From positions 2,232,001 through 2,296,000 of the forward strand of contig NC_019678.1 of NCBI RefSeq assembly GCF_000316665.1: a DNA stretch of 64,000 nt, given 5' to 3'. Source of the stretch: Rivularia sp. PCC 7116 (GTDB lineage: Bacteria > Cyanobacteriota > Cyanobacteriia > Cyanobacteriales > Nostocaceae). The first letter of the stretch is position 1. Every line of letters begins with the position of its first letter. Under the pieces are notes generated by a model, which made no database searches, was not told the origin of the DNA, and worked only from the letters and a program-made list of their open reading frames with translations. Positions 1-64,000 of this stretch are shown here, piece by piece. The position numbers were made by a program, and so were the translations under genes.

Positions 1-135
1 ACTTCCGTGATCGTGTCCCGCACCTGCTAACACAGATGTCGGAGCGTTTATCAAAATTAAACTCAGGGCTAAGGTAGAAAGAAAATTAAGAACTGGTGCA
101 GAACCTTGAAAACGGTTGGAAATTCGCATAAACAT
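1..135 (-). CDS. N-terminus of an exported protein, truncated by the window edge (possible efflux adaptor)
   Basis: An open frame begins at ATG 135 (or ATG 129) and is still open at base 1, giving 45 residues. It has a basic start, a hydrophobic run ending in Ala-Pro-Thr-Ser-Val-Leu-Ala-Gly, and then AGAGHDHGS. This is a typical signal peptide followed by a His-containing mature start. From memory, similar starts are found on cyanobacterial RND/CusB-type heavy-metal efflux adaptor proteins, which would suit the metal-resistance neighbourhood. That is an inference, because only the leader is visible. Confidence 0.6.
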   Translation of the reverse strand, partial: MFMRISNRFQGSAPVLNFLSTLALSLILINAPTSVLAGAGHDHGS

Positions 136-540
136 TATCTTCCTCGTGTGAGCTTATCTCTGGAATATTGGCATTTTGAAAGAAGCAGTACTAGACTTCA
201 TGCAATCTTTCTGCTGATTGAGATGCTCCTGTAAGTACAACGAGCCACTACTAACTTTCTTTTCCAATTCTTTCACACCCAAATGAAAAATCGGTGAAAT
301 TTTTAGATGATTTTCTTTTGAGCAAATATATTCAAATGTTTAAAATCCTTGTTTGACAATCAATACGGTGTCAATCTTGAGAGGATATACCTACTTGTAT
401 AAATAGAACTGACTCCGTTCAAAAATAACAAAGAGACGTTGCAATGCAACGTCTCTACAAAATTATTGGTTTCAAGATTAGCATTGAATGAAGATAGACA
501 ATTTAACAACCACCTACTTCGTAAAATAAAGTCTGAGAAA
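136..540. other. Intergenic region between the efflux-type gene and arsC
   Basis: There is no convincing reading frame here. The stretch is AT-rich and contains the perfect inverted repeat at 432-456. It separates the downstream end of the ars operon (minus strand) from the start of the partial gene at 135, so it should hold that gene's promoter and the ars terminator. I cannot assign either with certainty. Confidence 0.5.
432..456. repeat. Perfect 12-bp inverted repeat
   Basis: AGAGACGTTGCA (432-443) is mirrored exactly by TGCAACGTCTCT (445-456) around a single base. Short palindromes of this AGAGACG...CGTCTCT kind are scattered through intergenic DNA of many filamentous cyanobacteria. Here it lies just past the arsC stop, where it may also act as a transcription stop. 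Confidence 0.8.
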
Positions 541-936
541 CTAACTTAAACTTTCAATTAACTTTATTACTCGTTGTTTAACTTCCTCACGGATACGACG
601 GAATGTTTCAATATCTTTACCTTCGGGGTCATCGAGTTGCCAGTCTTCAAATATATCTCTTGTCACCCATTCTGGTGGTAAATTTACACCGCAACCGCAT
701 AAAGAAATCACGGCATCGTAATCTTCTGGATTAAAATCACTTAAAGGTTTGGATTTTTGATTGCTGATATCAATGCCAATCTCAGACATGATTTCTACTG
801 TTTTGGGGTCTACAAAACTCGATTCTAAACCCGAACTAGTAACGCCTATTTTACCTTCTCCTAAAGTACGAGCGAATGCTTCTGCCATTTGAGAACGGCG
901 AGAATTTTTCTTACACACAAACATGATTTTTTTCAT
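541..936 (-). CDS. arsC: Arsenate reductase ArsC (low-molecular-weight phosphatase fold)
   Basis: This 131-residue protein reduces arsenate to arsenite in the cytoplasm so that the ACR3 carrier encoded upstream can export it. The P-loop starts at Cys8 (CKKNSRRS, a C-x5-R signature). The Cys pair in SLCGCGVNLPPEW lies at about 80/82, and EDWQLDDPEG supplies the conserved acidic loop. Length and motifs match the cyanobacterial, glutaredoxin-linked ArsC known from Synechocystis. Synechocystis has Cys at position 13, whereas this protein has Arg; that Cys is not among those reported essential. It is the last gene of the arsR-pstS-acr3-arsH-arsC group, 64 bases after arsH. Confidence 0.93.
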   Translation of the reverse strand: MKKIMFVCKKNSRRSQMAEAFARTLGEGKIGVTSSGLESSFVDPKTVEIMSEIGIDISNQKSKPLSDFNPEDYDAVISLCGCGVNLPPEWVTRDIFEDWQLDDPEGKDIETFRRIREEVKQRVIKLIESLS

Positions 937-1000
937 GGTATTTCCAATTGTGAGATTAACAAACAGTTGAGTTGAAAAACTTTTAAGATAACCAAAGGCA

Positions 1001-1651
1001 CTAAAATTTAGGCAGACAATTATCTACACTGATACCTGCTTTGATTGCTTCTTGTTTACGTTCGCTGTAGCGGTTCGTAAGATAATCTGCTTCGGAGCGT
1101 AACAACAAGGTAAATTTATACAATTCTTCCATGACATCAATAATGCGATCGCGATATGGCGAATCTTTCATGGTTCCGTCTTCGTTAAACTCTTGGTAAG
1201 CTTTGGCAACGGAAGATTGATTGGGAATGGTAAACATCCGCATCCAACGTCCTAAAAGGCGCATCGAATTTACGGCATTAAAAGACTGAGAACCACCGTT
1301 CACCTGCATTACAGCCAAAGTTCTACCTTGAGTTGGTCTAACTGCTCCTATACTTAAAGGAATCCAGTCAATTTGATTCTTGAGAATACCAGTAAGATTA
1401 CCGTGCATTTCTGGAGATGACCAAACTTGACCTTCTGACCATTGGGTTAATTCCCGTAGCTCTTGGACTTTGGCATACGATTCAGGTACGCTTCCCCGAA
1501 TCGGTAAGTCATGGGGATGAAAAAACTTAACTTCTGCACCAAATCCAGCAATGATTCGGGCTGCTTCTTCTGCTGCAAGCCGACTGTAGGAACGCTCTCG
1601 TAAGGAGCCGTATAAAAATAATATTCTGGGTGGATGATTGAAATCGGTCAT
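1001..1651 (-). CDS. arsH: ArsH, NADPH-dependent FMN reductase of the arsenic operon
   Basis: This 216-residue flavodoxin-like oxidoreductase starts with a Rossmann-type strand and phosphate loop ([16 protein letters not shown], residues about 9-24). [19 protein letters not shown] (around 78-96) forms the flavin-binding region typical of ArsH. In cyanobacteria ArsH is a quinone/azo/Fe(III)-reducing flavoprotein with a role in resistance to organic or trivalent arsenic; the exact substrate here is not visible. It lies 82 bases downstream of the ACR3 gene in the same direction, so it is probably cotranscribed under ArsR control. Confidence 0.93.
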
Positions 1652-1733
1652 AATTATTGAATTAACGGAAATCTACGGAAGATTTGACTGCTGTTTTACC
1701 CAAGCTTGAGCAGCTATTTGAATGACTTTATAT

Positions 1734-2915
1734 TTACTTAAGAGAACTATCGTCGTTATTCATCCGTATCATTAAAGCTGGGCGCGGATCGCGTAAAGTC
1801 GCCTTTTCCGGTTCCCGTGGAAACCAAGCTGCGGTACGCTTACAAAATTCAACCAGCATCAACATTAGTGGTACTTCAATCAAAACCCCTACTACTGTTG
1901 CTAAGGCTGCACCGGAATTCAAGCCAAACAGCATCACCGCTGTAGCAATAGCGACTTCAAAGTGATTGCTAGCACCAATTAAAGCAGCGGGTGCGGCATC
2001 TTCGTAAGATAAATTTAGCTTCAGCGCTGCTACATATGCAATCAAGAAGATGAAATTGGTTTGGATAAAAAGCGGTACGGCAATTAATAAGATGTGTAGG
2101 GGATTTTCTACAATTAATTCGCCTTTAAATGCAAACAATAGTACCAAAGTTAACAGTAAAGCGGTGATAGAAATTGGAGTTAGATACTTTAAAAATCGCC
2201 TCTCAAACCATTCTCTACCTTTATTTTTCATAATCCAGTAACGGCTGAATATCCCGGCTATCAAGGGCAATCCTACGTAAATCAGTACCGACAACACGAT
2301 AGTTTGCCAAGGTACGGATAAATTATTAGCTGCTAACAACCATCTACCCAAGGGTGCGTATAAAAACAGCATTGCCAGGGAATTCACCGCTACCATCACC
2401 AAGGTATGTCCTTGGTTGCTGTAAGAAAGATATCCCCACATCAATACCATTGCCGTACAAGGGGCAATTCCTAACAAAATCGCACCAGCAATGTAAGAAT
2501 TTGACAGCGCAACTTCGCTACCGCGAATTATTTCGCTTCCCTCAATCAAAGGACGAAATAACCATCCTAAGAAAAACTGAGCAAATGCCACCATCGTAAA
2601 TGGTTTAATCAACCAGTTAATCACCAAAGTAAGAATTACAGGTTTGGGAGCGCGGATAGCATGAACAGCTTGGCTGAAGTCAATTTTTACCATGATGGGA
2701 TACATCATGAAAAATAAACACACCGCAATGGGAATAGATACCTGAAACACGCTCATAGCATCCAATGCCGTTGCTATCCCAGGAAATGTTCTTCCCAATG
2801 CAATCCCGGCAATAATGCAGAAAAACACCCAAACTGTAAGATATTTTTCAAAAAAGCTCAGATTGCTCCCAGCTTTAACTGGTGCTTTATTTGCTTGCGA
2901 ATTATTCGTACTCAT
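1734..2915 (-). CDS. arsB: ACR3-family arsenite efflux carrier
   Basis: The 393-residue integral membrane protein has about ten hydrophobic segments. ACR3 hallmarks are visible, including [16 protein letters not shown] with its conserved Cys, and [13 protein letters not shown] in the second half. It exports arsenite across the cytoplasmic membrane using the proton motive force. Cyanobacteria often name this gene arsB although it belongs to ACR3, not to E. coli ArsB. It follows the pstS-like gene by 31 bases and precedes arsH, so all three probably share one transcript. Confidence 0.93.
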
Positions 2916-2946
2916 CTGTAAACCCCGAAATATCTATAGTTAAGTG

Positions 2947-3993
2947 TTAAAATTCGGCTCGTTTCCGCAATACTTCATCGATAGTTAAATCCAGACGGGC
3001 TTGTCCCTCAAATACCGTTCCTGCTTTACCTCTAGTAAAATGAAGCTTATCTAGGCTATAAGCATCTTCTGGTAAAGGTACATACCCCACAGAACTAACT
3101 GTTGTGGGCGCTTTTTCAATATAGAAATTTACAAAGTCTCTCACCCCTGCTTTCTTTTGAGCAGACTTAATATTTACATAGATAAACAGAGGACGAGAAA
3201 GTGGTTGATATTCTGCTTTTTCAACCGTTTCTCTTGAAGGTAATACTGCTCCTTTACCGTTATCTATTCCTAAAGCTTTTAATTTATCTTGGTTTTGTTC
3301 GTAATACGCATAACCAAAATAACCTAAAGCATTGGAGTCTTTACTGACACCAGAAACTAGAACCTCATCGTCTTCGCTGGCTGTATAGTCACTACGACTA
3401 TCTCCAGATTCACCGACTACCGCTTTTGTAAAGTAGTCATAAGTACCCGATTTATCCCCAGCACCATATAAACTTAACGGCTTATCGGGAAAAGAAGCGC
3501 GTACCTGTTTCCAGTTGGTAATCTTTCCTTGGGCTGATGGCTCCCAAATTTTCTTTAATTCCGCTACCGTAATCTCTTTTGCCCATGTATTTTGGGGATT
3601 CACCGCTACAGTCAAAGCATCAAAAGCTATAGGTAGCTCGGTAAATATTACACCGTTGGCGGTACAGGTTTTCAATTCCTGCTTCAGAATCGGACGTGAA
3701 GCGTTACTGATATCTGTTTCTCCTTTGCAAAATCTTTCAAAGCCACCTGTAGTACCGGAAACGTCTACTTTGACTTCTGCTTGATTCTGTTGTTGAAATT
3801 CTTTAGTTACAGCCTGTGTAATTGGATATACCGTACTCGAACCATCAATTTTTATTGTGGTTTCAGAATTACTAACCTCAGATACTTTTCCCTGGGACAC
3901 AGTAGTGCTAGGAGTGTTAGACGTGTTCGTACAGCTAGCCGTCAGAACTAATACCCCTAGCATCAGAGCCATTTTCGTTGCTGTTGCTTTCAT
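2947..3993 (-). CDS. PstS-like phosphate/arsenate-binding lipoprotein in the ars operon
   Basis: This 348-residue substrate-binding protein has a lipoprotein signal ending in LTASC (Cys21), so it should be anchored outside the cytoplasmic membrane. Anion-binding segments are DGSSTVYPI (about 51), SGTTGGFERF, and GAGDKSGTYDYF, as in the PstS/SphX family. PstS proteins deliver phosphate to the Pst ABC transporter. No pstCAB genes are nearby, and this one lies between ArsR boxes and acr3. It could bind periplasmic phosphate during arsenate stress, or sense or sequester the anion; that role is inferred. Its 5' end also survives in the decayed copy near 4535-4600. Confidence 0.88.
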   Translation of the reverse strand: MKATATKMALMLGVLVLTASCTNTSNTPSTTVSQGKVSEVSNSETTIKIDGSSTVYPITQAVTKEFQQQNQAEVKVDVSGTTGGFERFCKGETDISNASRPILKQELKTCTANGVIFTELPIAFDALTVAVNPQNTWAKEITVAELKKIWEPSAQGKITNWKQVRASFPDKPLSLYGAGDKSGTYDYFTKAVVGESGDSRSDYTASEDDEVLVSGVSKDSNALGYFGYAYYEQNQDKLKALGIDNGKGAVLPSRETVEKAEYQPLSRPLFIYVNIKSAQKKAGVRDFVNFYIEKAPTTVSSVGYVPLPEDAYSLDKLHFTRGKAGTVFEGQARLDLTIDEVLRKRAEF

Positions 3994-4034
3994 GGTACGT
4001 ACTTACATTGACTTCAAGGGAACATCTCTATCAT

Positions 4035-4102
4035 TTCAAAAAAAATTGATGTTTCAAGTAAACGATATCACAATACCGAAAAACATATCAAAAAAAATTG
4101 AT
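4035..4102 (-). promoter_or_regulatory. Two ArsR operator boxes in front of the pstS-acr3-arsH-arsC operon
   Basis: Box 2 at 4084-4105 is a perfect palindrome, CATATCAA-N6-TTGATATG. Box 1 at 4035-4050 is TTCAA-N6-TTGAT, one base off the same pattern. The centres are 52 bp apart, about five helical turns, which would place two ArsR dimers on one face of the DNA. ATCAA-N6-TTGAT is the operator form described for cyanobacterial ArsR. The boxes lie 42-110 bases before the pstS start, so ArsR should repress that operon until arsenite binds. Confidence 0.82.
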
Positions 4103-4109
4103 ATGAGTA

Positions 4110-4430
4110 TTAAGAATCTTTACAAGCAGGTGCGGGTAATACTTGGTTGATGAGCCGGTATTGTGCGAGGTAATCCTCTAAAACCTCAAACTGAGCCGAG
4201 TTGAGACTGTAATAAATCCAGCGTCCTTCCTGACGAGCATAAACTAATTTAGCTTCTTTAAGATTTTTGAGATGAAAAGATAGCTTAGATTGACTTACCT
4301 CTAAAATATCGCATAAGTCACAAACACACATTTCTTGTTTTTTGAGTAATTGCAAAACTTGAATCCGCAGTGGCTCAGACAGAGCATGAAAGCCAGCAAT
4401 GATGATATCGTTTGTATGAGTAACTTGCAT
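4110..4430 (-). CDS. arsR: ArsR, arsenite-responsive repressor
   Basis: This 106-residue winged-helix SmtB/ArsR-family protein carries the metal-binding run MCVCDLCDIL (Cys35, Cys37, Cys40) at the start of the recognition helix, followed by VSQSKLSFHLKNLKEA. The C-x-C-x2-C pattern is the classical As(III)/Sb(III) site; metalloid binding releases the protein from DNA. It lies upstream of and in the same direction as the resistance genes, separated from them by the two operator boxes. A further intact box at 4634-4653, about 200 bases ahead of its start, may give autoregulation. Confidence 0.94.
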   Translation of the reverse strand: MQVTHTNDIIIAGFHALSEPLRIQVLQLLKKQEMCVCDLCDILEVSQSKLSFHLKNLKEAKLVYARQEGRWIYYSLNSAQFEVLEDYLAQYRLINQVLPAPACKDS

Positions 4431-4534
4431 TGCTGTAAGTTGAAATTATTGGGCTGCCTTTCCATCTTAATTTACATTTGATGCGAAATTTTGTGCTGAA
4501 ACTATACTTTGTTCAAAGGTTGAGAGTTAATTAA

Positions 4535-4875
4535 CCTTCTAAACGAGTACCCCAACACAGATGTGATTTTCTTTGCTATTACTGCCATAGTTTTTGCTAG
4601 CATTGTTAACTCCAAGGGAACATATCTATCGTTGCATCAAAAAAACTTGATGCTTTAGTTAAGCTATACCACAATACCGAAAAAACAAGTCAAAAAAAAT
4701 TTTTATATATATTAAGAATCTTTATGATGATGAGAAATGAATGCTTATGCAGATGAATAGTATTGTTCCATAGCAACAAATGAAGCCAATTAAAGGCTGT
4801 AATAATGCGTCGTGGCTTTCTTGATAAGTGTAGACTAATTCAGTTTTAGTTATAGATTTTTGGGAACTTGCTACA
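4535..4875 (-). pseudogene. Decayed second copy of the pstS start / operator / arsR 3' region
   Basis: This stretch aligns by eye, with many substitutions and small gaps, to 3935-4275. Bases 4540-4590 match the 5' end of pstS; 4609-4700 match the operator region, including the shared CAAGGGAACAT and CACAATACCGAAAAA; and 4710-4875 match the 3' half of arsR (shared landmarks are ATTAAGAATCTTTA, CTGTAATAA and AGATTTTTG). Neither gene piece is open. It is therefore a relic of a tandem duplication of the regulatory junction lying directly upstream of the intact arsR. The remaining sequence to 5130 holds no gene I can support. Confidence 0.75.
4634..4653 (-). promoter_or_regulatory. Third ArsR-type box, retained inside the decayed duplicate
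   Basis: GCATCAA-N6-TTGATGC is a perfect 7-bp palindrome fitting ATCAA-N6-TTGAT. The surrounding duplicate has decayed, and its partner box at about 4689-4704 has lost the second half-site, but this one is intact. That suggests it still serves arsR (start 4430) as an operator, though chance survival is possible. Confidence 0.6.
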
Positions 4876-5130
4876 AAGACAATGCATTAGTCCGATAGAA
4901 GGTTGTAATAATATTCGGATCGTTTTTTTGCACATAGATGTAGGCAAGAGATTGATACAAAACCTGTCAGTCTCTTGCAGCATTTTTCCTGTGAGTTTAA
5001 TAGATGCTCTTTATGATAACTAATTATGCGGACTTGATGTAACCCAAGATAGCACCGTAAATAACTTTGGAGGTAATATCGGCAACCGTATAAATAATTT
5101 GTCGCGTTACTGCTCACTTTTTTAGCTTGG

Positions 5131-6123
5131 CTAATTATTCAAAAAAATACGCGATTTCTTTCCATATCGTTGTAGAAAAGCCAGAGCTTGTCGCTGTAGC
5201 TGTAGCACTCTTTGACGAGAAATACCCATTCGCTGACTAACTTGATTTAATGTCAATTCTTGTCCATCTTCTAAACCATAACGCAAGGTTAATATTTCTT
5301 GCTGTTGAGGAGAAAGTTTGGATAACAAGTCTTTAATAGTTTGGTTGAGGGATTCTTTTAAAACGTAGTCTTCTGGAGAAAAACTATTGTCTTCTAACAA
5401 ATCTTTTAAATCTGTATTTTGTTCTTCTCCCACTCGTACATCTAAAGACATCGGTTTACGAGCCAAACTTAAGTAATCTCGAATTTGACTTGGTTTCACT
5501 TCCATTACCTCAGCAATTTCAGTCACAGATGGATTGCGACCAAGTTTTTGTGATAATTCTCGTTGAACTCGTTTGATTTTATTTAGTTTCTCCGTGATAT
5601 GAATCGGTAAACGAATTGTGCGAGATTGCTGGGATATTGCTCGCGTAATTCCCTGACGAATCCACCAGTAAGCGTAAGTAGAAAACTTGTATCCCAACGC
5701 TGGTTGAAATTTATCAACTGCTCGCTCTAATCCTAAAGTTCCTTCTTGAATCAAGTCGAGAAAATCCAGATTACGTTTCTGGTATTTTTTAGCAATTGTG
5801 ACTACTAAACGCAGATTAGCCGCAATCATTTTTTGTTTAGCTCGTTGTCCCCGATCTATTTGTTCGAGTAGTTCTGTATCATTCAATTGAGCCTTGTCTG
5901 ACCATTCTTGAAGAGTTGGTTGACGCTGTAACTTCTTAGATAATTCTTCTTTAATCGCTAACAAAGACATCCGTTGCTGAACTTTTTTAGCCAAATTAAT
6001 TTCTTCTTCGGAAGTTAACAGCGGTATGCAAATTATATCTTGAAAATAACTACCGACAGTATCTTTTGAAGATTTACAAGTTTTTTTACTGTCCTTATTT
6101 GGTTGAGAAATAGGGTTAGACAT
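5131..6123 (-). CDS. Group 2 (RpoD-like, non-essential) RNA polymerase sigma factor
   Basis: The protein has sigma-70 region 1.2 (YFQDIICIPLLTSEEEINLA), region 2 with the core-binding and -10 melting block (DLIQEGTLGLERAVDKF, then YKFSTYAYWWIRQGITRAI), region 3, and region 4 (LTLRYGLEDG and GISRQRVLQLQRQAL). At about 330 residues without a long region 1.1, it matches cyanobacterial group 2 factors (SigB-SigE type), which redirect polymerase under stress or nutrient change. I cannot decide the subtype. ATG 6123 is used; an in-frame GTG at 6150 would add nine residues. A TTTCAT-N5-TTTCAT repeat lies about 290 bases upstream. Confidence 0.92.
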   Translation of the reverse strand: MSNPISQPNKDSKKTCKSSKDTVGSYFQDIICIPLLTSEEEINLAKKVQQRMSLLAIKEELSKKLQRQPTLQEWSDKAQLNDTELLEQIDRGQRAKQKMIAANLRLVVTIAKKYQKRNLDFLDLIQEGTLGLERAVDKFQPALGYKFSTYAYWWIRQGITRAISQQSRTIRLPIHITEKLNKIKRVQRELSQKLGRNPSVTEIAEVMEVKPSQIRDYLSLARKPMSLDVRVGEEQNTDLKDLLEDNSFSPEDYVLKESLNQTIKDLLSKLSPQQQEILTLRYGLEDGQELTLNQVSQRMGISRQRVLQLQRQALAFLQRYGKKSRIFLNN

Positions 6124-6412
6124 AAGATAATTAGCTTCTACTGAACGCACGCTGGTTAATCTTGAAAAAAGTTTTGCTTAAGTATTAAGTTTGAAAATAA
6201 GAAGTATTTTTGATGATAAACCCTTTGTAATTTATTATGTTTGATAAATTTATATAAATCAAAGAATCAAAAGAAAGAGGTTGTACTTTGAAAGCAGAGT
6301 TTCGCTAAGTACAACCAAGTGGTGTGTGTGTGAGGAGTGATTTATTTGAAATCACAATGTAAACGTAAACAATATAAATATTCACGTTCACTTACTAGTA
6401 TGTTATCTAAAA

Positions 6413-6429
6413 ATGAAATTAAGATGAAA
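6413..6429 (-). promoter_or_regulatory. CopR-like direct repeat A (TTTCAT-N5-TTTCAT)
   Basis: Read on the minus strand, two TTTCAT hexamers are separated by exactly five bases. The same spacing is seen at 7969, 12208 and 13641. It lies between the sigma factor gene and the response-regulator remnant, upstream of the former and past the 3' end of the latter. It may be the leftover operator of a decayed two-component operon, or may control the sigma factor. Confidence 0.6.
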
Positions 6430-6460
6430 TTTATCAAGGTTGGGAGAATTATTTAAAAAC

Positions 6461-6508
6461 TTAACTGGCGCTAAAATCTGGTTCGTCTTCTTCGAGTAAA
6501 ACTTTCAT
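6461..6508 (-). pseudogene. 16-codon remnant of a response-regulator gene start
   Basis: From ATG 6508 the frame reads MKVLLEEDEPDFSAS and then stops. OmpR-type receiver domains typically start MxxLLVEDEPDL, so this looks like the phosphoacceptor-site start of such a gene, cut off by a stop. It lies just downstream of the DUF2808 gene on the same strand. In many cyanobacteria PepSY and DUF2808 genes stand next to a two-component pair (RppA/RppB or NrsRS type), which supports loss of the regulator here. A 15-residue match is short, so this is a moderate call. Confidence 0.5.
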
Positions 6509-6536
6509 AACTAGCGATCGCCTTTTTATGCAAGCC

Positions 6537-7019
6537 CTAACTAACACGCAGTCGGGCTATGCCTACAGGTACTGTTTGTTTTGAATCAACAAAATTAACA
6601 AACACTTTGTACAGCATTTCGCCCCTGGTAGCACGTAATTTTCTAACTTTGTTCATCTCTATAGTAAGCTTTGTTCCAGGAGGAACGGGTTCGGAAAATG
6701 TTAATACTGCTTTCTTCTCATCGATAGCAACAGAGGCGTTAATCTTTTCTCCCGATTGATTAGAGACATCAATATTATCCCTTAGCACTATATTATTTGG
6801 GGCTTCAATAATAATTTTTGACACAGCATTACTTTGTTCAGAAATGGCAATTTTTAAGGTATGTCTAAGAATGCTCCAATGGCGAATACCTTTAGGAAAT
6901 TCTGAAAAATTAGTAATACGAGCAAAATTGGTAGCTGCTGTTGTTGGTTGTGCTATAGCAGTACCAATTGATACGGCTAATGTGAAAGTAGCGGCAGTAT
7001 AAAATAATATTTTTTTCAT
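6537..7019 (-). CDS. DUF2808-family exported protein
   Basis: The 160-residue protein has a signal peptide (MKKILFYTAATFTLAVSIG, cleaved after about residue 28). Its mature beta-rich domain contains RHWSILRHTLKIAI near 46 and PVPPGTKLTIEMNKVRKLR near 113, typical of the cyanobacterial DUF2808 family. Function in the family is unknown; it is usually periplasmic or outer-membrane associated. Its neighbours are a PepSY-like membrane protein upstream and the response-regulator remnant downstream, a context linked in cyanobacteria with metal-responsive two-component operons. Confidence 0.82.
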   Translation of the reverse strand: MKKILFYTAATFTLAVSIGTAIAQPTTAATNFARITNFSEFPKGIRHWSILRHTLKIAISEQSNAVSKIIIEAPNNIVLRDNIDVSNQSGEKINASVAIDEKKAVLTFSEPVPPGTKLTIEMNKVRKLRATRGEMLYKVFVNFVDSKQTVPVGIARLRVS

Positions 7020-7134
7020 TCTGAGAGGGTTTTAAAAGTAATTTTTAGATTACATTAATACTATTTTTTCAAATATTTTCAGAGAGTAAAATGCTACAAC
7101 AATAGTAATAATGTAATCATTTAATATTCATCCA

Positions 7135-7440
7135 CTAACTTGAGATGTTAGATGTCTTAGACTTAGTATTACGTCGGCGTGTTTGAAACCACATAATAAT
7201 TCCTGTAACGGCAAGCATCAGCAAACCAAAAGCATTTAAGAATGGATAAATCATTTCTAGATTAATACGACCAAATTTACCCCTATGCCATTCCAGAAGC
7301 CAGAGAAACTCCTCAGTTTTACCACTAATTACTGCTATGTGAAACAAAGAACCCGTAATCAAACTTAGTATTGCAGGCAACAACATGATTGGGGCAAACA
7401 ACGAGTGCAGTTGACGGATGCGAGCTTTATTTAATGCCAT
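7135..7440 (-). CDS. Small PepSY-type membrane protein
   Basis: The 101-residue protein has two hydrophobic segments (about 12-38 and 62-85) separated by a loop with WLLEWHRGKFG, and a basic C-terminal tail. The pattern (R-x-LHSLFAPIMLLPAILSLITG at the start) resembles short cyanobacterial PepSY-associated TM proteins. It is encoded upstream of the DUF2808 gene with a 115-base gap and in the same direction. A role in periplasmic metal or redox handling is only inferred from context. Confidence 0.7.
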   Translation of the reverse strand: MALNKARIRQLHSLFAPIMLLPAILSLITGSLFHIAVISGKTEEFLWLLEWHRGKFGRINLEMIYPFLNAFGLLMLAVTGIIMWFQTRRRNTKSKTSNISS

Positions 7441-7512
7441 AGTTAGCAGTTTTACTTCAATAATATATATTTAGACTTAAAAAAAATCGCATCAATAGAA
7501 ATCAAAAAGACT

Positions 7513-7908
7513 TCATTGATACATTCGTCGCTTAGTATAATAAAGTAAAAAAGTTCCTAATAAAAGTAGTGAAAAAACCATTTCTCCTGGCTGTGGAATC
7601 AGGCTTGAATTGTTTATTGTAGATGAATTTACTGAATTAATGCCTTTCTTTTCCGCGTGCATTTTCATTGGAGTAGAAGAAGGCTTTACAGATGTTTCCG
7701 GATTTTTCATATTCAACATCCGGGATGAATTGGAAGATTCTGGCTGTGTTTTTGCCTCTGGGGTTACTATTACTTCTGTTTTTGGTTCGCTTGTTTTTTT
7801 GGCTCCGTGGAACTTTTTCTCATGTGCTTTGAGGGGTGAAGCTTGCACTAATGTAGTTGCAACTAGTGTTGAACCGATAAAAATAATTTGACGAATTTGT
7901 GATTTCAT
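7513..7908 (-). CDS. Exported low-complexity protein with a C-terminal PEP-like membrane anchor
   Basis: The 131-residue product has a signal peptide (about 1-27) and a Lys/Ser/Thr/Glu-rich middle without obvious fold. The C-terminus is PQPGEMVFSLLLLGTFLLYY followed by a basic tail, resembling a PEP-CTERM sorting signal (PxPxE, one TM helix, basic end). I do not recognise a catalytic function. Its start lies 61 bases from CopR-like repeat B, so it may belong to the copper response. The start codon is supported by the leader peptide. Confidence 0.6.
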   Translation of the reverse strand: MKSQIRQIIFIGSTLVATTLVQASPLKAHEKKFHGAKKTSEPKTEVIVTPEAKTQPESSNSSRMLNMKNPETSVKPSSTPMKMHAEKKGINSVNSSTINNSSLIPQPGEMVFSLLLLGTFLLYYTKRRMYQ

Positions 7909-7968
7909 TTTTTTTAGGTAAGGGTGCTGAAGCGTTCATGCTTACATTCCTAAGTATGATGGATACTT

Positions 7969-7985
7969 ATGAAATCAGGATGAAA
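7969..7985. promoter_or_regulatory. CopR-like direct repeat B
   Basis: ATGAAA-TCAGG-ATGAAA on the plus strand reads TTTCAT-CCTGA-TTTCAT on the minus strand. The full 17-mer is identical to repeat D at 13641. It lies 61 bases before the minus-strand exported-protein gene (start 7908) and about 395 bases before copA (start 8379), so it could serve either direction. Confidence 0.65.
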
Positions 7986-8378
7986 TAATAAGCTCTTTTT
8001 TCAAAAAGTATGACAATTTATTTTAATTTAATAAAGAATATGACAACAAGAATATTTCATGCTGATTTCATAACTCCTTGTCAAAATAGTAATCAGCAGA
8101 AACACCGCTCAATTTTGTTTTTAAAGAAACTACCGAACTATGGTAAATCAACTAATTCAAAAAGTAACTATCGTATTATCTGCTGTAAACGCTATAATTT
8201 CTGCTACGCCGTTAATAGCGGATTTTTGTAGCACATCCCGGAATACCTAACGACTGATTATTTTTGAAGGGATAAGTACAGCTAGGTAAAGTTATCGCTC
8301 AAATAATTATACTATCTATCGAAATTTAGCAACGTCGTATTTAGCTATATCCAAACACGTTATTAACAGGTAATTATT
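7986..8378. other. Intergenic region upstream of copA
   Basis: No gene can be supported. A 36-codon frame at 8140-8250 starts like a signal peptide but has no ribosome binding site and stops abruptly; it could be a relic. AACAGG at 8365-8370 precedes the GTG start of copA and is a plausible ribosome binding site. Confidence 0.4.
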
Positions 8379-10235
8379 GTGAATTATAAGACTAATGCAC
8401 TTACCAGACGCAACTTTTTACGTTTCACAACCGGAATCGGCATAGCAGTAGGGCTAGATAGTCTTGTACCTGCATATGCCAGACAAGTAGTTGCGAATGA
8501 AACCGGAAAAGGACGTAATTACCCCGATGTTATCGATCTAAAAGTTCAGGAAACAGCAGTTAAAATCGGAAACAAGCAAGCCAAAGCCCTAACAGTTAAC
8601 GGCTCAGTTCCTGGTGCTTTAATCCGTCTGCGTGAAGGACAAAACGTCACCATTAATGTAACCAATGAACTTAAAAAAGATACTTCAATCCACTGGCATG
8701 GTATCCTTCTTCGCCCGAATATGGATGGTGTACCTGGAGTGAGTTTTGCAGGGATTAAACCGGGACAAACCTTCACTTATCGGTTTCCTGTGGCTCAAAA
8801 TGGCACGTACTGGTATCACAGTCACAGCGGATTACAAGAACAACGGGGTCATTATGGTGCGCTTATTATTGACCCGATTGAACCCGAACCTTTCGAGTAT
8901 GACCAAGATTATGTCGTTATGCTCTCCGATTGGACGTTTGATAATCCCCACGATATTCTCGCCAATCTCAAAAAAATGCCCGCTTACTACAATTATCAGC
9001 GACGAACCATCGCCGACTTGTCCAAAGATTTGGCATGGAGACGTATGCGGATGGACCCAGCAGATATCGCTGATGTTACTGGGGCAACCTACACCTACTT
9101 AATGAATGGTTTAGTCCCAGACTCAAACTGGACTGGACTTTTTCAAGCTGGTAATAAAGTACGACTTCGGTTTATTAATGGTTCGGCAATGACTTTCTTT
9201 GATGTTCGCATACCTGGACTCAAAATGACCGTAGTGCAAGCAGACGGTCAAAATGTACAACCAGTAAGCGTCGATGAATTCCGTATTGGCGTTGCAGAAA
9301 CTTATGATGTGATTGTAGAACCTCAAGATGAGCAAGCCTACACGATTTTCGCAGAAACAATGGATCGTAGTGGTTATGCTCGCGGCACATTAGCAGTTCA
9401 TGAGGGACTTAGGGCACCCCTTCCCGAACGTCGCGAACGTCCTTTACGTACTATGGCAGACATGGGGATGGCTCACGATATGTCAGGCATGAATGGTGAC
9501 TCCTCCATGAAAGATATGCCAGGAATGAATAATAATTCTTCCATGAACCACGATATGTCTGGTATGAATAGTAATTCCTCCATGAAAGATATGCCAGGAA
9601 TGAATGATAATTCTTCCATGAACCACGATATGTCAGGCATGAATGGTGATGATTCCTCCATGAAAGATATGCCCGGAATGAATCATGATATGTCCAAGAA
9701 TGATGCAGGAGTTCCCCACGGTCCTGACGATCATGGTTTAGGAAATGCAACAGTACCAATGATGGTAAAAAGTCGGTTGCATGAACCTGGTGTTGGTTTA
9801 GAAAATACAGGACATCGCGTTTTAGTTTATACCGATTTACGTAGTTTAAAACCCGGATATGACAAAAGAAAGCCAGAGCGAGAACTAGAACTACATCTTA
9901 CCGGAATTATGGAACGATATATGTGGTCATTTGATGGTAAGAAATATTCCGAAGACAAGGAAATCACTTTTTATAATGGGGAACGACTGCGCCTAATTTT
10001 TGTGAATGACACAATGATGGAACATCCAATTCATCTACACGGAATGTGGATGGAATTAGATAATGGTGCAGGAGAATATAAGCCCCGCAAACATACAATT
10101 AATGTCAAACCTGCTGAAAGACTACCTGTAGAGATTAATGTAGATGCCCCCGGTAAATGGGCATTTCATTGTCATTTACTTTATCACATGAAAGTAGGGA
10201 TGTTCCGTACAGTAGCTGTTGTTAATCGGGGGTAA
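8379..10235 (+). CDS. copA: CopA-type periplasmic multicopper oxidase
   Basis: This 618-residue oxidase is exported by the Tat system (twin-arginine TRRNFLRFTTG at about 8-19). Copper ligands are visible in HWHGI (about 107), YWYHSHSG (about 145), HPIHLHGMW (near 550) and HCHLLYHMKVGM (near 604), covering the type 1 site and the trinuclear cluster. Between the domains, residues about 365-445 hold a Met-rich insert of repeated DMSGMN/KDMPGMN units, typical of CopA/PcoA, that binds Cu(I). It oxidises Cu(I) to the less toxic Cu(II) outside the cell. Translation starts with GTG. copB follows after 5 bases, and proteobacterial-type copAB in a cyanobacterium suggests transfer. Confidence 0.94.
   Translation: MNYKTNALTRRNFLRFTTGIGIAVGLDSLVPAYARQVVANETGKGRNYPDVIDLKVQETAVKIGNKQAKALTVNGSVPGALIRLREGQNVTINVTNELKKDTSIHWHGILLRPNMDGVPGVSFAGIKPGQTFTYRFPVAQNGTYWYHSHSGLQEQRGHYGALIIDPIEPEPFEYDQDYVVMLSDWTFDNPHDILANLKKMPAYYNYQRRTIADLSKDLAWRRMRMDPADIADVTGATYTYLMNGLVPDSNWTGLFQAGNKVRLRFINGSAMTFFDVRIPGLKMTVVQADGQNVQPVSVDEFRIGVAETYDVIVEPQDEQAYTIFAETMDRSGYARGTLAVHEGLRAPLPERRERPLRTMADMGMAHDMSGMNGDSSMKDMPGMNNNSSMNHDMSGMNSNSSMKDMPGMNDNSSMNHDMSGMNGDDSSMKDMPGMNHDMSKNDAGVPHGPDDHGLGNATVPMMVKSRLHEPGVGLENTGHRVLVYTDLRSLKPGYDKRKPERELELHLTGIMERYMWSFDGKKYSEDKEITFYNGERLRLIFVNDTMMEHPIHLHGMWMELDNGAGEYKPRKHTINVKPAERLPVEINVDAPGKWAFHCHLLYHMKVGMFRTVAVVNRG
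9474..9700 (+). repeat. In-frame repeats encoding the CopA methionine-rich insert
   Basis: Units of roughly 60 bases alternate the codons for DMSGMN, SSMKDMPGMN and SSMNH, with three near-identical rounds. Methionine clusters of this sort are Cu(I) ligands. The near-perfect DNA identity between rounds indicates recent expansion by slippage or unequal exchange, so copy number is likely variable among relatives. Confidence 0.8.
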
Positions 10236-10240
10236 GCTAA

Positions 10241-11443
10241 GTGCAAATTCACAAAACAAATTACCGTTTTACTATTGCCGGATTGCTAGGTCTAATCGGC
10301 GTTTTGGTTTATGCTCCAGAAATACGGGCGGACGAACGGAAACAGTTAAAAACAGAATTCAACATTGAAACTATTGACTTTAATGAGGTAAATACTGACA
10401 GATCGCAAAAGGAGAAGGAGACAAAATTTAGACAAAGCATTCTTACAGATGAATCCGTTATCCCTACTGTTGAAATTGCCAATCAAGAACAATTGCGATT
10501 CTCACAGAGCCAAAATAACGTTCCTCAAATTATCAACGAAAAAGAATGGCCCGAACCCTTAGATGATAGTCAAAAGTTAAAAACTGAACTTAATATCGAA
10601 ACTATTGACTTTAAGAAGGAAAATACTGGTAAACCGCAAGAGCAGAAGAAGACAAAATTTAGACAAAGCATTCTTACCGATGAATCTATTCTGCCTACTG
10701 TTGAAATTGCCAACCAAAAACAATGGCGATTATCACAGAAGCAAAATAACATTTCTCAAGTCACTAATGAAGAAGACTGGCCCGAACCTGTAGATGATAA
10801 TCAAATATTTTGGTTGCTATTAGTTGATCAATTAGAGTTTCGGGACAATGATGGGGAAGCTACCTTCAACTGGGATGCTCAAGGCTGGATTGGAGGTGAC
10901 TATAAACGACTTTGGATTAAAACTGAAGGAGATATTGGTTTAGAAACTGCTGATGGCGAAGCAGAGCTACAACTCCTTTATGGTAAATTAATCGCTCCTT
11001 TCTGGGATTTACAGGTTGGTTTACGCTATGACCAATTATATAGTTCTGACGGCGGACCGGGACGAGCTTTTGGTGTTATTGGCGTTCAAGGTTTAGCTCC
11101 TTACTTATTTGAAGTAGATGCTGCTCTTTTTGTCAGTCAAGATGGCGATGTTTCTGCACGACTTCAAGCTGAATACCAGTTACTTCTTTCTCAGCGGTTA
11201 ATCTTACAGCCCGAATTCGAGACGAATATTGCTATTCAACAAGTGGAAGATTTTGGTGTTGGTTCGGGGATCAACGATATTGAGTTGGGATTACGATTGC
11301 GTTACGAGATTAGTAGAAAATTTGCTCCCTATGTAGGAGCTTCTTGGACGCGCAAACTTGGCAATACTGCTGACTTAGCACGAGAAGAAGGGGAAAGTGT
11401 TGATAACTTCACTCTTTTAGGTGGTGTGCGACTGTTGTTCTAA
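10241..11443 (+). CDS. copB: CopB/PcoB-type outer-membrane copper resistance protein
   Basis: The 400-residue protein has a signal peptide (about 1-30), an unusual acidic N-terminal half, and then a beta-barrel domain from about residue 185. The CopB core is visible as WDAQGWIGGDYKRLWIKTEG, the DLQVGLRYD strand, and a final strand ending in aromatic Leu-Leu-Phe. CopB partners CopA in outer-membrane copper handling. Two successive 77-residue units (about 35-188) are near copies of each other and end in WPEP(L/V)DD; most CopB proteins have Met-rich sequence here instead. The start is GTG, 5 bases after the copA stop, so coupling is likely. Confidence 0.9.
   Translation: MQIHKTNYRFTIAGLLGLIGVLVYAPEIRADERKQLKTEFNIETIDFNEVNTDRSQKEKETKFRQSILTDESVIPTVEIANQEQLRFSQSQNNVPQIINEKEWPEPLDDSQKLKTELNIETIDFKKENTGKPQEQKKTKFRQSILTDESILPTVEIANQKQWRLSQKQNNISQVTNEEDWPEPVDDNQIFWLLLVDQLEFRDNDGEATFNWDAQGWIGGDYKRLWIKTEGDIGLETADGEAELQLLYGKLIAPFWDLQVGLRYDQLYSSDGGPGRAFGVIGVQGLAPYLFEVDAALFVSQDGDVSARLQAEYQLLLSQRLILQPEFETNIAIQQVEDFGVGSGINDIELGLRLRYEISRKFAPYVGASWTRKLGNTADLAREEGESVDNFTLLGGVRLLF
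10343..10804 (+). repeat. In-frame tandem duplication inside copB (2 x 231 bp)
   Basis: Bases 10343-10573 and 10574-10804 encode two versions of the same unit. Each has LKTE(F/L)NIETIDF, then TKFRQSILTDES, PTVEIANQ, and WPEP(L/V)DD at its end. The period is exactly 231 bases, so the frame is kept. The copies have diverged moderately, so the duplication is not very recent. Confidence 0.9.
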
Positions 11444-11608
11444 CTATTGAAAACAGGCTTTACATGACTGGCACGGTTGTACCGTGCCATTAATGATCGG
11501 ATTATATTGCAAATGGGTCTAATCTCAGTAACGTAATAACAAACTTTAAATTTTGTCTCAACAGCCAGTCCAGAAGCTAGGGCTAGAACCATAAAGGAAA
11601 ACACAATT

Positions 11609-12056
11609 ATGAATAATATGGAAACCGAATACAAATCTGGAAGCTTATCCCTATTCGGTGCGATCGCTATGGGTACAGGAGTTATGATTGGTGCAGGCAT
11701 TTTTGCACTAACAGGGCAAGTGGCAGAATTAGCAGGAGCCTTGTTCCCCTTAGCTTTCTTAGCTGCGGCAATCATTAGCGGATCTGACACGAATTGCATC
11801 ATTAGGAGCTATTTTCTACCTATTTACGGATATTGCTATACATTGGGGTGTCTTTCGCAACCTAAAAGAAGATATTAATGCCAATGGTGCTATCGTTTTT
11901 ACTGCTGCTGTTCTTGACATAATCGTTCTTGGCGCTATCCTCATTCTGAAAGGAACTTCTGACCCTATGCTGCTATTGATCGCAGGCTTAGGGTTGCTCC
12001 TGACCTTTTTGGGTGAGCGGTTCTTTCTTAAATATCATCAAATGGCTCAGGAATAA
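11609..12056 (+). pseudogene. Amino acid permease (APC family) reduced to its two ends
   Basis: From ATG 11609 the first 55 codons encode a classic APC permease start, with GAIAMGTGVMIGAGIFALTG. The frame then shifts at about 11780. A second frame resumes with LTRIASLGAIFYLFTDIAIH and continues through two hydrophobic segments to a normal permease C-terminus at TAA 12054-12056. The central several hundred residues of a transporter are missing and the two ends are out of register, so an internal deletion killed the gene. It lies between copB and the Met-rich gene and interrupts the copper island. Confidence 0.85.
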
Positions 12057-12207
12057 CACTACATCTTGTCTATAGTTCTACCTGAGTATAAACTTTATAT
12101 CTAAATATCTAACTATAAGGTCAAGAAATAGAAAACAGATATTAGTATCATAACAATTAGTAACTGGCATAAATAATACAAAAAGTATTTTCAAAGAATT
12201 TAAAGAA

Positions 12208-12248
12208 TTTCATTCTAATTTCATTCATGAATGAAAAAATGAAATTAG
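12208..12248 (+). promoter_or_regulatory. CopR-like direct repeat C plus overlapping inverted repeat
   Basis: TTTCAT-TCTAA-TTTCAT occupies 12208-12224 on the plus strand. CTAATTTCATT (12215-12225) is mirrored exactly by AATGAAATTAG (12238-12248), so half-sites also occur in the opposite orientation. It lies 131 bases before the Met-rich protein gene and facing it, the best-placed of the four repeats. Confidence 0.65.
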
Positions 12249-12354
12249 TGAAGAGAAAGTATTCCCAAGATACTTTTCACAAAAGTAAGTTGACTCTATA
12301 GTCAGCTAGAAATTTTAAACTGACCCTAGATACTTCAAAAAAGGAACCAATAAA

Positions 12355-12726
12355 ATGAATTTACGTAATAAAACTCTTGCCCGTATAGCTTTTGCAGGTT
12401 TAGCGTTAATTGGATTGAGTGCAGCACCGTCCCAAGCTCAAACAACTGGGGGAAAACCAACAAACCAACAGCAAATGCATCAGAACCATCAAATGATGAA
12501 AAAGATGACTCCCGAACAAATGCGTCAACACCAACAACAAATGATGAAAAAGATGACTCCAGAACAAATGCAGCAAATGATGAAAAAGATGACTCCGGAA
12601 CAAATACGTCAGCATCACCAACAAATGATGGGAAATATGAAACAAATGAATCAGATGATGGAACAGATGAACCAACGCATGGGAGAAGGTGGTGAGATGA
12701 AAGGAAGCTCTAATCAACAAAAATAA
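12355..12726 (+). CDS. Periplasmic Met/His-rich copper-binding protein
   Basis: The 123-residue protein has a signal peptide cleaved after about residue 28 (SQA). The mature part is almost entirely Met, Gln, His and Lys, built on repeats of MMKKMTPEQMRQ (three close copies plus weaker ones). Such sequences bind Cu(I) and Cu(II) and buffer periplasmic copper. No known fold can be named from sequence. AAAAAAGGAACC just before ATG gives a good ribosome binding site. It is followed 40 bases later by the DUF442 gene, and is preceded by CopR-like repeat C. Confidence 0.82.
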   Translation: MNLRNKTLARIAFAGLALIGLSAAPSQAQTTGGKPTNQQQMHQNHQMMKKMTPEQMRQHQQQMMKKMTPEQMQQMMKKMTPEQIRQHHQQMMGNMKQMNQMMEQMNQRMGEGGEMKGSSNQQK

Positions 12727-12766
12727 TTGCAAATGAATCACAAAATGTAGAGAATGGGAAGTTTAT

Positions 12767-13249
12767 ATGGAAAATACAAAAAAAATTAACGACGATATCA
12801 CAGTAACCGGACAAGTAACACCAGAACAGTTACAGCAAGCAGCCAAGTCAGGTTTAAAGTCTGTATTAAATTTACGCGCACCTGACGAAAAAGGTTTTAT
12901 GAAAGATGAACAACAACAAGCTGAAGCAGCTGGTTTAAATTACACTAATATTCCTCTCAAAGTAGAAACAATCGATGATAAGCTTATCGACGAAATACTA
13001 GAACAAATAGACCAACTACCCAAACCCGCACTCATTCATTGTGCCAGTGGAATGCGAGCCGGAGCAATGGCATTGATGAATTTAGCCATAGATAAAGGAA
13101 TGACACCAAAAGAAGCTTTTGAAACTGCCGAGAAGCTAGGTTTTGATTGCAGTAGCTCACCCAAATTGAAACAAGTATTTGAGGAATACGTTGCCAAACA
13201 TTCACCACCTACTTATGGTGATTCTGACATTAAATGCATTCCGAAGTGA
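12767..13249 (+). CDS. DUF442 / phosphatase-like protein
   Basis: The 160-residue protein has the DUF442 plan: VTGQVTPEQLQQAAKSGL at the start, SVLNLRAPDE (about 32), and the active-site loop HCASGMRAG at 91-99. His91-Cys92...Arg97 forms a compressed PTP-like signature. This family (beta-lactamase-hydrolase-like N-domain) recurs near sulfide- or metal-stress genes; its physiological substrate is not established. It lies between two copper-binding protein genes, so a role in metal or thiol stress is inferred. Confidence 0.82.
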   Translation: MENTKKINDDITVTGQVTPEQLQQAAKSGLKSVLNLRAPDEKGFMKDEQQQAEAAGLNYTNIPLKVETIDDKLIDEILEQIDQLPKPALIHCASGMRAGAMALMNLAIDKGMTPKEAFETAEKLGFDCSSSPKLKQVFEEYVAKHSPPTYGDSDIKCIPK

Positions 13250-13769
13250 AGAAATTTTAATTCAAACAAGGTATTCCTTTGGAGATAACATTAAAAATAA
13301 TCCAATGGAGTACCAATATTTTTTTCTGCATAAAAATGCGGAGCAAAAACAATGCTTAAACGCTTATCTAGTGGATGAAAAGAGTAACGGGATTTACGTA
13401 GGTTCTGGTAGAATACATATTTCTAATTAAATAGAAATTGCTTAGAATATATGTTCTTTACGTAGTGATTATGGGTCTTTATGACTATCAAAAATTTGAG
13501 TTTTACAATACAAATGAATGTCTTTTATTTGGGAAAAAATATCGTGCGATGTTTTAAATATTAATTTATTTGAACATAAACAACATCCCGAAGATGATGA
13601 AATCGCTGTATTCCCTATAAAACCGTAAGAGCATACAAATATGAAATCAGGATGAAATGGCTGTCTTCCTTCTGATATACATTTTATTTAACTCTAATGA
13701 TAGACGCAGAAGAAAGGAACAATTACCTATCAATAGGTAAGCGTCCATATTGAAACAGGAAATAAATTT
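13250..13769 (+). other. Intergenic region upstream of the copper-storage gene
   Basis: No firm gene is visible. A 41-codon frame from ATG 13305 to 13430 has plausible composition but no ribosome binding site, so I leave it out. The stretch contains CopR-like repeat D at 13641-13657. Confidence 0.45.
13641..13657. promoter_or_regulatory. CopR-like direct repeat D
   Basis: ATGAAA-TCAGG-ATGAAA is identical to repeat B, including its spacer. It lies 112 bases before the start of the copper-storage protein gene at 13770. Identical spacers in two separate promoters argue against chance. Confidence 0.65.
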
Positions 13770-14108
13770 ATGCTTTTAGTTCACGAAGAATACCAGTCTA
13801 GCTTTGATGTGGCAATGCGTTGTGTCGTGGAATGCGAACACTGTGCTGAAGCTTGCATGGGTATGTCAGAGATGGTGCAATGCGCTCGTAGCTGTCTAGA
13901 TTGTGCAGAAATCTGTCGTACTGCTGCAACGTACATGGTAAGAGGTTCGCGCTACATTTCTCACTTAGCCCGTGCTTGTGCAGAGATTTGTGAAGCCTGT
14001 GCCACTGAATGCGAAAAGCATGATGCAGAACACTGTAAAAAGTGTGCAAAAGCTTGTCGTGACAGTGTGGAAGAATATAAGAAAATTGCCGCTGTCGCAG
14101 CTCGATAA
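13770..14108 (+). CDS. Four-helix-bundle copper-storage protein (Csp-like)
   Basis: The 112-residue protein has 15 cysteines at 18, 22, 25, 29, 38, 42, 45, 49, 70, 74, 77, 81, 89, 92 and 96. They lie in repeated C-x3-C-x2-C-x3-C blocks that face the inside of a four-helix bundle, as in Csp proteins that hold many Cu(I) ions. There is no signal peptide, so it is a cytosolic store like Csp3 (family formerly DUF326). Repeat D lies upstream, consistent with induction by copper. Length and Cys pattern match the family closely. Confidence 0.9.
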   Translation: MLLVHEEYQSSFDVAMRCVVECEHCAEACMGMSEMVQCARSCLDCAEICRTAATYMVRGSRYISHLARACAEICEACATECEKHDAEHCKKCAKACRDSVEEYKKIAAVAAR

Positions 14109-14137
14109 ATTTGATTCAGTTTAACTGTAAGGCTTTT

Positions 14138-14200
14138 CAGTTATCAGTTACTAGTTAAATAAATAGTAACTGTTAGCTCTTCATTACTAACTGATAACTG
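14138..14200. repeat. 13-bp inverted repeat in the intergenic spacer
   Basis: CAGTTATCAGTTA (14138-14150) is mirrored exactly by TAACTGATAACTG (14188-14200), and the 37-base interior contains further partial complementarity (GTTACTAG, TAGTAAC). The AGTTATCAGTTA...TAACTGATAACT palindrome is a frequent dispersed intergenic repeat in cyanobacteria. It may fold into a hairpin that ends the copper-storage transcript. Confidence 0.75.
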
Positions 14201-14227
14201 ATTTAATTTAACAAGGAAAAATCTAAA

Positions 14228-14680
14228 ATGGAATCCAAGTCTAAAAACAATTCTTACATTAGCCTATTGATTGCACTGATAATTTCTTATGTCGTAATGC
14301 TAGTCCTGATGCTTTCACGAGTTAACGAGTTTGGTAATTTCTTTATCAGCCTCAACCAAGTGTATATGTCAGGACTCATGGTATCGACAATGCTGCTGAT
14401 CATGCTGTTCGCAATGGGTTCCATGTACAAGAACAAGAAATTAAACATTGCACTTCTCATCGGTGGAACAGCATCAATATTATTGTTCTGGACTCTTGTG
14501 CGAACCCAAGCAGCAGTAGGAAATCAACAATTTTTGCGCTCAATGATTCCACATCACGCTGCTGCTATTTTGGTATGTCAACAAGCATCGCTGACAGATG
14601 CGCGTATTCAGGAGCTATGCACGGAGATTGTCCAGACGCAGAAAGAGGAAATAAGAATCATGAAAGAACTTATGAAATAG
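14228..14680 (+). CDS. Membrane-anchored DUF305 protein
   Basis: The 150-residue protein has three hydrophobic segments (about 9-27, 39-62, 75-94). A short DUF305-type C-terminal region contains MIPHHAAAILVCQQA (about 107-121) and EIVQTQKEEIRIMKELM at the end. The M-x2-HH motif is the metal-ligand signature of DUF305 proteins, a family linked with copper tolerance. AAGGAAAAATCTAAAATG gives its start. It follows the copper-storage gene and precedes the CPH ATPase gene. Confidence 0.82.
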   Translation: MESKSKNNSYISLLIALIISYVVMLVLMLSRVNEFGNFFISLNQVYMSGLMVSTMLLIMLFAMGSMYKNKKLNIALLIGGTASILLFWTLVRTQAAVGNQQFLRSMIPHHAAAILVCQQASLTDARIQELCTEIVQTQKEEIRIMKELMK

Positions 14681-14786
14681 TCCGAATATTATTAAGTAAT
14701 TAAAATATTTCTCTTTGTTCTTTTTTTTAAGAAATTCAGTATATTCATTATTTTTGTAGTCATGTTCGAGGTAAAAATATAAGCTA

Positions 14787-16853
14787 ATGGCAAAGCAACA
14801 TCACTCAAGAAATAATCACGCAGTTCGAGAACGTGAAGAACGTCAGAATCATAGCGAACAAGCCGGACATCTCGAACATGGGGTACACGCAGGACACGGT
14901 AAACACGCCGGACACAGCCCGGAAATATTCAAGCGTCGCTTCTTTATTTGCTTAGTTCTTACCCTACCAATTCTCTATTTTTCTACTCAATTACAAACCT
15001 GGTTAAACTATCAAGCAATTACTTTTCCTGGTTCCGAATGGATTAACCCGATTTTAGGAATTATTATCTACTTTTATGGTGGTTGGGTATTTTTAAAAGG
15101 TGCTTGGAACGAACTGCATAGCAAAATCGGAATGATGACTCTGATTGCGCTAGCGATTACGGTAGCCTTTGTTTACAGTCTTGCGGTTTCTTTCGGTTTG
15201 CAGGGAAAGCCTTTCTACTGGGAATTGGCAACCTTAGTAGATATTATGCTGTTGGGACATTGGGTAGAAATGGCTTCGGTACAGGGTGCTAGCCGTGCGT
15301 TAGAAAATCTCGCTCAATTGGTACCTTCAACGGCGCATCGTTTAATAAATGGTAGAGTCGAAGATGTTCGGGTAAGCGAAATTCGAGCCGAAGATGTTAT
15401 CTTGATTCGTCCTGGGGAACAGGTTCCCAATGATGGAATTGTGATAGAGGGAAACACTAATATAAATGAATCTTTTTTAACAGGTGAATCTCGTCCAGTT
15501 TCTAAACATGAAGGTGATGAAGTAGTTGCTGGTTCTGTAAACGGTGAGGGTTCGGTAAAAGTCGAAGTTTCTCGTATCGGAGGAGACACCACAATCAGTC
15601 AGATTATGCGCTTGGTAGAAGAAGCACAAGGCTCTAGAAGTCGATATCAGGCTTTAGCGGATAAAACTGCTTATTGGTTAACTATAGTTGCAATTACTGT
15701 TGGTAGCATCACTTTCTTTGTCTGGTTGGGTTTGAGTGATTTGGTATTCGCGGTAAATCGCACGGTAACTGTGTTAGTAATTACCTGTCCTCACGCGCTT
15801 GGTTTAGCTATTCCTTTGGTAATTGCCAATTCTACAGCTTTAGCGGCAAAAAACGGAATTTTGGTCAGAAATCGCGATTCTCTCGAACGTGCGAAAGATA
15901 TTAAAAATATGGCGTTTGATAAAACTGGAACACTAACAGAAGGTAAATTTGGCGTGCAGAGAATGTATACAGAAGGTTTGGACGATAACGAAGCCCTTGC
16001 GATCGCAGCCGCTTTAGAAACTTCCTCGGAACATCCTTTAGCTAAAGCAGTTGTCCAAGCTGCCGAACGTCGCGAACTAGATTTACCTCAAATGACCAAT
16101 TTTAATACTGTAACTGGTCATGGTGTTGAAGGTAAAGTTAACGGTAAAAAGTATCGCATCGGACGACCTGAATGGGTGGAAGAAGACAATCTTACCTTTC
16201 CTTCGTCTTTACGTCAGGGACTGCAAATAGTCAATGAACGCGGAGAAAGTCCGGTAGTATTGATGACCGAGGAAAGCGCCGTAGCTGTGATTTCAATGGC
16301 AGACCAAGTAAGAGAACGAGCGCGAGAAACAGTTAATCAACTGCAAGCAAAAGGCATTCAAGTAGTAATGATTACTGGCGATGCAGAAGCTGTGGCTCGG
16401 ACGGTTGCTGAAGATTTGGGTATCGAACGCTACTATGCCCGCGTATTGCCTGAAGATAAGGTTAGCATTATCAAACAGTTAAAGCAGGAAGGTCCGACTG
16501 CTTTTGTAGGTGATGGAATTAACGATGCAGCAGCGTTATTAGAAGCTAATATTGGAATTGCCATTGGTGCGGGTACTAACGTTGCGATTGAGTCGGCTGA
16601 TTTGGTTTTGATTGAAGATGACCCTTTAGACGCTGTGAAAGCGCTGAATTTGGCACAGAAAACCTACAGCAAGATGATTCAAAACCTTTTTTGGGCAACA
16701 GGTTACAACGTAATTGCGATTCCTTTAGCAGCTGGTGTACTGTATGCTTGGGGATTTCTGCTTTCTCCGGCGATTGGTGCATTATTGATGAGTTTATCGA
16801 CGGTGATTGTAGCAATTAATGCTGTGATGTTGCGACGGGCAAAGTTGGCTTAA
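14787..16853 (+). CDS. CopB-type (CPH) P1B-3 copper-translocating ATPase
   Basis: The 688-residue pump begins with a His-rich tail (GHLEHGVHAGHGKHAGHS, about 27-44) instead of an HMA domain. Eight membrane segments surround the transport motif TCPHALGLAIP (about 334-344). Phosphorylation occurs at the Asp of DKTGTLTEG, and GDGINDAAALL forms the hinge. A CPH motif and His-rich N-terminus mark P1B-3 ATPases, which export Cu(II)/Ag(I) rather than Cu(I). It complements the CPC-type pump at 18642. The His-rich leader probably delivers or senses metal. Confidence 0.92.
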   Translation: MAKQHHSRNNHAVREREERQNHSEQAGHLEHGVHAGHGKHAGHSPEIFKRRFFICLVLTLPILYFSTQLQTWLNYQAITFPGSEWINPILGIIIYFYGGWVFLKGAWNELHSKIGMMTLIALAITVAFVYSLAVSFGLQGKPFYWELATLVDIMLLGHWVEMASVQGASRALENLAQLVPSTAHRLINGRVEDVRVSEIRAEDVILIRPGEQVPNDGIVIEGNTNINESFLTGESRPVSKHEGDEVVAGSVNGEGSVKVEVSRIGGDTTISQIMRLVEEAQGSRSRYQALADKTAYWLTIVAITVGSITFFVWLGLSDLVFAVNRTVTVLVITCPHALGLAIPLVIANSTALAAKNGILVRNRDSLERAKDIKNMAFDKTGTLTEGKFGVQRMYTEGLDDNEALAIAAALETSSEHPLAKAVVQAAERRELDLPQMTNFNTVTGHGVEGKVNGKKYRIGRPEWVEEDNLTFPSSLRQGLQIVNERGESPVVLMTEESAVAVISMADQVRERARETVNQLQAKGIQVVMITGDAEAVARTVAEDLGIERYYARVLPEDKVSIIKQLKQEGPTAFVGDGINDAAALLEANIGIAIGAGTNVAIESADLVLIEDDPLDAVKALNLAQKTYSKMIQNLFWATGYNVIAIPLAAGVLYAWGFLLSPAIGALLMSLSTVIVAINAVMLRRAKLA

Positions 16854-17032
16854 GAAATTTTGGATTTTAGATTTAATTGCAACCAGCTACTTACCTCTGT
16901 TTAATTCTTTCCTCAGCGTCCACTTTGCGAGAAGCTGCATTTCCTGCATAAAAGCGTCTCTATGGTTTTATAATCGGTAATCTTAGGCATGAAAAGTGAT
17001 TTCAATCATTATTCTTGCTAAGGGGAATTGGG

Positions 17033-17371
17033 ATGAATGCCTATGATAATTTCAATCAACTGAGATTGAGCGAGACTGTTTCACCAAAAACTTCTTTAGT
17101 TGAAGCGCCAAAAAATGATAAAAATCCCAGTAATAACGATACGATAGCTGGCATGGGGTTTTTATTATTTTTAACTTTGATGATAGCTCTAATAAAGTGG
17201 TGCGATATTCGCAAGGCATCACAAGAAGATTTTTCTAAGATTCCTATTAATCATAAAACTCCTTGTTCAAAATGCCGCTACTTTAACAATAATTCCTATA
17301 TTAAGTGCGCGGTACAACCAGAAAAAGTGATGACCAAAGAAGCAAAGGATTGTCAGGATTATTGTCCTTAA
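17033..17371 (+). CDS. Unknown small membrane protein with a C-terminal Cys cluster
   Basis: Starting at ATG 17033, preceded by AAGGGG, the product has 112 residues. It has a hydrophilic N-terminus, one membrane helix (about 47-60), and a C-terminal domain with CSKCRYF, KCAVQP and CQDYCP. The six cysteines look like a structural or metal site. I recognise the pattern as a cyanobacterial conserved hypothetical, with no known function. It lies 5 bases before the hydrolase gene, so the two are probably cotranscribed. Confidence 0.7.
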   Translation: MNAYDNFNQLRLSETVSPKTSLVEAPKNDKNPSNNDTIAGMGFLLFLTLMIALIKWCDIRKASQEDFSKIPINHKTPCSKCRYFNNNSYIKCAVQPEKVMTKEAKDCQDYCP

Positions 17372-17376
17372 AATAA

Positions 17377-18264
17377 ATGCTCATGATTTCTAAATCAAAT
17401 AAATCAAATCAAACGCTTCAGTTAAAAGATGGTCGTCAGATGGGATATGCCGAATTCGGCGACTTGAATGGAAAGCCCGTACTGTTTTTCCACGGTACAC
17501 CAGGGTCGAGACTGACTCGCTATCCTGACGAATCTATTGCAACTCTGTTAGGAGTTCGCATTATTAACATTGACCGTCCGGGATATGGTTTGTCGGACTT
17601 TGTGCCAGATAACACGTTAGTGAATTGGACTGAAGATATTATTGAACTTGCTGATGCTTTAAAGATAGAACAATTTGCAGTTACAGGTGTTTCTGGAGGT
17701 GGAGCATATGCTCTGGCTTGTACATCCGAAATCCCCGAACGGATAACACGGGCTGGGGTTATCAGCAGTATATCTCCTTTCGATGTCTCCCATGTCACTG
17801 AAGGAATGAACCTCATAAACAGAGTTTTATTTGGAGTAGGACAATATGCGCCGTTTCTCCTAAATCCTTTGTTAAGTCCAATTGTACGCACAGCACGTAA
17901 AGAACCGCAGAAGTTATTTGATTATGGGCTAACAAATTATTTTCCTATACCTGATAAAGAGGTTTTATTTCAACCTATGGTGCGAGAAATGTTTTTAGAA
18001 GACTTACCCCAAGCCTTTCTTCAAGGAGCTTGTGGATTTACGTTAGACATGAAAATCCTTGTTCAATCTTGGGGCTTTCAGCTAAATAATATTTCTCGTA
18101 AAGTATACCTTTGGCATGGCGAGAAAGATGAAAATGTTCCTCCAAATGCAGGACGATATCTTGCAAACATGATCCCTAACTGTGAAGCTCGTTTTTATCC
18201 CGATGAAGGTCATTTGCTGATATTTAACCATTGGCAAGAAATTCTTACCACTTTAGTTAGTTAG
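17377..18264 (+). CDS. Alpha/beta-hydrolase-fold enzyme
   Basis: The 295-residue protein has the oxyanion strand FFHGTPGSRLTRYPD (about 32-46), the nucleophile elbow GVSGGGAY (Ser at about 107), and a late Asp/His pair (WHGEKDENVPP near 247, EGHLLIF near 281). That is a complete serine-hydrolase triad. Substrate cannot be read from the sequence; the family includes esterases and epoxide hydrolases. It has no clear link with copper and may be a passenger within the island. Confidence 0.87.
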   Translation: MLMISKSNKSNQTLQLKDGRQMGYAEFGDLNGKPVLFFHGTPGSRLTRYPDESIATLLGVRIINIDRPGYGLSDFVPDNTLVNWTEDIIELADALKIEQFAVTGVSGGGAYALACTSEIPERITRAGVISSISPFDVSHVTEGMNLINRVLFGVGQYAPFLLNPLLSPIVRTARKEPQKLFDYGLTNYFPIPDKEVLFQPMVREMFLEDLPQAFLQGACGFTLDMKILVQSWGFQLNNISRKVYLWHGEKDENVPPNAGRYLANMIPNCEARFYPDEGHLLIFNHWQEILTTLVS

Positions 18265-18368
18265 CTTAGTGATTTTCTGTTCTATTACCCTTGACTCTCT
18301 AGCTTACTAGAGGGTTTAGCATATCATCAAAAGCAAATTGGTTGTTTTTAATTTCAAATTCAAAGACT

Positions 18369-18563
18369 ATGACTATTCAATTAAAAGTTCCAGATATCGC
18401 TTGTTCGGCTTGTGTAAATACTGTAACTAAAGCGATTAAGTCAGTTGATGCCAATGCCACTGTAGAAGCTGATACAAAAACAAAAATAGTTAATGTTCAA
18501 TCTCAACATTCAGTTGACAAAATTAAAGAAATTATAGCTGAAGCTGGCTACCCGGCTGCTTAA
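18369..18563 (+). CDS. HMA-domain copper chaperone
   Basis: From ATG 18369 the product has 64 residues and is a single heavy-metal-associated ferredoxin-like domain. The metal loop is DIACSACVNT (C-x2-C at about 12-15). Such Atx1/CopZ proteins carry Cu(I) to P-type ATPases; here the CPC ATPase gene follows directly. The longer upstream frame begins with TTG and adds nothing domain-like, so the ATG is preferred. Confidence 0.88.
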   Translation: MTIQLKVPDIACSACVNTVTKAIKSVDANATVEADTKTKIVNVQSQHSVDKIKEIIAEAGYPAA

Positions 18564-18603
18564 TTTTTTGAAGTACCCGCCAAAATTTCATTTCATACAT
18601 ACA

Positions 18604-18627
18604 AAAAGCGAGAAAACTCGCTTTATT
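18604..18627 (+). terminator. Hairpin between the chaperone and ATPase genes
   Basis: AAAGCGAG-AAAA-CTCGCTTT is a perfect 8-bp stem with a four-base loop, followed by ATTAACCC. The run of U is weak, so it may be an attenuator lowering ATPase expression relative to the chaperone. Confidence 0.6.
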
Positions 18628-18641
18628 AACCCATTCCGATT

Positions 18642-20954
18642 ATGGATACTACTACCCTTAAACTGCGAGGTATGAGTTGTGCCTCCTGTGCAAACAGCAT
18701 CGAAGAAACTATTAATTCTGTTCCGGGAGTTAGCGAATGTAACGTTAACTTCGGTGCCGAACAAGCTACTGTAAAATATAATCCCCAAAAAACCGATATC
18801 AAAAAAATTCAGGATGCGGTAGATGCTGCTGGGTACAGTGCAACTCCCTTGCAAGAGCAAGAAATGATTACCGGGGAAGATGATGAGGATAAAGCCGCTC
18901 GTAAAGCCGAATCCCGCGATTTGATTCGCAAGCTAATTGTGGGGGGTGCAATAAGTATTATCCTTATCTTTGGTTCATTACCAATGATGACAGGGCTAGA
19001 ATTACCTTTTGTTCCTGCATGGTTACACAATGCTTGGTTGCAGCTAGCATTTACCGCACCCGTACAGTTTTGGTGTGGTTATGGGTTTTATACCGGGGCT
19101 TGGAAAGCTTTTAAACGCCACGGGGCAACAATGGATACCCTGATTGCTTTGGGTACTTCGGCGGCATTTTTCTATTCACTGTTTGCAACGATATTTCCCG
19201 ATTTCTTTCTCAATCAAGGGTTGATGCCGGAGGTATATTACGAAACTGCTGCTGTTGTAATTACCTTGATTCTGTTAGGACAATTGTTTGAGAATCGCGC
19301 TAAAGGACAAACTAGTGAAGCAATCCGCAAGTTGATTGGTTTGCAGGCTAGGGATGCTCGCGTGATTCGTAATGGAAGGGAAGTAGACGTTCCCATTCAA
19401 GAAGTTGAGCTTGATGACATAATCTTAGTACGTCCTGGTGAGAAAATACCCGTAGATGGAGAAGTCGTGCATGGTACTTCCACTATCGATGAAGCAATGG
19501 TGACGGGGGAAAGCTTACCCGTGAAAAAGCAGCCCGGTGATGAAGTTATCGGCGCGACGATTAATAAAACTGGTAGTTTTAAGTTTAAAGCGACAAGAGT
19601 AGGAAAAGATACTGTACTATCGCAAATTGTACAGTTAGTTAGACAAGCCCAAGGAAGTAAAGCTCCTATTCAAAGATTAGCAGACCAAGTGACGGGATGG
19701 TTTGTCCCGGTGGTAATTGCGATCGCCATTTCTACTTTTGTCATCTGGTTTGATTTTATGGGTAATATCAGCCTCGCTTTAATTACCACTGTTGGGGTTT
19801 TGATTATTGCTTGTCCCTGTGCTTTGGGTTTAGCAACTCCAACATCGGTAATGGTTGGTACGGGTAAAGGTGCTGAAAATGGTATTTTGATTAAAGGTGC
19901 GGAAAGTTTAGAACTCGCTCACAAAATTAAGACGATTGTTTTGGATAAAACCGGGACGTTAACGGAAGGAAAACCTACAGTTACCAATTTCGTGACGGTG
20001 CGCGGTACTGCAAATCAAAATGAGTTTAAACTTATTAAGTTAGCGGCTGAATTAGAGCGTAATTCAGAACATCCTTTGGCAGAAGCCGTAGTTAGATATG
20101 CTGAAAGTCAAGGTGTGGAATTACTAGACGCTAGTGATTTTGAAGCTGTTGCTGGAAGCGGCGTTCAAGGATATGTTGCAGATAACTTTGTGCAAATTGG
20201 GACTAAGCGCTGGCTATCGGAGATTGGGATTGATACCAACTTATTCGGGGAGCAAAAAGACGATTGGGAATCCCTTGGACAAACCGTAATTTGGATTGCT
20301 GTAGATGGGAAAGTTGAAGGTTTGATGGGAATTGCCGATACTCTCAAAGCTACCTCCACCGAAGCGGTAAGAGTAATGCGTAAGATGGGTTTGGAAGTAG
20401 TAATGTTGACCGGAGATAACCGTCCGACAGCTGAAGCGATTGCTGGTGAAGTTGGTATTGACCGCGTGTTTGCAGAAGTCAGACCAGACCAGAAAGCGGC
20501 TGTTGTCAAGTCTTTGCAGGCTGAAGGAATAAAGAAAAGAGGTACAAATAAAAGTTCTCAGAACGAAACAAAAGCATCCGTTGCCAAAATTGTCGCGATG
20601 GTGGGAGATGGTATAAATGATGCCCCAGCTTTAGCACAAGCCGATGTGGGAATGGCAATTGGTACCGGAACTGATGTGGCGATCGCAGCTAGTGACATAA
20701 CTTTAATTTCAGGCGATTTGCGATCGATCGTCACGGCTATAAAACTTTCGAGGGCTACTATCAATAATATTCGTCAGAATTTGTTCTTTGCATTTTTCTA
20801 TAATGTTTTAGGTATTCCCATCGCTGCGGGAATTTTGTTTCCCATATTTGGATGGTTGCTTAACCCCATTATTGCTGGTGGTGCGATGGCTTTTAGTTCG
20901 GTTTCGGTGGTGACTAATGCTTTACGATTGCGTAATTTTCAATTGAAAGGGTGA
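18642..20954 (+). CDS. copA: CopA-type (CPC) P1B-1 Cu(I)-exporting ATPase
   Basis: The 770-residue pump has one N-terminal HMA domain ([13 protein letters not shown], about 9-21), eight membrane segments, and the transport motif [13 protein letters not shown] near 387. It also has [16 protein letters not shown] at the phosphorylation site and [16 protein letters not shown] near 655. These features define Cu(I) pumps of the CopA/PacS/CtaA type. PacS imports copper to thylakoids and CtaA works at the plasma membrane, and sequence reading alone cannot separate them from an efflux CopA. A basic insert (about 622-645, rich in Lys, Ser and Asn) before the hinge is unusual. Confidence 0.93.
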
Positions 20955-20968
20955 AAGTTAATTAATAA

Positions 20969-21493
20969 ATGTTAAACAAAAAAAAGATTTTAGCGAATCT
21001 TGCTGGGGTGGGATTTTTTCTATCAGTTGTTTCTGGAACAGCTTTGGCTCAAAAACCTGTATCCATGCCAGTTTCTGAACAAGAAAACGTGCAATTTCGA
21101 CGGATTGAACAACCTTTAGGGTTAAAAGCTGCCGTGACTGTAGGTGGTATTGGTTTGATTGGGCTGGAGTTATGGTGGTTTCTTTTTAGTAAATCTAAAA
21201 CCGTCCAAGCTAATAGAAATCAAGACATACAAGAAATAACCATTACTGTAGATGGCGGTTACGAACCAAATCAAGTTGTTGTAGAAGCGGGACAACTAGT
21301 ACGACTCAACTTTTTTCGTCGCGATGCTAGTAGCTGTTTAGAAAAAGTATTAGTTCCAGATTTTCATATTGCTCAGGATTTAACTCTTAATCAAGTGACG
21401 ACTGTAGAATTTACTCCCGAAAAACCGGGAGAATATACTTTTAGTTGTGGAATGAATATGTATCGAGGGAAGATTTTAGCCCAGTTGAATTGA
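20969..21493 (+). CDS. Membrane-anchored cupredoxin-domain protein
   Basis: The 174-residue protein has a signal-like first segment (about 8-27), a membrane helix at about 52-72, and a C-terminal cupredoxin domain. Copper-site candidates are RRDASSCLEKVLVPDFHIAQ (Cys and His) and YTFSCGMNMYRG (Cys, Met) at the end. The SCLEK...SCGMNM pattern is that of the Cupredoxin_1 family often paired with CopA ATPases. It probably accepts Cu(I) outside the membrane. Its start lies 14 bases after the ATPase stop, so the two are cotranscribed. Confidence 0.85.
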   Translation: MLNKKKILANLAGVGFFLSVVSGTALAQKPVSMPVSEQENVQFRRIEQPLGLKAAVTVGGIGLIGLELWWFLFSKSKTVQANRNQDIQEITITVDGGYEPNQVVVEAGQLVRLNFFRRDASSCLEKVLVPDFHIAQDLTLNQVTTVEFTPEKPGEYTFSCGMNMYRGKILAQLN

Positions 21494-21633
21494 GTATAAA
21501 ATAAGATAGTTTAAATTAGCGAAATATTTATTCTAGGTTACACCTATTGAGATAACAAATGTTAACCAATTTCAAATATTAATGCTTATTATAAATTAAT
21601 ACATAGCAATTAAATGAAGGATTTACTAAAAAA

Positions 21634-21662
21634 TAAATGCCCCTTAAAAGGGGCATCTGACT
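21634..21662 (-). terminator. Rho-independent terminator for the minus-strand genes at 21678-22243
   Basis: On the minus strand GATGCCCC-TTTTAA-GGGGCATTT is followed by ATTTTTTAG. The stem has at least seven GC-rich pairs. It lies just beyond the stop of the 87-residue gene and marks the left limit of the accessory gene block. Confidence 0.75.
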
Positions 21663-21677
21663 TACTAATATTTACTA

Positions 21678-21941
21678 CTATTTCCCAGTAACTGAACGTA
21701 TTAATACGCTCATCACTTCTCCCCGATTGTTAGTTGGTAATAAAGGACTCCAATCACCTATATTTGCGTAACCAAGTTGATGTAAAACTTGAATTGTTCC
21801 CATTACTGCTTCACTAGAACCAATCAATGTATGTCTAATTTTCTCAGGTTCCGGAACTTGGGAAATTATTGGCTGAGAATTAGGGATAACTTTTTCTTGG
21901 TTGCTAGCATCAGGGATGAAGCTTCGATACATTGATATCAT
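21678..21941 (-). CDS. Unknown small protein
   Basis: An 87-residue hydrophilic protein ending VLHQLGYANIGDWSPLLPTNNRGEV...RSVTGK. It has no signal, membrane helix or motif I can name. From memory, similar short proteins occur beside DUF6876 and MTase genes on cyanobacterial plasmids and islands. It lies 32 bases after the next unknown gene in the same direction and has its own terminator, so it is likely the last gene of that transcript. Confidence 0.6.
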   Translation of the reverse strand: MISMYRSFIPDASNQEKVIPNSQPIISQVPEPEKIRHTLIGSSEAVMGTIQVLHQLGYANIGDWSPLLPTNNRGEVMSVLIRSVTGK

Positions 21942-21973
21942 TATTTCTTCCGCCTTATTTTAGAGAGTCAATT

Positions 21974-22243
21974 TCACATTTTTCTCCCCGTGAGGGGTCT
22001 TATTAACTGCCAGTATTCTGCTAATAAGGAATTTGTTGTTTTGAAATACAGACGAAAAGAACCATCTCCGTATCGCTTCAGGTCACGTTCATCAAACATT
22101 ATTTCTCGTCTTTGCAGCCATTGAGAAATACTTTCGTGATAATCAGCTAAGAACAACGCAGGAAAATAGATTCTCCCGGTTTTAATCCCAGTTTTTGGAT
22201 GAGTAAATACTTGAAATTGTGGTTCGCTCAAAACTTCTGCCAT
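21974..22243 (-). CDS. Unknown small protein
   Basis: An 89-residue soluble protein with alternating hydrophobic and charged segments (FQVFTHPKTGIKTGRIYFPA near 11, ISQWLQRREIMFDERDLKRY near 39). I do not recognise the family. It is cotranscribed with the following 87-residue gene. The composition is ordinary for this genome, and no nucleotide-binding or DNA-binding motif is evident. Confidence 0.6.
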   Translation of the reverse strand: MAEVLSEPQFQVFTHPKTGIKTGRIYFPALFLADYHESISQWLQRREIMFDERDLKRYGDGSFRLYFKTTNSLLAEYWQLIRPLTGRKM

Positions 22244-22334
22244 TATTATTACTAGAAATTAAAATTTTTTTAATTTTTTTTGAAAGCTTGTGATAAATAA
22301 ATTGATGTACCTTGACACAAGCTTTCGTGAAGGA

Positions 22335-23072
22335 CTAATTAGATATTGACTCGGAATATTTTACGAAATTCGATACTTTCCATTTCAAGCCATGAACTTT
22401 GTCGGCAATATTTGGTTTAGAGGAAGCACCGTCACATAATAAACAATTCTCACATTGAATTCTGTCATCTTCGGTGTGACGACAAAGAATTTCGTTTTCA
22501 GTTAAAGGTGCATCGGGAGGGATAATTCTAAAAGTTCTCCATCCTTGACTTTGAGCAATACGTGCTTCTGCCAAGCTTTGCACCGAAGCCATCAAATATT
22601 GTTGCCAGCGTAAATCACAGTCATTGCGAAACCACTGGTGTGTATAGCCCGTATATCTACCTGACGCACAAATAATTGGTTCCCACACATCAAACGGTAC
22701 TGCGGTTGGGTCGCCATAGGAACCAATTCTGATAGGATAACGATATCTTCTAAGTACTTCGATTTCGTTTTCGCTAAATTTTGGATAAGTACCCTCTTGA
22801 TATTTTCGGTGAATATTATTAACAGGTAAAAGATTAACGTAGCAACTACCTGTTTGACTCAATTTTAAACTGCAAAAGCCACAAATACCCTCATCCAAAC
22901 CTTTAGAAGCAGCAAAAGTAGGAACAAATTCTTGCTGTAAAATCCACGATTGAATCAGTCTTCCGGTCTTGCGATTTGAACTAGTAGAAACAAAGCCTGT
23001 TAAAATTAGAACTATAGGAGAACCGTCAATTAAAGATGCCCCTTCCCAAACAACGTAACTATTATTCAACAT
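22335..23072 (-). CDS. Cys-rich phage/plasmid-associated protein of unknown function
   Basis: This 245-residue protein has CGFCSLKLSQTGSCY (about 64-78), IRIGSYGDPTAVPFDVWEP (around 114-132), TGYTHQWF, a GWRTFRIIPPDAP strand, and a second Cys cluster ending in CENCLLCDG. The R-x-G-x-YGDP and TGYTHQW signature is that of a widespread phage/plasmid family without known activity. The paired Cys sets suggest a metal site. It supports the view that the accessory region beginning at about 21.7 kb is a mobile element. Confidence 0.7.
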   Translation of the reverse strand: MLNNSYVVWEGASLIDGSPIVLILTGFVSTSSNRKTGRLIQSWILQQEFVPTFAASKGLDEGICGFCSLKLSQTGSCYVNLLPVNNIHRKYQEGTYPKFSENEIEVLRRYRYPIRIGSYGDPTAVPFDVWEPIICASGRYTGYTHQWFRNDCDLRWQQYLMASVQSLAEARIAQSQGWRTFRIIPPDAPLTENEILCRHTEDDRIQCENCLLCDGASSKPNIADKVHGLKWKVSNFVKYSESISN

Positions 23073-23154
23073 ATTAATAACAGAAAATGATTTTGATTTT
23101 TGTGAAGCGAAAAAATTTTGAATTGATGATGAAGCAGTAAATAATTGCTGACAG

Positions 23155-23186
23155 AAAAAAGGGGAATAAAATCTGCTTTATCCCCC
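23155..23186 (-). terminator. Rho-independent terminator after the 125-residue gene
   Basis: On the minus strand GGGGGATAAA, a seven-base loop and TTATTCCCC are followed by TTTTTT. It lies 25 bases beyond the stop at 23212. Confidence 0.75.
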
Positions 23187-23211
23187 TTTAATTTCGTTTA
23201 TAATGCCAGTA

Positions 23212-23589
23212 TTAATTCTCGGCTTTCATTTGAGGATTGACGCTTGCATTTACTCGTGCAGCATATTCTCGTCTCCGCTGCCAAGATAATTCGTTTAGAA
23301 CTACTAAATCTTCTTTCGTCTTGCCAAATTTACGATTAGCAAATTCAAGTAGTTGTTCTAGAGAATAGCGCTTTTCTTCTACTTTTCCAAAATCACTTGC
23401 GAAGCGTTCTTTAAATGCATCCCAATTGAAATCTTGGAAACTATTTTTAGCAAGAAGTCCGCATAAAGAACGTATGGAATAGTAGACTTTGGAGTAAAGT
23501 CTTTCTGAGTAATCGCTAACTGAATACTCGCCAAGAACAGAATCATCAATTGCTTGAAACTTAGGTGTAGAGGATTTACGTGCAGCCAT
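23212..23589 (-). CDS. Unknown basic protein
   Basis: The 125-residue protein is largely helical, with a basic start (MAARKSSTPKFQ) and a Lys/Arg/Glu-rich second half (FANRKFGKTKEDLVV, WQRRREYAARV). No motif is recognisable. It sits in the block of small mobile-element genes with its own terminator downstream and the 425-base gap upstream. Confidence 0.6.
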   Translation of the reverse strand: MAARKSSTPKFQAIDDSVLGEYSVSDYSERLYSKVYYSIRSLCGLLAKNSFQDFNWDAFKERFASDFGKVEEKRYSLEQLLEFANRKFGKTKEDLVVLNELSWQRRREYAARVNASVNPQMKAEN

Positions 23590-24015
23590 AAGACGGATAT
23601 TTAATTAACTTCATTTTCCTTTGAGCGTAAGCTCTCTTTATGTACTGGTATTTCAGTATTTGAGGATGTGATTTGTAATTTAACTTTGCCAAGATGACAA
23701 GGTGATGGTACAAAAAGTTAGTGGCAAAGTTATGGTGTAAAACTTATTTACGCCCCATTTATTTTCAAAAATTGGATCGTGACCTTTCTGGTCAAAGTCG
23801 AAGCAAGCTAAAATCACCGTTACCGCTTGTTTCAATTTTTATTGATGATAAATGCCGCAATAAATGTTTAAATTACGGCAATTTCAAAGTTCAAAAATCT
23901 AATTACGGTAAAGTCAAAGTAAAACAGGTTTTTTGAACACAGACATATACTTTGCCATTTATAAATTTGTGATGACTTATGCGGCAGAGTCAGATTACAA
24001 ATCATAGAAATCGAA
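23590..24015. other. Intergenic region with inverted and direct repeats
   Basis: No supported gene. TAACTTTGCCA (23681-23691) is mirrored exactly by TGGCAAAGTTA (23722-23732). A roughly 20-base unit, AATTACGG(C/T)AA..TCAAAGT, occurs at about 23872 and again at about 23901. The region probably holds the promoter of the 125-residue gene. The repeats may be regulator or replication-protein sites. Confidence 0.45.
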
Positions 24016-24261
24016 TTACCACCAAGTTGAATCATGGTAATCAGCCATTAAATCCTTCATTTCACAGTTGTGCTGATAATCAACTTCTAACTGTTGCAAG
24101 TCTGTATCAGATACTAGATTTTTCAGTTCTTGCATCATTTCTCGAACATGATTTTCATCGCTAACACCTGAGTAGTAAATTTTGATAAATTTGTCTGCTT
24201 TCGTCATGAATTGTTCGAGGTTTGTGACGAATACTTGTTCTGAACCAATTGCCTGAATCAT
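24016..24261 (-). CDS. Unknown acidic small protein
   Basis: The 81-residue acidic, helical protein contains FMTKADKFIKIYYSG and DENHVREMMQELKNLV. I do not recognise it. GGAGAAAATC directly before ATG 24261 is a good ribosome binding site, which supports it as a real gene. It follows the DUF6876 gene by 35 bases. Confidence 0.6.
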   Translation of the reverse strand: MIQAIGSEQVFVTNLEQFMTKADKFIKIYYSGVSDENHVREMMQELKNLVSDTDLQQLEVDYQHNCEMKDLMADYHDSTWW

Positions 24262-24296
24262 GATTTTCTCCTTGTAATAACAATTTTTGATGCGTG

Positions 24297-24659
24297 TTAG
24301 TATTCGTTTGGAAGCATGAGAACTTTTTCAACCAAATAAAGCTTGATATGGCTCAATGGAAAATCTGTATATTTAATTTCTTGCCGTAATACTTCTTGAT
24401 TGGTATCCCACTCACATATCAAAATGCCGGAATTTTCTTGAACTCGTAAATGCCAAATTTGAAATTCTCTTAGTTTTGGATTTAAGAGTAAATTCTTTGT
24501 TTGATGTGAGGCAATTGCATCTAGGAGCCAATAACAATTTGCTTCTTGCGCTAGGTATTGTATACCCTCTGTATATTTCAAGCCGAGCCAGTGTTTGTAG
24601 AGAGTGGCTGAACCATAAAATTGGTTTAGCTCGCTGGCTATTTCTTGCGGAGTTTTCAT
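24297..24659 (-). CDS. DUF6876-family protein
   Basis: The 120-residue protein contains ELNQFYGSATLYKHWLGLKY (about 10-29), YWLLDAIASHQ, and a C-terminal strand pattern (FPLSHIKLYLVEKVLMLPNE). These match the DUF6876 family, seen in plasmids, ICEs and phages and often near restriction or anti-restriction genes. Function is unknown. It shares the direction of the Mod/Res genes upstream, but a 227-base gap separates them. Confidence 0.75.
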   Translation of the reverse strand: MKTPQEIASELNQFYGSATLYKHWLGLKYTEGIQYLAQEANCYWLLDAIASHQTKNLLLNPKLREFQIWHLRVQENSGILICEWDTNQEVLRQEIKYTDFPLSHIKLYLVEKVLMLPNEY

Positions 24660-24886
24660 TTTTTAATCCTTGATTTTACGGACTTCACCCTCCCCTCGGC
24701 GTGAGCCGTAAGACGAAAACTGCTGATAATAAATACCAGCAGTTAGAAAATTTTTATAGTTGTTTAGTGATAAGTAAAAAAGATTTTTTTCTAAACAGTG
24801 ACTTACGCTTCGTAACAATAGAATTTTCTTTAGGTAACTCGATTGCGACACACCATCCCAATATCAGTTTTACCCATCTCACGTTA

Positions 24887-27655
24887 CTACACCTGATAAA
24901 CCTTTAATATTTCATCACCATAGTGATTAATCACCTTAACCGCAATCTTCCCAGGTTTACCGTTTTTATTTCGGGGTGAGTCAAAAGGACGGCTAATAGC
25001 AGAATAAAGGTCTAACCATGCATCTTGATCAACTTCTGCTTTCAGAGTTTTCCTAAGCTTTTCATAGGGTTTATTTGCTCCAGTAAAATAAGCATGACGT
25101 ACAAAAAAACTTTCACCGTTGTAGTTGGTGTCGATGAACCAGCAAGCAATATCATTTATTGAACTGCTGCGGATTTCGCCAGTGGTGGGGTCGTAAATAT
25201 CTAAACCCTTTAGTTCTACGGTAATTTTGCCATCATCAAGATGTTGGACTTCAATATCTGGTTCTCCAAAAACCATGAACAAGTTACCCGAACCAGTTTT
25301 TTTAAGTACTTCATCACCTAGAAGTAAATCGGGATTCATTTTAGTAACTAATACTTGTAACTTACCGTAGCGTTTAGATTCTTCGGATACGCCAGGGTCA
25401 AATGCAAAACCACAGACAATCAGCAAATCATAGCTTATCCCTTGTACTGCTTCTTTGGCTGCTTCTTTGATTTGGTCGGAGCCAACTGTACCGTATTCCG
25501 GACCAATAGAAACTGCAACTCGTTTTACCGTACCATCTTTTTCGGTATATTCTCCTTCTGCTTGTATCCATTCACTAGCATAAGGTTCAAGGGAATCAAA
25601 TTTCAGTCGTTCACCTTTCTTAGTATTTTGAACTCCTGCTTTCCTTAAGTTCTCAATAATCCTAAATTCAAACTGGTCAGATGCTTGCTGTGTGGCTTCT
25701 GCCTCTGAAGCTGGTTGTTCTGAGTTAGTAGAAAGGACACGGTGTGGTGATAAACTTTCTACAGTAAACGGACCTGTTACTCGTAACCGCTTTTTATCTT
25801 CGTAGGGTTGGTCGTAAAGGATTTCACTATCCGAATTGAGAGCGATAGATTCATCAATTTTTTTCTGACGTTCTTGTCTTAGCTTCCACCACTGCTGTAA
25901 TAGGTCTTTGGCTTCCTGCGACCATTTATTTTCTGGTTCTCTAGGTATTTCCCATTCTTCCCACTTTTTCTTAAGGAGTTTATTTAACTGGGTACTGATG
26001 GGTTCTAGTTTTTGTTGATACTTTTCGTGAATCGTATCGATTTCTGGATTGTTGGCGATCGCTTTTAAGGTGATGTGAGGTACGCGCTTATAAACAAAGC
26101 CTTTTTTGATGTCGTTTTCAGTTTTGATATTGGTTGGTGGTAATTTTGTGGTAATTTCTGTTTCTTTTTTTATACCCTCTGTGGAATCAGCAAGTAGGTA
26201 GTAGGGGAATTGGGCTGACATAAGACGGGTTCTAGCTAATGCTAAAGCTACGCGACTGGTATCGATGGTAATCCAGCGTCTTCCCCATTGTTCAGCGACG
26301 TAGGCTGTGGTAGCACTTCCCATAGTTGGATCGAGTACAATATCGCCTGGGTCAGTAGTCATCAAAATGCAGCGTTCAACAACTTTGGGGGATGTTTCGA
26401 CTACATAAGACTTTTGAGTGCCGAGTTGTACTGAGTCCCACCTGTCAGTTAGTGGAATTACAGGAAAATCATCAGAAAAACGTCGATAGCGTAAAACAGT
26501 ACCAAGTTTTTCGATGCGATCGCAAGATGCCAGTCTTTTTAGCCCTTCAACTGTTGTTTTCCAATGTGTACCATTTCTAGGATTGTATGTTTTACCTGCA
26601 AAGACAAATTTTTGCTCTTTATTACTATTCCCATCAGAGTACAAGGCAGAAAGTTGATAACGTTTAGATAGCTCTGGAATCTTTCCTGTAGATATTTCTT
26701 CTTTTTTTAATCTTCTTGTTGAGCCATCAGAAAAAAGCAATTGATCGTATCTATCGAGAGATTTTTCTCCAATTTCTCTCTGTTGAAAAAGTGGTCTAAA
26801 CTTTACTAAATCAATATTTTTAGAGTACCAAATTAAGTAGTCTAGTGTCGATGCAAGTATTTTTGAATCATGACCACTAGTCTTTTGAAAAGGAATAATT
26901 TTACAAAAGTTTTCCCTGCCGTAAACTTCATCCATCAAGCATCTAACGAGATGAACATTTTCATCACTAATTTGTACAAAAACACTACCAGTTTCTGTTA
27001 ATAACTCCCTCGCAACAACTAACCTATCTCTTAAATAACTCAAGTAAGAATGTATCCCTAATTCCCAAGTATCTCGAAAAGCTTTTACTTGCTCCGGTTG
27101 TCGGGTTGCTTCCTCAGCTTTACCATCTTTAACGTCTCGCTTACGAGTAGATACCTGCCAGTTTGAGCCAAACCTAATCCCATAAGGGGGGTCCATATAA
27201 ATTGTTTGCACTTTACCCCTTAACCCTTCCTTCTCAGCTAAAGAAGCCATCACCGACAATGAGTCACCTAGAATCATACGGTTAGTCCAACTAACCCCTT
27301 CTTTGTGTTGATAAAAATCAATTAATTTCTCAAATGCTAAACCATTAAAATCACCAAACAAACTTAATTGCTCTGCTTTTTCTTGTTTAGCCTGAGTACG
27401 AAAGTCTTCAATTAATGCTTGAGGATGAATTTTTTCTTGAATATAAATTGGAACTGCGGAAACTTCTAAATCTTCTTTATCCTGTTCGTCTTTCGTATTC
27501 CAAACTAACTGAGGGTCTAAAGATATATCGCGAGAATATAGTAAATTTGTAGGCTTTTTCTCTTCCTCTGATAAAAAATCGCGCAGTTCTTCTGTAGGAA
27601 TATTTGCTCTTTTCTCTTTATGCTTAACAGTATTAATTTGAGTTTTTTTAGACAT
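24887..27655 (-). CDS. Modification methyltransferase of a Res/Mod restriction system
   Basis: The 922-residue protein has an amino-MTase catalytic motif IYMDPPYGIRFG at about 152-163 and, later, the AdoMet motif DIVLDPTMGSATTAYVAEQW near 456. The order (DPPY before the AdoMet loop) is that of beta-class N6-adenine/N4-cytosine MTases, as in type III Mod subunits. The C-terminal 400 residues would carry target recognition and subunit contacts. It lies 59 bases downstream of the helicase-nuclease gene on the same strand. At 922 residues it is longer than typical Mod (about 600-700). Confidence 0.9.
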   Translation of the reverse strand: MSKKTQINTVKHKEKRANIPTEELRDFLSEEEKKPTNLLYSRDISLDPQLVWNTKDEQDKEDLEVSAVPIYIQEKIHPQALIEDFRTQAKQEKAEQLSLFGDFNGLAFEKLIDFYQHKEGVSWTNRMILGDSLSVMASLAEKEGLRGKVQTIYMDPPYGIRFGSNWQVSTRKRDVKDGKAEEATRQPEQVKAFRDTWELGIHSYLSYLRDRLVVARELLTETGSVFVQISDENVHLVRCLMDEVYGRENFCKIIPFQKTSGHDSKILASTLDYLIWYSKNIDLVKFRPLFQQREIGEKSLDRYDQLLFSDGSTRRLKKEEISTGKIPELSKRYQLSALYSDGNSNKEQKFVFAGKTYNPRNGTHWKTTVEGLKRLASCDRIEKLGTVLRYRRFSDDFPVIPLTDRWDSVQLGTQKSYVVETSPKVVERCILMTTDPGDIVLDPTMGSATTAYVAEQWGRRWITIDTSRVALALARTRLMSAQFPYYLLADSTEGIKKETEITTKLPPTNIKTENDIKKGFVYKRVPHITLKAIANNPEIDTIHEKYQQKLEPISTQLNKLLKKKWEEWEIPREPENKWSQEAKDLLQQWWKLRQERQKKIDESIALNSDSEILYDQPYEDKKRLRVTGPFTVESLSPHRVLSTNSEQPASEAEATQQASDQFEFRIIENLRKAGVQNTKKGERLKFDSLEPYASEWIQAEGEYTEKDGTVKRVAVSIGPEYGTVGSDQIKEAAKEAVQGISYDLLIVCGFAFDPGVSEESKRYGKLQVLVTKMNPDLLLGDEVLKKTGSGNLFMVFGEPDIEVQHLDDGKITVELKGLDIYDPTTGEIRSSSINDIACWFIDTNYNGESFFVRHAYFTGANKPYEKLRKTLKAEVDQDAWLDLYSAISRPFDSPRNKNGKPGKIAVKVINHYGDEILKVYQV

Positions 27656-27714
27656 AGTTCATTACTCTACTTATTAATAAAAAAATTGGATAAATAATTG
27701 ATTAGTAATCAGTA

Positions 27715-30700
27715 TTAAGCCGCTTGAAGATTGCCGACAGTAGACTGTTTACTGTAATCAGCGCTAATAAAAGTCCGAACAGTATTTTCTGCATCCCAAG
27801 GATCGGTAATTTCAATAAAATTCCATCGACCGAAACCACCGTGCCGATTAATTGCTGGTATCCAAAGATTACTAGTAGTTGCAACCTTAATTGCTTTGTC
27901 TCTTCTTGCTTCTCCAGATACTTCTACAATTAAATTCAACAAGTCACCTTGACCGTCATCAACTTTCACAATGAAATCAGGCATATAGTTCTTTTGCTGA
28001 CCTTTCAAGGTATAGGGAATTAAGAAACCAAGTCCTTGATTCTTGACATAACAAACTACTTCTTCCATGTCTTCTAATACCTGTGCCATCTTCTGTTCCC
28101 AACTATTAGTATCAGCAACAACATGAGAAATATGGCATTTATGAAGGTCGGTAATATAAGTTGGACGAGCGGTACTAAAGTCTACGTAACGAGTAGACCC
28201 CATCGGGTCATAAGGACGTAAAATCGGTTTTAAAGATTTTTCTTTTTCACCAGCAACTATAGCTTGATAAATACAATCTGAAGCATCATGGGCAAATTCA
28301 TTTAACAGTAATAATTGGGAATATGTTCCAGATTTATAGGTAACGCATTCTTTTATCCATTGCTTAGCTATCTGTAATACTTGAGGGAATAACCAAACTT
28401 GTACCTCAGAATCATCAAGAGAATAATTTTCTAGCTTTTCTTGCTTTTGAGTACCGTCTTGACGAAAATATTTCTCTAAAGTTAACTTTGCTAATAAAAA
28501 AGCGACTTCTTGTTCTCTGCGTGTTTTCAAGTCATCAAGAGTGTGAATACTTGATTTACCAATAATTGGAGCATTTTCGGTTTTGGTGGGTAAATTGTCT
28601 GTAGACAAAGAATATTTACAACCAGGTTTATTAAAATCTGGTGTCAGTTTTTGGCTCTTTATTTCGTAACGGTAGCCCAACAACCGAGGGAAAGTTATCT
28701 CATAATCAATTCGTTCTGGAAGTGCGCGGACGCGGGTAGGTAATGCTCCTCGTTTTGGTTGTTTATTAGAACCTGCACAAGGAATAAAGGCAAAGGGAAC
28801 ACCGTAGACTTCCGCATACTCTGGGGTAAAAGACTCAATTTCAATACTCTTACCATTGACGTTAATTTGATTAACGGTAGGAGTATAACTAATGCGTCTT
28901 AAACCTCTTCCTACAACTTGTTCGCATAAAAGCTGAGTACCAAATGCTCTCACCCCTAAAATGTGGGTAACTGTATTAGCATCCCAACCTTCGGTCAGCA
29001 TCGAAACTGAAACAACACAACGAATATGTTCGCCTAATTTACCGGATTTACCAACAGTGTTTAACACCTCACGTAACAAGTCTTCATTGGTAATTTTATC
29101 CGGGTCTTGACCTGGGTATCTTACCCGATAATCAGCTTTAAACTCTTCTATCTCCCGCGCAGCTAATTTCTTAAATTCATCGCTCATGGCTTCCCCAGAC
29201 TCTAACTGCTTGCTATCTACCAAAATAGTGTTAGGTCTAGCTGTCCAATTCCTATCTTTGACATTGTTAAATAAGGTTAATTGTCCAGGAGCTAAAACAG
29301 GTCTTTTGTCTGGGTAAACTTTACCAGTGTCCCAACCAGAGATATAGTCATAAACCATCTTGGAAACGCTAGTGTTGTTGCAAACTAAGATAAACACCGG
29401 GGGTGTTAATCCCTTACTCTGTGCATCAGTATTTTCTAACCACTGATGATAAAGATTTTCATAGTTACCATACAGTGTCCGTAATGCCCCTTCTAATTCT
29501 TTGGGTAACTTCGGTTCTGGTGTAGATGGCTCGCTTTCCTTCTTACTTCTCCCCTTTTTGGGTAAATGGTCGCGAATCAAATTCCAAATATTGCGATAAG
29601 TAGGCAATTCACCCTTCATACTATCGTCGGAAACTGGTACGCGGGGGATTTTGACAATACCAGATTCAATAGCATCAATTAAAGAAAAATCAGATACCAC
29701 CCAAGGAAATAATGTTCCTTCCTTGTAACCAGAACCCTTCAAGAAAAATGGAGTTGCAGAAAGGTCATAAACTACCTTTACCCCCAACTTCTGTTGTATT
29801 GCTTCTAACCCAGAAATCCAGATTCTAGCTTCCTCTTCGTTTTTCTTAGCTTCCTTTAAATCATCACCTTTATATTTTTCTTCATCACCACCAACACGAC
29901 GACGGTAACAGTGGTGTGCTTCATCATTAATGACAATAATATTTTTCTTTTTCCCCAGTCCCCGACATACCCTATTAACCATTTGGGATGGGGTTTCTGT
30001 AAATGGACTCTCTTTGTCTTGAATTAAAATGCTTTTAGTTAATTTACCAACATTAGTATGTTCTCTTAATTGAAAAGCATGATAGTTAGTGATAATAATC
30101 TTGGCTTTCTCTAAATCTGGCAATAAATCAGCAGGAACTAAATCTAACTTCTTATAATAATTTTCTGGGTCATTAGGCTGAATTACACGCAGGCGATCGC
30201 GAATTGTAATCCCTGGTGCTACAACTAAAAAAGTATCGCTAAACTTTTTAGATTGGGGGTTAGCAATCTTATTGAGCGAATGCCAAGCAATTAGCATCGA
30301 CATCAAAACTGTTTTACCAGTACCAGTTGCCATCTTCAACGCTTGACGAAATAGCAACGGATTAGCATCGTCTTTAAATTTGTTCAGATCATTTTCAATC
30401 CAAGTCTCCCCAGACTTTTTTGCAACTTCATTTATGTAAATAACTGTTTCTAAAGCCTCAATCTGACAAAAGAATAACCGTCTTTCTCGTTCTGGATTTG
30501 TCCAATGCTCTAATAACCGCCGCGTTATTGGTGTGATATTCGTATGACCGCGATAACCACCACACCGCCACGATGAAACGAGAATGCGAATATCATTAAT
30601 AAATTTATTTTCCTCTATTCGGTCTTGCGTCCATGAACCAAAATCAAGCTCTAGCTGCTTATCTTTTTTCTTAGGCTGGGCAATAGGAATAAAATATTGG

Positions 30701-30819
30701 CTTTTACGCCTTTGTTCAATAATATCGTTAGTAATACCATCATCACCAAAGCGAAAATGCCGTTGAGGTTCAGTAAATGGCGAATTAATAATTGGGTTTT
30801 CAATAATGACCTGTTCCAC
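27715..30819 (-). CDS. DEAD/DEAH helicase-nuclease (Res) of a type III-like restriction system
   Basis: The protein has Walker A MATGTGKTVLMSML (about 165), a DEAH-like motif VINDEAHHCYRR, SATPFFLKGS, a late helicase block (SMLTEGWDANTVTHILGVRA), and a C-terminal PD-(D/E)xK-like nuclease (MPDFIVKVDD...LIVEVSGE). It resembles the BPTD_3080 family of restriction endonucleases. The GTG at 30819 is taken as start because it begins EQVIIENPIINSPF, as I recall for homologs; the frame is open to an ATG at 30879. Res precedes Mod in one transcript. The canonical nuclease Lys is Ser here (E-V-S). Confidence 0.88.
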   Translation of the reverse strand: MEQVIIENPIINSPFTEPQRHFRFGDDGITNDIIEQRRKSQYFIPIAQPKKKDKQLELDFGSWTQDRIEENKFINDIRILVSSWRCGGYRGHTNITPITRRLLEHWTNPERERRLFFCQIEALETVIYINEVAKKSGETWIENDLNKFKDDANPLLFRQALKMATGTGKTVLMSMLIAWHSLNKIANPQSKKFSDTFLVVAPGITIRDRLRVIQPNDPENYYKKLDLVPADLLPDLEKAKIIITNYHAFQLREHTNVGKLTKSILIQDKESPFTETPSQMVNRVCRGLGKKKNIIVINDEAHHCYRRRVGGDEEKYKGDDLKEAKKNEEEARIWISGLEAIQQKLGVKVVYDLSATPFFLKGSGYKEGTLFPWVVSDFSLIDAIESGIVKIPRVPVSDDSMKGELPTYRNIWNLIRDHLPKKGRSKKESEPSTPEPKLPKELEGALRTLYGNYENLYHQWLENTDAQSKGLTPPVFILVCNNTSVSKMVYDYISGWDTGKVYPDKRPVLAPGQLTLFNNVKDRNWTARPNTILVDSKQLESGEAMSDEFKKLAAREIEEFKADYRVRYPGQDPDKITNEDLLREVLNTVGKSGKLGEHIRCVVSVSMLTEGWDANTVTHILGVRAFGTQLLCEQVVGRGLRRISYTPTVNQINVNGKSIEIESFTPEYAEVYGVPFAFIPCAGSNKQPKRGALPTRVRALPERIDYEITFPRLLGYRYEIKSQKLTPDFNKPGCKYSLSTDNLPTKTENAPIIGKSSIHTLDDLKTRREQEVAFLLAKLTLEKYFRQDGTQKQEKLENYSLDDSEVQVWLFPQVLQIAKQWIKECVTYKSGTYSQLLLLNEFAHDASDCIYQAIVAGEKEKSLKPILRPYDPMGSTRYVDFSTARPTYITDLHKCHISHVVADTNSWEQKMAQVLEDMEEVVCYVKNQGLGFLIPYTLKGQQKNYMPDFIVKVDDGQGDLLNLIVEVSGEARRDKAIKVATTSNLWIPAINRHGGFGRWNFIEITDPWDAENTVRTFISADYSKQSTVGNLQAA

Positions 30820-30879
30820 CGACCTATACCTTAAAAACAGCACATCAAAGCTGCGACTAATAGGTAAAATAAGGCGCAA

Positions 30880-31582
30880 AAATACGGCTAAATTTTATCA
30901 GTAATCGCAATATTATATCTGCGTAAGAAAAACTTACTTAGAAGTATATCTATCCAGTAACTTTTAAATATCCTTACCCAATTCGCAAAATTTTTTTAAA
31001 TGAGCTTGATGGGTTTGGCTAGTCACATTGTAAACGCTATAGTATCCGGAATTTTTTATACTGTCATGCTGTTGATTATACAGATAGAGGCTAAATTTGT
31101 GAAATTACAGGTATTGCAGAAGATATTTTTGTAAAAAATTTATAAAGCAGTCTTAAGTCAAGAATAATTTGCCAAAAAAGGCATTGCAAAAAATCAGTAT
31201 ATCTAAAGTTGTTCTTAAAAATTAAATCTAATAGTAAATATATTAATTATATAGCTTTTGCACTCCGTAAGTTCCTCAGTATTCTTAAGTGCTATCCCCT
31301 AAAATTTAAAACAGTTTTAGTTTTAATTAAATTTAATCGTCGAAATCAAGATTTTGGAGTTGTGTAAATAATTTGTATTAGTACAGTTACACTAATAAGG
31401 GTTATTTTCAACCCTCGTGTAATAGCGAACCGGAAGAATTAAAATAAATTATTCATATATCCACCAACATCAGAAATTTTAGAGCTATTCCCAAGTCAAT
31501 AATGTAGAACTACAAAATATTGTCAATGAGTGTTGGTGAATTACAACTTTGGAAATTGTACTAACAATCAGAATATTTACGC
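30880..31582. other. AT-rich intergenic region between Res and the C5 methyltransferase
   Basis: About 700 bases carry no convincing frame on either strand. Long A/T runs give many candidate promoters. The stretch near 31380-31450 (ACACTAATAAGGGTTATTTTCAACCC) has weak dyad symmetry. I see no insertion sequence or RNA gene here. Confidence 0.45.
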
Positions 31583-32389
31583 TTATTCGATGAGTGAGTA
31601 GAGGTAAAGTACTCGCTCCCAAACAATTTGAGCAAGCCGTACATCTAAACAATTTCCAAGGGCTGCTCGACGAGTGCGAGTAATTCCGTTGCCGCTCGGT
31701 GTTCCTGTGGGGATGTCCATCTGATTGGCAGACCGAACTGTAGTTCTAGCCACTCTGGATTGAAAATTTCCTTCTTGCCGATTAACCCAATTTTCTTGGC
31801 TCTGCCTTCCGATTTGGTATTTCCAGGAGGTCGCCCTTTCCCACTCCAGCTTAAGGCTCCTGGACGTGGCAACGAGTAAGAGTCTTTCTCCCGACCATTT
31901 AGTTCCAAACCTCGATGTTCCGACAACAATCCATTCTGAATCATACCCACATTCATAAAGCTGCCGGAGCATCTGTAGAAAATATGTTCCGGGTTTTTCT
32001 CCTGGGTACTGGGGAGCCGACAATAATCCGGGTACATTTTCGAGACAGAAGAATTTGGGTTGGACTCTAGCAACAAGTCGCAACACTGCGGGGATACAGT
32101 CGCGTTCATCGGCTCCTCCCCTTCGATGCCCTTCAAGGCTAAAGGGTTGACATGGCGGAGATGCGGTAATTGTGTCGATTTCTCCCTTTTGAATTCGGAG
32201 GTCGCGCACCGAGTTGTAGATTGGCACACCGGGGAACCGTTTTTGCAAGATTTCTTTACAAAACTCGTCGATTTCACAGAGTCCGCATAGTTGGACTTTT
32301 CCTGTGATAATTCCGGAGAGGGGGAAACCGGCTCCAATTCCGCTGCACAAGTCAAGCACTCGGAGTTTTCCTTTTCCCATTTCTTCCAT
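31583..32389 (-). CDS. C5-cytosine DNA methyltransferase (compact)
   Basis: At 268 residues, this enzyme has AdoMet motif I (LRVLDLCSGIGAGFPLSG, about 9-26), motif IV with catalytic Cys (TASPPCQPFSLEGH, near 73), motif VI (FFCLENVPGLLS), and motif X (RRAALGNCLDVRLAQ, near 241). The target-recognition part between motifs VIII and IX is short. It methylates the C5 of cytosine at an unknown site and has no adjacent nuclease, so it is a solitary or protective MTase. For about 745 bases it shares DNA with another same-strand reading frame (31645-32547). The local GC content is higher than in its neighbours. Confidence 0.88.
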   Translation of the reverse strand: MEEMGKGKLRVLDLCSGIGAGFPLSGIITGKVQLCGLCEIDEFCKEILQKRFPGVPIYNSVRDLRIQKGEIDTITASPPCQPFSLEGHRRGGADERDCIPAVLRLVARVQPKFFCLENVPGLLSAPQYPGEKPGTYFLQMLRQLYECGYDSEWIVVGTSRFGTKWSGERLLLVATSRSLKLEWERATSWKYQIGRQSQENWVNRQEGNFQSRVARTTVRSANQMDIPTGTPSGNGITRTRRAALGNCLDVRLAQIVWERVLYLYSLIE

Positions 32390-32547
32390 GCCTCCTCATA
32401 TTCGATTAAGGTGTCATAATCATCCGGTTCTGGTGGTTCAATACTGTCATCCCAAAAAATCAAAGGATTTCCATCGGAGTCAAGTTTGCGCGGCATTTCT
32501 CCAAAATGCGCCGGATTCCAACGGTCAGACTGAGAAATTTCTTTCAC
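31645..32547 (-). CDS. Overlapping-frame protein covering most of the methyltransferase gene
   Basis: The 300-residue frame starts 158 bases before the methyltransferase start and runs within it, in a different frame, for about 745 bases. Its N-terminus (SQSDRWNPAHFGEMPRKL, then EPPEPDDYDTLIEYEEAWKK) reads as real protein. Its C-terminus has LPRPGALSWSGKGRPPGNTK and FNPEWLELQFGLPIRWTSPQ. From memory, both resemble a conserved cyanobacterial mobile-element family whose C-terminus echoes the NPxW-x3-GxPxGW block of phage cytosine MTases. The middle (about 85-190) is Ser/Cys/Pro-rich and shows no fold. I cannot run a search, so coding status is strong at both ends and unproven in the middle. Confidence 0.65.
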   Translation of the reverse strand: MKEISQSDRWNPAHFGEMPRKLDSDGNPLIFWDDSIEPPEPDDYDTLIEYEEAWKKWEKENSECLTCAAELEPVSPSPELSQEKSNYADSVKSTSFVKKSCKNGSPVCQSTTRCATSEFKREKSTQLPHLRHVNPLALKGIEGEEPMNATVSPQCCDLLLESNPNSSVSKMYPDYCRLPSTQEKNPEHIFYRCSGSFMNVGMIQNGLLSEHRGLELNGREKDSYSLPRPGALSWSGKGRPPGNTKSEGRAKKIGLIGKKEIFNPEWLELQFGLPIRWTSPQEHRAATELLALVEQPLEIV

Positions 32548-32601
32548 TCCTGTTCTCCCATCTGTATTTGTTATGAAACTTTTGCACCCATTTAAACTTG
32601 T

Positions 32602-34239
32602 TTAGTTAGCCGAGCAAGATATATTTTCTCGCCATTTACGAAGCTGGTGATATATTTCAATCTCGTGGAAGGCTCGGTTTTCCCATATTAACGTACCTGG
32701 AAGCTTGATCTTATATACCCCATTCGCTATCTCCTTATACTCCTCTATTACACCCTCTTTCTTAGCCTTATTTAATACTCTGATACTATCCGGAGTAATA
32801 TCAATCACCCTTCGCTTTTGCTCCTTAGAAAGCGTATTCCAAGCTTGTTCCTTAATTTCTGGGTATTGGCTAAATATATTTCTAATATCTTCCCAATCTC
32901 CCTGTATCAAAGCATCGATTCCTTTATCAAGTGATGTCGCTTCCAACTCTAAATCCGATTCTTCGGGTTCGGACAAATATTCTTCTTGTAGTTCTTCAGC
33001 ACTTGTATAAAATCTAGACCTAGCTGTTTCTTTAATGACTTCCAACTCCGTCCAATGAAAATAATGATTGAAGCCATCAACCTTGACCAAAATGGGAGTG
33101 ATATTCTCCCCATTTAATCCGATTACCTTACCTTGTTTATTTTGAAGATTCCCTGTCTTGATTTCGACTGTAGCGGGTATATCGAAGCCCATAGATACCA
33201 GAGCATCGTTACGAACATCGGTGTCTACCCATGCCAACTCTTGCTCGAAGTTTTGATAATTCGCAAGATTAGCTCCCCAAGTTTCTCTCCACTGTGGATT
33301 ATGGTTATAAGCGTAATTAGAAAGATGCTTGAGCGATATCGTATCACGCCGAAGTATATTCGATATGGCATTCCATCTTTTATCTTGAGGAACTGCTGCT
33401 TCCCAACGTTGGCAAGACTCGACTATTAATTGACCACAATCCGGGCTGATTCTACCGATTTCATTGACCGAGACGATTAGTTGCTCATTTAATTGAAGCC
33501 ACTTCTCTTCGACAGTTTGACTTGAATCGTTTGGTGGGGTTTGTTGAGTATGACTGTCGTCTACTTCTTGAGTGCTATTTTCTTCTACATCATCTACATT
33601 TTTGGCAGCACTTTCAACAACTTCATCAGGTTCTTCTGCTTCTGTAATCTTTCGATACAAATCGGCGATCGCATTTCTGAGAATGTCTTGAGGTATTAAC
33701 CCATAATTATCCATTAATTTCTGAGTTAATAACCCCGTTTGTTCGTCAAACTCATACACAGGGGGGAATTGTGCGTAGCGCTCCCCTCTACAATTTCTAC
33801 GCCATATAGAAGGCTTACTTGGTAGCGCTGATTCTCTTTCCTTTTTAAGTTGCGCTTGCCTTTCCTTAATTAAATCATCAACATAACCACAAGTTAAATC
33901 TTCTTCGACTTCCGATAGCTGCTCAATTATTGGCTGATATTTTTCCGAACACAATCTTAGTAACTTTGTGATAGGAATTTGAAACAGAGCGTGGGGACGA
34001 TATGCAAAATCTTGGAAATTTTCTGCTAACTTGAGCGCTCGTCTCTCTTCGGTGCTGCCTTTATCCCAGCCAAACTCCGCCAGTAATTCTCGATATTCCC
34101 CTTTGCTATAAGCTCTCTTGTATTCCCATAGCAAGAAACTAGTATGAAGGTATTCTGCGGTACTTTTTTCGAGGTGTTTTACAGGGTTCGCATCAAGATT
34201 GTGAACCTGGTGATAAGTTGATTCAGAGAGTAGTTGCAT
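32602..34239 (-). CDS. Large unknown mobile-element protein
   Basis: The 545-residue hydrophilic protein has a helical N-terminal half (LLWEYKRAYSKGEYRELLAE near 37), an acidic linker (about 208-245, rich in Glu, Asp and Thr), and a second domain with SQYPEIKEQAWNTLSKEQKR near 460. It has no P-loop, nuclease or membrane motif I can identify. Its position between the methyltransferase pair and a HTH-like gene, all leftward, suggests a joint function in the element, perhaps in replication or regulation, but this is not shown. Confidence 0.62.
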   Translation of the reverse strand: MQLLSESTYHQVHNLDANPVKHLEKSTAEYLHTSFLLWEYKRAYSKGEYRELLAEFGWDKGSTEERRALKLAENFQDFAYRPHALFQIPITKLLRLCSEKYQPIIEQLSEVEEDLTCGYVDDLIKERQAQLKKERESALPSKPSIWRRNCRGERYAQFPPVYEFDEQTGLLTQKLMDNYGLIPQDILRNAIADLYRKITEAEEPDEVVESAAKNVDDVEENSTQEVDDSHTQQTPPNDSSQTVEEKWLQLNEQLIVSVNEIGRISPDCGQLIVESCQRWEAAVPQDKRWNAISNILRRDTISLKHLSNYAYNHNPQWRETWGANLANYQNFEQELAWVDTDVRNDALVSMGFDIPATVEIKTGNLQNKQGKVIGLNGENITPILVKVDGFNHYFHWTELEVIKETARSRFYTSAEELQEEYLSEPEESDLELEATSLDKGIDALIQGDWEDIRNIFSQYPEIKEQAWNTLSKEQKRRVIDITPDSIRVLNKAKKEGVIEEYKEIANGVYKIKLPGTLIWENRAFHEIEIYHQLRKWRENISCSAN

Positions 34240-34318
34240 GATATTATTTAAGTTCGTTTTTTGTTTAATTTTGGTCTTCCTTCAAGACCAATTTTTATTC
34301 ATCCGATTAAATCAAATA

Positions 34319-34909
34319 TTAAGCAGCGCTTCGCTTTACGATAATTTGCTGCTGCTTTTTGCGATACGCTGCGAGCGCATACGCCAAAGTATGTTGATGG
34401 TATAAAGGCATCTTCGGGAGTTCGATGTCTCCTCCCCATTCGTATATCGTGCGCTTTGAGATTGTTAAAGTTTCTGATAGCAGCGTAAGATATTGTCCCC
34501 GAAATTTCGTGGAGCTAACTATTTTCAATCTTTCACTATGTGATAAACCCTTTAACAACATTTCATTGATGAATTGATTTGCTGTTACCCTTGGAGCTAC
34601 ATACTCGGAGCTAGCAATTCTTTTTAATATCTCTGAAGATAGTGCTACTTGGACGTAGCTACAGGTCGTGCGTGCGTGTTGGGGCATATCTTCAAAATTT
34701 GGATTATCTCCCCAACCTCTCACCGTTTTTTTCTGGATTCCTAATATTTTGGAGAGTAGATTGACGCATTTGGCGGAGTATCCAAAACTAATCTCTTCAT
34801 CCAAAATTTCTTCTGGAGTAAGCTTATTAAAACCGAAGCAATATCTTAAAAATTGTCTTGGGGCAGGAATTTCAGATGGTAAATGTTTTATACTTTCGTA
34901 GTTGTTCAT
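34319..34909 (-). CDS. Protein with two similar helix-turn-helix-like modules
   Basis: ATG 34909 is preceded by AAGGA and gives 196 residues; an ATG at 34948 would add 13. Two segments echo each other: LLSKILGIQKKTVRGWG...MPQH and LLSETLTISKRTIYEWG...MPLYHQ, about 92 residues apart. Each has the look of a turn with a recognition helix ending in W-G, so the protein may bind DNA as a pseudodimer. It is transcribed away from the plus-strand operon that starts at 35202, so it could be the switch regulator of the element. Confidence 0.6.
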   Translation of the reverse strand: MNNYESIKHLPSEIPAPRQFLRYCFGFNKLTPEEILDEEISFGYSAKCVNLLSKILGIQKKTVRGWGDNPNFEDMPQHARTTCSYVQVALSSEILKRIASSEYVAPRVTANQFINEMLLKGLSHSERLKIVSSTKFRGQYLTLLSETLTISKRTIYEWGGDIELPKMPLYHQHTLAYALAAYRKKQQQIIVKRSAA

Positions 34910-35201
34910 TTTCCTTACAAGTCGAATATTTCGCACAATAGGATGCATAAAGTACTAAAATTTGGTAAGTCATGTGCAATCGTCTAATATCAAACTTTTT
35001 CTAATTTGTGTCATGCAGCAAATATCCAGAAATTATTCATATAATATCTCGCACTTGCCATATAGTCAAATTACTGCAATTGCAATGAAAATCCTTCGAC
35101 TGCAATGTTTTCGGACATGTTCGTTTAGATTCACCAAATTAATTTTTGTAAAGATATGGTGATGCTACTGCACCAAAAGTATTTAAAGCTAAATTGGGGG
35201 T

Positions 35202-35795
35202 ATGGGTAAAAAAGGAAAACTGCCTGTAAAAGGCGTAGGTGAAATTTGGGCTGAGAGCAAGTCGGAGAATTTGTCCTTGCGACTTACTCCTACAGGTAAG
35301 CGATTGGCGAGGAAGCGTGCCGAGCAAGAAGGTTTATCTTTAGCTGAAGTTGTCGAATTATATGGTAGGGGTTCTATTAACGTTGAGCAGGTTGACGGTG
35401 AGAAGACAATAACTCCTCAAGATGTTATAGATTCTCTCAAAACGTTTACTAAAGAACACCTAGCCGAATTTATCAGCATTGCAAGTAAACTATTAGTTGG
35501 TAATTATATTGAAATACAGCATTCCGTGGAATATTCCATAGCGGACCTTGTAAAAAAAGAGGTGGATTCACGTTACAGCAAAGATGTTGCGGCTTTCGCC
35601 TCCGATGTGGCGCTACCTATTGAAAGAGTAAACGCTTTATTAAATGGCGAATACCCATCTGACCTAGATTTAATTTCTATCGCTACCTTCTTAACCAAGG
35701 ATGATGGTAGTACTTATACACTAGAAGAAGTGATTACTATTAGAAAAAGCTTTTTTGGCAACGGTCATACTTCAGGAGAGGAACTGCGCCCATGA
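35202..35795 (+). CDS. Putative DNA-binding protein, ribbon-helix-helix-like N-terminus
   Basis: The 197-residue protein has a basic start and a segment (LSLRLTPTGKRLARKRAEQE, about 26-45) that fits a beta strand plus helix of RHH regulators. The C-terminal part contains a HTH-like stretch (ALPIERVNALLNGEYPSDLD near 147). The gene overlaps the next by four bases (ATGA), so translation is coupled. Being first on the plus strand and opposite the two-module HTH gene, it is probably regulatory. No named family is certain. Confidence 0.6.
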   Translation: MGKKGKLPVKGVGEIWAESKSENLSLRLTPTGKRLARKRAEQEGLSLAEVVELYGRGSINVEQVDGEKTITPQDVIDSLKTFTKEHLAEFISIASKLLVGNYIEIQHSVEYSIADLVKKEVDSRYSKDVAAFASDVALPIERVNALLNGEYPSDLDLISIATFLTKDDGSTYTLEEVITIRKSFFGNGHTSGEELRP

Positions 35796-36622
35796 GCCAT
35801 TTAATAGTTACTAAAGCTTTAAAAATAATTGATTCTCACGCAGCTAATTTACTTAGAGCGCAATTACCCGTTGTAGATTCATCTAATAGTAAATTATATT
35901 TTGATAACAATAATGCTATTTTATGGGTTACAACCAAATATTTAGCTGTATCTGTTAAAAATAATTATATTGATATAATCCCCCTACTATGTGATTGGGG
36001 AATAAAAGAACTAAAAATATTTTGGAATGGTTCTGGTAATAGGTATTTTCCAATTTCCTCATTATTTGCATCTACTTCAAAAGAGTTAACTTTTATGTTT
36101 AATAAAAACTCACCTGTTTCAGAAAAAAATCTAACAAAATCTGCGGTAAATTCAAATACGGATAACAATTTACCTATTGATATCAGCGGTTTTGAACTTC
36201 CTTCGACTTATTTAAAGAATGCTACCTACGAAGTAATTCAACAATTTATGCTTGAAATGCGCTGTAGAGGTTATATTGTGACCGCTACTGACATGACAAG
36301 CAATACCTGCTTGATGGTTAACGATTTGCAAGCTCCCGACCGTGGTTGTGGATGGAGAGGACGAGATTGGATTGGTTTAAATTTTTTAATGTTATGGCGC
36401 GATAGCTTTGACAGTGGTAATTTCAACTATTATCAACAACTTATTAATGTAGTAAGTCGCGATTACTTTATCTCTGATTTTGATTACTTGCTTCGCGCAC
36501 CTAATGGTGATTTGAGAAGATATTATTCCCACTATTTCTTTGTTGATAATTATTTAGACGTTCCCGCTAGAATTTGTGTAAGTAAACCCGGTAATTGGGA
36601 AGTTGTTGAATCTTTTAGCTAA
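35792..36622 (+). CDS. Unknown soluble protein coupled to the RHH-like gene
   Basis: The 276-residue protein is rich in Asn, Tyr and Asp. Recognisable blocks are PSTYLKNATYEVIQQFMLEM (near 137), RGCGWRGRDWIGLNFLMLWR (near 188), and the tail YFFVDNYLDVPARICVSKP. No catalytic motif is known to me. The start overlaps the preceding stop (ATGA). It may act with that regulator, but nothing in the sequence proves it. Confidence 0.6.
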   Translation: MSHLIVTKALKIIDSHAANLLRAQLPVVDSSNSKLYFDNNNAILWVTTKYLAVSVKNNYIDIIPLLCDWGIKELKIFWNGSGNRYFPISSLFASTSKELTFMFNKNSPVSEKNLTKSAVNSNTDNNLPIDISGFELPSTYLKNATYEVIQQFMLEMRCRGYIVTATDMTSNTCLMVNDLQAPDRGCGWRGRDWIGLNFLMLWRDSFDSGNFNYYQQLINVVSRDYFISDFDYLLRAPNGDLRRYYSHYFFVDNYLDVPARICVSKPGNWEVVESFS

Positions 36623-37226
36623 CTATATTTATATTCCTTATTCCGCGCTTTAAGTTTCACAAAATTGTTATTACTGTCTTTAGAATTAAATTAAAGTTAA
36701 TGAATATACTTTATCTCTTGTTTTTAACTGATATTTAAAATTATGTAAGCATAATTTTGAACTTAACACCTGATAAAAATCAAGCGATTATCTATTGTTA
36801 TACTACACTGTGAATGTGGGTTATATTATTGTGCTGAAAAATTTGGTAATTTAACCAAGAAGACTTGTCTCACAGTTGCATTTAAGAGAAACATGATAAT
36901 TCAATAGTAACGATATTTTTAAAGCACAACCTTTTTATATCGGCTATTAATAGGTTAGCAATACATAAACTGACTTTATAAATTAAGCGGAAATATTGCT
37001 ATTTACTGATTTTCAGAAAATTTGAATTTACTGGCTGTTGAACTTGAAACGCTTCTAATTCTATGTCTATATAGATTGTGTAAAGAACAGCGATTTAAGC
37101 TTAACTTTAATTTATCTCAAGTTGAATAGAAGCGATAACGCTTGTGAAGAAAAATATACTCTACAAGCACTATCGTCAAATAATCACTGAATCTTTCCTT
37201 GTTTCAAGTAGTAATTAAACTCCACG
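36623..37226. other. Intergenic region before the membrane-protein operon
   Basis: About 600 AT-rich bases without a supportable gene on either strand. It should hold the promoter of the long operon beginning at 37227. I see no strong terminator hairpin or repeat array. Confidence 0.45.
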
Positions 37227-37628
37227 ATGGTATGTGATGACAATATTATATATACCCAAAAAAGTCTTGCTCAAAGATATGGAATAACTATTTCGGCTTT
37301 GCAACAATGGTATCCCTACGCCGGAATAGTAAAACCTAAAAAGCGAGGGGGATACTTTGATTTAGATGCTGTTCAAACTGCCGATTTCTTTTATGTTGCT
37401 ACTAAGATAAGGCGACTAACCCGATACGAATACTTAGAAAGGGTAATTCCTTCTGGTGGTTTAGATGAATTTATGCGACAAACTAACGGACTTAGCCTGT
37501 ACGATTTTTTGACGAAATATATTTCTGAAGACGAAAAACAAGACCCAATTGTTAAATCTGTTATTAGGAGGATTGAGAGATATGAAACACATCAACAAAG
37601 TAGCTCAAACTTTGCAAACTACACCTGA
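37227..37628 (+). CDS. MerR-like winged-helix DNA-binding protein
   Basis: The 133-residue protein opens with TQKSLAQRYGITISALQQWY (about 10-29), a helix-turn-helix followed by a wing-like KPKKRGGYFDLDAV, as in MerR/excisionase-type domains. The rest is helical. As first gene of the long plus-strand operon it is a likely local regulator or recombination directionality factor. It overlaps the next gene by 47 bases. Confidence 0.62.
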   Translation: MVCDDNIIYTQKSLAQRYGITISALQQWYPYAGIVKPKKRGGYFDLDAVQTADFFYVATKIRRLTRYEYLERVIPSGGLDEFMRQTNGLSLYDFLTKYISEDEKQDPIVKSVIRRIERYETHQQSSSNFANYT

Positions 37629-38178
37629 AATAGTCATTCAGGTATGTAAAAAACTAAGCTTAGTTGTCAATAAAGATAGTACTATCAAACCGGAAGTAGA
37701 ACGGCAATTAGTTCAATTAAAAGAAGTAGCTACTGCTGAAAATATGTCCCTAGAAGAAGCTGCTAACCATTTACTGGAAATGCGCTCAGAACGCTCCAAT
37801 TCTAATAGCGAACATACATTTGATGAAAACCTATATATCCAACAAAGATTTGGCGTAAATCCTGAAGAATCTGAATCTAATAGCTTCGTTAAAGTGTTGC
37901 ATTCGGATGTTAAAAGAGGAAAGCAACTGGCAACATTACGACATAAAGTAGTTCTCGAAACTTCTACTTTGATGTTAGAAGATATGTTATTTAACGGTGT
38001 CCAAGAACCAACAACAGAATTAGAAGAAGTACAAGGTCGAGTTTACAAGCGTATCGACGATGATTTTTTCGGCAAAGTCAATTGGGGAGAGGAGCCGCAT
38101 CCGTCGTTGGAAATGCAGCCTCAACAGTTGAAATCAGTGTCGAAGACAAAATCCTTGCCCGAGAAGTCATCACCTTGA
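37582..38178 (+). CDS. Unknown HTH-like operon protein
   Basis: From ATG 37582, with AGGAGG at 37567-37572 upstream, the product has 198 residues. The start KHINKVAQTLQTTPEIVIQV and VVNKDSTIKPEVERQLVQL suggest a small helical DNA-binding fold. The C-terminal half is acidic and unrecognised (VQGRVYKRIDDDFFGKVNWG). The 5' end overlaps the previous gene and the 3' end meets the next gene, so the group is tightly packed. Confidence 0.6.
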   Translation: MKHINKVAQTLQTTPEIVIQVCKKLSLVVNKDSTIKPEVERQLVQLKEVATAENMSLEEAANHLLEMRSERSNSNSEHTFDENLYIQQRFGVNPEESESNSFVKVLHSDVKRGKQLATLRHKVVLETSTLMLEDMLFNGVQEPTTELEEVQGRVYKRIDDDFFGKVNWGEEPHPSLEMQPQQLKSVSKTKSLPEKSSP

Positions 38179-38432
38179 TGATGCCGTCAATAGAATCTTA
38201 CCTTGGCGAGCAATCCCGACAACTTAGGATTGTAGCGATGCAGGGTATGGGAATTGTATTTTTGGGTAGCTTTTCCGGGATGGTAACGGGATTGGTCTTA
38301 TCTCCTCCACAGCAGACGAACATACCAAAGGTAATTTACGGTTCTTTATTTGGCGGATTTATTGGAATTACCGTTGCACTAACTTTGATTTTGAAGATAA
38401 CCAGGGAGTTTATTATTCATGAGAGCGATTAA
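38178..38432 (+). CDS. Small membrane protein with two helices
   Basis: ATG 38178 overlaps the preceding stop in TGATG, giving 84 residues. An in-frame TTG at 38082 would add 32 residues and overlap the previous gene by 97 bases. Two hydrophobic segments are visible (VAMQGMGIVFLGSFSGMVTG and VIYGSLFGGFIGITVALTLI), Gly-rich like pore- or tether-forming helices. It overlaps the next gene (ATGAGAGCGATTAA). Function is unknown; membrane partner of the FtsK-like ATPase is one possibility. Confidence 0.58.
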   Translation: MMPSIESYLGEQSRQLRIVAMQGMGIVFLGSFSGMVTGLVLSPPQQTNIPKVIYGSLFGGFIGITVALTLILKITREFIIHESD

Positions 38433-38646
38433 AGATTTTTTCATTAATATCGGTGGTGGAATGTTGACCGGATGCGGTATTAGCGGATTTATCGGTCACG
38501 CAATGGGAGTCGGTGCAGCGCTTGCAATTAATCCTTTGCTATTGCTGATGGGCGCAATTGTTGGCGGAGCATGGGTATGTATATTGCGTTCGACTTTTGC
38601 TTGTTATTCAAAAGAACCTCTGTATTTAGTAATCGATAATCGGTAA
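38419..38646 (+). CDS. Small Gly-rich membrane protein
   Basis: A 75-residue protein with two Gly/Ala-rich membrane segments (GGGMLTGCGISGFIGHAMGV and LLLLMGAIVGGAWVCILRST). It overlaps the previous gene by 14 bases, so translation is coupled. It resembles its neighbour in composition and may form a hetero-oligomer with it; no family is recognised. Confidence 0.6.
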   Translation: MRAIKDFFINIGGGMLTGCGISGFIGHAMGVGAALAINPLLLLMGAIVGGAWVCILRSTFACYSKEPLYLVIDNR

Positions 38647-38652
38647 GAGAAA

Positions 38653-39483
38653 ATGCAACTACTTCCCAAACAAGATAAAAAAGGTGCCAATTATAATCGT
38701 CGCGTGGTAACAAAGCGTCATTTCAAAAAAGTCGATTTAGTTTTGTGGGTATGTTGTGCCACAGTTGGCTTAGGTTCGGTATTGTCAGCTGCTGCCATTG
38801 TGGTGGGTAGACGTAGTGAAGTTTCTCCAGCTATTAGTAAGGTTAATCGCGCTCTTGAAATAACGCAATCCCGTAGACGTGCATACATTGAAAAGCTTAC
38901 CCGTACCGATTTTAACCCCAACGAACTTCAAAACTATTCCATTGATGGCGGTGGAATACTTACTGGATGGCGACAACTAGGTGCAGCCCAATGGTCTGGT
39001 GAAATTTTACAAGATATAAATCAACAACAAAATAACGAAAACTCAGCTTTTTTCAGACTTCACCACATGGCAGCATTGGCGATCGCCAAGCAAGATACGA
39101 TGGACGCTTTAGTTGAAGTTGCTTCTGGTAATAATAGTTTTACCTATAGCTATACCAAAACTGACGGCACGAAAGTTGAGCAGCGATTGGGTACTGGGGG
39201 TGCTGCGGTATTGCTTTTAGGAAAGTTGGAGGCTATAGACTATGCCGAGAATTTGCAAAATCGACCTATTATTGATTTTAACCAAATGGTAACGCAAATC
39301 CAGACGGTGCAAGAACCATACGCTTTATCACAAGCGAATTATTTGCGGGTGCAAGGCTATAAAGACCCTGTGCGTCAATTATCAGAGGTGCCGAAAATAC
39401 GTCAGCGTATAGCCGAATCGTTACGAAAAAGAAGGCTGAAGTTACAGCAGTTAAAGAAATCCAAGCCAAACAAAGGAGGCTAG
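38653..39483 (+). CDS. Single-pass membrane protein with large soluble domain
   Basis: The 276-residue protein has a basic N-terminus, one membrane helix (VDLVLWVCCATVGLGSVLSA, about 27-46), and an approximately 220-residue helical domain outside the cytoplasm by the positive-inside rule. HHMAALAIAKQDTMDALVEV near 137 and the Lys/Arg-rich tail are notable. This single-TM topology with a soluble domain is common in transfer-channel components, but there is no sequence match I can name. Confidence 0.58.
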   Translation: MQLLPKQDKKGANYNRRVVTKRHFKKVDLVLWVCCATVGLGSVLSAAAIVVGRRSEVSPAISKVNRALEITQSRRRAYIEKLTRTDFNPNELQNYSIDGGGILTGWRQLGAAQWSGEILQDINQQQNNENSAFFRLHHMAALAIAKQDTMDALVEVASGNNSFTYSYTKTDGTKVEQRLGTGGAAVLLLGKLEAIDYAENLQNRPIIDFNQMVTQIQTVQEPYALSQANYLRVQGYKDPVRQLSEVPKIRQRIAESLRKRRLKLQQLKKSKPNKGG

Positions 39484-39488
39484 TTAAT

Positions 39489-39962
39489 GTGTATGTCAAA
39501 TTCATTGGCGCGGGTATATGCTTTTTACTCTCATTATTTAACGTATTGGGAGCGGTGCGGCAGATTCCGGTGAAGACTACTCTAGGTAATTCATCGCGCC
39601 CTACTGTCGCTCAGATGAAACCTCCGGGAACTAGCTTGCATTGGTTATCAGGTGGAGTATTTTTTGCAGCAAGCATCGGTTTAATTGCTTGGGCTATTTG
39701 GGAATATAACTCTAATATCGACCTCGGTATTGATTCAACTGATGCACCTGTTGTACCACCGATGCCCGAAACCGACAGTCAAAAATTAAACGGTGATGTT
39801 GTAATCGGCGACGTGGAAGCAATTCAATCCCAAAAATATGAAGGTCTTAAGCCCGAATTTCAAAACTTAGTTCCATTTCGCCGTCCTACTGCTGACGGTA
39901 GCGTGCCGATAACCCCCGAACAATTCAAGAATGCATTAGAAGATGACATTTGGTCTGATTAA
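39489..39962 (+). CDS. Two-helix membrane protein
   Basis: The 157-residue product starts at GTG 39489, 6 bases after the previous stop. It has membrane helices at about 4-20 and 53-71, and an acidic C-terminal domain (about 75-157, with FQNLVPFRRPTADGSVPITP). No family is recognised. Its place in the operon suggests it is part of the same envelope assembly. Confidence 0.56.
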   Translation: MYVKFIGAGICFLLSLFNVLGAVRQIPVKTTLGNSSRPTVAQMKPPGTSLHWLSGGVFFAASIGLIAWAIWEYNSNIDLGIDSTDAPVVPPMPETDSQKLNGDVVIGDVEAIQSQKYEGLKPEFQNLVPFRRPTADGSVPITPEQFKNALEDDIWSD

Positions 39963-39976
39963 AGAGGTAAATTATT

Positions 39977-40474
39977 ATGGCAAATAACAGACGTAGAGAT
40001 TTTGGTGTTGACTATTCTCAACCGGGTCAATTAGCGACACAACAACAATTAGCGCAAATGTTACAGAACGCTCAACAAAATCAATATCCGACTCAACAGC
40101 CAACTACTATTAACGTTGAACCTACTTCAATACACCGCGAACAAGGTGTTACCGTCAATCATGTGAATTCTCCTAATAAACCGACTAGTAATCGAGTGCC
40201 AGAAATCTATGTACCCGTAACAGATTATTGGAAAGCGCATAGATTCCATCCTCACAACAATTTACGCTACTTTTGGTACATTTTCTATTGGCTAAAAGAT
40301 GTGATTTCATCTCCCGTAGGTATTGCAATTGTGATGTTGTGGTTGGGGATTGGTGGAATTAATTTCTTACTAAATGGTAATTATTCTGGTCCTGGTTACG
40401 TGCAAAATAAAGAAATTAAATTAACACCAGAGAATGTACCTAATTTAACTCCGGTTGTCGATTTGGTGGATTGA
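39977..40474 (+). CDS. Gln/Asn-rich protein with one membrane helix
   Basis: The 165-residue product has a low-complexity N-terminal half rich in Gln and Asn (QLATQQQLAQMLQNAQQNQY, about 14-33), then a conserved-looking block VTDYWKAHRFHPHNNLRYFW and a membrane helix near 115-135. AAAGAGG precedes ATG. The next gene overlaps by four bases. Function is unknown. Confidence 0.58.
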   Translation: MANNRRRDFGVDYSQPGQLATQQQLAQMLQNAQQNQYPTQQPTTINVEPTSIHREQGVTVNHVNSPNKPTSNRVPEIYVPVTDYWKAHRFHPHNNLRYFWYIFYWLKDVISSPVGIAIVMLWLGIGGINFLLNGNYSGPGYVQNKEIKLTPENVPNLTPVVDLVD

Positions 40475-40728
40475 TGTTTGTCCGTATTACATTCTGGTTG
40501 ATGCTATGTTTGTTCATTTCAGATATAGCTCAACCTGGATATCTCAAGTTTTGGCAACCCGATTTAACCGAAATTTCTATCACTAATATCAGGTTGCCTT
40601 CCCTAAAATTTAATAAAAACATCGAGAATAAATCTCCTCGTAAAACTTCTACTTGTCTCCCTCCAGAGAATGATTTAGAAGAAGTTCTTCAAGCAAAATT
40701 TGGTTGCCAAAATGCGACTCCTCATTGA
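40471..40728 (+). CDS. Small exported or membrane-tethered protein
   Basis: An 85-residue protein with an N-terminal hydrophobic segment (MFVRITFWLMLCLFISDIA) acting as signal or anchor and a short polar tail containing two cysteines. It overlaps both neighbours (four bases upstream, about 17 downstream), consistent with coupled translation in the same envelope operon. No family match. Confidence 0.55.
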   Translation: MMFVRITFWLMLCLFISDIAQPGYLKFWQPDLTEISITNIRLPSLKFNKNIENKSPRKTSTCLPPENDLEEVLQAKFGCQNATPH

Positions 40729-41341
40729 TTTCAGTTTTGGCATTAATAAAAATGATGCCGATTCTATAAAACTAATTTCTCCTAATTGGAAGTATGCTTT
40801 TTTGACATTAATTTTAGCTAGCTGTATTTCTATTAAACCGATATCTATGTGGTTTGATAACCAACTTTTAGTGCAGCAATTTCGTCAAACTCATACTCTA
40901 AAGAACAGTAAGGGAGAGAGGGTTGTGAGTAATGCGATCGCATGGGCTGGGAAATCCTATAAACCCGGTCAAAAAGAGCGTTGTGCAGATTTTGTTCGCT
41001 TTGTATTGCGCCAGTCAAATATTCGCGTGGGAGTAACTCGCAAGCCCTGGGATGCTGGTAAGCAAAATCATAATGGTTCTTTAATGGCACGTTCTTTTTT
41101 TGGTAGCGATATTGGAATTATTCTTACCAACCCAAAGCAATTCCAAAAGGGAGATTTAATTGGTTTTACCAATACTTATGGCAATTTCAAAAGAGGTGCA
41201 ATCACTCACGTTGGGATTTATGTGGGTGGGGGAAAGATAGTTGATAGAAGCACAATGATCGCACCAGTTAGGATACGAAATCTATTTTCATTCCCTAATT
41301 CTCAAATAATTGGAGTTCGTCCTCATGCTTATCAGAAGTAA
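40712..41341 (+). CDS. NlpC/P60-like cysteine peptidoglycan hydrolase
   Basis: From ATG 40712 the product has 209 residues. After an N-terminal membrane segment (about 25-40) comes a domain with KERCADFVRFVLRQ (catalytic Cys at about 91), PKQFQKGDLIGF, and AITHVGIYVGGGKIVD (catalytic His at about 165), the order of NlpC/P60 or CHAP amidase/endopeptidases. It would cut peptide crosslinks in murein to open a path for the envelope machinery. TTG 40700 is a less likely start. It belongs to the FtsK operon. Confidence 0.78.
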   Translation: MRLLIDFSFGINKNDADSIKLISPNWKYAFLTLILASCISIKPISMWFDNQLLVQQFRQTHTLKNSKGERVVSNAIAWAGKSYKPGQKERCADFVRFVLRQSNIRVGVTRKPWDAGKQNHNGSLMARSFFGSDIGIILTNPKQFQKGDLIGFTNTYGNFKRGAITHVGIYVGGGKIVDRSTMIAPVRIRNLFSFPNSQIIGVRPHAYQK

Positions 41342-41660
41342 TATTTTGAGTATATTATTGATTGGTATTTTTATATTTCCACAACCCACTATTGCTTCAA
41401 ATATTGGTACTCGGATTCGCAATGAAGCTGGATTTAGTAGCATTGAACTAGCTGCCCAAGAAGAGATGGGATGGAGCGATAAGCGACTGGTGAAATACGC
41501 CTCGGTTGCTTGTGGTTATATTGTAGATGGCAAATCAAATACGTTGCAATCTGTGTATAGATATTATTTTGGGAATTACAACCCATCGAAAGAGCCATAT
41601 ATAAAACATTCGCTGCGAAAAATACACGATTGGGCTAAAAAGCAACCGGAGTGCAATTGA
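41325..41660 (+). CDS. Small exported protein of unknown function
   Basis: From ATG 41325 the product has 111 residues: a signal peptide (ILSILLIGIFIFPQPTIAS) and a helical mature part with SSIELAAQEEMGWSDKRLV and YYFGNYNPSKEPYIK. Two cysteines could form a disulfide. It overlaps the hydrolase gene by 17 bases. It might be a specificity or inhibitor partner of the cell-wall enzymes, which is speculation. Confidence 0.58.
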   Translation: MLIRSNILSILLIGIFIFPQPTIASNIGTRIRNEAGFSSIELAAQEEMGWSDKRLVKYASVACGYIVDGKSNTLQSVYRYYFGNYNPSKEPYIKHSLRKIHDWAKKQPECN

Positions 41661-42385
41661 TGATTCGTCCTTGGCAGATTACAAGTTTTTCTTTACTAAT
41701 GCTAATTACACCATTATTTGGAGTCTCAACATCTGAAAGTTTTAGTTTAGTGATTCCAATTCATAGAAATTATTTAGTCAATGAATTGTTTTCTGATATT
41801 AATAGTCCTGGTAATATTGCTATCTGCCACGCAGAGGGAAATTGTCAAAAAAATGGTGCATTTACTTCCCTGTATTATGGTCATATCGACCCATCAAAAT
41901 TAGGCGGTAAGCGAGTATTAAATCAAGGATTTTGTAGTGATTATGGTAAAAGCAAAGCTGGTGATATAAATGCTGCTAATCGTGGTTGTTTGCGTAGAAT
42001 GCAATCAAGATTGCCGCGACTAACTAATCTATTTAAACAGCAAAATATTGATATTAAACAACACAAAACAGCTTTCGTTAACTCTGTAGATTTATGGAAT
42101 CAAGCTGCACCTAGAGTTAGTGATAATTTTCCGAAACTTTATGCAGCTAATATTCGTTATGGATTACCTGTTGATAGTGCTATTCGTAATGCAAGAGTTG
42201 ATGCATTTAATCATCGAGCCAGAGGATTATTTAATATTTGTGGAAGAGAACCATATTACATAAATAGACTAGCATTTTACCAAAAATATTCAAGGTCATG
42301 GAAGCGTAAATGTATTGATATAGACCAAAACCGCAGAAGATTAGCAATTAATGCAGCACTAAAAAATAAAGGAGTTTTTGATTAA
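41660..42385 (+). CDS. Exported protein with an Ala-Glu-Gly active-site-like motif
   Basis: ATG 41660 overlaps the preceding stop (TGATG) and gives 241 residues with a signal peptide (about 1-27). The mature start ICHAEGNCQKNGAFTSLYYG, followed by GHIDPS, fits a cyanobacterial family I remember with the pattern AEG...T-x2-YYGH-x-DP, which looks like a glycan-hydrolase-type active site (Glu). Several cysteines imply disulfides. A cell-wall role beside the NlpC/P60 gene is plausible, but the activity is unproven. Confidence 0.62.
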   Translation: MIRPWQITSFSLLMLITPLFGVSTSESFSLVIPIHRNYLVNELFSDINSPGNIAICHAEGNCQKNGAFTSLYYGHIDPSKLGGKRVLNQGFCSDYGKSKAGDINAANRGCLRRMQSRLPRLTNLFKQQNIDIKQHKTAFVNSVDLWNQAAPRVSDNFPKLYAANIRYGLPVDSAIRNARVDAFNHRARGLFNICGREPYYINRLAFYQKYSRSWKRKCIDIDQNRRRLAINAALKNKGVFD

Positions 42386-44394
42386 TGCTAGCAGCAGGAG
42401 ATGAACATAATTCGATACAAAATGCGATTATATATGCTTATAATCAAGGATTAGCTAAGGATGATATTTTAGAAGTTGTTAATTTTAGTTTACCAGATGA
42501 TTTACATAACAAGGCAATTAGCATAATTGAGAATATAAATTCTAACTGTAATTCAAAATTACTTTATTTTAATGATTTACCGGAATTGTTCAATCTTATT
42601 TTTAATTTAGTTAATCAAGGTTTTAGCGAAGATGATATATTGAATCAATTATTTAATAAATGTGACCTAGAACAATTTGAATTTGCTAAGTATGCTTTGC
42701 GGTATATAGCGATTAATCGTATTCCCTCTGTGTGGGAATTAGATAATGTATATAACGAACTAATTAAGCTTGATATTAATGAATTAATTAAGCGATGCGA
42801 GGCTATTAAGAATCTACAGAATAAACAAGTTGCTTATCGGATAATATTACAAAATTTTTACAATGCATTTTGCGATGGAGAACCAATTAAGTGGTTTACT
42901 GATATTGCCCGTTCAACTACTGATGAAACAATCATAAAATATTGCGATCGCGCAGCTGTAATGATATCTAAAGCTCAAGGTGTGGAGCCAATTAACGCAT
43001 TGGAATCAGCGAAAACAGATATTGAACAACTAAGCATATCAACAACTGAATCCGGAAAGCTGATTATAAATACCCTAGCTGAATTTAAGATAGCAGCAGA
43101 ATATATTGATGCACAATGCGGTCCCACATTTAACCGCATCAAAATTAAACTTGGTAAAGGGGTGTCATTCAAGAAAATCCAAGATTTTGGTAACGACTTT
43201 GTGCAGCAGCTTGGAGACACTTTAAATATGGATACTTCACCAATGGTGTCCGTTGTTCGGGGTGGTGCTGCTATTGATATTCCTCGCAGCGATAGAGAAA
43301 TTGTTTATTTCAAAAATTATGCTGATTTTTCATTACCTATAGATATACATAATGTTGTGATTCCCGGTGGTGTTGGTGTTGATGGAAAATACGTGGATAT
43401 TCCCCTCTCAGATGAAAACGTGACTCATATCCTTGGTGGGGGAAGAACCAGAGGTGGTAAATCGCAATTCGAGAAAGCAGCAATACTTTATCTGGCACGT
43501 CGCTATCCCCCGTCAGTAGTCAAACTAGCTTTATCCGATGTTAAACGAGTGACTTTTAGCAAATTTTCTAAGTTACCCCATCTAATTGCACCCGTAGCAA
43601 AGGATGCAGCTTCGAGTGCAGAATTATTTAGTTTGTTAGTACAGCAAATGGAAGCCCGGTATCGGGAGTTTGAGAAAGTCGGTTGTGAGACGATAGCCGA
43701 ATTTAACCGCAAGCATTACCCCGAATTGATTATGCCTCGGATAGCAAGTTTTACAGACGAATGTTTTGACTTACTAACTGATAAAGATTACTGCGACTCT
43801 ATTGAACTGGACATGATGAAACTTTTAGCTAAGGCTGGAGGTGCGGGTATTGACATAATGCTTTACACCCAACGCCCAGATAAAAACGTTATTAATCCTT
43901 TAATTAGGAGTAATTTTCCTGCTAAAACAGCATTCGCAACTACTCGTCCGGAAGATAGCTGTATTATTTTGGGTGACGATAATACCTTAGCTGCTAACTT
44001 ATTAGGTTACGGAGATTTTTTATATAAAACTTCCACTCAAATTACTCGACTTCAAGCTCTTTATGTCGGTGATGCAGAAGAACCGGAATACTTTGAGCAG
44101 CTATTAGAAGAAGCAATCAATCAGGAAGACAATTTTACTGCTTGGGAACCAAATAATATTGAAGAGTTTTCTGACAGTGGAATCGGTAGTAAAGCAATTT
44201 TAAATAATGATTTTGCTGTTGAAGTAAATCTTGATGAACAGTCCAAGAATTCAATATTAAATTTATACAGTAAGGGTTATGCTATTCACGAAATTATCAA
44301 AGCAATATTTAATATTACTCGGCAAGATGGTAAAGATTATAAAAAATATCGTAGTGCTGTAGAAAACTTTTTAAATAATGAAGGTAATAAATAA
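42385..44394 (+). CDS. FtsK/SpoIIIE-type DNA-pumping ATPase
   Basis: The 669-residue protein has a helical N-terminal part (about 1-300, with two related segments ending in DDIL) and an FtsK-like motor. It has Walker A GGGRTRGGKSQFEKA (about 352), a Walker B-like strand RIASFTDECFD (near 452), and GIDIMLYTQRPDKNVINPLI as the post-B block seen in FtsK/TraB ATPases. No transmembrane helices are visible, so neighbouring membrane proteins may anchor it. The C-terminus (SKGYAIHEIIKAIFNITRQD) looks like a winged helix, comparable in position to the FtsK gamma domain. It overlaps the previous stop (TAATG). Confidence 0.82.
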   Translation: MLAAGDEHNSIQNAIIYAYNQGLAKDDILEVVNFSLPDDLHNKAISIIENINSNCNSKLLYFNDLPELFNLIFNLVNQGFSEDDILNQLFNKCDLEQFEFAKYALRYIAINRIPSVWELDNVYNELIKLDINELIKRCEAIKNLQNKQVAYRIILQNFYNAFCDGEPIKWFTDIARSTTDETIIKYCDRAAVMISKAQGVEPINALESAKTDIEQLSISTTESGKLIINTLAEFKIAAEYIDAQCGPTFNRIKIKLGKGVSFKKIQDFGNDFVQQLGDTLNMDTSPMVSVVRGGAAIDIPRSDREIVYFKNYADFSLPIDIHNVVIPGGVGVDGKYVDIPLSDENVTHILGGGRTRGGKSQFEKAAILYLARRYPPSVVKLALSDVKRVTFSKFSKLPHLIAPVAKDAASSAELFSLLVQQMEARYREFEKVGCETIAEFNRKHYPELIMPRIASFTDECFDLLTDKDYCDSIELDMMKLLAKAGGAGIDIMLYTQRPDKNVINPLIRSNFPAKTAFATTRPEDSCIILGDDNTLAANLLGYGDFLYKTSTQITRLQALYVGDAEEPEYFEQLLEEAINQEDNFTAWEPNNIEEFSDSGIGSKAILNNDFAVEVNLDEQSKNSILNLYSKGYAIHEIIKAIFNITRQDGKDYKKYRSAVENFLNNEGNK

Positions 44395-44395
44395 A

Positions 44396-44599
44396 ATGAT
44401 TGAGCAAGATTCTAACAACAATAAAGCAGCACTTGATTATGCTATAAAAACATTAAAGTATTATGCAAATATCACAAATTGGGGAATCATATCCAGTTAT
44501 GGTCACAGAAAAACTAATAGATGGATAGGAGAAGGGGAAGGAGTAGAACTCGCTGAAGAAGCTTTAAGAAAAATAGAATTAATTTTAAGTAATGAATAG
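44396..44599 (+). CDS. Small unknown protein following the ATPase gene
   Basis: From ATG 44396 the product has 67 residues, hydrophilic and helical, with ITNWGIISSYGHRKTNRW and a Glu-rich end. The start lies 1 base after the ATPase stop, indicating coupling. No family is recognised. Bases 44600-44790 that follow contain no gene. Confidence 0.5.
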   Translation: MIEQDSNNNKAALDYAIKTLKYYANITNWGIISSYGHRKTNRWIGEGEGVELAEEALRKIELILSNE

Positions 44600-44790
44600 G
44601 CAATTCTGGTGATCCAAAAAACAAGTTCAATTCTTGCTATTGCCATTGGAAGTTTTTTAAGTACCGAAATCGAATTAATTGCTATTTAAAATACTGCATT
44701 TTTAGTAGATAGTAGGTTTAACAAAAAGCTTTCAATATCCTGCGTTGTGCGGGGCTAAGTAATTAGTTAAAACACAATGTATGGAGGTTT

Positions 44791-46077
44791 ATGATGTTAC
44801 GAAGAAGATTATCAAAGTTAACAAGTGTTTTAACAGATGTTAACTGTGTAATTGGGGGGTTATCTTTTCTTGCTGTATTTACTGGTTCGTTAGCTGCCAT
44901 AATTGGTGTTGGAGGATATTCTCTAGAAAAGCTTGGCGTTCTTAAAGAAGAAGATACTTGGGAACAAGTTTGGGCTTTTGCTATTGTTTCTTCCACTGTC
45001 GGTTTGGCAGGTAGTAGTGTTGCTGCTACATCGGGAGCGTTTTTACGTTGCCGGAACATACAAGCAGAAGATCATAAATATACGGAAGCATCTAAGAATC
45101 TTAATTCATCTACAAGCTTCAAGTTAGCAATGACTCGCGATATGTTTGTGATGTGTCGTGATGATGGTAAGGAAGAAGAAAGTAAACAGAAGGTTTACAC
45201 ATATTATTTTTTGGAAATCAAAGGTAATCCACCAATAAGCGGATTGATGGTATCAAGAATGCAATCAAATTCAGTAGCTGTATGCGACTGCATTTCTTTA
45301 GAAGATGAACAAAAACTAATGCTAATCCATGAAAACCCTGGGGAAAGTCCCAGGTTAATTGGGAAAACCTTTTCTAGTTATCAACCATTACCGACAGAAG
45401 CATTACGCGAACACTTGGATATTTATAATCCATACCTATATGCACTTCAAAGCAAAGACTTTGAACCATGTAATCTAGAATCTTGCAAAGGCTGTCAGCA
45501 TTTGCACGGCAAGGATAAGATAGTTTGTGGCATATATGCTTATGGATGGAATGGTATTGACTGCCCAGATAAGGTTTGGGATAAAAGAAGTGCAATTCGT
45601 CGGTTTGAAGATGAAGCCGCTATTGAATCCTTGAGTAAAGGATTTGATGAATGGAAAATCTTTAAATATGACTATTTAATTAGTCTCTTTCATCCTAAAA
45701 CATACAGCCAATTTAGCTTTGATTTTGATGGTAAGCTTCTTTCTTATTCTAAAACGCTAGATGGGCTTGAAGAAGGCAATATTGTTGATTATGTCTACTT
45801 CTTACGTCGCTCTCGACAATTTCAGTATGATTATTCACACGCTGATTTTATCGAACAAGCAAGTTTCTTTCTTGACGAAGCAGATGCAACAATTAGTGTG
45901 GATGACTTTAAGATATTTGTAAAAGAGAAAGACTCAAATATTGTCCATACTTTTTTACATAATGGTGAACCGTTTTTTGCCAATAACCCTGCTTGTCCTC
46001 CAAAGCTTAAAGACAACTACAATTTATCTACGTTAATTGACTTCTTGTATAACGGCATGGATGAATTGGATTCTTAG
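44791..46077 (+). CDS. Membrane-anchored protein with a long cytoplasmic domain
   Basis: The 428-residue protein has two N-terminal hydrophobic segments (about 20-45 and 60-85), followed by a soluble domain. A four-Cys cluster CNLESCKGCQHLHGKDKIVC (about 229-248) may bind a metal; later regions are acidic. The family is unknown to me. ATG 44791 follows TATGGAGGTTTATG, a strong ribosome binding site. It is separated from the ATPase cluster by about 190 bases and may have its own promoter. Confidence 0.6.
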   Translation: MMLRRRLSKLTSVLTDVNCVIGGLSFLAVFTGSLAAIIGVGGYSLEKLGVLKEEDTWEQVWAFAIVSSTVGLAGSSVAATSGAFLRCRNIQAEDHKYTEASKNLNSSTSFKLAMTRDMFVMCRDDGKEEESKQKVYTYYFLEIKGNPPISGLMVSRMQSNSVAVCDCISLEDEQKLMLIHENPGESPRLIGKTFSSYQPLPTEALREHLDIYNPYLYALQSKDFEPCNLESCKGCQHLHGKDKIVCGIYAYGWNGIDCPDKVWDKRSAIRRFEDEAAIESLSKGFDEWKIFKYDYLISLFHPKTYSQFSFDFDGKLLSYSKTLDGLEEGNIVDYVYFLRRSRQFQYDYSHADFIEQASFFLDEADATISVDDFKIFVKEKDSNIVHTFLHNGEPFFANNPACPPKLKDNYNLSTLIDFLYNGMDELDS

Positions 46078-46230
46078 CTTGAATTTTCTGATTAAATCTT
46101 TTAAAACCTCCACCTTTAATTTCTAGTTATTAGTGGCGGTACGTAACTACTTAGTACGGGGGATTTTCCCCCACTACTGGGTAGTAATCGATAACCGCTA
46201 CCCAATTGTTATTAATTAAAGGAAATTGCA

Positions 46231-46650
46231 ATGTTTACAACCCGATTTGTTACAACTCCCGAAATTGTTTGTACTATCAACGATTTATTGTTTCCCGTCT
46301 TCTTGTTTTGTTTGATATTTGGGTGTTTATGCTATCTAACTTACGATTATGAACAACATCATAAATCCTCCGAAATTGATAGCAAGTCCGATTGCATTGA
46401 AGTGACTAAAATGCAATCTGAATCGAAAAGAAGTCAAGTAATAAAAGAAGAAGTAATGACAATTGTGGAGAAGGATAAGCAAGCTAAGTTGTTAATTGAT
46501 TTGGGTATCCGAAACCTACGCTTGTTTTGTAAGCAACAGCAAATTAAAGGTTATTCCACTGCTTATAAAAGAGGAAAGATGAAAGGTTTAGCTGAGTTTT
46601 TGCTTAGTCAAGGATACTTTTATTCGGATATTGCAATTGCGTTGAAATAA
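46231..46650 (+). CDS. Single-pass membrane protein with a helix-turn-helix-like tail
   Basis: The 139-residue product has one membrane helix (LLFPVFLFCLIFGCLCYLTY, about 18-37), a charged helical linker, and a C-terminal GLAEFLLSQGYFYSDIAIAL. This tail resembles the start of a DNA-binding helix-turn-helix and the DDIL-type segments of the FtsK-like ATPase. AAAGGAAATTGCA precedes ATG. It is the last gene of the plus-strand block. Confidence 0.55.
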   Translation: MFTTRFVTTPEIVCTINDLLFPVFLFCLIFGCLCYLTYDYEQHHKSSEIDSKSDCIEVTKMQSESKRSQVIKEEVMTIVEKDKQAKLLIDLGIRNLRLFCKQQQIKGYSTAYKRGKMKGLAEFLLSQGYFYSDIAIALK

Positions 46651-46965
46651 ACGATTTTTAAATTAGCCCCGTAAGACGAAGGATAAATTTAATGAATCAA
46701 CTATTCAAATTTCCGATTATTTATTGGATTTCAATCAATATGCCTTCATATTAGACTGAATATAAAAAGCTAAGTTCCCAATATTATCGCTATAATGCCT
46801 ACAGACAAAACATTTCACCATATTATCCGAAATGATAATGTGGTAATACAACACTCATAAAACCACTATTAATTACCTAGACGGTTATGCTCGTGGCAGA
46901 TAAAAAATTAAATGAAAGTCAATACGGCAATTTGCCGTATATCATATTTAATTTTGCATTCATTT

Positions 46966-47601
46966 CTAAGATGCTGTAATAATTCTTCCTAAGTACTTGA
47001 GTATTTTTAAAACTTCGTTAAGATTATTTCGATACTGCGACCTAGTTGAAAACAAATCGGAAACACCATATTGTTTACCTAAAGTTTTGACAAACAAATG
47101 GCTGCTACCATTGGTTATCATTCCGTAAAGAGGTTGTTCTGTTTTTGGATGAGCCGCCATATAAGCTAGTGTCTGAGGAATTGCTAACTCCAAATCAAAG
47201 GTCGTCTTCTTCGATTCAACTAGTACAATCCACAATTTACACTGTAAAACTAAAGCATCAATACGTCCTCGTAAAATTTCTTCGTTATCTCCTAATGCTT
47301 CAATTTCCACAGATACTTCGGTTTTAAACCTATAAGGTGACTGATAGAAACCCGCTAGTTCCAATAACGGTGAAAGCACCATCATTTTAATAGTTTCTTC
47401 TAAAAGACTTCCATCCGAAATTTGGTAAAGATAATTTTGTCGAACTTGTTTCAATCTTATTTATTCTGCTTCACTTAATTGAGGTAAATCAGCCATCCAT
47501 TCGGTGAAAAATTGGCGCTCATCACTAAGTTTTAAACCCAGTTTATCTTCAACTTGATGAAGAGTAGTGATATTTTCTGCAATGGCTATGTTAATTGTCA
47601 T
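46966..47601 (-). pseudogene. HSDR_N-type restriction-subunit gene interrupted by one stop codon
   Basis: From ATG 47601 the frame reads 46 residues (DKLGLKLSDERQFFTEWMAD and on) and meets TAA at 47463-47461. It then continues in the same frame for 164 codons to the stop at 46966. The downstream part has LLELAGFYQSPYRFKTEVSV and a PD-(D/E)xK nuclease core GRIDALVLQCKLWIVLVESK. The two parts join into one normal HSDR_N_2 protein of the kind annotated as restriction endonuclease subunit R. A single stop, with no frameshift, means very recent loss, readthrough, or use of the internal TTG 47454. Confidence 0.8.
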
Positions 47602-47661
47602 ATTTGTGTTTGAACTGCTTATTATTTGTTAAATTGAAATTTTTTACCGTCTTTGAATAAT

Positions 47662-48873
47662 CTAAAATTCTGGTACAAACAATTCCTTAGTTGCTCCAGC
47701 ATAATGCTCATAAATCATCTTAGGACTAGTCCCAACTAACTTAGCTACATCCTTTGCATCGAGCATCTTGGTTCTTCCATCTGGAGTCGGAATTGGTGTT
47801 TCTAAGGCAGCTGTAATAAAAGTATGCCTGGTTTGATAAAGTTTACGATACTCTATGGTGCCACTTAATTCTTGAAGCACCGAACGCCATACTCTATTCG
47901 TAAGGTTATGCACATCAATCCATTTACCTTTGGGAGAAGGAAATACTTTAGTCTCACCAGTCGCATTTTCCGGTTTTATAGACTCTAGAAGTGCTGCAAG
48001 TTTCTTGTTTGCTGGAAATGAACGCTTCTTCTGAGTCTTCAATCCTTTTTTACAAACCACTCCGTTTTCTGCTTCAACTACTGCTTGCTCAAATCGTATT
48101 GTTCTGAAGTCATCTGAAATATGCTTCCATTGCAAAGCAACAGCTTCTGATGGTCTGCATCCGCTCATGAACAGGAATTCTATTAGCGGAGCGTAATGAT
48201 TGTAAAAGTGGTTATCCTTGAAGCTTTGAATTATCTTGTCCCTTTCTTCCAAACTGAAAGGATTAATATCCGAACCATCAGATTGACTTTTAGGGATTTT
48301 GATTTCACTCGCCATTCCAAAAAACGGATTGTGACTAATCATCTGGGATTTTAGCGCCCATTGACAACAAGCTGCTAATTGCGTGAGTATCCTTTTCGCA
48401 GAATTAGCTGTTTTGTTCGCAACCAACCAATCACGGATGGCGATCGCATCCTTTAAGGATTTGCTTGGCAACTTTAATTCGATGCAACGAGCGATTTTAG
48501 TATAATCCTTTGCCAAAGTACTTGGGGATAAGCTTGAGCGCTTAAAATCCGTATATTTATCCCACAACTTCACTAAACTTGGTTGAGACGCAGATGGTGT
48601 AGAAGATGGTGTAAATGGTGTAATTTCCTTTGAATCGATTTGTGACTTGTATTTATCCAAATCCTTGGGGTCAAACCGCTCAAACAAAATATCTTTTTCA
48701 ATTTCCGAAGCCTTCAATTTAGCTAACTTCCGATGATGCGGCGTATCGGGATAGCCAGTAGAAATATAATACCGCTTGCGAGCAAAGTGAAATCTTAGCT
48801 GCAAACGACCATTAGAAAGAATTACCGATACAGAACCTTTAGAAGCCCTGCCAGTTGGTGTTTTAGAAGCCAT
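47662..48873 (-). CDS. int: Tyrosine recombinase (integrase of the tRNA-Phe element)
   Basis: The 403-residue protein has an N-terminal arm-binding region (about 1-60), a core-binding SAM-like domain (about 100-190), and a catalytic domain with Arg240 (FMSGCRPSEAVALQW), Lys279 (KGLKTQKKRS), Arg349 within LYQTRHTFI, and Tyr388 (IYEHYAG). The box II His is Tyr346, a common variant. The gene ends facing away from, and its start lies about 170 bases from, the 3' end of tRNA-Phe, the usual target of such enzymes. GATTACACC repeats lie in between. Confidence 0.92.
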   Translation of the reverse strand: MASKTPTGRASKGSVSVILSNGRLQLRFHFARKRYYISTGYPDTPHHRKLAKLKASEIEKDILFERFDPKDLDKYKSQIDSKEITPFTPSSTPSASQPSLVKLWDKYTDFKRSSLSPSTLAKDYTKIARCIELKLPSKSLKDAIAIRDWLVANKTANSAKRILTQLAACCQWALKSQMISHNPFFGMASEIKIPKSQSDGSDINPFSLEERDKIIQSFKDNHFYNHYAPLIEFLFMSGCRPSEAVALQWKHISDDFRTIRFEQAVVEAENGVVCKKGLKTQKKRSFPANKKLAALLESIKPENATGETKVFPSPKGKWIDVHNLTNRVWRSVLQELSGTIEYRKLYQTRHTFITAALETPIPTPDGRTKMLDAKDVAKLVGTSPKMIYEHYAGATKELFVPEF

Positions 48874-48880
48874 GAGTTAA

Positions 48881-48984
48881 GAAGGTGTAATCTACCTTCT
48901 AGTTTACACAAGGATTACACCATCTTTACACCATTTTTTTATCCAAATCGACCTAAAGATATCCAATAATTTGATTACACCTTC
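48881..48984. repeat. GATTACACC repeats between integrase and tRNA (arm-site candidates)
   Basis: GAAGGTGTAATC (48881-48892), GATTACACCATC (48913-48924), TTTACACCAT (48925-48934), and GATTACACCTTC (48973-48984) form one inverted and several direct copies within 104 bases. The first and last are exact reverse complements. Their position next to a tyrosine integrase and the tRNA crossover site is that of arm-type integrase or excisionase binding sites. They could also be autoregulatory operators of int, which starts at 48873. Confidence 0.72.
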
Positions 48985-49041
48985 TTTAAGTCGTCCTCCG
49001 AAACCCTTGCTCCACAGGTGAGAACGTCGGAATTTCGGTAA

Positions 49042-49114
<73 letters not shown>

Positions 49115-49375
49115 AGGGTTATTTGACCCATGACTAAAGAATATAGCAAACTTGTCTTTCTTTTGCAAGAGTTTCGTCAAAAAATATATTTGAGGGACTT
49201 CCAGAAAATAAATTATCCCAAGTCGATAATAATAATCACTCTCGTAGCCCTCCTTACCTCACATGTAGTATTTTAATAATAAGTAGGCTTTTGGGTACGC
49301 TCCACTACACTTAATTCAATAACTTGAGTGAATTAAGAGACAATTGGCTATTCAAATATATTCGGGTGTAGGTAA

Positions 49376-50158
49376 ATGAAATTTATCGGTATTGATTTGG
49401 GTTGGCAATCTCAACCAAGCGGCTTATGTTTTTTAGAATTAATAGATGGAAAGCTGCAATTACAAGATTTAGATAGAAAAGATGAGATTGCAGATATCCT
49501 CGTTTGGGTTGATAATTGCGTTCAAGCTCCCGAAAGCGCTATTATCGGCGTTGATGCACCAACTCTTATCCCCAATGCTACCGGAAGTCGCTTACCCGAC
49601 AAGTTGACTCACAAACACTTTGGTAAATACCACGCTGGATGTTACCCCGCAAATCTTGGTTTGCCTTTTGCTCAACGCACGGTAAATTTTGGTTTAGAAT
49701 TAGAGTCTCGCGGGTATCTCCATGCACCAACTATTGAAGCGCAAAAGCTTGGTAGATATCAAATTGAAGTATTCCCGCATCCTGCGATAGTTAAGCTTTT
49801 CGGCTTAGACCGCATCCTCAAATATAAAAAAGGAAAAATAGGCGATCGCCATCTTGAACTTAAGAAGCTTTATAATTACATCACCGAAATTTTACCTACT
49901 TTGGAGCCAAGTTTGAATATAGAAAATAACTCGCATTTTTTAAAGTTTGATTTTTTAAGTTCAATTTGTACCGGTAAAATTCTTAAAGCAGCAGAAGACA
50001 AACTTGATAGTCTTATTTGTGCTTATATCGCTGCTTATTGGTGGTATTGGGGAGAACAGCGAAATCTGGTTTTAGGAGATGAAAGTACTGGTTATATTGT
50101 GATTCCGGCGGAGAGTAGAAGAGAGGTTTTAGAGAGGGAGAGGGAAAATAAATTTTAG
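49376..50158 (+). CDS. DUF429-family protein
   Basis: The 260-residue protein starts with FIGIDLGWQSQPSGLCFLEL, an RNase H-like/actin-like strand, and contains AIIGVDAPTLIPNATGSR, HAGCYPANLGLPFA, and IEVFPHPAIVKLFGLDRILK, all diagnostic of DUF429. The family is predicted to be a nuclease of RNase H fold, without proved function. It lies right of the tRNA, outside the integrated element, and is likely a standard chromosomal gene. Confidence 0.85.
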   Translation: MKFIGIDLGWQSQPSGLCFLELIDGKLQLQDLDRKDEIADILVWVDNCVQAPESAIIGVDAPTLIPNATGSRLPDKLTHKHFGKYHAGCYPANLGLPFAQRTVNFGLELESRGYLHAPTIEAQKLGRYQIEVFPHPAIVKLFGLDRILKYKKGKIGDRHLELKKLYNYITEILPTLEPSLNIENNSHFLKFDFLSSICTGKILKAAEDKLDSLICAYIAAYWWYWGEQRNLVLGDESTGYIVIPAESRREVLERERENKF

Positions 50159-50657
50159 GAAGTAGAAGCACCCAGGATAAAACCAAATTTACCTCCTAAT
50201 TTATCTTGTATCAGAATCAGATTTGCTAAATATTGACCGGATTTACCTTACTAAAGGTACTTGTATTAATATTTTGATTCCATTTTAGTTTATGTAAATT
50301 AAAAAATACTATTGTGATTTCAATTTCTTAGGATAGGGATTTTTGTAAATACATTTAAAATTTTTACATTTTTTGAATTTATTCCGGCTTGGAACTAAGT
50401 TTCTAGATAATAAATATAGAAACTTGTAATGAATAATATCTTTAGCATCCATAATATACTTTGATTTCTGCGTTGCGCGATGGCTTCACAGATAAACCCT
50501 CTAAATAACTTATTCTTTGTAGGTTAACTAATAACTATTAGAAAATCATATGTAAAAAGTCATGTAAAGGCATTACTAAAGTCATGTTATTTTATCGCGG
50601 AGAATATCTTAATATATTTTATGACTGGATGGGCAAAATTTAATTGCACCTAAAAAT
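50159..50657. other. Intergenic region upstream of the sensor kinase
   Basis: About 500 AT-rich bases with no supported gene. The stretch near 50190-50270 has weak symmetry that could end the DUF429 transcript. The region should hold the sensor kinase promoter. Confidence 0.4.
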
Positions 50658-51878
50658 ATGAGTAATCGCGCAATTTCTATACCCAAGGCTGTAAGATATG
50701 CGGAATGGGTGATTTTAGTTGTACTCTTCTTGATTATATTATTTATAATATCACTTCCAATTGATGCTCCTACAGATTACCCACAACCATTAATCCCCCA
50801 TAATTTTGTATTTGGTTCTTTATCAATCTGTGCATTACTAAGTTTTGTATTTCCAATCAATCGTCCTCTATGGCAAAGAAGAGTCTATATATTTATAGAA
50901 ATACTATTAATTCTTCCATGCTATTTAATGGGATGGGACCTTAATATATTATTATTCTTATATATTGCGAAAAGTTGTTTTTTGTTGAATCGTCCCTTAG
51001 ATGCAATCGTCACAGCTACAGTTAGTTGTCTAACGGCTGTATTTTTATATATATCCAATTTTATTTATCGCTTTGAAGCAATGAGACATTACTGGATGTC
51101 CCATGCCGATAAATTATTAACTTTAGAGCGGATGATTCCGCAGACTTTGGTTCCTAGCTTGGGTATTTACTTCATTTCCTGTGTGTTTGTAATTATGTTT
51201 TGCTATCTTGCTATTGCAGAACAAAAAAGCCGTAAGAAAGCGGAAAAATTAACTCAGGAAGTAGAAGCTTTAGCATCTAAGTTAGAAAGACATCGTATAG
51301 CTCGCGATATTCATGATTCCTTGGGACATACTCTCACAACTCTTGACGTACAGTTGGAGTTAGCCAATACATTAGCAAAACGTCAACCGGAAAATGCTTT
51401 ACAAGCTCTCGATACTTGCAAACAACTGTCTTCTCAATGTTTGGTAGAAGTGAGACGAGCGGTACGAACAATGCGGTTTGCCACTTTTAATTTGAACGAA
51501 GCTTTACAAACTTTAGTTGAGCAGGTACGAAAAAATCGCAGTTTGGACATTTGTATGGAAATCAAATTACCGAATTTACCTTTACAAACTGCCCAGCAAT
51601 TATATTGTATAACCAAAGAAGGATTAACCAATATTCAAAAACATGCTGATGCTTCTAAAGTGACTTTACGCGGAGAAACTAAGTTTAATAATATAGTTTT
51701 GGAAATAGTTGATAATGGTAAAGGCTTTAATCCCGATTCTCCTCAGGCTGGATTTGGTTTAAAAGGAATGCAAGAGCGCGTAGATGTTTTGGCTGGAGAG
51801 ATGATAATTAAGAGTGGAAACACCAAGGGAACTTGTATTCAAGTTTTAATTCCTTTTTTAAAAATAAGCAGGGAATAA
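50658..51878 (+). CDS. NarL/DesK-type sensor histidine kinase
   Basis: The 406-residue kinase has an N-terminal sensor of about five or six membrane helices (residues 15-190) and a coiled linker. Its HisKA_3 phosphoacceptor box is HRIARDIHDSLGHTLTTLDV (His at about 219), followed by a HATPase_c domain with ITKEGLTNIQKHADASKV and VDNGKGFNPDSPQAGFGLKG. This is the DesK/NarX architecture. No response regulator gene follows, so it is an orphan whose partner must be elsewhere. Confidence 0.9.
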   Translation: MSNRAISIPKAVRYAEWVILVVLFLIILFIISLPIDAPTDYPQPLIPHNFVFGSLSICALLSFVFPINRPLWQRRVYIFIEILLILPCYLMGWDLNILLFLYIAKSCFLLNRPLDAIVTATVSCLTAVFLYISNFIYRFEAMRHYWMSHADKLLTLERMIPQTLVPSLGIYFISCVFVIMFCYLAIAEQKSRKKAEKLTQEVEALASKLERHRIARDIHDSLGHTLTTLDVQLELANTLAKRQPENALQALDTCKQLSSQCLVEVRRAVRTMRFATFNLNEALQTLVEQVRKNRSLDICMEIKLPNLPLQTAQQLYCITKEGLTNIQKHADASKVTLRGETKFNNIVLEIVDNGKGFNPDSPQAGFGLKGMQERVDVLAGEMIIKSGNTKGTCIQVLIPFLKISRE

Positions 51879-51921
51879 GAATAAAGAAAATAAAAAAGCA
51901 TATTTAATCGGTTTTTATTGC

Positions 51922-52040
51922 AGTTAAACGGGGAAAGCAATTCCCACAGCCCAAGGGCGTGAAAGTCTTGCTATCCCTGCCTTTATAGTTTAAAGTCCAG
52001 GAAGCTTGCCTAATCCTTGCCTAACAGACTGTAAATAATG
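51922..52040 (+). ncRNA. Possible structured RNA, weakly cobalamin-riboswitch-like
   Basis: The stretch is richer in G+C than its flanks and has GGGGAAAGCAATTCCC, ACAGCCCAAGGGCGTGAAAG, and, further on, AAAGTCCAGGAAGCTTGCCT. The last resembles the AGTCAGGA-ACCTGCC end of cobalamin riboswitches, and GGGAA with ACAGCCC the B12 box. However, the GGTG element and a cobalamin-related gene downstream are missing. It may be a variant or decayed riboswitch, or another RNA. An 8-bp inverted repeat (GCTGCCAA/TTGGCAGC) follows at 52061-52086. Confidence 0.25.
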
Positions 52041-52156
52041 GCTATAAAATACGTTTTTTGGCTGCCAAGATAAAAACTTTGGCAGCTATTGTTATTGGTC
52101 AGATTTTATTAATTATTGCTATAACAATTGATTGATGTATTAGAAACAACATTGCT

Positions 52157-52486
52157 ATGGCAGAACCAGTTTTAACCGAGATTTTTGGCGCTAATGCGAT
52201 TCAAGACGCTAATTCTTTGACTATTGATAAAAACGATTTAGTCGCCATTGGGTTAACTCCTAGCGCTACGAATACGGCGGAAAGTTTGCTCGCGGCAATT
52301 ATTGCGATCGCGCAGCAAACCCTAACCGCAGTTAGGCAAGATACGCACCCAGAGCAATCGGTAGTTATAGAGGATAGCTTAGAGTCCTTGGTTACGAGGG
52401 GAGACCAAGTTTACCGCCAATTAACCAAAACCATTAGTTTTGAGAAACCCGATAGTCAATCGGCATTCGATCCAGATGACTATTAA
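52157..52486 (+). CDS. Small phage-associated protein, N-terminal LFG-NA-type module
   Basis: The 109-residue protein begins with LTEIFGANAIQDANSLTIDK (about 5-24) and then TAESLLAAIIAIAQQTL. The next gene's product starts with a related module. I recall this N-terminal pattern from small proteins in cyanobacterial phage-like clusters. Its role is unknown; a shared docking module for assembly is possible. It heads the structural operon. Confidence 0.6.
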   Translation: MAEPVLTEIFGANAIQDANSLTIDKNDLVAIGLTPSATNTAESLLAAIIAIAQQTLTAVRQDTHPEQSVVIEDSLESLVTRGDQVYRQLTKTISFEKPDSQSAFDPDDY

Positions 52487-52805
52487 TTTAAGCTTGCAGC
52501 AGTTGTTTGGTGAAAATGCGGTTAGCGATGCAAATTATTTAATTATTAATAAAAATGATTTGAATTTATCTAGCGATGCTAACAATAACTCCGAACAACT
52601 TTTAGCTGCAATTATTAAGAGGGGTTTTGATAATTTTGAAGGATACATTACTACCGAAACTGGAGCGGTAATAACTGATGAGAAGAATAGACCTATCAGT
52701 TATAACAACTCTAATTTATATCACTCAAATATTGAATTATGGAGAAGACAGTTATTCAGTGATAGGTATCAGCATATTTTTGTTGTTGAGATGGATGAAT
52801 TGTAA
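52476..52805 (+). CDS. Second LFG-NA-module protein
   Basis: From ATG 52476 the product has 109 residues: LQQLFGENAVSDANYLIINK and EQLLAAIIKRGFDNFEGYI parallel the previous protein, after which the sequences differ (YNNSNLYHSNIELWRRQLF here). The start overlaps the previous gene by 11 bases, and the stop overlaps the next start (TAATG). The two are likely diverged duplicates that keep a common N-terminal module with separate C-terminal partners. Confidence 0.6.
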   Translation: MTINLSLQQLFGENAVSDANYLIINKNDLNLSSDANNNSEQLLAAIIKRGFDNFEGYITTETGAVITDEKNRPISYNNSNLYHSNIELWRRQLFSDRYQHIFVVEMDEL

Positions 52806-53833
52806 TGCAAATAGACAGCTTACCCTATAAAGAGAATTTAGATAAAGAAGACATTATTTTAGTGCAAGACATAATTACCAAAGCTTCCATGCATTCTAAA
52901 GCTGGTAATTTACAGGGGAATACTGGTGAGTGGTTGGTTACTAGCGAGAATTTGACTATTAGTAAAGGATTGTTGATTTGCGATACTGTTAATTCCGATA
53001 TAACTATTACCGTACCCGTCCCTAGTTCAAACAATTATTTGCAGGTTGTAAACCACGGTCAGAGAAATATTTATTTTGATTTTTCTGGAGCGAGTTTAGA
53101 CGGTCAATCGTTGACTAATACAATTATTTCTCTCACTCCTGAAAGTAAATTCGTAAGGTTAGCTTACGTTACCGGCATTGGCTGGATAGATATAGAATCA
53201 AAATTAAATAAAGCTTTTGTAGGTGGATATGTTCCGGGAGCTAAATTAATACTCAAAGGGCAATTAAATGATTTGAGCGGTAATAACAATCATGCGGTTC
53301 CTATTGGTAGTAATGCTCCGACTATTGCTACGGGTATTGATGGTAAAAGCGTGCTTCGTTGGGATGGCAGCGGTACCCAAGAATTAGAGGTACCTTATTT
53401 TTTAGCCGGTACAAATGGCGCGACTTTATATTGCGTATATACGGCTAACGATGAAGAAAATTACAATTTAGCTCGGACTAGAGGTATAGATGATTATTGG
53501 CGTTTTGTATATGGTGAAGGGTATATCGGTACTTTTTTAAGCTACCGCCTGTCTGGATATCCTCCCAATATGCCTAGCAACGGTCATCATTTGGTTAGTA
53601 TTCATGCCGATGCTAGCAGCTACGAATTACTTTTGAATAATGCTTCTGAGGGGGTGAGAAGCGATTCTTACGATTCGGGCGATAGATTTATAATATCTCC
53701 CAACGATAAAACTTTTAAGGGTGATATTGCTCTGATGATTTGCTACCCATTTTATATTGATAAAACTAGTACGGAACATAGCACCAACGTTTCTGTTATT
53801 AGCGACGAATTTCCATCCTTAATCTTGACATGA
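52805..53833 (+). CDS. Fibre-like protein with a lectin (concanavalin-fold) domain
   Basis: The 342-residue protein has a beta-rich N-terminal part (about 1-130) and then a region with LKGQLNDLSGNNNHAVPIGS, VLRWDGSGTQELEVPYFLAG, and WRFVYGEGYIGTFLSYRL. This pattern (GNNNHA... then strands) is that of LamG/concanavalin A-like carbohydrate-binding domains in phage fibres and secreted proteins. It may contact the host surface. It overlaps both neighbours by four bases or fewer. Confidence 0.62.
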   Translation: MQIDSLPYKENLDKEDIILVQDIITKASMHSKAGNLQGNTGEWLVTSENLTISKGLLICDTVNSDITITVPVPSSNNYLQVVNHGQRNIYFDFSGASLDGQSLTNTIISLTPESKFVRLAYVTGIGWIDIESKLNKAFVGGYVPGAKLILKGQLNDLSGNNNHAVPIGSNAPTIATGIDGKSVLRWDGSGTQELEVPYFLAGTNGATLYCVYTANDEENYNLARTRGIDDYWRFVYGEGYIGTFLSYRLSGYPPNMPSNGHHLVSIHADASSYELLLNNASEGVRSDSYDSGDRFIISPNDKTFKGDIALMICYPFYIDKTSTEHSTNVSVISDEFPSLILT

Positions 53834-54483
53834 CTTTTAAATGTAGCGGTGAATTGCATTGCGAAAATAGTGCAGAAGCCAAACTAACAATATATTTTGA
53901 AGAGAAGAAGCAAGATGAATTTAAGGTCAAACAGCTACCGATATGTGTAGAAGAAAATCAAGTAAATACATCAATAGATATAAAGGTTTTTAGGTTTTGG
54001 AGCGAAGAGTTTGACCACGATAGTAATGAAATAAATATTATTTTTGAACATTACGCCTGCGGCTATAATGCTACCTACGATTCATCTAATGAATTAGCAA
54101 ATAATGGGGCATATTTAATAGTCGATGAAGAAATTCAAAACGATGCAAGCTATTATTATTGGAGCGGTTTTGACGAGGGAAGAAACAAAACTTACTACAG
54201 GTATTTAGAGGAAGTAGATAAAATTCCCGAAACATCTGAAGGTAGCCTAACTGTTAATGATAAAAACTGCATTTTAGAAGGATGCGAGATAATTGTTTAC
54301 GATAAAGACGGAAAGCAATTATATCAAAATACGGGCAAATCTCCTTGCAATGTGGAAATAGCTTGTGATGATGATTGTCCCAAAGGTTATTTAAAATGCG
54401 AGTCAAATAAATATCCCGGTTACTGCTGTTTACCTTGCAAAGATACGGCGAGTAAAATTAGGGATTTAGGTAATAAATTATGA
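53830..54483 (+). CDS. Unknown Cys-rich structural candidate
   Basis: The 217-residue acidic protein shows beta character in its first two-thirds and ends in a Cys-rich segment (CNVEIACDDDCPKGYLKCES and PGYCCLPCKD). These cysteines could crosslink or bind metal outside the cell. No family is recognised. It overlaps its neighbours by four bases (ATGA on both sides) in the structural operon. Confidence 0.55.
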   Translation: MTFKCSGELHCENSAEAKLTIYFEEKKQDEFKVKQLPICVEENQVNTSIDIKVFRFWSEEFDHDSNEINIIFEHYACGYNATYDSSNELANNGAYLIVDEEIQNDASYYYWSGFDEGRNKTYYRYLEEVDKIPETSEGSLTVNDKNCILEGCEIIVYDKDGKQLYQNTGKSPCNVEIACDDDCPKGYLKCESNKYPGYCCLPCKDTASKIRDLGNKL

Positions 54484-54866
54484 GCGAATGCAGCGATATT
54501 ACTAAAGCCTTAGAGGAACTATCTAAAAAAATAGATAACTACCAAAAAACAGTAGAAGCTAGGTTTGCAATTTTAAAGAATGACATTTCTAAGTTAGACG
54601 GTAGAGTTACCGCTGTAGAATCATCAGTTAAAACAGTTAACGTTAGGTTGAGTTCTTTAGAATTATATATTTCTTTTCTCCTAAAAAGCGGTGGAGGTAA
54701 AAACATTCGAGAGAGAACCAACAACGAAGATATACAAAGACAGTTGCGCTTATTAAAGCGTCAGATGTTAGCAGTTGAAAAATATATAAATGCCTTAGAT
54801 ATTGCAGGTAAACAAATAAATGGAGTTCTTAGAAACTTCACTAAAATATTTTCTATTTTTAAATAA
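54480..54866 (+). CDS. Coiled-coil protein
   Basis: The 128-residue protein is almost fully helical, with heptad pattern ELSKKIDNYQKTVEARFAIL and RVTAVESSVKTVNVRLSSLE. Such trimer-forming helices are common in phage fibre shafts. It is adjacent, without a gap, to the collagen-like protein gene, and the two probably assemble together. Confidence 0.58.
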   Translation: MSECSDITKALEELSKKIDNYQKTVEARFAILKNDISKLDGRVTAVESSVKTVNVRLSSLELYISFLLKSGGGKNIRERTNNEDIQRQLRLLKRQMLAVEKYINALDIAGKQINGVLRNFTKIFSIFK

Positions 54867-56978
54867 ATGCCTATACCCTCCACGCCATCTTATACCCAGA
54901 TGCCCAATAACTTTAAGGAGTTATTGAATATTCAAAAAAACTATTTTAGAAAGTTTAGCGATGGTTTAACTAACATTACCAAAATTACAAAATTAACTAG
55001 TAAAAGAGTACAGCAAGTTAGTAAAACAGCCAAAGAAGTTTCTAAAGCGGCTAAAGAAGCTAAAAAAATAACCGATTTCCTCAAGAAAGGTAAATTTAAA
55101 AGTGTTAACCCTAAACTTGGTAATGCTATTGGTTTTGCGCTTAACTTAGCGAGTATCGGCTTAAGTTTGATGACCATTAACCAAGTAGGTAAATTACAAG
55201 CTACTCAAATAAAAATCGATGATATCCAAAGTAAGGACTTAGGCGATGCGTTTAGTAGAGCGGTTAATAATACTTCTAAATTAAGAAAAATAGAAAAAGA
55301 ATTATTAGATTTTATCAAGCAGTATAAAGATGATAAAGATAGATTCTTTGCTGAAACTGGAGGATTGCAATCGGATGTAACAAGGAATCGAGAGTTATCA
55401 AAAACTGCCAAACAGCAAGCGAACGATGCGCTTTATGAAACTAGAGCCGGACGTACCAAAGTTGAAGCCAAAATTACTCAAGTCAACGATTATCTTAATG
55501 GGTTAAGAAACGATGTTATTTCTCAAAACATTGAATTGGCGACTAGAGCCAATCAAGCGTATCAAGTGGGGAATGATGCGCTCTACGAGGTAAGACAAGG
55601 AAGAAATATTTTAGAAGGTAAAATATCTAATTTAAGAGCAAGAATTGCGTCGATTGACCCGACAGTAAATTTAAATAACCTTGCGACGCGACTTAGAGAA
55701 ACTAACGCTACGGTAACGCGAGTTTTAGAGCGAGCCAATTCAGCAGATAGAAAAGCCGATAAAGCTTTACAGACCAAAGTGCAACCGGGGCCGCGTGGTC
55801 TGGACGGGAAACCGGGACGTGATGGTAGACCGGGTAGAGACGGATTGCAAGGGCCTCGTGGGTTAACCGGCCCAGCGGGGGCACCGGGTAGAAATGGCAT
55901 TAACGGAAAACCGGGAAGGGACGGTAAGGACGGTAAAGACGTGGATCAAAATCAATATAACGAGCTGCTAAAAAGAATTACTTTAATCCCTCCACTAATC
56001 GCTAAAGTTCCCGACAACACTATCAAGCAGATGCCTAAGCCACTAACCGGGCCGCAGGTTGAAGCAGCTACGGGTAAGGCGATGTGTAGAAGTACCGCAC
56101 CCGGTGGTTGTATGAATCGTTCGCTTGGGAATACCGCCGATAGAATCAACCGCAATACTAACGGTTGGGGAAGAAATATACTCGATAAGTTGAACGCCGG
56201 TGCTAACGCTATTCAGTTGGGTCTACTGCAACGCATCGATAAAAAACTTGGGCCACAGTTACCCGGTGGAATGTCAAAGTTTTTAAATACGTTTAAAGAA
56301 AAGTTTGATAAGTTCGCTGAGTGGATTAAGTTAGACCGAATCTTGCTTACTCTAACTTGGGTAAATACATTGCATAACGCTTACATGTTAAGCAGTTCGC
56401 TAACAGATACCTTGTTTAATGCGGTTGATAATATTATTGGTATTTTTGTCAAAGATATAAATGGTAAACCTATCGATACTAGAGGATTTTTTGGCAAGCA
56501 AATTGATAGTTTTGCGGCAAGTTTATTTGGCGTTCAGTCGTGGAAAGATTTTAAAACCACATGGAAACAATACAACAGAATCTATCAAGCTACAGCAAAT
56601 ATGTTAAATAGAATTACTAGTATGTTTAATTCGGTATTTAATATATTTAATGTTATTGGTAATAGAATCAGTAGAATCGGAAACGCTCTAAGATGGTTTG
56701 GCGTAATAGCTGACAATGCATTTGGATCTATGAATGAAAGTAATAATTTTGGTAATCCAATCATTGATAGATTAACTAATTTAGAAGAGGCCGCAGAATC
56801 GATAGAACAAGTTAGTGGAGATATTTTAAATATCAAGGAAAATGCTGCCGAGCTTAAAAAAGATAAAGAAAATATCAAGAAGGAGATTAAGAAATTAGAG
56901 GAGATTGAAAAGAAAAAAGAAGAGAAAGAACGTAGTAGTTTGAAAATACCAGAAGTTAGAAGTACGGACGTAGCATGA
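54867..56978 (+). CDS. Large helical protein with a central collagen-like region
   Basis: The 703-residue protein has long helices (about 20-305, with SKTAKEVSKAAKEAKKIT and a hydrophobic stretch near 88-110), then about sixteen uninterrupted Gly-x-y triplets (GPRGLDGKPGRDGRPGRDG, about 310-357). A third part contains membrane-like segments (LLTLTWVNTLHNAYMLSS near 490), and a Lys/Glu-rich coiled coil ends the protein. It could be a fibre, tape-measure or host-contact protein. No exact counterpart is known to me. It starts directly at the previous stop (TAAATG). Confidence 0.65.
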   Translation: MPIPSTPSYTQMPNNFKELLNIQKNYFRKFSDGLTNITKITKLTSKRVQQVSKTAKEVSKAAKEAKKITDFLKKGKFKSVNPKLGNAIGFALNLASIGLSLMTINQVGKLQATQIKIDDIQSKDLGDAFSRAVNNTSKLRKIEKELLDFIKQYKDDKDRFFAETGGLQSDVTRNRELSKTAKQQANDALYETRAGRTKVEAKITQVNDYLNGLRNDVISQNIELATRANQAYQVGNDALYEVRQGRNILEGKISNLRARIASIDPTVNLNNLATRLRETNATVTRVLERANSADRKADKALQTKVQPGPRGLDGKPGRDGRPGRDGLQGPRGLTGPAGAPGRNGINGKPGRDGKDGKDVDQNQYNELLKRITLIPPLIAKVPDNTIKQMPKPLTGPQVEAATGKAMCRSTAPGGCMNRSLGNTADRINRNTNGWGRNILDKLNAGANAIQLGLLQRIDKKLGPQLPGGMSKFLNTFKEKFDKFAEWIKLDRILLTLTWVNTLHNAYMLSSSLTDTLFNAVDNIIGIFVKDINGKPIDTRGFFGKQIDSFAASLFGVQSWKDFKTTWKQYNRIYQATANMLNRITSMFNSVFNIFNVIGNRISRIGNALRWFGVIADNAFGSMNESNNFGNPIIDRLTNLEEAAESIEQVSGDILNIKENAAELKKDKENIKKEIKKLEEIEKKKEEKERSSLKIPEVRSTDVA

Positions 56979-57598
56979 GTAAATATGCATTTTCTAAATT
57001 ACAAAAATTAATAAGGAGATACCACAATCTTCAGATAAAAAGGGAGATAGCTAAAAAAGATATAAAAAATACTAAAAAGAATATCTACCAGGAATTGTTA
57101 ATTGAAAGCAATGATACTGCTCAATCGATGATTTTAAAAATACTATTTCTGTGGATATCTACCGGTAATTTAGATAAATTTATTTCTTCTACACTACCTT
57201 CTGGTTGGGCTATAAAACCGGGAGATTTCTTACCTCAACTTGTTGTAGTTTATCGGATAAGAGGTAAAACCAGGACGGGTAATTATGAATTAACTATTCC
57301 TCACTATAAGGGTAGTAGATATCCAGTTTTACCGTTTTATAAAAAAGGCTCTCACAAACTAACTTTGGTTTTAAAAGATGGGTCTAAGTTGATTATCAAT
57401 GCTGCAACCGAGTCTGAGGGTAGAAGAGTGATATCTCAATACAGCAAATATGTTGACTCGAAGTTTTTAACGAACGACATCAGGCACACCGAAAACCAGT
57501 TGATCAAAGTTAACGATATGATACCCGTGCGTGCTGACTACTATCCAAGCGGACAAAATAACTCAAATCCGCTTTGGAGATTTTATCCTACAAATTAG
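56975..57598 (+). CDS. Unknown basic protein
   Basis: The 207-residue protein is rich in Lys and Arg. It has a helical start (LQKLIRRYHNLQIKREIAKK), a strand-rich middle (GKTRTGNYELTIPHYKGSRY near 96), and IINAATESEGRRVISQYSKY near 138. It overlaps the preceding gene by four bases. Function is unknown; DNA or polysaccharide binding would fit the charge. It ends with PLWRFYPTN. Confidence 0.52.
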   Translation: MSKYAFSKLQKLIRRYHNLQIKREIAKKDIKNTKKNIYQELLIESNDTAQSMILKILFLWISTGNLDKFISSTLPSGWAIKPGDFLPQLVVVYRIRGKTRTGNYELTIPHYKGSRYPVLPFYKKGSHKLTLVLKDGSKLIINAATESEGRRVISQYSKYVDSKFLTNDIRHTENQLIKVNDMIPVRADYYPSGQNNSNPLWRFYPTN

Positions 57599-57724
57599 TA
57601 GTGCGCGGGTGTTCAATGCCCGCGCATCAATACAAGGGTTTTCTAGGTATTTCCTCTCAAGACTTATTAATTTTGAATTGATTATGTTTTATATACACAC
57701 CAACATTTCAAGAAGTAAACAAAG

Positions 57725-57973
57725 ATGCCTGCACCATTTGCACAAACCGATTTAAATTCTGACAACCAGCCCGCTGCTTTGTTGGAGCTAGCTTTTCAGC
57801 TTCAAGCGTCCGAGTTGACAGTTCCCGAAGAAACTAGACCTAACAACTTAACTATTGCTATTGATGGAGAAGAAGGAACCGCTACAGTTACAGCTACCTT
57901 GCCTGTAGAATTTTCCCTCGATGCAAGCGGAAAGCCTATCGTAACTGCTACAGACTACATCCCAGTAGTTTAA
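57725..57973 (+). CDS. Small unknown acidic protein
   Basis: The 82-residue protein has a beta-rich second half (LTIAIDGEEGTATVTATLPV). Its ATG at 57725 follows AAACAAAG. A 126-base gap before it contains the dyad GCGCGGG...CCCGCGC (57602-57626), a terminator-like hairpin, so a new transcript may begin here. Small acidic proteins at this position in phages are often head or decoration proteins, but that is only an analogy. Confidence 0.52.
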   Translation: MPAPFAQTDLNSDNQPAALLELAFQLQASELTVPEETRPNNLTIAIDGEEGTATVTATLPVEFSLDASGKPIVTATDYIPVV

Positions 57974-58003
57974 TTAGCAATCGTATGATAAGGAGGTTAT
58001 AAA

Positions 58004-58369
58004 ATGGCTGAATTAGGGCCAAGAGTAACAGTTGCCGTTGGCAAGGATTCTACGGGGAAAGCTATATATTCCTACATGCTAAAAAAGCACGCTGACTTTT
58101 TTAAGTTTCCAGGCGTGCAGAATAAAATCGTTACTAGAAAAAACAAAAAAGGAAAGCCAGTGGCAATCCGTGGGGCCATTGGACAAGGTCATATAAAAGT
58201 ACCTACAGGCAAAAAATCCAAAAAGGGAGCCAAGAGGTATTATCAAATGCCTATGCCAGCAGGTATGACAATTGCAAAAATAGGTGAATTTTTAAAAACT
58301 GCATCCAAAAACAAACCCGACTCTTTTGTCACTGAGGATGGAGTTACCTATCCCATCAATACTAAATAA
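58004..58369 (+). CDS. Small basic protein, structural candidate
   Basis: The 121-residue basic protein has GPRVTVAVGKDSTGKAIYSY at the start and Lys-rich stretches (VTRKNKKGKPVAIRG, GKKSKKGAKRYYQM). AAGGAGG precedes the ATG by 8 bases, the strongest ribosome binding site in the region, which suggests high expression as expected for a virion or DNA-coating protein. The next gene overlaps by one base (TAATG). Confidence 0.55.
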   Translation: MAELGPRVTVAVGKDSTGKAIYSYMLKKHADFFKFPGVQNKIVTRKNKKGKPVAIRGAIGQGHIKVPTGKKSKKGAKRYYQMPMPAGMTIAKIGEFLKTASKNKPDSFVTEDGVTYPINTK

Positions 58370-58848
58370 TGGCACGGCTTAAACTAAGTCCTAGAAACTG
58401 GGCGCTCGTGAAAAACCGAACGCTCAGCGCTAGACGATTTCCCGGTACGCCTACAAAGTTTCAGCCTATAGACCCCATAACGTTTAAAGTTAATACTCCT
58501 GTTTGCGTAGCGCTGATTGAAAGTAGATCGGCTAAGTATAATTGGTGGTCGGCTGGTTTTGCACAAGCATTCTTCTACAGTGGTGCTTTTGTAAACCGCC
58601 AGCTAACGGGTTTTAAGAACTGGCATATTGGGTTATCTCGTCCGGTTCTACTGGATTTTCGGGAATATGAAGCCGTTCAATACGGGTTAGAGTTTACGTT
58701 TAGGCCGTGGCACAGAGACATTAGGCTGCAAGTCTGGAAGTATCAAAGCGATTTAACAGATGCTACAAACATAGACTTACAGCGAATACTTGCAGATATA
58801 GCAAGAGTTGAAAAGAAAATTGATGATATTTCTGAATACGGGCGTTAA
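58369..58848 (+). CDS. Unknown protein, phage structural candidate
   Basis: The 159-residue protein is beta-rich with many aromatics (YNWWSAGFAQAFFYSGAFV near 65, WHIGLSRPVLLDFREYEAVQ) and ends in a helix (RILADIARVEKKIDDISEYG). The alternating strands in an approximately 130-residue body fit a single jelly-roll or tail-type beta sandwich, a guess from composition only. The following gene's product has related length blocks and aromatic strands. Confidence 0.5.
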   Translation: MARLKLSPRNWALVKNRTLSARRFPGTPTKFQPIDPITFKVNTPVCVALIESRSAKYNWWSAGFAQAFFYSGAFVNRQLTGFKNWHIGLSRPVLLDFREYEAVQYGLEFTFRPWHRDIRLQVWKYQSDLTDATNIDLQRILADIARVEKKIDDISEYGR

Positions 58849-58850
58849 AA

Positions 58851-59567
58851 ATGCCTTGGGAAAAGTTAGGAATCTTTTTTATAAAACCCGGATGGACTTT
58901 AACTAAACCAGTTGAAGCGGAACTTTTTAGAATTAAGCACTTAAAGATTTATCAGGCAGATAAGTATTATTTAAAAGCTGCAATTGCTCAAGCTTTTAAG
59001 GTTGGTTTTGACCTAACCACTTTTAATACTAGACGTTTTTCCTACCGAACCGAACCCGAAACGTTTGAATTTTACTTTCCTCCCGGATTAGGCGAGCATA
59101 GTTTAGCCTTCAAAAGATTGGATGATTCTCCCGTTAGTTGGAGGATTGAAGCCGAATATTTTTATAGTGAAAATCCTTTAGAGGATTATCAAAACTATAT
59201 AAATAATCGCTTCGGTCAACCTGCTTTAAATCAATTCAATCAAGATATGTCAGCACTTTATCCACGTTTATTCAGCGGTTCTACTACTCCTAATAGTGGC
59301 GGAGTCTCGTTAAAAGCTGGTGAACCTAAGAAAGTTCTTAACGAAAATCTAGGTCGAACAGAATTTAATATTAGAAGTAAAGGACATCCCGTAATACTTG
59401 CAACTGGTTTTGACGAGGCTGGTAAACCTTTGGTTGTTCTTGAAGAAATGCCGCCAAACTACAGCTACAATCATTCAGCCACTACTGCTGGATTGTATAA
59501 GGGTGAAGTTTGGGCTATTGCTGAACAGGATACTAGCGTTAGTTTCACCGAATACATAGCACAGTAA
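58851..59567 (+). CDS. Unknown protein, phage structural candidate
   Basis: The 238-residue protein has PGWTLTKPVEAELFRIKHLK near 14, YRTEPETFEFYFPPGLGEHS near 65, a possible second domain from about 145, and GKPLVVLEEMPPNYSYNHSA near 189. It starts 2 bases after the previous stop. The length and beta pattern are compatible with a capsid or baseplate-type protein; I cannot name a family. A hairpin AGTCCGG/CCGGACT (59576-59597) follows. Confidence 0.5.
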   Translation: MPWEKLGIFFIKPGWTLTKPVEAELFRIKHLKIYQADKYYLKAAIAQAFKVGFDLTTFNTRRFSYRTEPETFEFYFPPGLGEHSLAFKRLDDSPVSWRIEAEYFYSENPLEDYQNYINNRFGQPALNQFNQDMSALYPRLFSGSTTPNSGGVSLKAGEPKKVLNENLGRTEFNIRSKGHPVILATGFDEAGKPLVVLEEMPPNYSYNHSATTAGLYKGEVWAIAEQDTSVSFTEYIAQ

Positions 59568-59609
59568 TAAATAAAAGTCCGGATACCATTCCGGACTAAA
59601 TTATTCACA

Positions 59610-59888
59610 ATGAGAGATTTTAATATTAGCGATTTAATTGCAATTGGCAGTTTAGTCATAACAGCTATTAGTGGCATAATCGCGGCTGCTTTTTGGTATG
59701 CCAATACTGAAAAGCGTAAATATGGATTAGAACGCGATTTTGCACATTTAAAAAATAATTATGCTCAAATCCAGCAATCTTTGAATCAAGTTTTAACTGA
59801 ACTCGACCACCGTTTTGACGTTGCGGAGCGAGACATTCTAGAAATTAAATCTGTTTTGAATAATTTAAAAAAAGAAGGTTCTAAGTAG
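59610..59888 (+). CDS. Holin-like single-span protein with a coiled coil
   Basis: The 92-residue protein has a hydrophobic N-terminal helix (LIAIGSLVITAISGIIAAAF, about 8-27) and a polar heptad tail (NNYAQIQQSLNQVLTELDHR). This single-TM plus coiled-coil layout resembles phage small membrane proteins next to endolysins. It stands two genes before the amidase gene. The lysis role is inferred from position. Confidence 0.55.
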   Translation: MRDFNISDLIAIGSLVITAISGIIAAAFWYANTEKRKYGLERDFAHLKNNYAQIQQSLNQVLTELDHRFDVAERDILEIKSVLNNLKKEGSK

Positions 59889-60055
59889 TGTTTAAAAAAC
59901 TTGAGAATTTTAGCGTCCGAAGTTTAGTAATACTTTGCTTTGTCATTTCAGGCTGTGGATTAGCGGCGATTGATGCAAGTTTTCGTCCTGTCTTTGGTGA
60001 CTTTGTAAAGATGGCGATTACAGGCTACTTTGCACAGTTAAAGCCACACTCATAG
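59888..60055 (+). CDS. Very small membrane or lipoprotein-like product (lysis region)
   Basis: A 55-codon frame starts at GTG 59888, overlapping the preceding TAG (TAGTG). It has a basic start, a hydrophobic segment ending LCFVISGCGLAAIDASF (a possible lipobox or TM), then VKMAITGYFAQLKPHS. The overlap and the lysis-region position (before amidase) support it as a holin/spanin-type gene despite its size. Confidence 0.55.
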   Translation: MFKKLENFSVRSLVILCFVISGCGLAAIDASFRPVFGDFVKMAITGYFAQLKPHS

Positions 60056-60250
60056 CCAGTGATTTAACACGATAAAAATAGCATTCAATTCAATTGCAAC
60101 AATTATCAAACAAATAATTCTTCCTCTTGGATACCCAAAAGCATAGTCGTAGTTCTCAAGTATCAGGATTAAGGTATCCCAAGTAAGCGTTGCACATTGT
60201 TTTAGCTGTTTTCCTGTTTCTTCCAACCAGCGAGATATACTCTCAACCAT
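60050..60250 (-). CDS. Possible small minus-strand membrane protein
   Basis: The 66-residue frame from ATG 60250 has an amphipathic start (ESISRWLEETGKQLKQCATL) and a hydrophobic end (IICLIIVAIELNAIFIVLNHW). It overlaps the 3' end of the small plus-strand gene by a few bases. It would be antisense to the lysis operon, which makes it uncertain, but the composition is protein-like. Confidence 0.35.
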   Translation of the reverse strand: MVESISRWLEETGKQLKQCATLTWDTLILILENYDYAFGYPRGRIICLIIVAIELNAIFIVLNHWL

Positions 60251-60284
60251 TTAACAAACCAATTCATCAAACAAAGAATAACTC

Positions 60285-60788
60285 ATGAAGATTGCAATTG
60301 ACCTCGGGCATAACGTCCGGTGTGACGGTGGCGCTGTGGGCATCAAGCGCGAGAATGATTTAATTATGGCTGTCGGTGAAAACGTAATTTACCGATTGCG
60401 TAAATCCGGACATCAAGTTGTCGAATGTAAACCCACTTGGGCCTCATCCGTATATGATTCCCTTAACCGTCGAGTGCAAACCGCTAACAGTTTTAGAGCA
60501 GATGTCTTTGCTAGTATTCATTTTAATGCTTTTAACGGTCAGGCTTATGGTACTGAGGTTTACGCAATCAGTACCAAAGGAAAGGCAATAGCTAGAAAAG
60601 TAGTTAACAATATTTCTGCACTTGGGTACTACAATCGTGGCGTTAAACATAAAGCATTTCACGTACTCAGATACACCTCAATGCCAGCAATTCTTGTGGA
60701 GTGCTGTTTCTGCGACAGTTGGCGCGATATGAACCTGTTTGATGCTGATAAGATGGCCCAAGCTATTTTAAGGGGCTTGTTACAATAG
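60285..60788 (+). CDS. N-acetylmuramoyl-L-alanine amidase (Amidase_3), phage-type endolysin
   Basis: The 167-residue enzyme is a bare amidase domain. Zinc ligands are His9 (IAIDLGHNVRCD), Glu23 (KRENDLIMAV), and His79 (FASIHFNAFNG); the catalytic Glu139 is in PAILVECCFCD. It cleaves the bond between murein sugar and peptide. With no signal peptide, it needs a holin, fitting the small membrane proteins just before it. A terminator at 60809-60840 ends this rightward operon. Confidence 0.9.
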   Translation: MKIAIDLGHNVRCDGGAVGIKRENDLIMAVGENVIYRLRKSGHQVVECKPTWASSVYDSLNRRVQTANSFRADVFASIHFNAFNGQAYGTEVYAISTKGKAIARKVVNNISALGYYNRGVKHKAFHVLRYTSMPAILVECCFCDSWRDMNLFDADKMAQAILRGLLQ

Positions 60789-60808
60789 GCTTTTCATTTT
60801 CAACTACT

Positions 60809-60840
60809 AAGCGAATTTGGCTAGGAATTCGCTTTTCTTT
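60809..60840 (+). terminator. Terminator of the lysis operon
   Basis: AAGCGAATT (60809-60817) and AATTCGCTT (60826-60834) form a perfect 9-bp stem, followed by TTCTTT. It lies 20 bases beyond the amidase stop. Confidence 0.8.
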
Positions 60841-60857
60841 AAACTATCCATAAATGT

Positions 60858-60887
60858 ATAACCCCTAACTAAGTTGCTAGGGGTTAT
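60858..60887. repeat. 10-bp inverted repeat between the convergent operons
   Basis: ATAACCCCTA (60858-60867) and TAGGGGTTAT (60878-60887) pair perfectly around a ten-base loop. With the terminators on both sides it forms a block of three hairpins between the rightward and leftward genes. Confidence 0.75.
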
Positions 60888-60921
60888 GCTACTAATGATT
60901 ACTTGGCTGTACGCTTAGCTT

Positions 60922-60961
60922 GCGATTACCTTAAGGGTGGTAATCGCCTTTTTATTTTTTT
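60922..60961 (+). terminator. Strong terminator facing the leftward genes
   Basis: GCGATTACC (60922-60930) and GGTAATCGC (60939-60947) are followed by CTTTTTATTTTTTT. It stops rightward transcription. It also contains the last codons of the 50-residue minus-strand gene (stop at 60926). Confidence 0.8.
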
Positions 60962-61078
60962 AAGGGTTATGTGGCTTAGTCGTTGGTGGTTCATAATTGC
61001 GATCGCCACAAATCCAATTAAAAAGACATCAAAACCGATAGCTATCCCCCCAATTAGCAATACTTCATCTTGATGCAT
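60926..61078 (-). CDS. Very small membrane protein
   Basis: A 50-codon frame starts at ATG 61078, overlapping the end of the 192-residue membrane protein gene by 14 bases. It has a single hydrophobic helix (VLLIGGIAIGFDVFLIGFVA) and a basic tail (LKKIKRRLPPLR). The overlap, topology and charge follow rules for real small membrane proteins, so coupling with the preceding gene is likely. Its role is unknown. Confidence 0.6.
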   Translation of the reverse strand: MHQDEVLLIGGIAIGFDVFLIGFVAIAIMNHQRLSHITLKKIKRRLPPLR

Positions 61079-61643
61079 ACTTACTATCCCCATTCCCATT
61101 AGCACTTTTGATTAATTCCTCGTACTTTTTCTTGTCTTGGGCAACACCGGCTTTACCAATCAGCGCTAGCCAAGACAAGGAATTACCCGCCAGATACATC
61201 ACTTCACTACCAAATACTAAGCAACTGGCAAGGAATCTAGCTGCCATAATATCTCCCATTCCTAAACCGCCAATGGTAGTTACGAAATCTACGTAGTAGA
61301 CCACGCAACAGAAGATTGCTAGGAATATAACTAACGTGATGCTTGCCCCCGTTGCAATCTTCCTTTGATTCTCATTTTGAATAGAGGCTAATGATTTTGG
61401 AATTGAAAATATAATTCCCCAAGCAGGGGGAGTTGTACAAATCCCAATACAGAATGCCTCATACAAACCAATAGCCGCGCTAATAGCCCAAACCGTCCAA
61501 AATTGTAAATCTGGTTCCGTGCTTAGGAATCCATCAAAGTACTTTTTAGTGTATATAACGTTAATCCAGGTTATAGCTATTCCTACTATGTAACAGCAGA
61601 CTGAAATAGCTCGGTTAACTGCGGGCGCTCTACCAAAAATCAT
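61065..61643 (-). CDS. Four-helix membrane protein of the phage-like element
   Basis: The 192-residue protein has about four membrane segments (10-32, 45-70, 92-120, 125-160) and a polar C-terminus. I recognise no transporter signature. It lies downstream of the P-loop ATPase gene and after the TGTTGAA array, in the same direction. A membrane partner for the ATPase is a reasonable guess. Confidence 0.6.
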   Translation of the reverse strand: MIFGRAPAVNRAISVCCYIVGIAITWINVIYTKKYFDGFLSTEPDLQFWTVWAISAAIGLYEAFCIGICTTPPAWGIIFSIPKSLASIQNENQRKIATGASITLVIFLAIFCCVVYYVDFVTTIGGLGMGDIMAARFLASCLVFGSEVMYLAGNSLSWLALIGKAGVAQDKKKYEELIKSANGNGDSKYASR

Positions 61644-61687
61644 GTTTTCTCCTAATAATATTGAGCAATTTATAGGTGCCTATGTGT

Positions 61688-61854
61688 TGTTGAAAGTGTT
61701 GAATTTTTGTTGAACTGTTGAACATCTGTTGAACAATCTCTTAAAGCTGTTGAACCATTAGCAACAAGGATGTTGAAGATTGTTGAACTTGTTGAACAAC
61801 ATTTTGTTGAATGGTTCAACACACCTCCCCCCTCCCCCCCCCTGAGATTCAACA
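61688..61854. repeat. Array of TGTTGAA heptamers (ten direct, two inverted)
   Basis: Direct copies of TGTTGAA(C) start at 61688, 61697, 61708, 61716, 61727, 61748, 61771, 61781, 61790 and 61805; inverted copies end at 61821 and 61854. Spacing is irregular, mostly 8-11 bases (one helical turn), with a 20-base C/T-rich run at 61824-61843. This looks like an iteron or multi-site binding array (replication origin, partition centromere or repressor operator). It overlaps the last codons of the ATPase gene and precedes the 192-residue protein gene. Confidence 0.8.
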
Positions 61855-63096
61855 AGTTTTTACGAGTTGGTAATTATCCTCGCTATCTTTTTCAATCAAA
61901 CTATTTTCAACCAGTTCATTTATTATGGGTTTAATTGCTTCGTTCTTATGACTTTTATGTCCGAGAGGGCGCGATTGCTGAATGTTTCTGATTCCGAATT
62001 TGCTGTCTGGTGAAACAGTTTTACTGTTAAACCATTTCAGTAGTTTTTCTGCTTCTGAACTTAACTCTGGTGGAGTATCATTGTCTGCTAGTGAAATGGT
62101 TAATGGTAATTGGTTGATTGGGTTAATTCCAATTGGTGGATTACCTTTTTTCTTGAATGTTTTATAGTCGCCATCCGTGGGATGTATAGCTATGGAAGCT
62201 CGCACTGCTCCAGTCAATACACAGGGGTAAGCTTGCTGTTGTATCCACTGGTTGCGTTTATCGAACTGTTTCCATCTGCTTTCTGCGTATGTTGCAGCTG
62301 AAGCACCTGTTAAAATTAGTACAAAATTATTGCGATTTTGTGCTGATATTCCTATATCCTCTACATTTGACGACTGATTCATAGCGATAAACATGATGTC
62401 GTACTTCCTACCTTCACTCCCCAAGCGCTCTAATGTCCTTTCAACGCGGGTTGAATCATCAAAGTTTTTAAGGCAAGCTCCCAATTCATCCGTAAAGACA
62501 ATCAAAAAATCATCTTCTTTAGGTTGATAATCTGCCTCACGCCGCAGGTCTAGCAAATTTTCTAATGCTTCGAGTTGTCGCTCAATCAAGGTAAAATCGC
62601 TAAGTACCTTGATACCTAACTCCCTCCACAGCGGATTCCGGTTAGCATGTGGATCTAGTGCTAAAACTTGGGCGGGTTTGTTGGCAGTTAGCTTGCCAGC
62701 CAGCCAACAAGCTAGTGAAGTTTTAGCGCTGCCACTGTTACCAAAAATAAGTACGCCTACGGCCTCATCTTCTAAATCATCCCAGTTATAAAAGTCCAAT
62801 ATTTCTGTTTCTGTTTCGGGTGTTGGGTATTGGGTATTGGGTATTGGTCTTTCATTTTCAACCTTTAACTCTTTTTCGACTTCAACCTCAGCAACTTGTG
62901 ATTGCTGCAATCGGCTTGATTCGGTGGTAGTACTAGCCATAAGCACGCCACCAGCAGCAGCACCTAAAATACTTCCAACAACTAATGGAATTTCAAATTT
63001 AAAAGGATGCTCTAAGCGAGCTGATCGAATGGGAGTAGGTGCAGATATAATCACCTCCCCAAGTAATACCAACTCTGGTATCATTATTTTTTCCAC
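61849..63096 (-). CDS. Membrane-anchored P-loop ATPase (FtsK/HerA-like)
   Basis: The 415-residue protein has a hydrophobic helix near 33-54 (PLVVGSILGAAAGGVLMAS), a charged linker, and a P-loop domain: Walker A GNSGSAKTSLACWLAG (about 117), Walker B FLIVFTDELG (near 198), and a sensor-like MFIAMNQSSNVED. The C-terminus (about 370-415) is a winged-helix-type segment. It belongs to the HerA/FtsK pumping group found in plasmid transfer and in DNA packaging of tailless viruses. The start is GTG 63096; an ATG at 63084 is possible. Confidence 0.75.
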   Translation of the reverse strand: MEKIMIPELVLLGEVIISAPTPIRSARLEHPFKFEIPLVVGSILGAAAGGVLMASTTTESSRLQQSQVAEVEVEKELKVENERPIPNTQYPTPETETEILDFYNWDDLEDEAVGVLIFGNSGSAKTSLACWLAGKLTANKPAQVLALDPHANRNPLWRELGIKVLSDFTLIERQLEALENLLDLRREADYQPKEDDFLIVFTDELGACLKNFDDSTRVERTLERLGSEGRKYDIMFIAMNQSSNVEDIGISAQNRNNFVLILTGASAATYAESRWKQFDKRNQWIQQQAYPCVLTGAVRASIAIHPTDGDYKTFKKKGNPPIGINPINQLPLTISLADNDTPPELSSEAEKLLKWFNSKTVSPDSKFGIRNIQQSRPLGHKSHKNEAIKPIINELVENSLIEKDSEDNYQLVKTC

Positions 63097-63146
63097 TCAC
63101 TGGTCATAGGTGCAACCGCTGTTGTTAGCCAAGCGGTTGCATTTAA

Positions 63147-63422
63147 TTAGTTAGCTCGTATCTGCTCAATCAAGGCATGTAACAATCCCTCCATGTCGGT
63201 AGGTTCTAGCTGGTCGGTGCATTCCCAAGCTACCCAATGCATCTCAGGTCTGATATTTCCATTCGCACGATTAGCTAAGTAAGTGCATATGTACTGAATA
63301 AAGAAAAGTTTTTCTCGAACGTTAAGTCCTTCTAGGTGCGAGCCGTATTTGTTTTGTATGTCGCCTAAAATCGACCTTTCACCCGGTGTATAGCTGGTGT
63401 AATATCCAAGTGGTTTACTCAT
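63147..63422 (-). CDS. Small unknown protein
   Basis: The 91-residue hydrophilic protein has an extended start (SKPLGYYTSYTPGERSILGD) and a helical remainder with REKLFFIQYICTYLANRANG. It is encoded 50 bases upstream of the ATPase gene in the same direction, so the two are probably cotranscribed. No family recognised. Confidence 0.58.
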   Translation of the reverse strand: MSKPLGYYTSYTPGERSILGDIQNKYGSHLEGLNVREKLFFIQYICTYLANRANGNIRPEMHWVAWECTDQLEPTDMEGLLHALIEQIRAN

Positions 63423-63449
63423 TGGTAGAATAGAACTCTAGGTGTACTT

Positions 63450-63480
63450 AATAGGACTGCGGTTTGCTGGCAGTCCTATT
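63450..63480. terminator. Hairpin between the small-RNA units and the leftward operon
   Basis: AATAGGACTGC (63450-63460) and GCAGTCCTATT (63470-63480) form a perfect 11-bp stem with a nine-base loop. It lies 28 bases upstream of the 91-residue gene's start and just before the first small-RNA unit. It may separate transcripts or regulate the leader of the leftward operon. Confidence 0.65.
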
Positions 63481-63484
63481 TTCA

Positions 63485-63597
63485 ACTAACTAGCAAAACC
63501 CCACGACGCTACGATTTACGGGTTATAACTGGATAGTCAATTTATTACTGATGATTTCAAGTTTTAGGGAAGTAGCGCGTACTTCCCATTTTTTTTT
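63485..63597 (+). ncRNA. Tandem structured small RNA, unit 1
   Basis: A stem (ACTAACTAG 63485-63493 with CTGGATAGT 63529-63537, one mismatch) closes a loop holding a 29-base motif at 63499-63527 (core ACGACGCTACGATTTA). About 30 bases later a terminator follows: GGGAAGTA/TACTTCCC at 63567-63587, then a T run to 63597. There is no open frame. The motif, the stem and the terminator all recur 112 bases on, which indicates an RNA function. Confidence 0.65.
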
Positions 63598-63599
63598 AC

Positions 63600-63719
63600 A
63601 ACTTCTACAACCCTACGACGCTACGATTTATGGGCTATATTGTGGAAGTTATATTCACATTTACTGATTGCTAATTAACTTACTAAGTGGGGAGTTGCGA
63701 GTACTCCCCATCTTTTTTT
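63600..63719 (+). ncRNA. Tandem structured small RNA, unit 2
   Basis: An 11-bp stem (AACTTCTACAA 63600-63610 with TTGTGGAAGTT 63640-63650, one G-U pair) encloses the second motif copy at 63611-63639, identical to unit 1 at 26 of 29 positions (three C/T changes). A terminator GGGGAGT/ACTCCCC (63689-63709) with a T run ends it. The stem sequences of the two units differ while pairing is kept, which is the mark of selection on structure. Confidence 0.65.
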
Positions 63720-63764
63720 AGGTACTGACCACATAATGACTACTCGGTCTGTTATGGGTGTTCG

Positions 63765-63977
63765 CTAAGTTGAAGTCGAAGAAATTTTTGCCCCCTCAAA
63801 TGCCTCTATTAAGTCATCAAGAGAACAGTTAAAAACCTCAAGCAACTTTTTTGTTTGGGACGGAGTTAAGCGAGGTGAGACGCTACCTTGCTCCCACCTC
63901 CCGACAGTTGCGGTCTGAACGTCTATGGCTTGCGCTACTTGCCTTTGAGACAATCCGGCTCTTTTCCTTAACGACAT
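63765..63977 (-). CDS. XRE/Cro-type repressor
   Basis: The 70-residue protein is a bare HTH_3 domain: RKRAGLSQRQVAQAID, then VQTATVGRWEQGSVSPRLTP, with KLLEVFNCSLDDLIEAF closing the five-helix fold. Such proteins keep prophages or plasmids silent. The frame is open upstream of ATG 63977, so the true start may lie a little beyond, possibly outside the window. It reads toward the two small-RNA units and the leftward operon. Confidence 0.85.
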   Translation of the reverse strand: MSLRKRAGLSQRQVAQAIDVQTATVGRWEQGSVSPRLTPSQTKKLLEVFNCSLDDLIEAFEGAKISSTST

Positions 63978-64000
63978 TATGCTCAGGGGTTCTTTCTTTG

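Follow-up and report, generated by a model that had tools for sequence, protein, structure and literature searches.

The closest described systems are two DNA methyltransferases: M.EcoHK31I, whose two genes overlap in different frames, and M.AquI, whose source, Agmenellum quadruplicatum, is a cyanobacterium. Both M.EcoHK31I (YGGCCR) and M.AquI (CYCGRG) consist of two polypeptides; the available part of PMC3404938 assigns motifs I-VIII, motif X and a predicted recognition domain to the large subunit of M.EcoHK31I and only motif IX to its small subunit, the small subunit of M.AquI carrying motifs IX-X. In the accessible text of PMC3439449, EcoHK31I is termed naturally split. Coding hidden in another frame is also described, in an excerpt of PMC11855218, for the ShiLan element, an HNH endonuclease lying out of frame in a phage methylase. 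Moreover, an excess of long phase-1 overlaps in bacteria has been ascribed to composition alone (PMC2542354, in its available part). The accessible portion of PMC6456624 contains nothing on gene layout. The arrangement presented below was not found as a widespread class in the titles and abstract openings of the open-access literature, a search-limited result that is no proof of absence.

The locus lies in a window of 64,000 nucleotides (the whole stretch of DNA that was analysed) from Rivularia sp. PCC 7116. Judged from comparison of sequences, it is most likely a naturally split, heterodimeric C5 methyltransferase with its subunits, alpha and beta, in two frames of the same DNA. The basis for this reading is that both frames are conserved and constrained, that the motifs follow in order along the DNA and that one-frame counterparts exist. 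An earlier, sequence-only reading had given the coordinates and lengths of the two frames and their 745-base same-strand overlap correctly; the strand of both is minus. The features are as follows.

31583..32389, minus strand: alpha, C5-methyltransferase catalytic chain with motifs I-VIII and X (PF00145, 1.4e-30; open reading frame; alignment)
31645..32547, minus strand: beta, putative motif-IX-bearing partner, 300 aa, GTG start (open reading frame; relatives L003, L004)
31645..32389, minus strand: dual-coding overlap, 745 bases, beta in +1 relative to alpha
32390..32547, minus strand: beta-only N-terminal region of ~53 codons, protein-like in relatives
32391..32397, minus strand: internal Shine-Dalgarno GAGGAGG, inside the beta coding sequence and upstream of the alpha start
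32150..32155, minus strand: catalytic Pro-Cys of alpha motif IV, residues 79-80, invariant in alignment A1
31813..31863, minus strand: beta PGALSWSGKGRPPGNTK block, conserved in alignment A2
31714..31764, minus strand: beta block FNPEWLELQFGLPIRWT, putative motif IX (alignment A2, relatives; HhaI motif IX from the PDB alignment)
31625..31666, minus strand: alpha motif X region AALGNCLDVRLAQI (alignment A1, G245 invariant)
24887-27655 and 27715-30879, minus strand: Type III-like restriction-modification pair (PADLOC, ResIII domain)

Counted from its first ATG, alpha is 268 aa long. The Pfam match to PF00145 (1.4e-30) covers residues 10-190, and solved C5 methyltransferases of the M.HhaI and M.HaeIII type match over motifs I-VIII only. 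Motif I, the Pro-Cys of motif IV, the Glu-Asn of motif VI and the Arg of motif VIII are present and invariant in the 12 sequences of alignment A1; motif X is present as ALGNCLDVRLAQ, with G245 invariant. For the window alpha, neither A1 nor the match to solved enzymes reveals a motif IX, and by pattern none (0/80) of the best 80 of at least 588 viral relatives has one in alpha's frame. The methyltransferase had been described as complete from motif I to motif X; this has to be corrected, since motif IX is missing from its frame. As a yardstick, the alignment of the canonical phage methyltransferase P0005 with M.HhaI extends over motif IX (in HhaI, RKLHPRECARVMGYPDSY) and on to motif X.

The motif-IX-like block FNPEWLELQFGLPIRWT of beta is located, along the DNA, between alpha motifs VIII and X. 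Relatives of beta align over PGALS..G.RPPG.TK.E ... NP..L....G.P..W (A2), and the conserved cyanobacterial family that this frame had been said to resemble is real (GALS..G.RPPG.TK.E.....NP..L....G.P..W). The last block has the spacing of motif IX: Pro, seven residues, Gly, one residue, Pro. Neither Pfam nor NCBIfam matches beta at family cut-off. The match of PHROG_1008 to the window beta is weak (0.012) and covers residues 103-243, most of which lie in the shadow of alpha; values for other betas are 9.8e-17 (Halotia plasmid), 1.1e-7 (Nodularia phage) and 0.05 (Allocoleopsis plasmid). In Paenibacillus phage Tadhana, the nested frame, which contains LNPDWVECLMGFPIGWT, clearly belongs to the family (1.6e-74). 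A search of 146 cyanobacterial genomes with this profile gave a match in 1, so it misses most cyanobacterial betas. With hhalign, the phage beta end matches the cyanobacterial beta end (1.1e-8) and the cyanobacterial beta matches the motif-IX block of L089 (1.2e-5); beta families against canonical methyltransferases are not significant (phage 0.21, in the correct register; cyanobacterial 0.43, misaligned), and a PDB sequence search with the beta alignment gave 0 matches.

Two kinds of relatives connect the block with motif IX. In the viral proteins L089 and L183, motifs I-VIII, a WPTPxA-type stretch, LNPDWVECLMGFPIGWT or KLSPSFVELLMGFPLGWT, and motif X follow one another in a single open frame. 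The +1 frame of the cyanobacterial loci L201 and L205 contains a textbook motif IX (RRMTPSEYEKLQGFPVDWT and ...PPDWT, that is RRMTPSEYEKLQGFP(V/P)DWT), in the phase of the window, and their alphas end in LGNAV or IGNAV, which is motif X in alpha's frame. By position, by spacing and by comparison with these four, the beta block looks like motif IX. The five phage controls whose motif IX is in frame (L052, L053, L056, L058, L060) are without such a +1 motif under the strict pattern, and in four methyltransferases of the same genome (L035-L038) the open +1 stretch in the region never exceeds 67 codons.

Shadow-frame similarity of beta opposite motifs IV-VIII, from profile and tblastn matches, was not counted as evidence, because the nested frame of the canonical P0006 also touches PHROG_1008 (0.04) and most of the listed plasmid and phage matches of the L201 beta cover only that part. 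PHROG_16143 matches the nested +1 frame of a canonical phage methyltransferase type. Viral scans with P0009 and P0002 gave nine pattern matches each, of which 0 were confirmed.

The probability of so long an open frame by chance had been put at 1e-5, which is too strong. When the alpha protein is kept fixed and its codons are permuted among synonyms, the +1 frame stays fully open in 86/20000 permutations (0.4%), so that openness at a single locus is modest evidence; the +2 frame of alpha in the window has 13 stops. Permutations reach the longest +1 open stretch in 4/3000 cases for L003, 1/3000 for L004, L009 and L054, and 0/3000 for L006, L046, L118 and L111. The raised local GC is confirmed, at 0.44-0.50 in 500-base steps over the overlap versus about 0.36-0.42 around it. 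The decisive evidence is the recurrence of the open +1 frame across loci, including 15/15 of the best alpha-selected cyanobacterial relatives.

A contig search of genomes gave three loci: L003 (Plectonema), L004 (Calothrix) and L005 (a second Calothrix locus). Both frames are intact in L003 and L004, with a full-length beta 77-79% identical to that of the window; L005 has only the first 71 residues of beta, without alpha. Like L002 (G000 C1:3606640-3606723), L005 is a remnant of the beta N-terminus without a methyltransferase, and a second copy of the 545-aa neighbour gene is also there. A beta search of 386 cyanobacterial genomes matched in 24, many by the N-terminal part only; loci L001-L050 are the fetched set, which covers this search in part. 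Among these loci, the alpha and beta profiles both match in 28; the pair is intact in 25, and all 25 share one phase (24 places, L001 being L034). The remaining three (L019, L026 and L033) are broken pairs whose fragments lie partly in other phases, and L028 has a weak beta match of 64 aa without alpha. The first ~60 residues of beta match same-order proteins at L010-L014, L018, L020-L023, L025 and L030, with no alpha in the fetched stretch; the N-terminal part may therefore be a mobile module. The layout of the pair varies among loci: staggered, beta nested in alpha, or alpha nested in beta. In L006-type loci, beta has long extra parts at both ends.

With alpha as sole query, 23 of 291 same-order genomes matched, in 25 rows including the window itself. 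The 15 best of the other rows (L184-L198) all have a motif-IX-like block and 0 stops in +1 between motif IV and the end of alpha; the counter-case envisaged by the sequence-only reading, a broken second frame beside an intact methyltransferase, did not occur among them. In L189 the pattern caught another stretch, L006 having LNPVILSEWYDIP at the same place, and in L198 the second Pro of the block is Ser. Some of these rows are the same places as loci of the fetched set (L186=L008, L188=L007, L189=L006, L191=L009, L197=L015), and the L198 alpha protein is that of the Allocoleopsis plasmid L042. Nine more distant rows (L199-L207) include L201 and L205. L199 is degraded. L200 has an intact-looking alpha and a +1 frame open for 221/252 codons, followed by two stops, with no recognised motif. 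L202 has an alpha that is short without being truncated by the fetched stretch, and a fully open +1 frame without the motif; in L203, L204, L206 and L207, +1 is fully open without the motif pattern.

In viruses, an IMG/VR scan with the alpha profile confirmed at least 588 relatives, of which the best 80, the nearest and not a random sample, were analysed. Past motif IV, 75 of these best 80 of at least 588 have 150 or more open codons in +1 and 0 have as many in +2, the medians being 259 versus 42.5 open codons. The strict motif IX pattern occurs in +1 in 53/80 and in +2 in 0/80, and the relaxed pattern in +1 in 69/80. Of the remaining 11, L102, L104 and L135 have a variant block in the tail; L174, L134, L136 and L181 have a long +1 frame without the motif, which in the last three reaches the sequence end; and L144 and L167 are cut off. 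In the other two, L160 and L180, motif IX and motif X are each in a frame of their own, apart from that of motifs I-VIII, through decay or further rearrangement.

A second viral set (n=41) was chosen by beta itself (Tadhana type) and is biased towards beta: alpha is found in 40/41, the relaxed +1 motif in 35/40 and a +1 frame of at least 150 codons in 30. L083 has a frame of at least 150 codons in +2, and L093 and L095 have neither the relaxed +1 motif nor a long +1 frame. Motif IX is in the frame of the alpha match in L076, L083 and L089, with motif X elsewhere in L076 and L083; L089 is the only clean one-frame case in this set. L055 (Streptomyces phage Euratis) has a second open frame with motifs IX and X, overlapping the first, an AquI-like split.

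Matching plasmid records number 18 (E limit 0.1), all cyanobacterial. Gene tables were inspected for 11 of the 18 plasmid records and 1 of 9 Nodularia phage records. Of these 12, 6 annotate alpha without beta and 5 beta without alpha; the remaining 1 has both frames, with a beta shortened so that it begins close to the end of alpha. Because the gene tables of the plasmids are described as incomplete, a frame missing there may be annotated elsewhere. For Paenibacillus phage Tadhana both frames are annotated, and in other phages of this kind the match covers two annotated features.

Selection can be followed along the overlap. At alpha fourfold sites, 19/101 differ between the window and L003, versus 68/137 in the neighbour gene (p = 8e-7), and 18/87 versus 67/130 between L003 and L004 (p = 5e-6); between the window and L004 this suppression is absent (16/93 versus 32/157, p = 0.62). 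In the pooled run (deduplicated from 123 to 102 sequences, 33 pairs), SN/SS for beta is 0.48 [0.37-0.61] and NS/SS for alpha 0.45 [0.36-0.56], and the mock +2 frame gives ratios of 1.05 and 1.11. The neighbour gene read in a mock +1 frame has SN/SS of 0.80-0.91 and NN/NS of 0.60-0.75; the NN/NS of 0.54 for beta is weak on its own, because a gene without overlap already gives 0.60-0.75. SS sites are few (157), and transition-only SN/SS after motif VIII is 0.60 [0.37-1.15].

The clearest contrast lies inside the overlap, in the ratio of beta-changing to alpha-changing rates. Computed by block for 29 of the 33 pairs (the other 4 were dropped for want of a located motif IX), it amounts to 2.17 [1.90-2.53] for motifs I-VIII, 0.87 [0.73-1.01] between VIII and IX, 0.23 [0.10-0.45] at motif IX and 0.74 [0.46-1.54] after it. 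The fall from 2.17 to 0.23 indicates that the first part is held by alpha and the stretch at motif IX by beta. For the window trio, which comprises three non-independent pairs with 60-69 codon comparisons per later block, the corresponding values are 2.18, 0.15 [0.00-0.40] (69 codon comparisons), 0.00 and 0.52; here the stretch between VIII and IX is also held by beta. Viral pairs have 0.88 [0.74-1.01] between VIII and IX, which decides for neither chain. In the beta-only N-terminus, codon-position differences between the window and L003 are 0.09/0.04/0.30 and amino acid identity is 0.86-0.91 over three pairs, which bears out the description of this unique region of ~53 codons as protein-like.

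It is very unlikely that only alpha is functional and that the beta frame is a shadow, open through codon usage and amino-acid composition. Such an explanation would cover the 86/20000 permutations in which the window +1 frame stays open and the alpha-shadow similarity opposite motifs IV-VIII, and composition can favour phase-1 overlaps, as stated in the available part of PMC2542354; it has to contend with the 0 stops in 15/15 best relatives and with mock +2 ratios of 1.05 and 1.11. In the canonical phage genes L052, L058 and L060, with motif IX in frame, +1 does stay open for 165, 160 and 141 codons, although it lacks the motif; these stretches exceed almost all permutations (0/3000, 0/3000 and 1/3000, respectively) and may be a relic or reflect codon context. 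However, a shadow would hardly be conserved outside the overlap, as the beta N-terminus is, or longer at both ends, as in L006-type betas, and at motif IX beta is the more conserved frame and alpha the less conserved one.

The GAGGAGG before the alpha ATGs consists of the same bases in the window, L003 and L004, and its spacing suggests that Met4, at 32380, is a likelier alpha start than the first ATG. Five L006-type loci (L006, L007, L008, L041, L048) have AGAGGAAAAATG at the alpha start; nothing as clear as an internal Shine-Dalgarno was found before alpha in L009, L042 and L044. The GTG start of the window beta is an ATG at the same place in Calothrix L004. The internal Shine-Dalgarno and the protein-like beta N-terminus therefore favour two independently started chains over frameshifting. 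Homologs, the selection seen in both frames and the start regions all support the dual coding proposed from the sequence. A single polypeptide made by programmed frameshifting, from the alpha frame to the beta frame and back, is highly improbable: it would suit the collinear order VIII (frame 0), IX (+1), X (0) and the one-frame versions L089 and L183, but two shifts would be required, the start region of beta is conserved in its own right, the beta N-terminus is unique, and some betas extend far beyond alpha. Indeed, M.EcoHK31I is two polypeptides according to the available part of PMC3404938.

Structure models bear neither for nor against the motif-IX assignment. The AlphaFold model of beta alone gives no usable fold, with a mean pLDDT of 46.8 and no PDB matches at E <= 0.001. 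That of the fused L089 has a mean pLDDT of 70.1 and a C5 methyltransferase core, with M.HaeIII and M.HhaI as best PDB matches; residues 169-254, 262-268 and 290-316 are below 50. The ten best matches span 164-169 columns (some others listed, up to 252), so the motif IX region falls outside the model comparison.

In L039 (Calothrix NIES-4101 plasmid; P0011), a single 813-aa open frame joins beta to KilA-N and N6-adenine methyltransferase (Dam) domains that follow it. These other domains, and the occurrence of the window beta N-terminal region elsewhere without an alpha match, would be expected if beta were a separate protein, such as a regulator or a DNA-binding protein, overlapping the methyltransferase by chance. 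There is scant probability of this, since what alpha is without, beta carries, the beta block sits between VIII and X in the one-frame proteins, and no such beta motif occurs in the 5 phage controls with in-frame motif IX. Finally, that the locus is a decayed methyltransferase, a frameshift relic without a working product, is exceedingly improbable: broken or degraded copies (L019/L033, L026, L199) and beta N-terminus remnants (L002, L005) do exist, but both window frames are open and constrained, and the pair persists in different genera, on plasmids and in phages.

If the locus is a split enzyme, one messenger would carry both frames, and ribosomes would begin beta at the upstream GTG and alpha, independently, at the internal Shine-Dalgarno and ATG within beta. 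Alpha would give cofactor binding, the catalytic Pro-Cys, the Glu-Asn and motif X; beta would give motif IX and, probably, the larger share of target recognition. The two chains would join into one active enzyme, and neither alone should then methylate. The DNA would be held mainly by the alpha protein in the first part of the overlap and mainly by beta around motif IX. A single messenger, translation of both frames, a heterodimer, its activity, a target site and whether the enzyme is an orphan are matters of inference. The Type III-like pair adjoining alpha consists of a methyltransferase, Mod (PADLOC 7e-301), and a restriction subunit, Res (ResIII domain); L003 has a different gene at this position, so the alpha/beta pair is probably not part of the Type III system. 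Upstream of the pair, the window, L003 and L004 share two genes, of 545 aa and about 200 aa, that have no Pfam match above cut-off; L005 has similar ones.

On balance, we lean towards a large, old class of "frame-partitioned" C5 methyltransferases in phages, plasmids and cyanobacteria, in which one frame would carry catalysis and the other motif IX and recognition, constraint being handed along the DNA from one to the other. Split methyltransferases as a kind are already known; what looks new is how widely this form occurs, its different layouts, the extended betas and the handover of constraint. To our knowledge, long same-strand dual-coding pairs conserved across genera are rarely documented in bacteria. 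If such a class exists, gene callers that avoid long overlaps would drop or trim one half, and many apparent orphan methyltransferases in databases would be half-enzymes. Methyltransferase annotation and the matching of methylomes to genes may thus miss half of some enzymes. The recognition half would also be extendable by other domains (KilA-N and Dam in one case), with catalysis untouched. The likely joint function, the one-frame counterparts and the readable selective load make the origin and upkeep of overlapping genes directly testable here.

Alpha resembles the monomeric M.HhaI and M.HaeIII in motifs I-VIII but, unlike M.HhaI, does not have motif IX (RKLHPRECARVMGYPDSY in that enzyme) in the same chain. 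The Tadhana nested frame and the Halotia plasmid and Nodularia phage betas match PHROG_1008, annotated "DNA methyltransferase", the window beta (0.012, mostly alpha-shadowed) and the Allocoleopsis plasmid beta (0.05) standing further off. The locus shares with the ShiLan element, as far as the excerpt describes it, out-of-frame coding within a phage methylase gene; that element, however, is a mobile nuclease-encoding insertion and not the enzyme's own half. With M.AquI the locus would share a two-chain C5 methyltransferase, whereas the small chain of M.AquI, in the available account, has motif X together with motif IX; here X is part of alpha. The nearest likeness is to M.EcoHK31I, compared by its partial published description: motifs I-VIII and X would again be on one chain and motif IX, judged from sequence, on the second. 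In that account the recognition domain of M.EcoHK31I is predicted in the large subunit, whereas in the window trio the constraint between VIII and IX is that of beta; moreover, the window beta starts upstream of alpha, with an extra N-terminal part.
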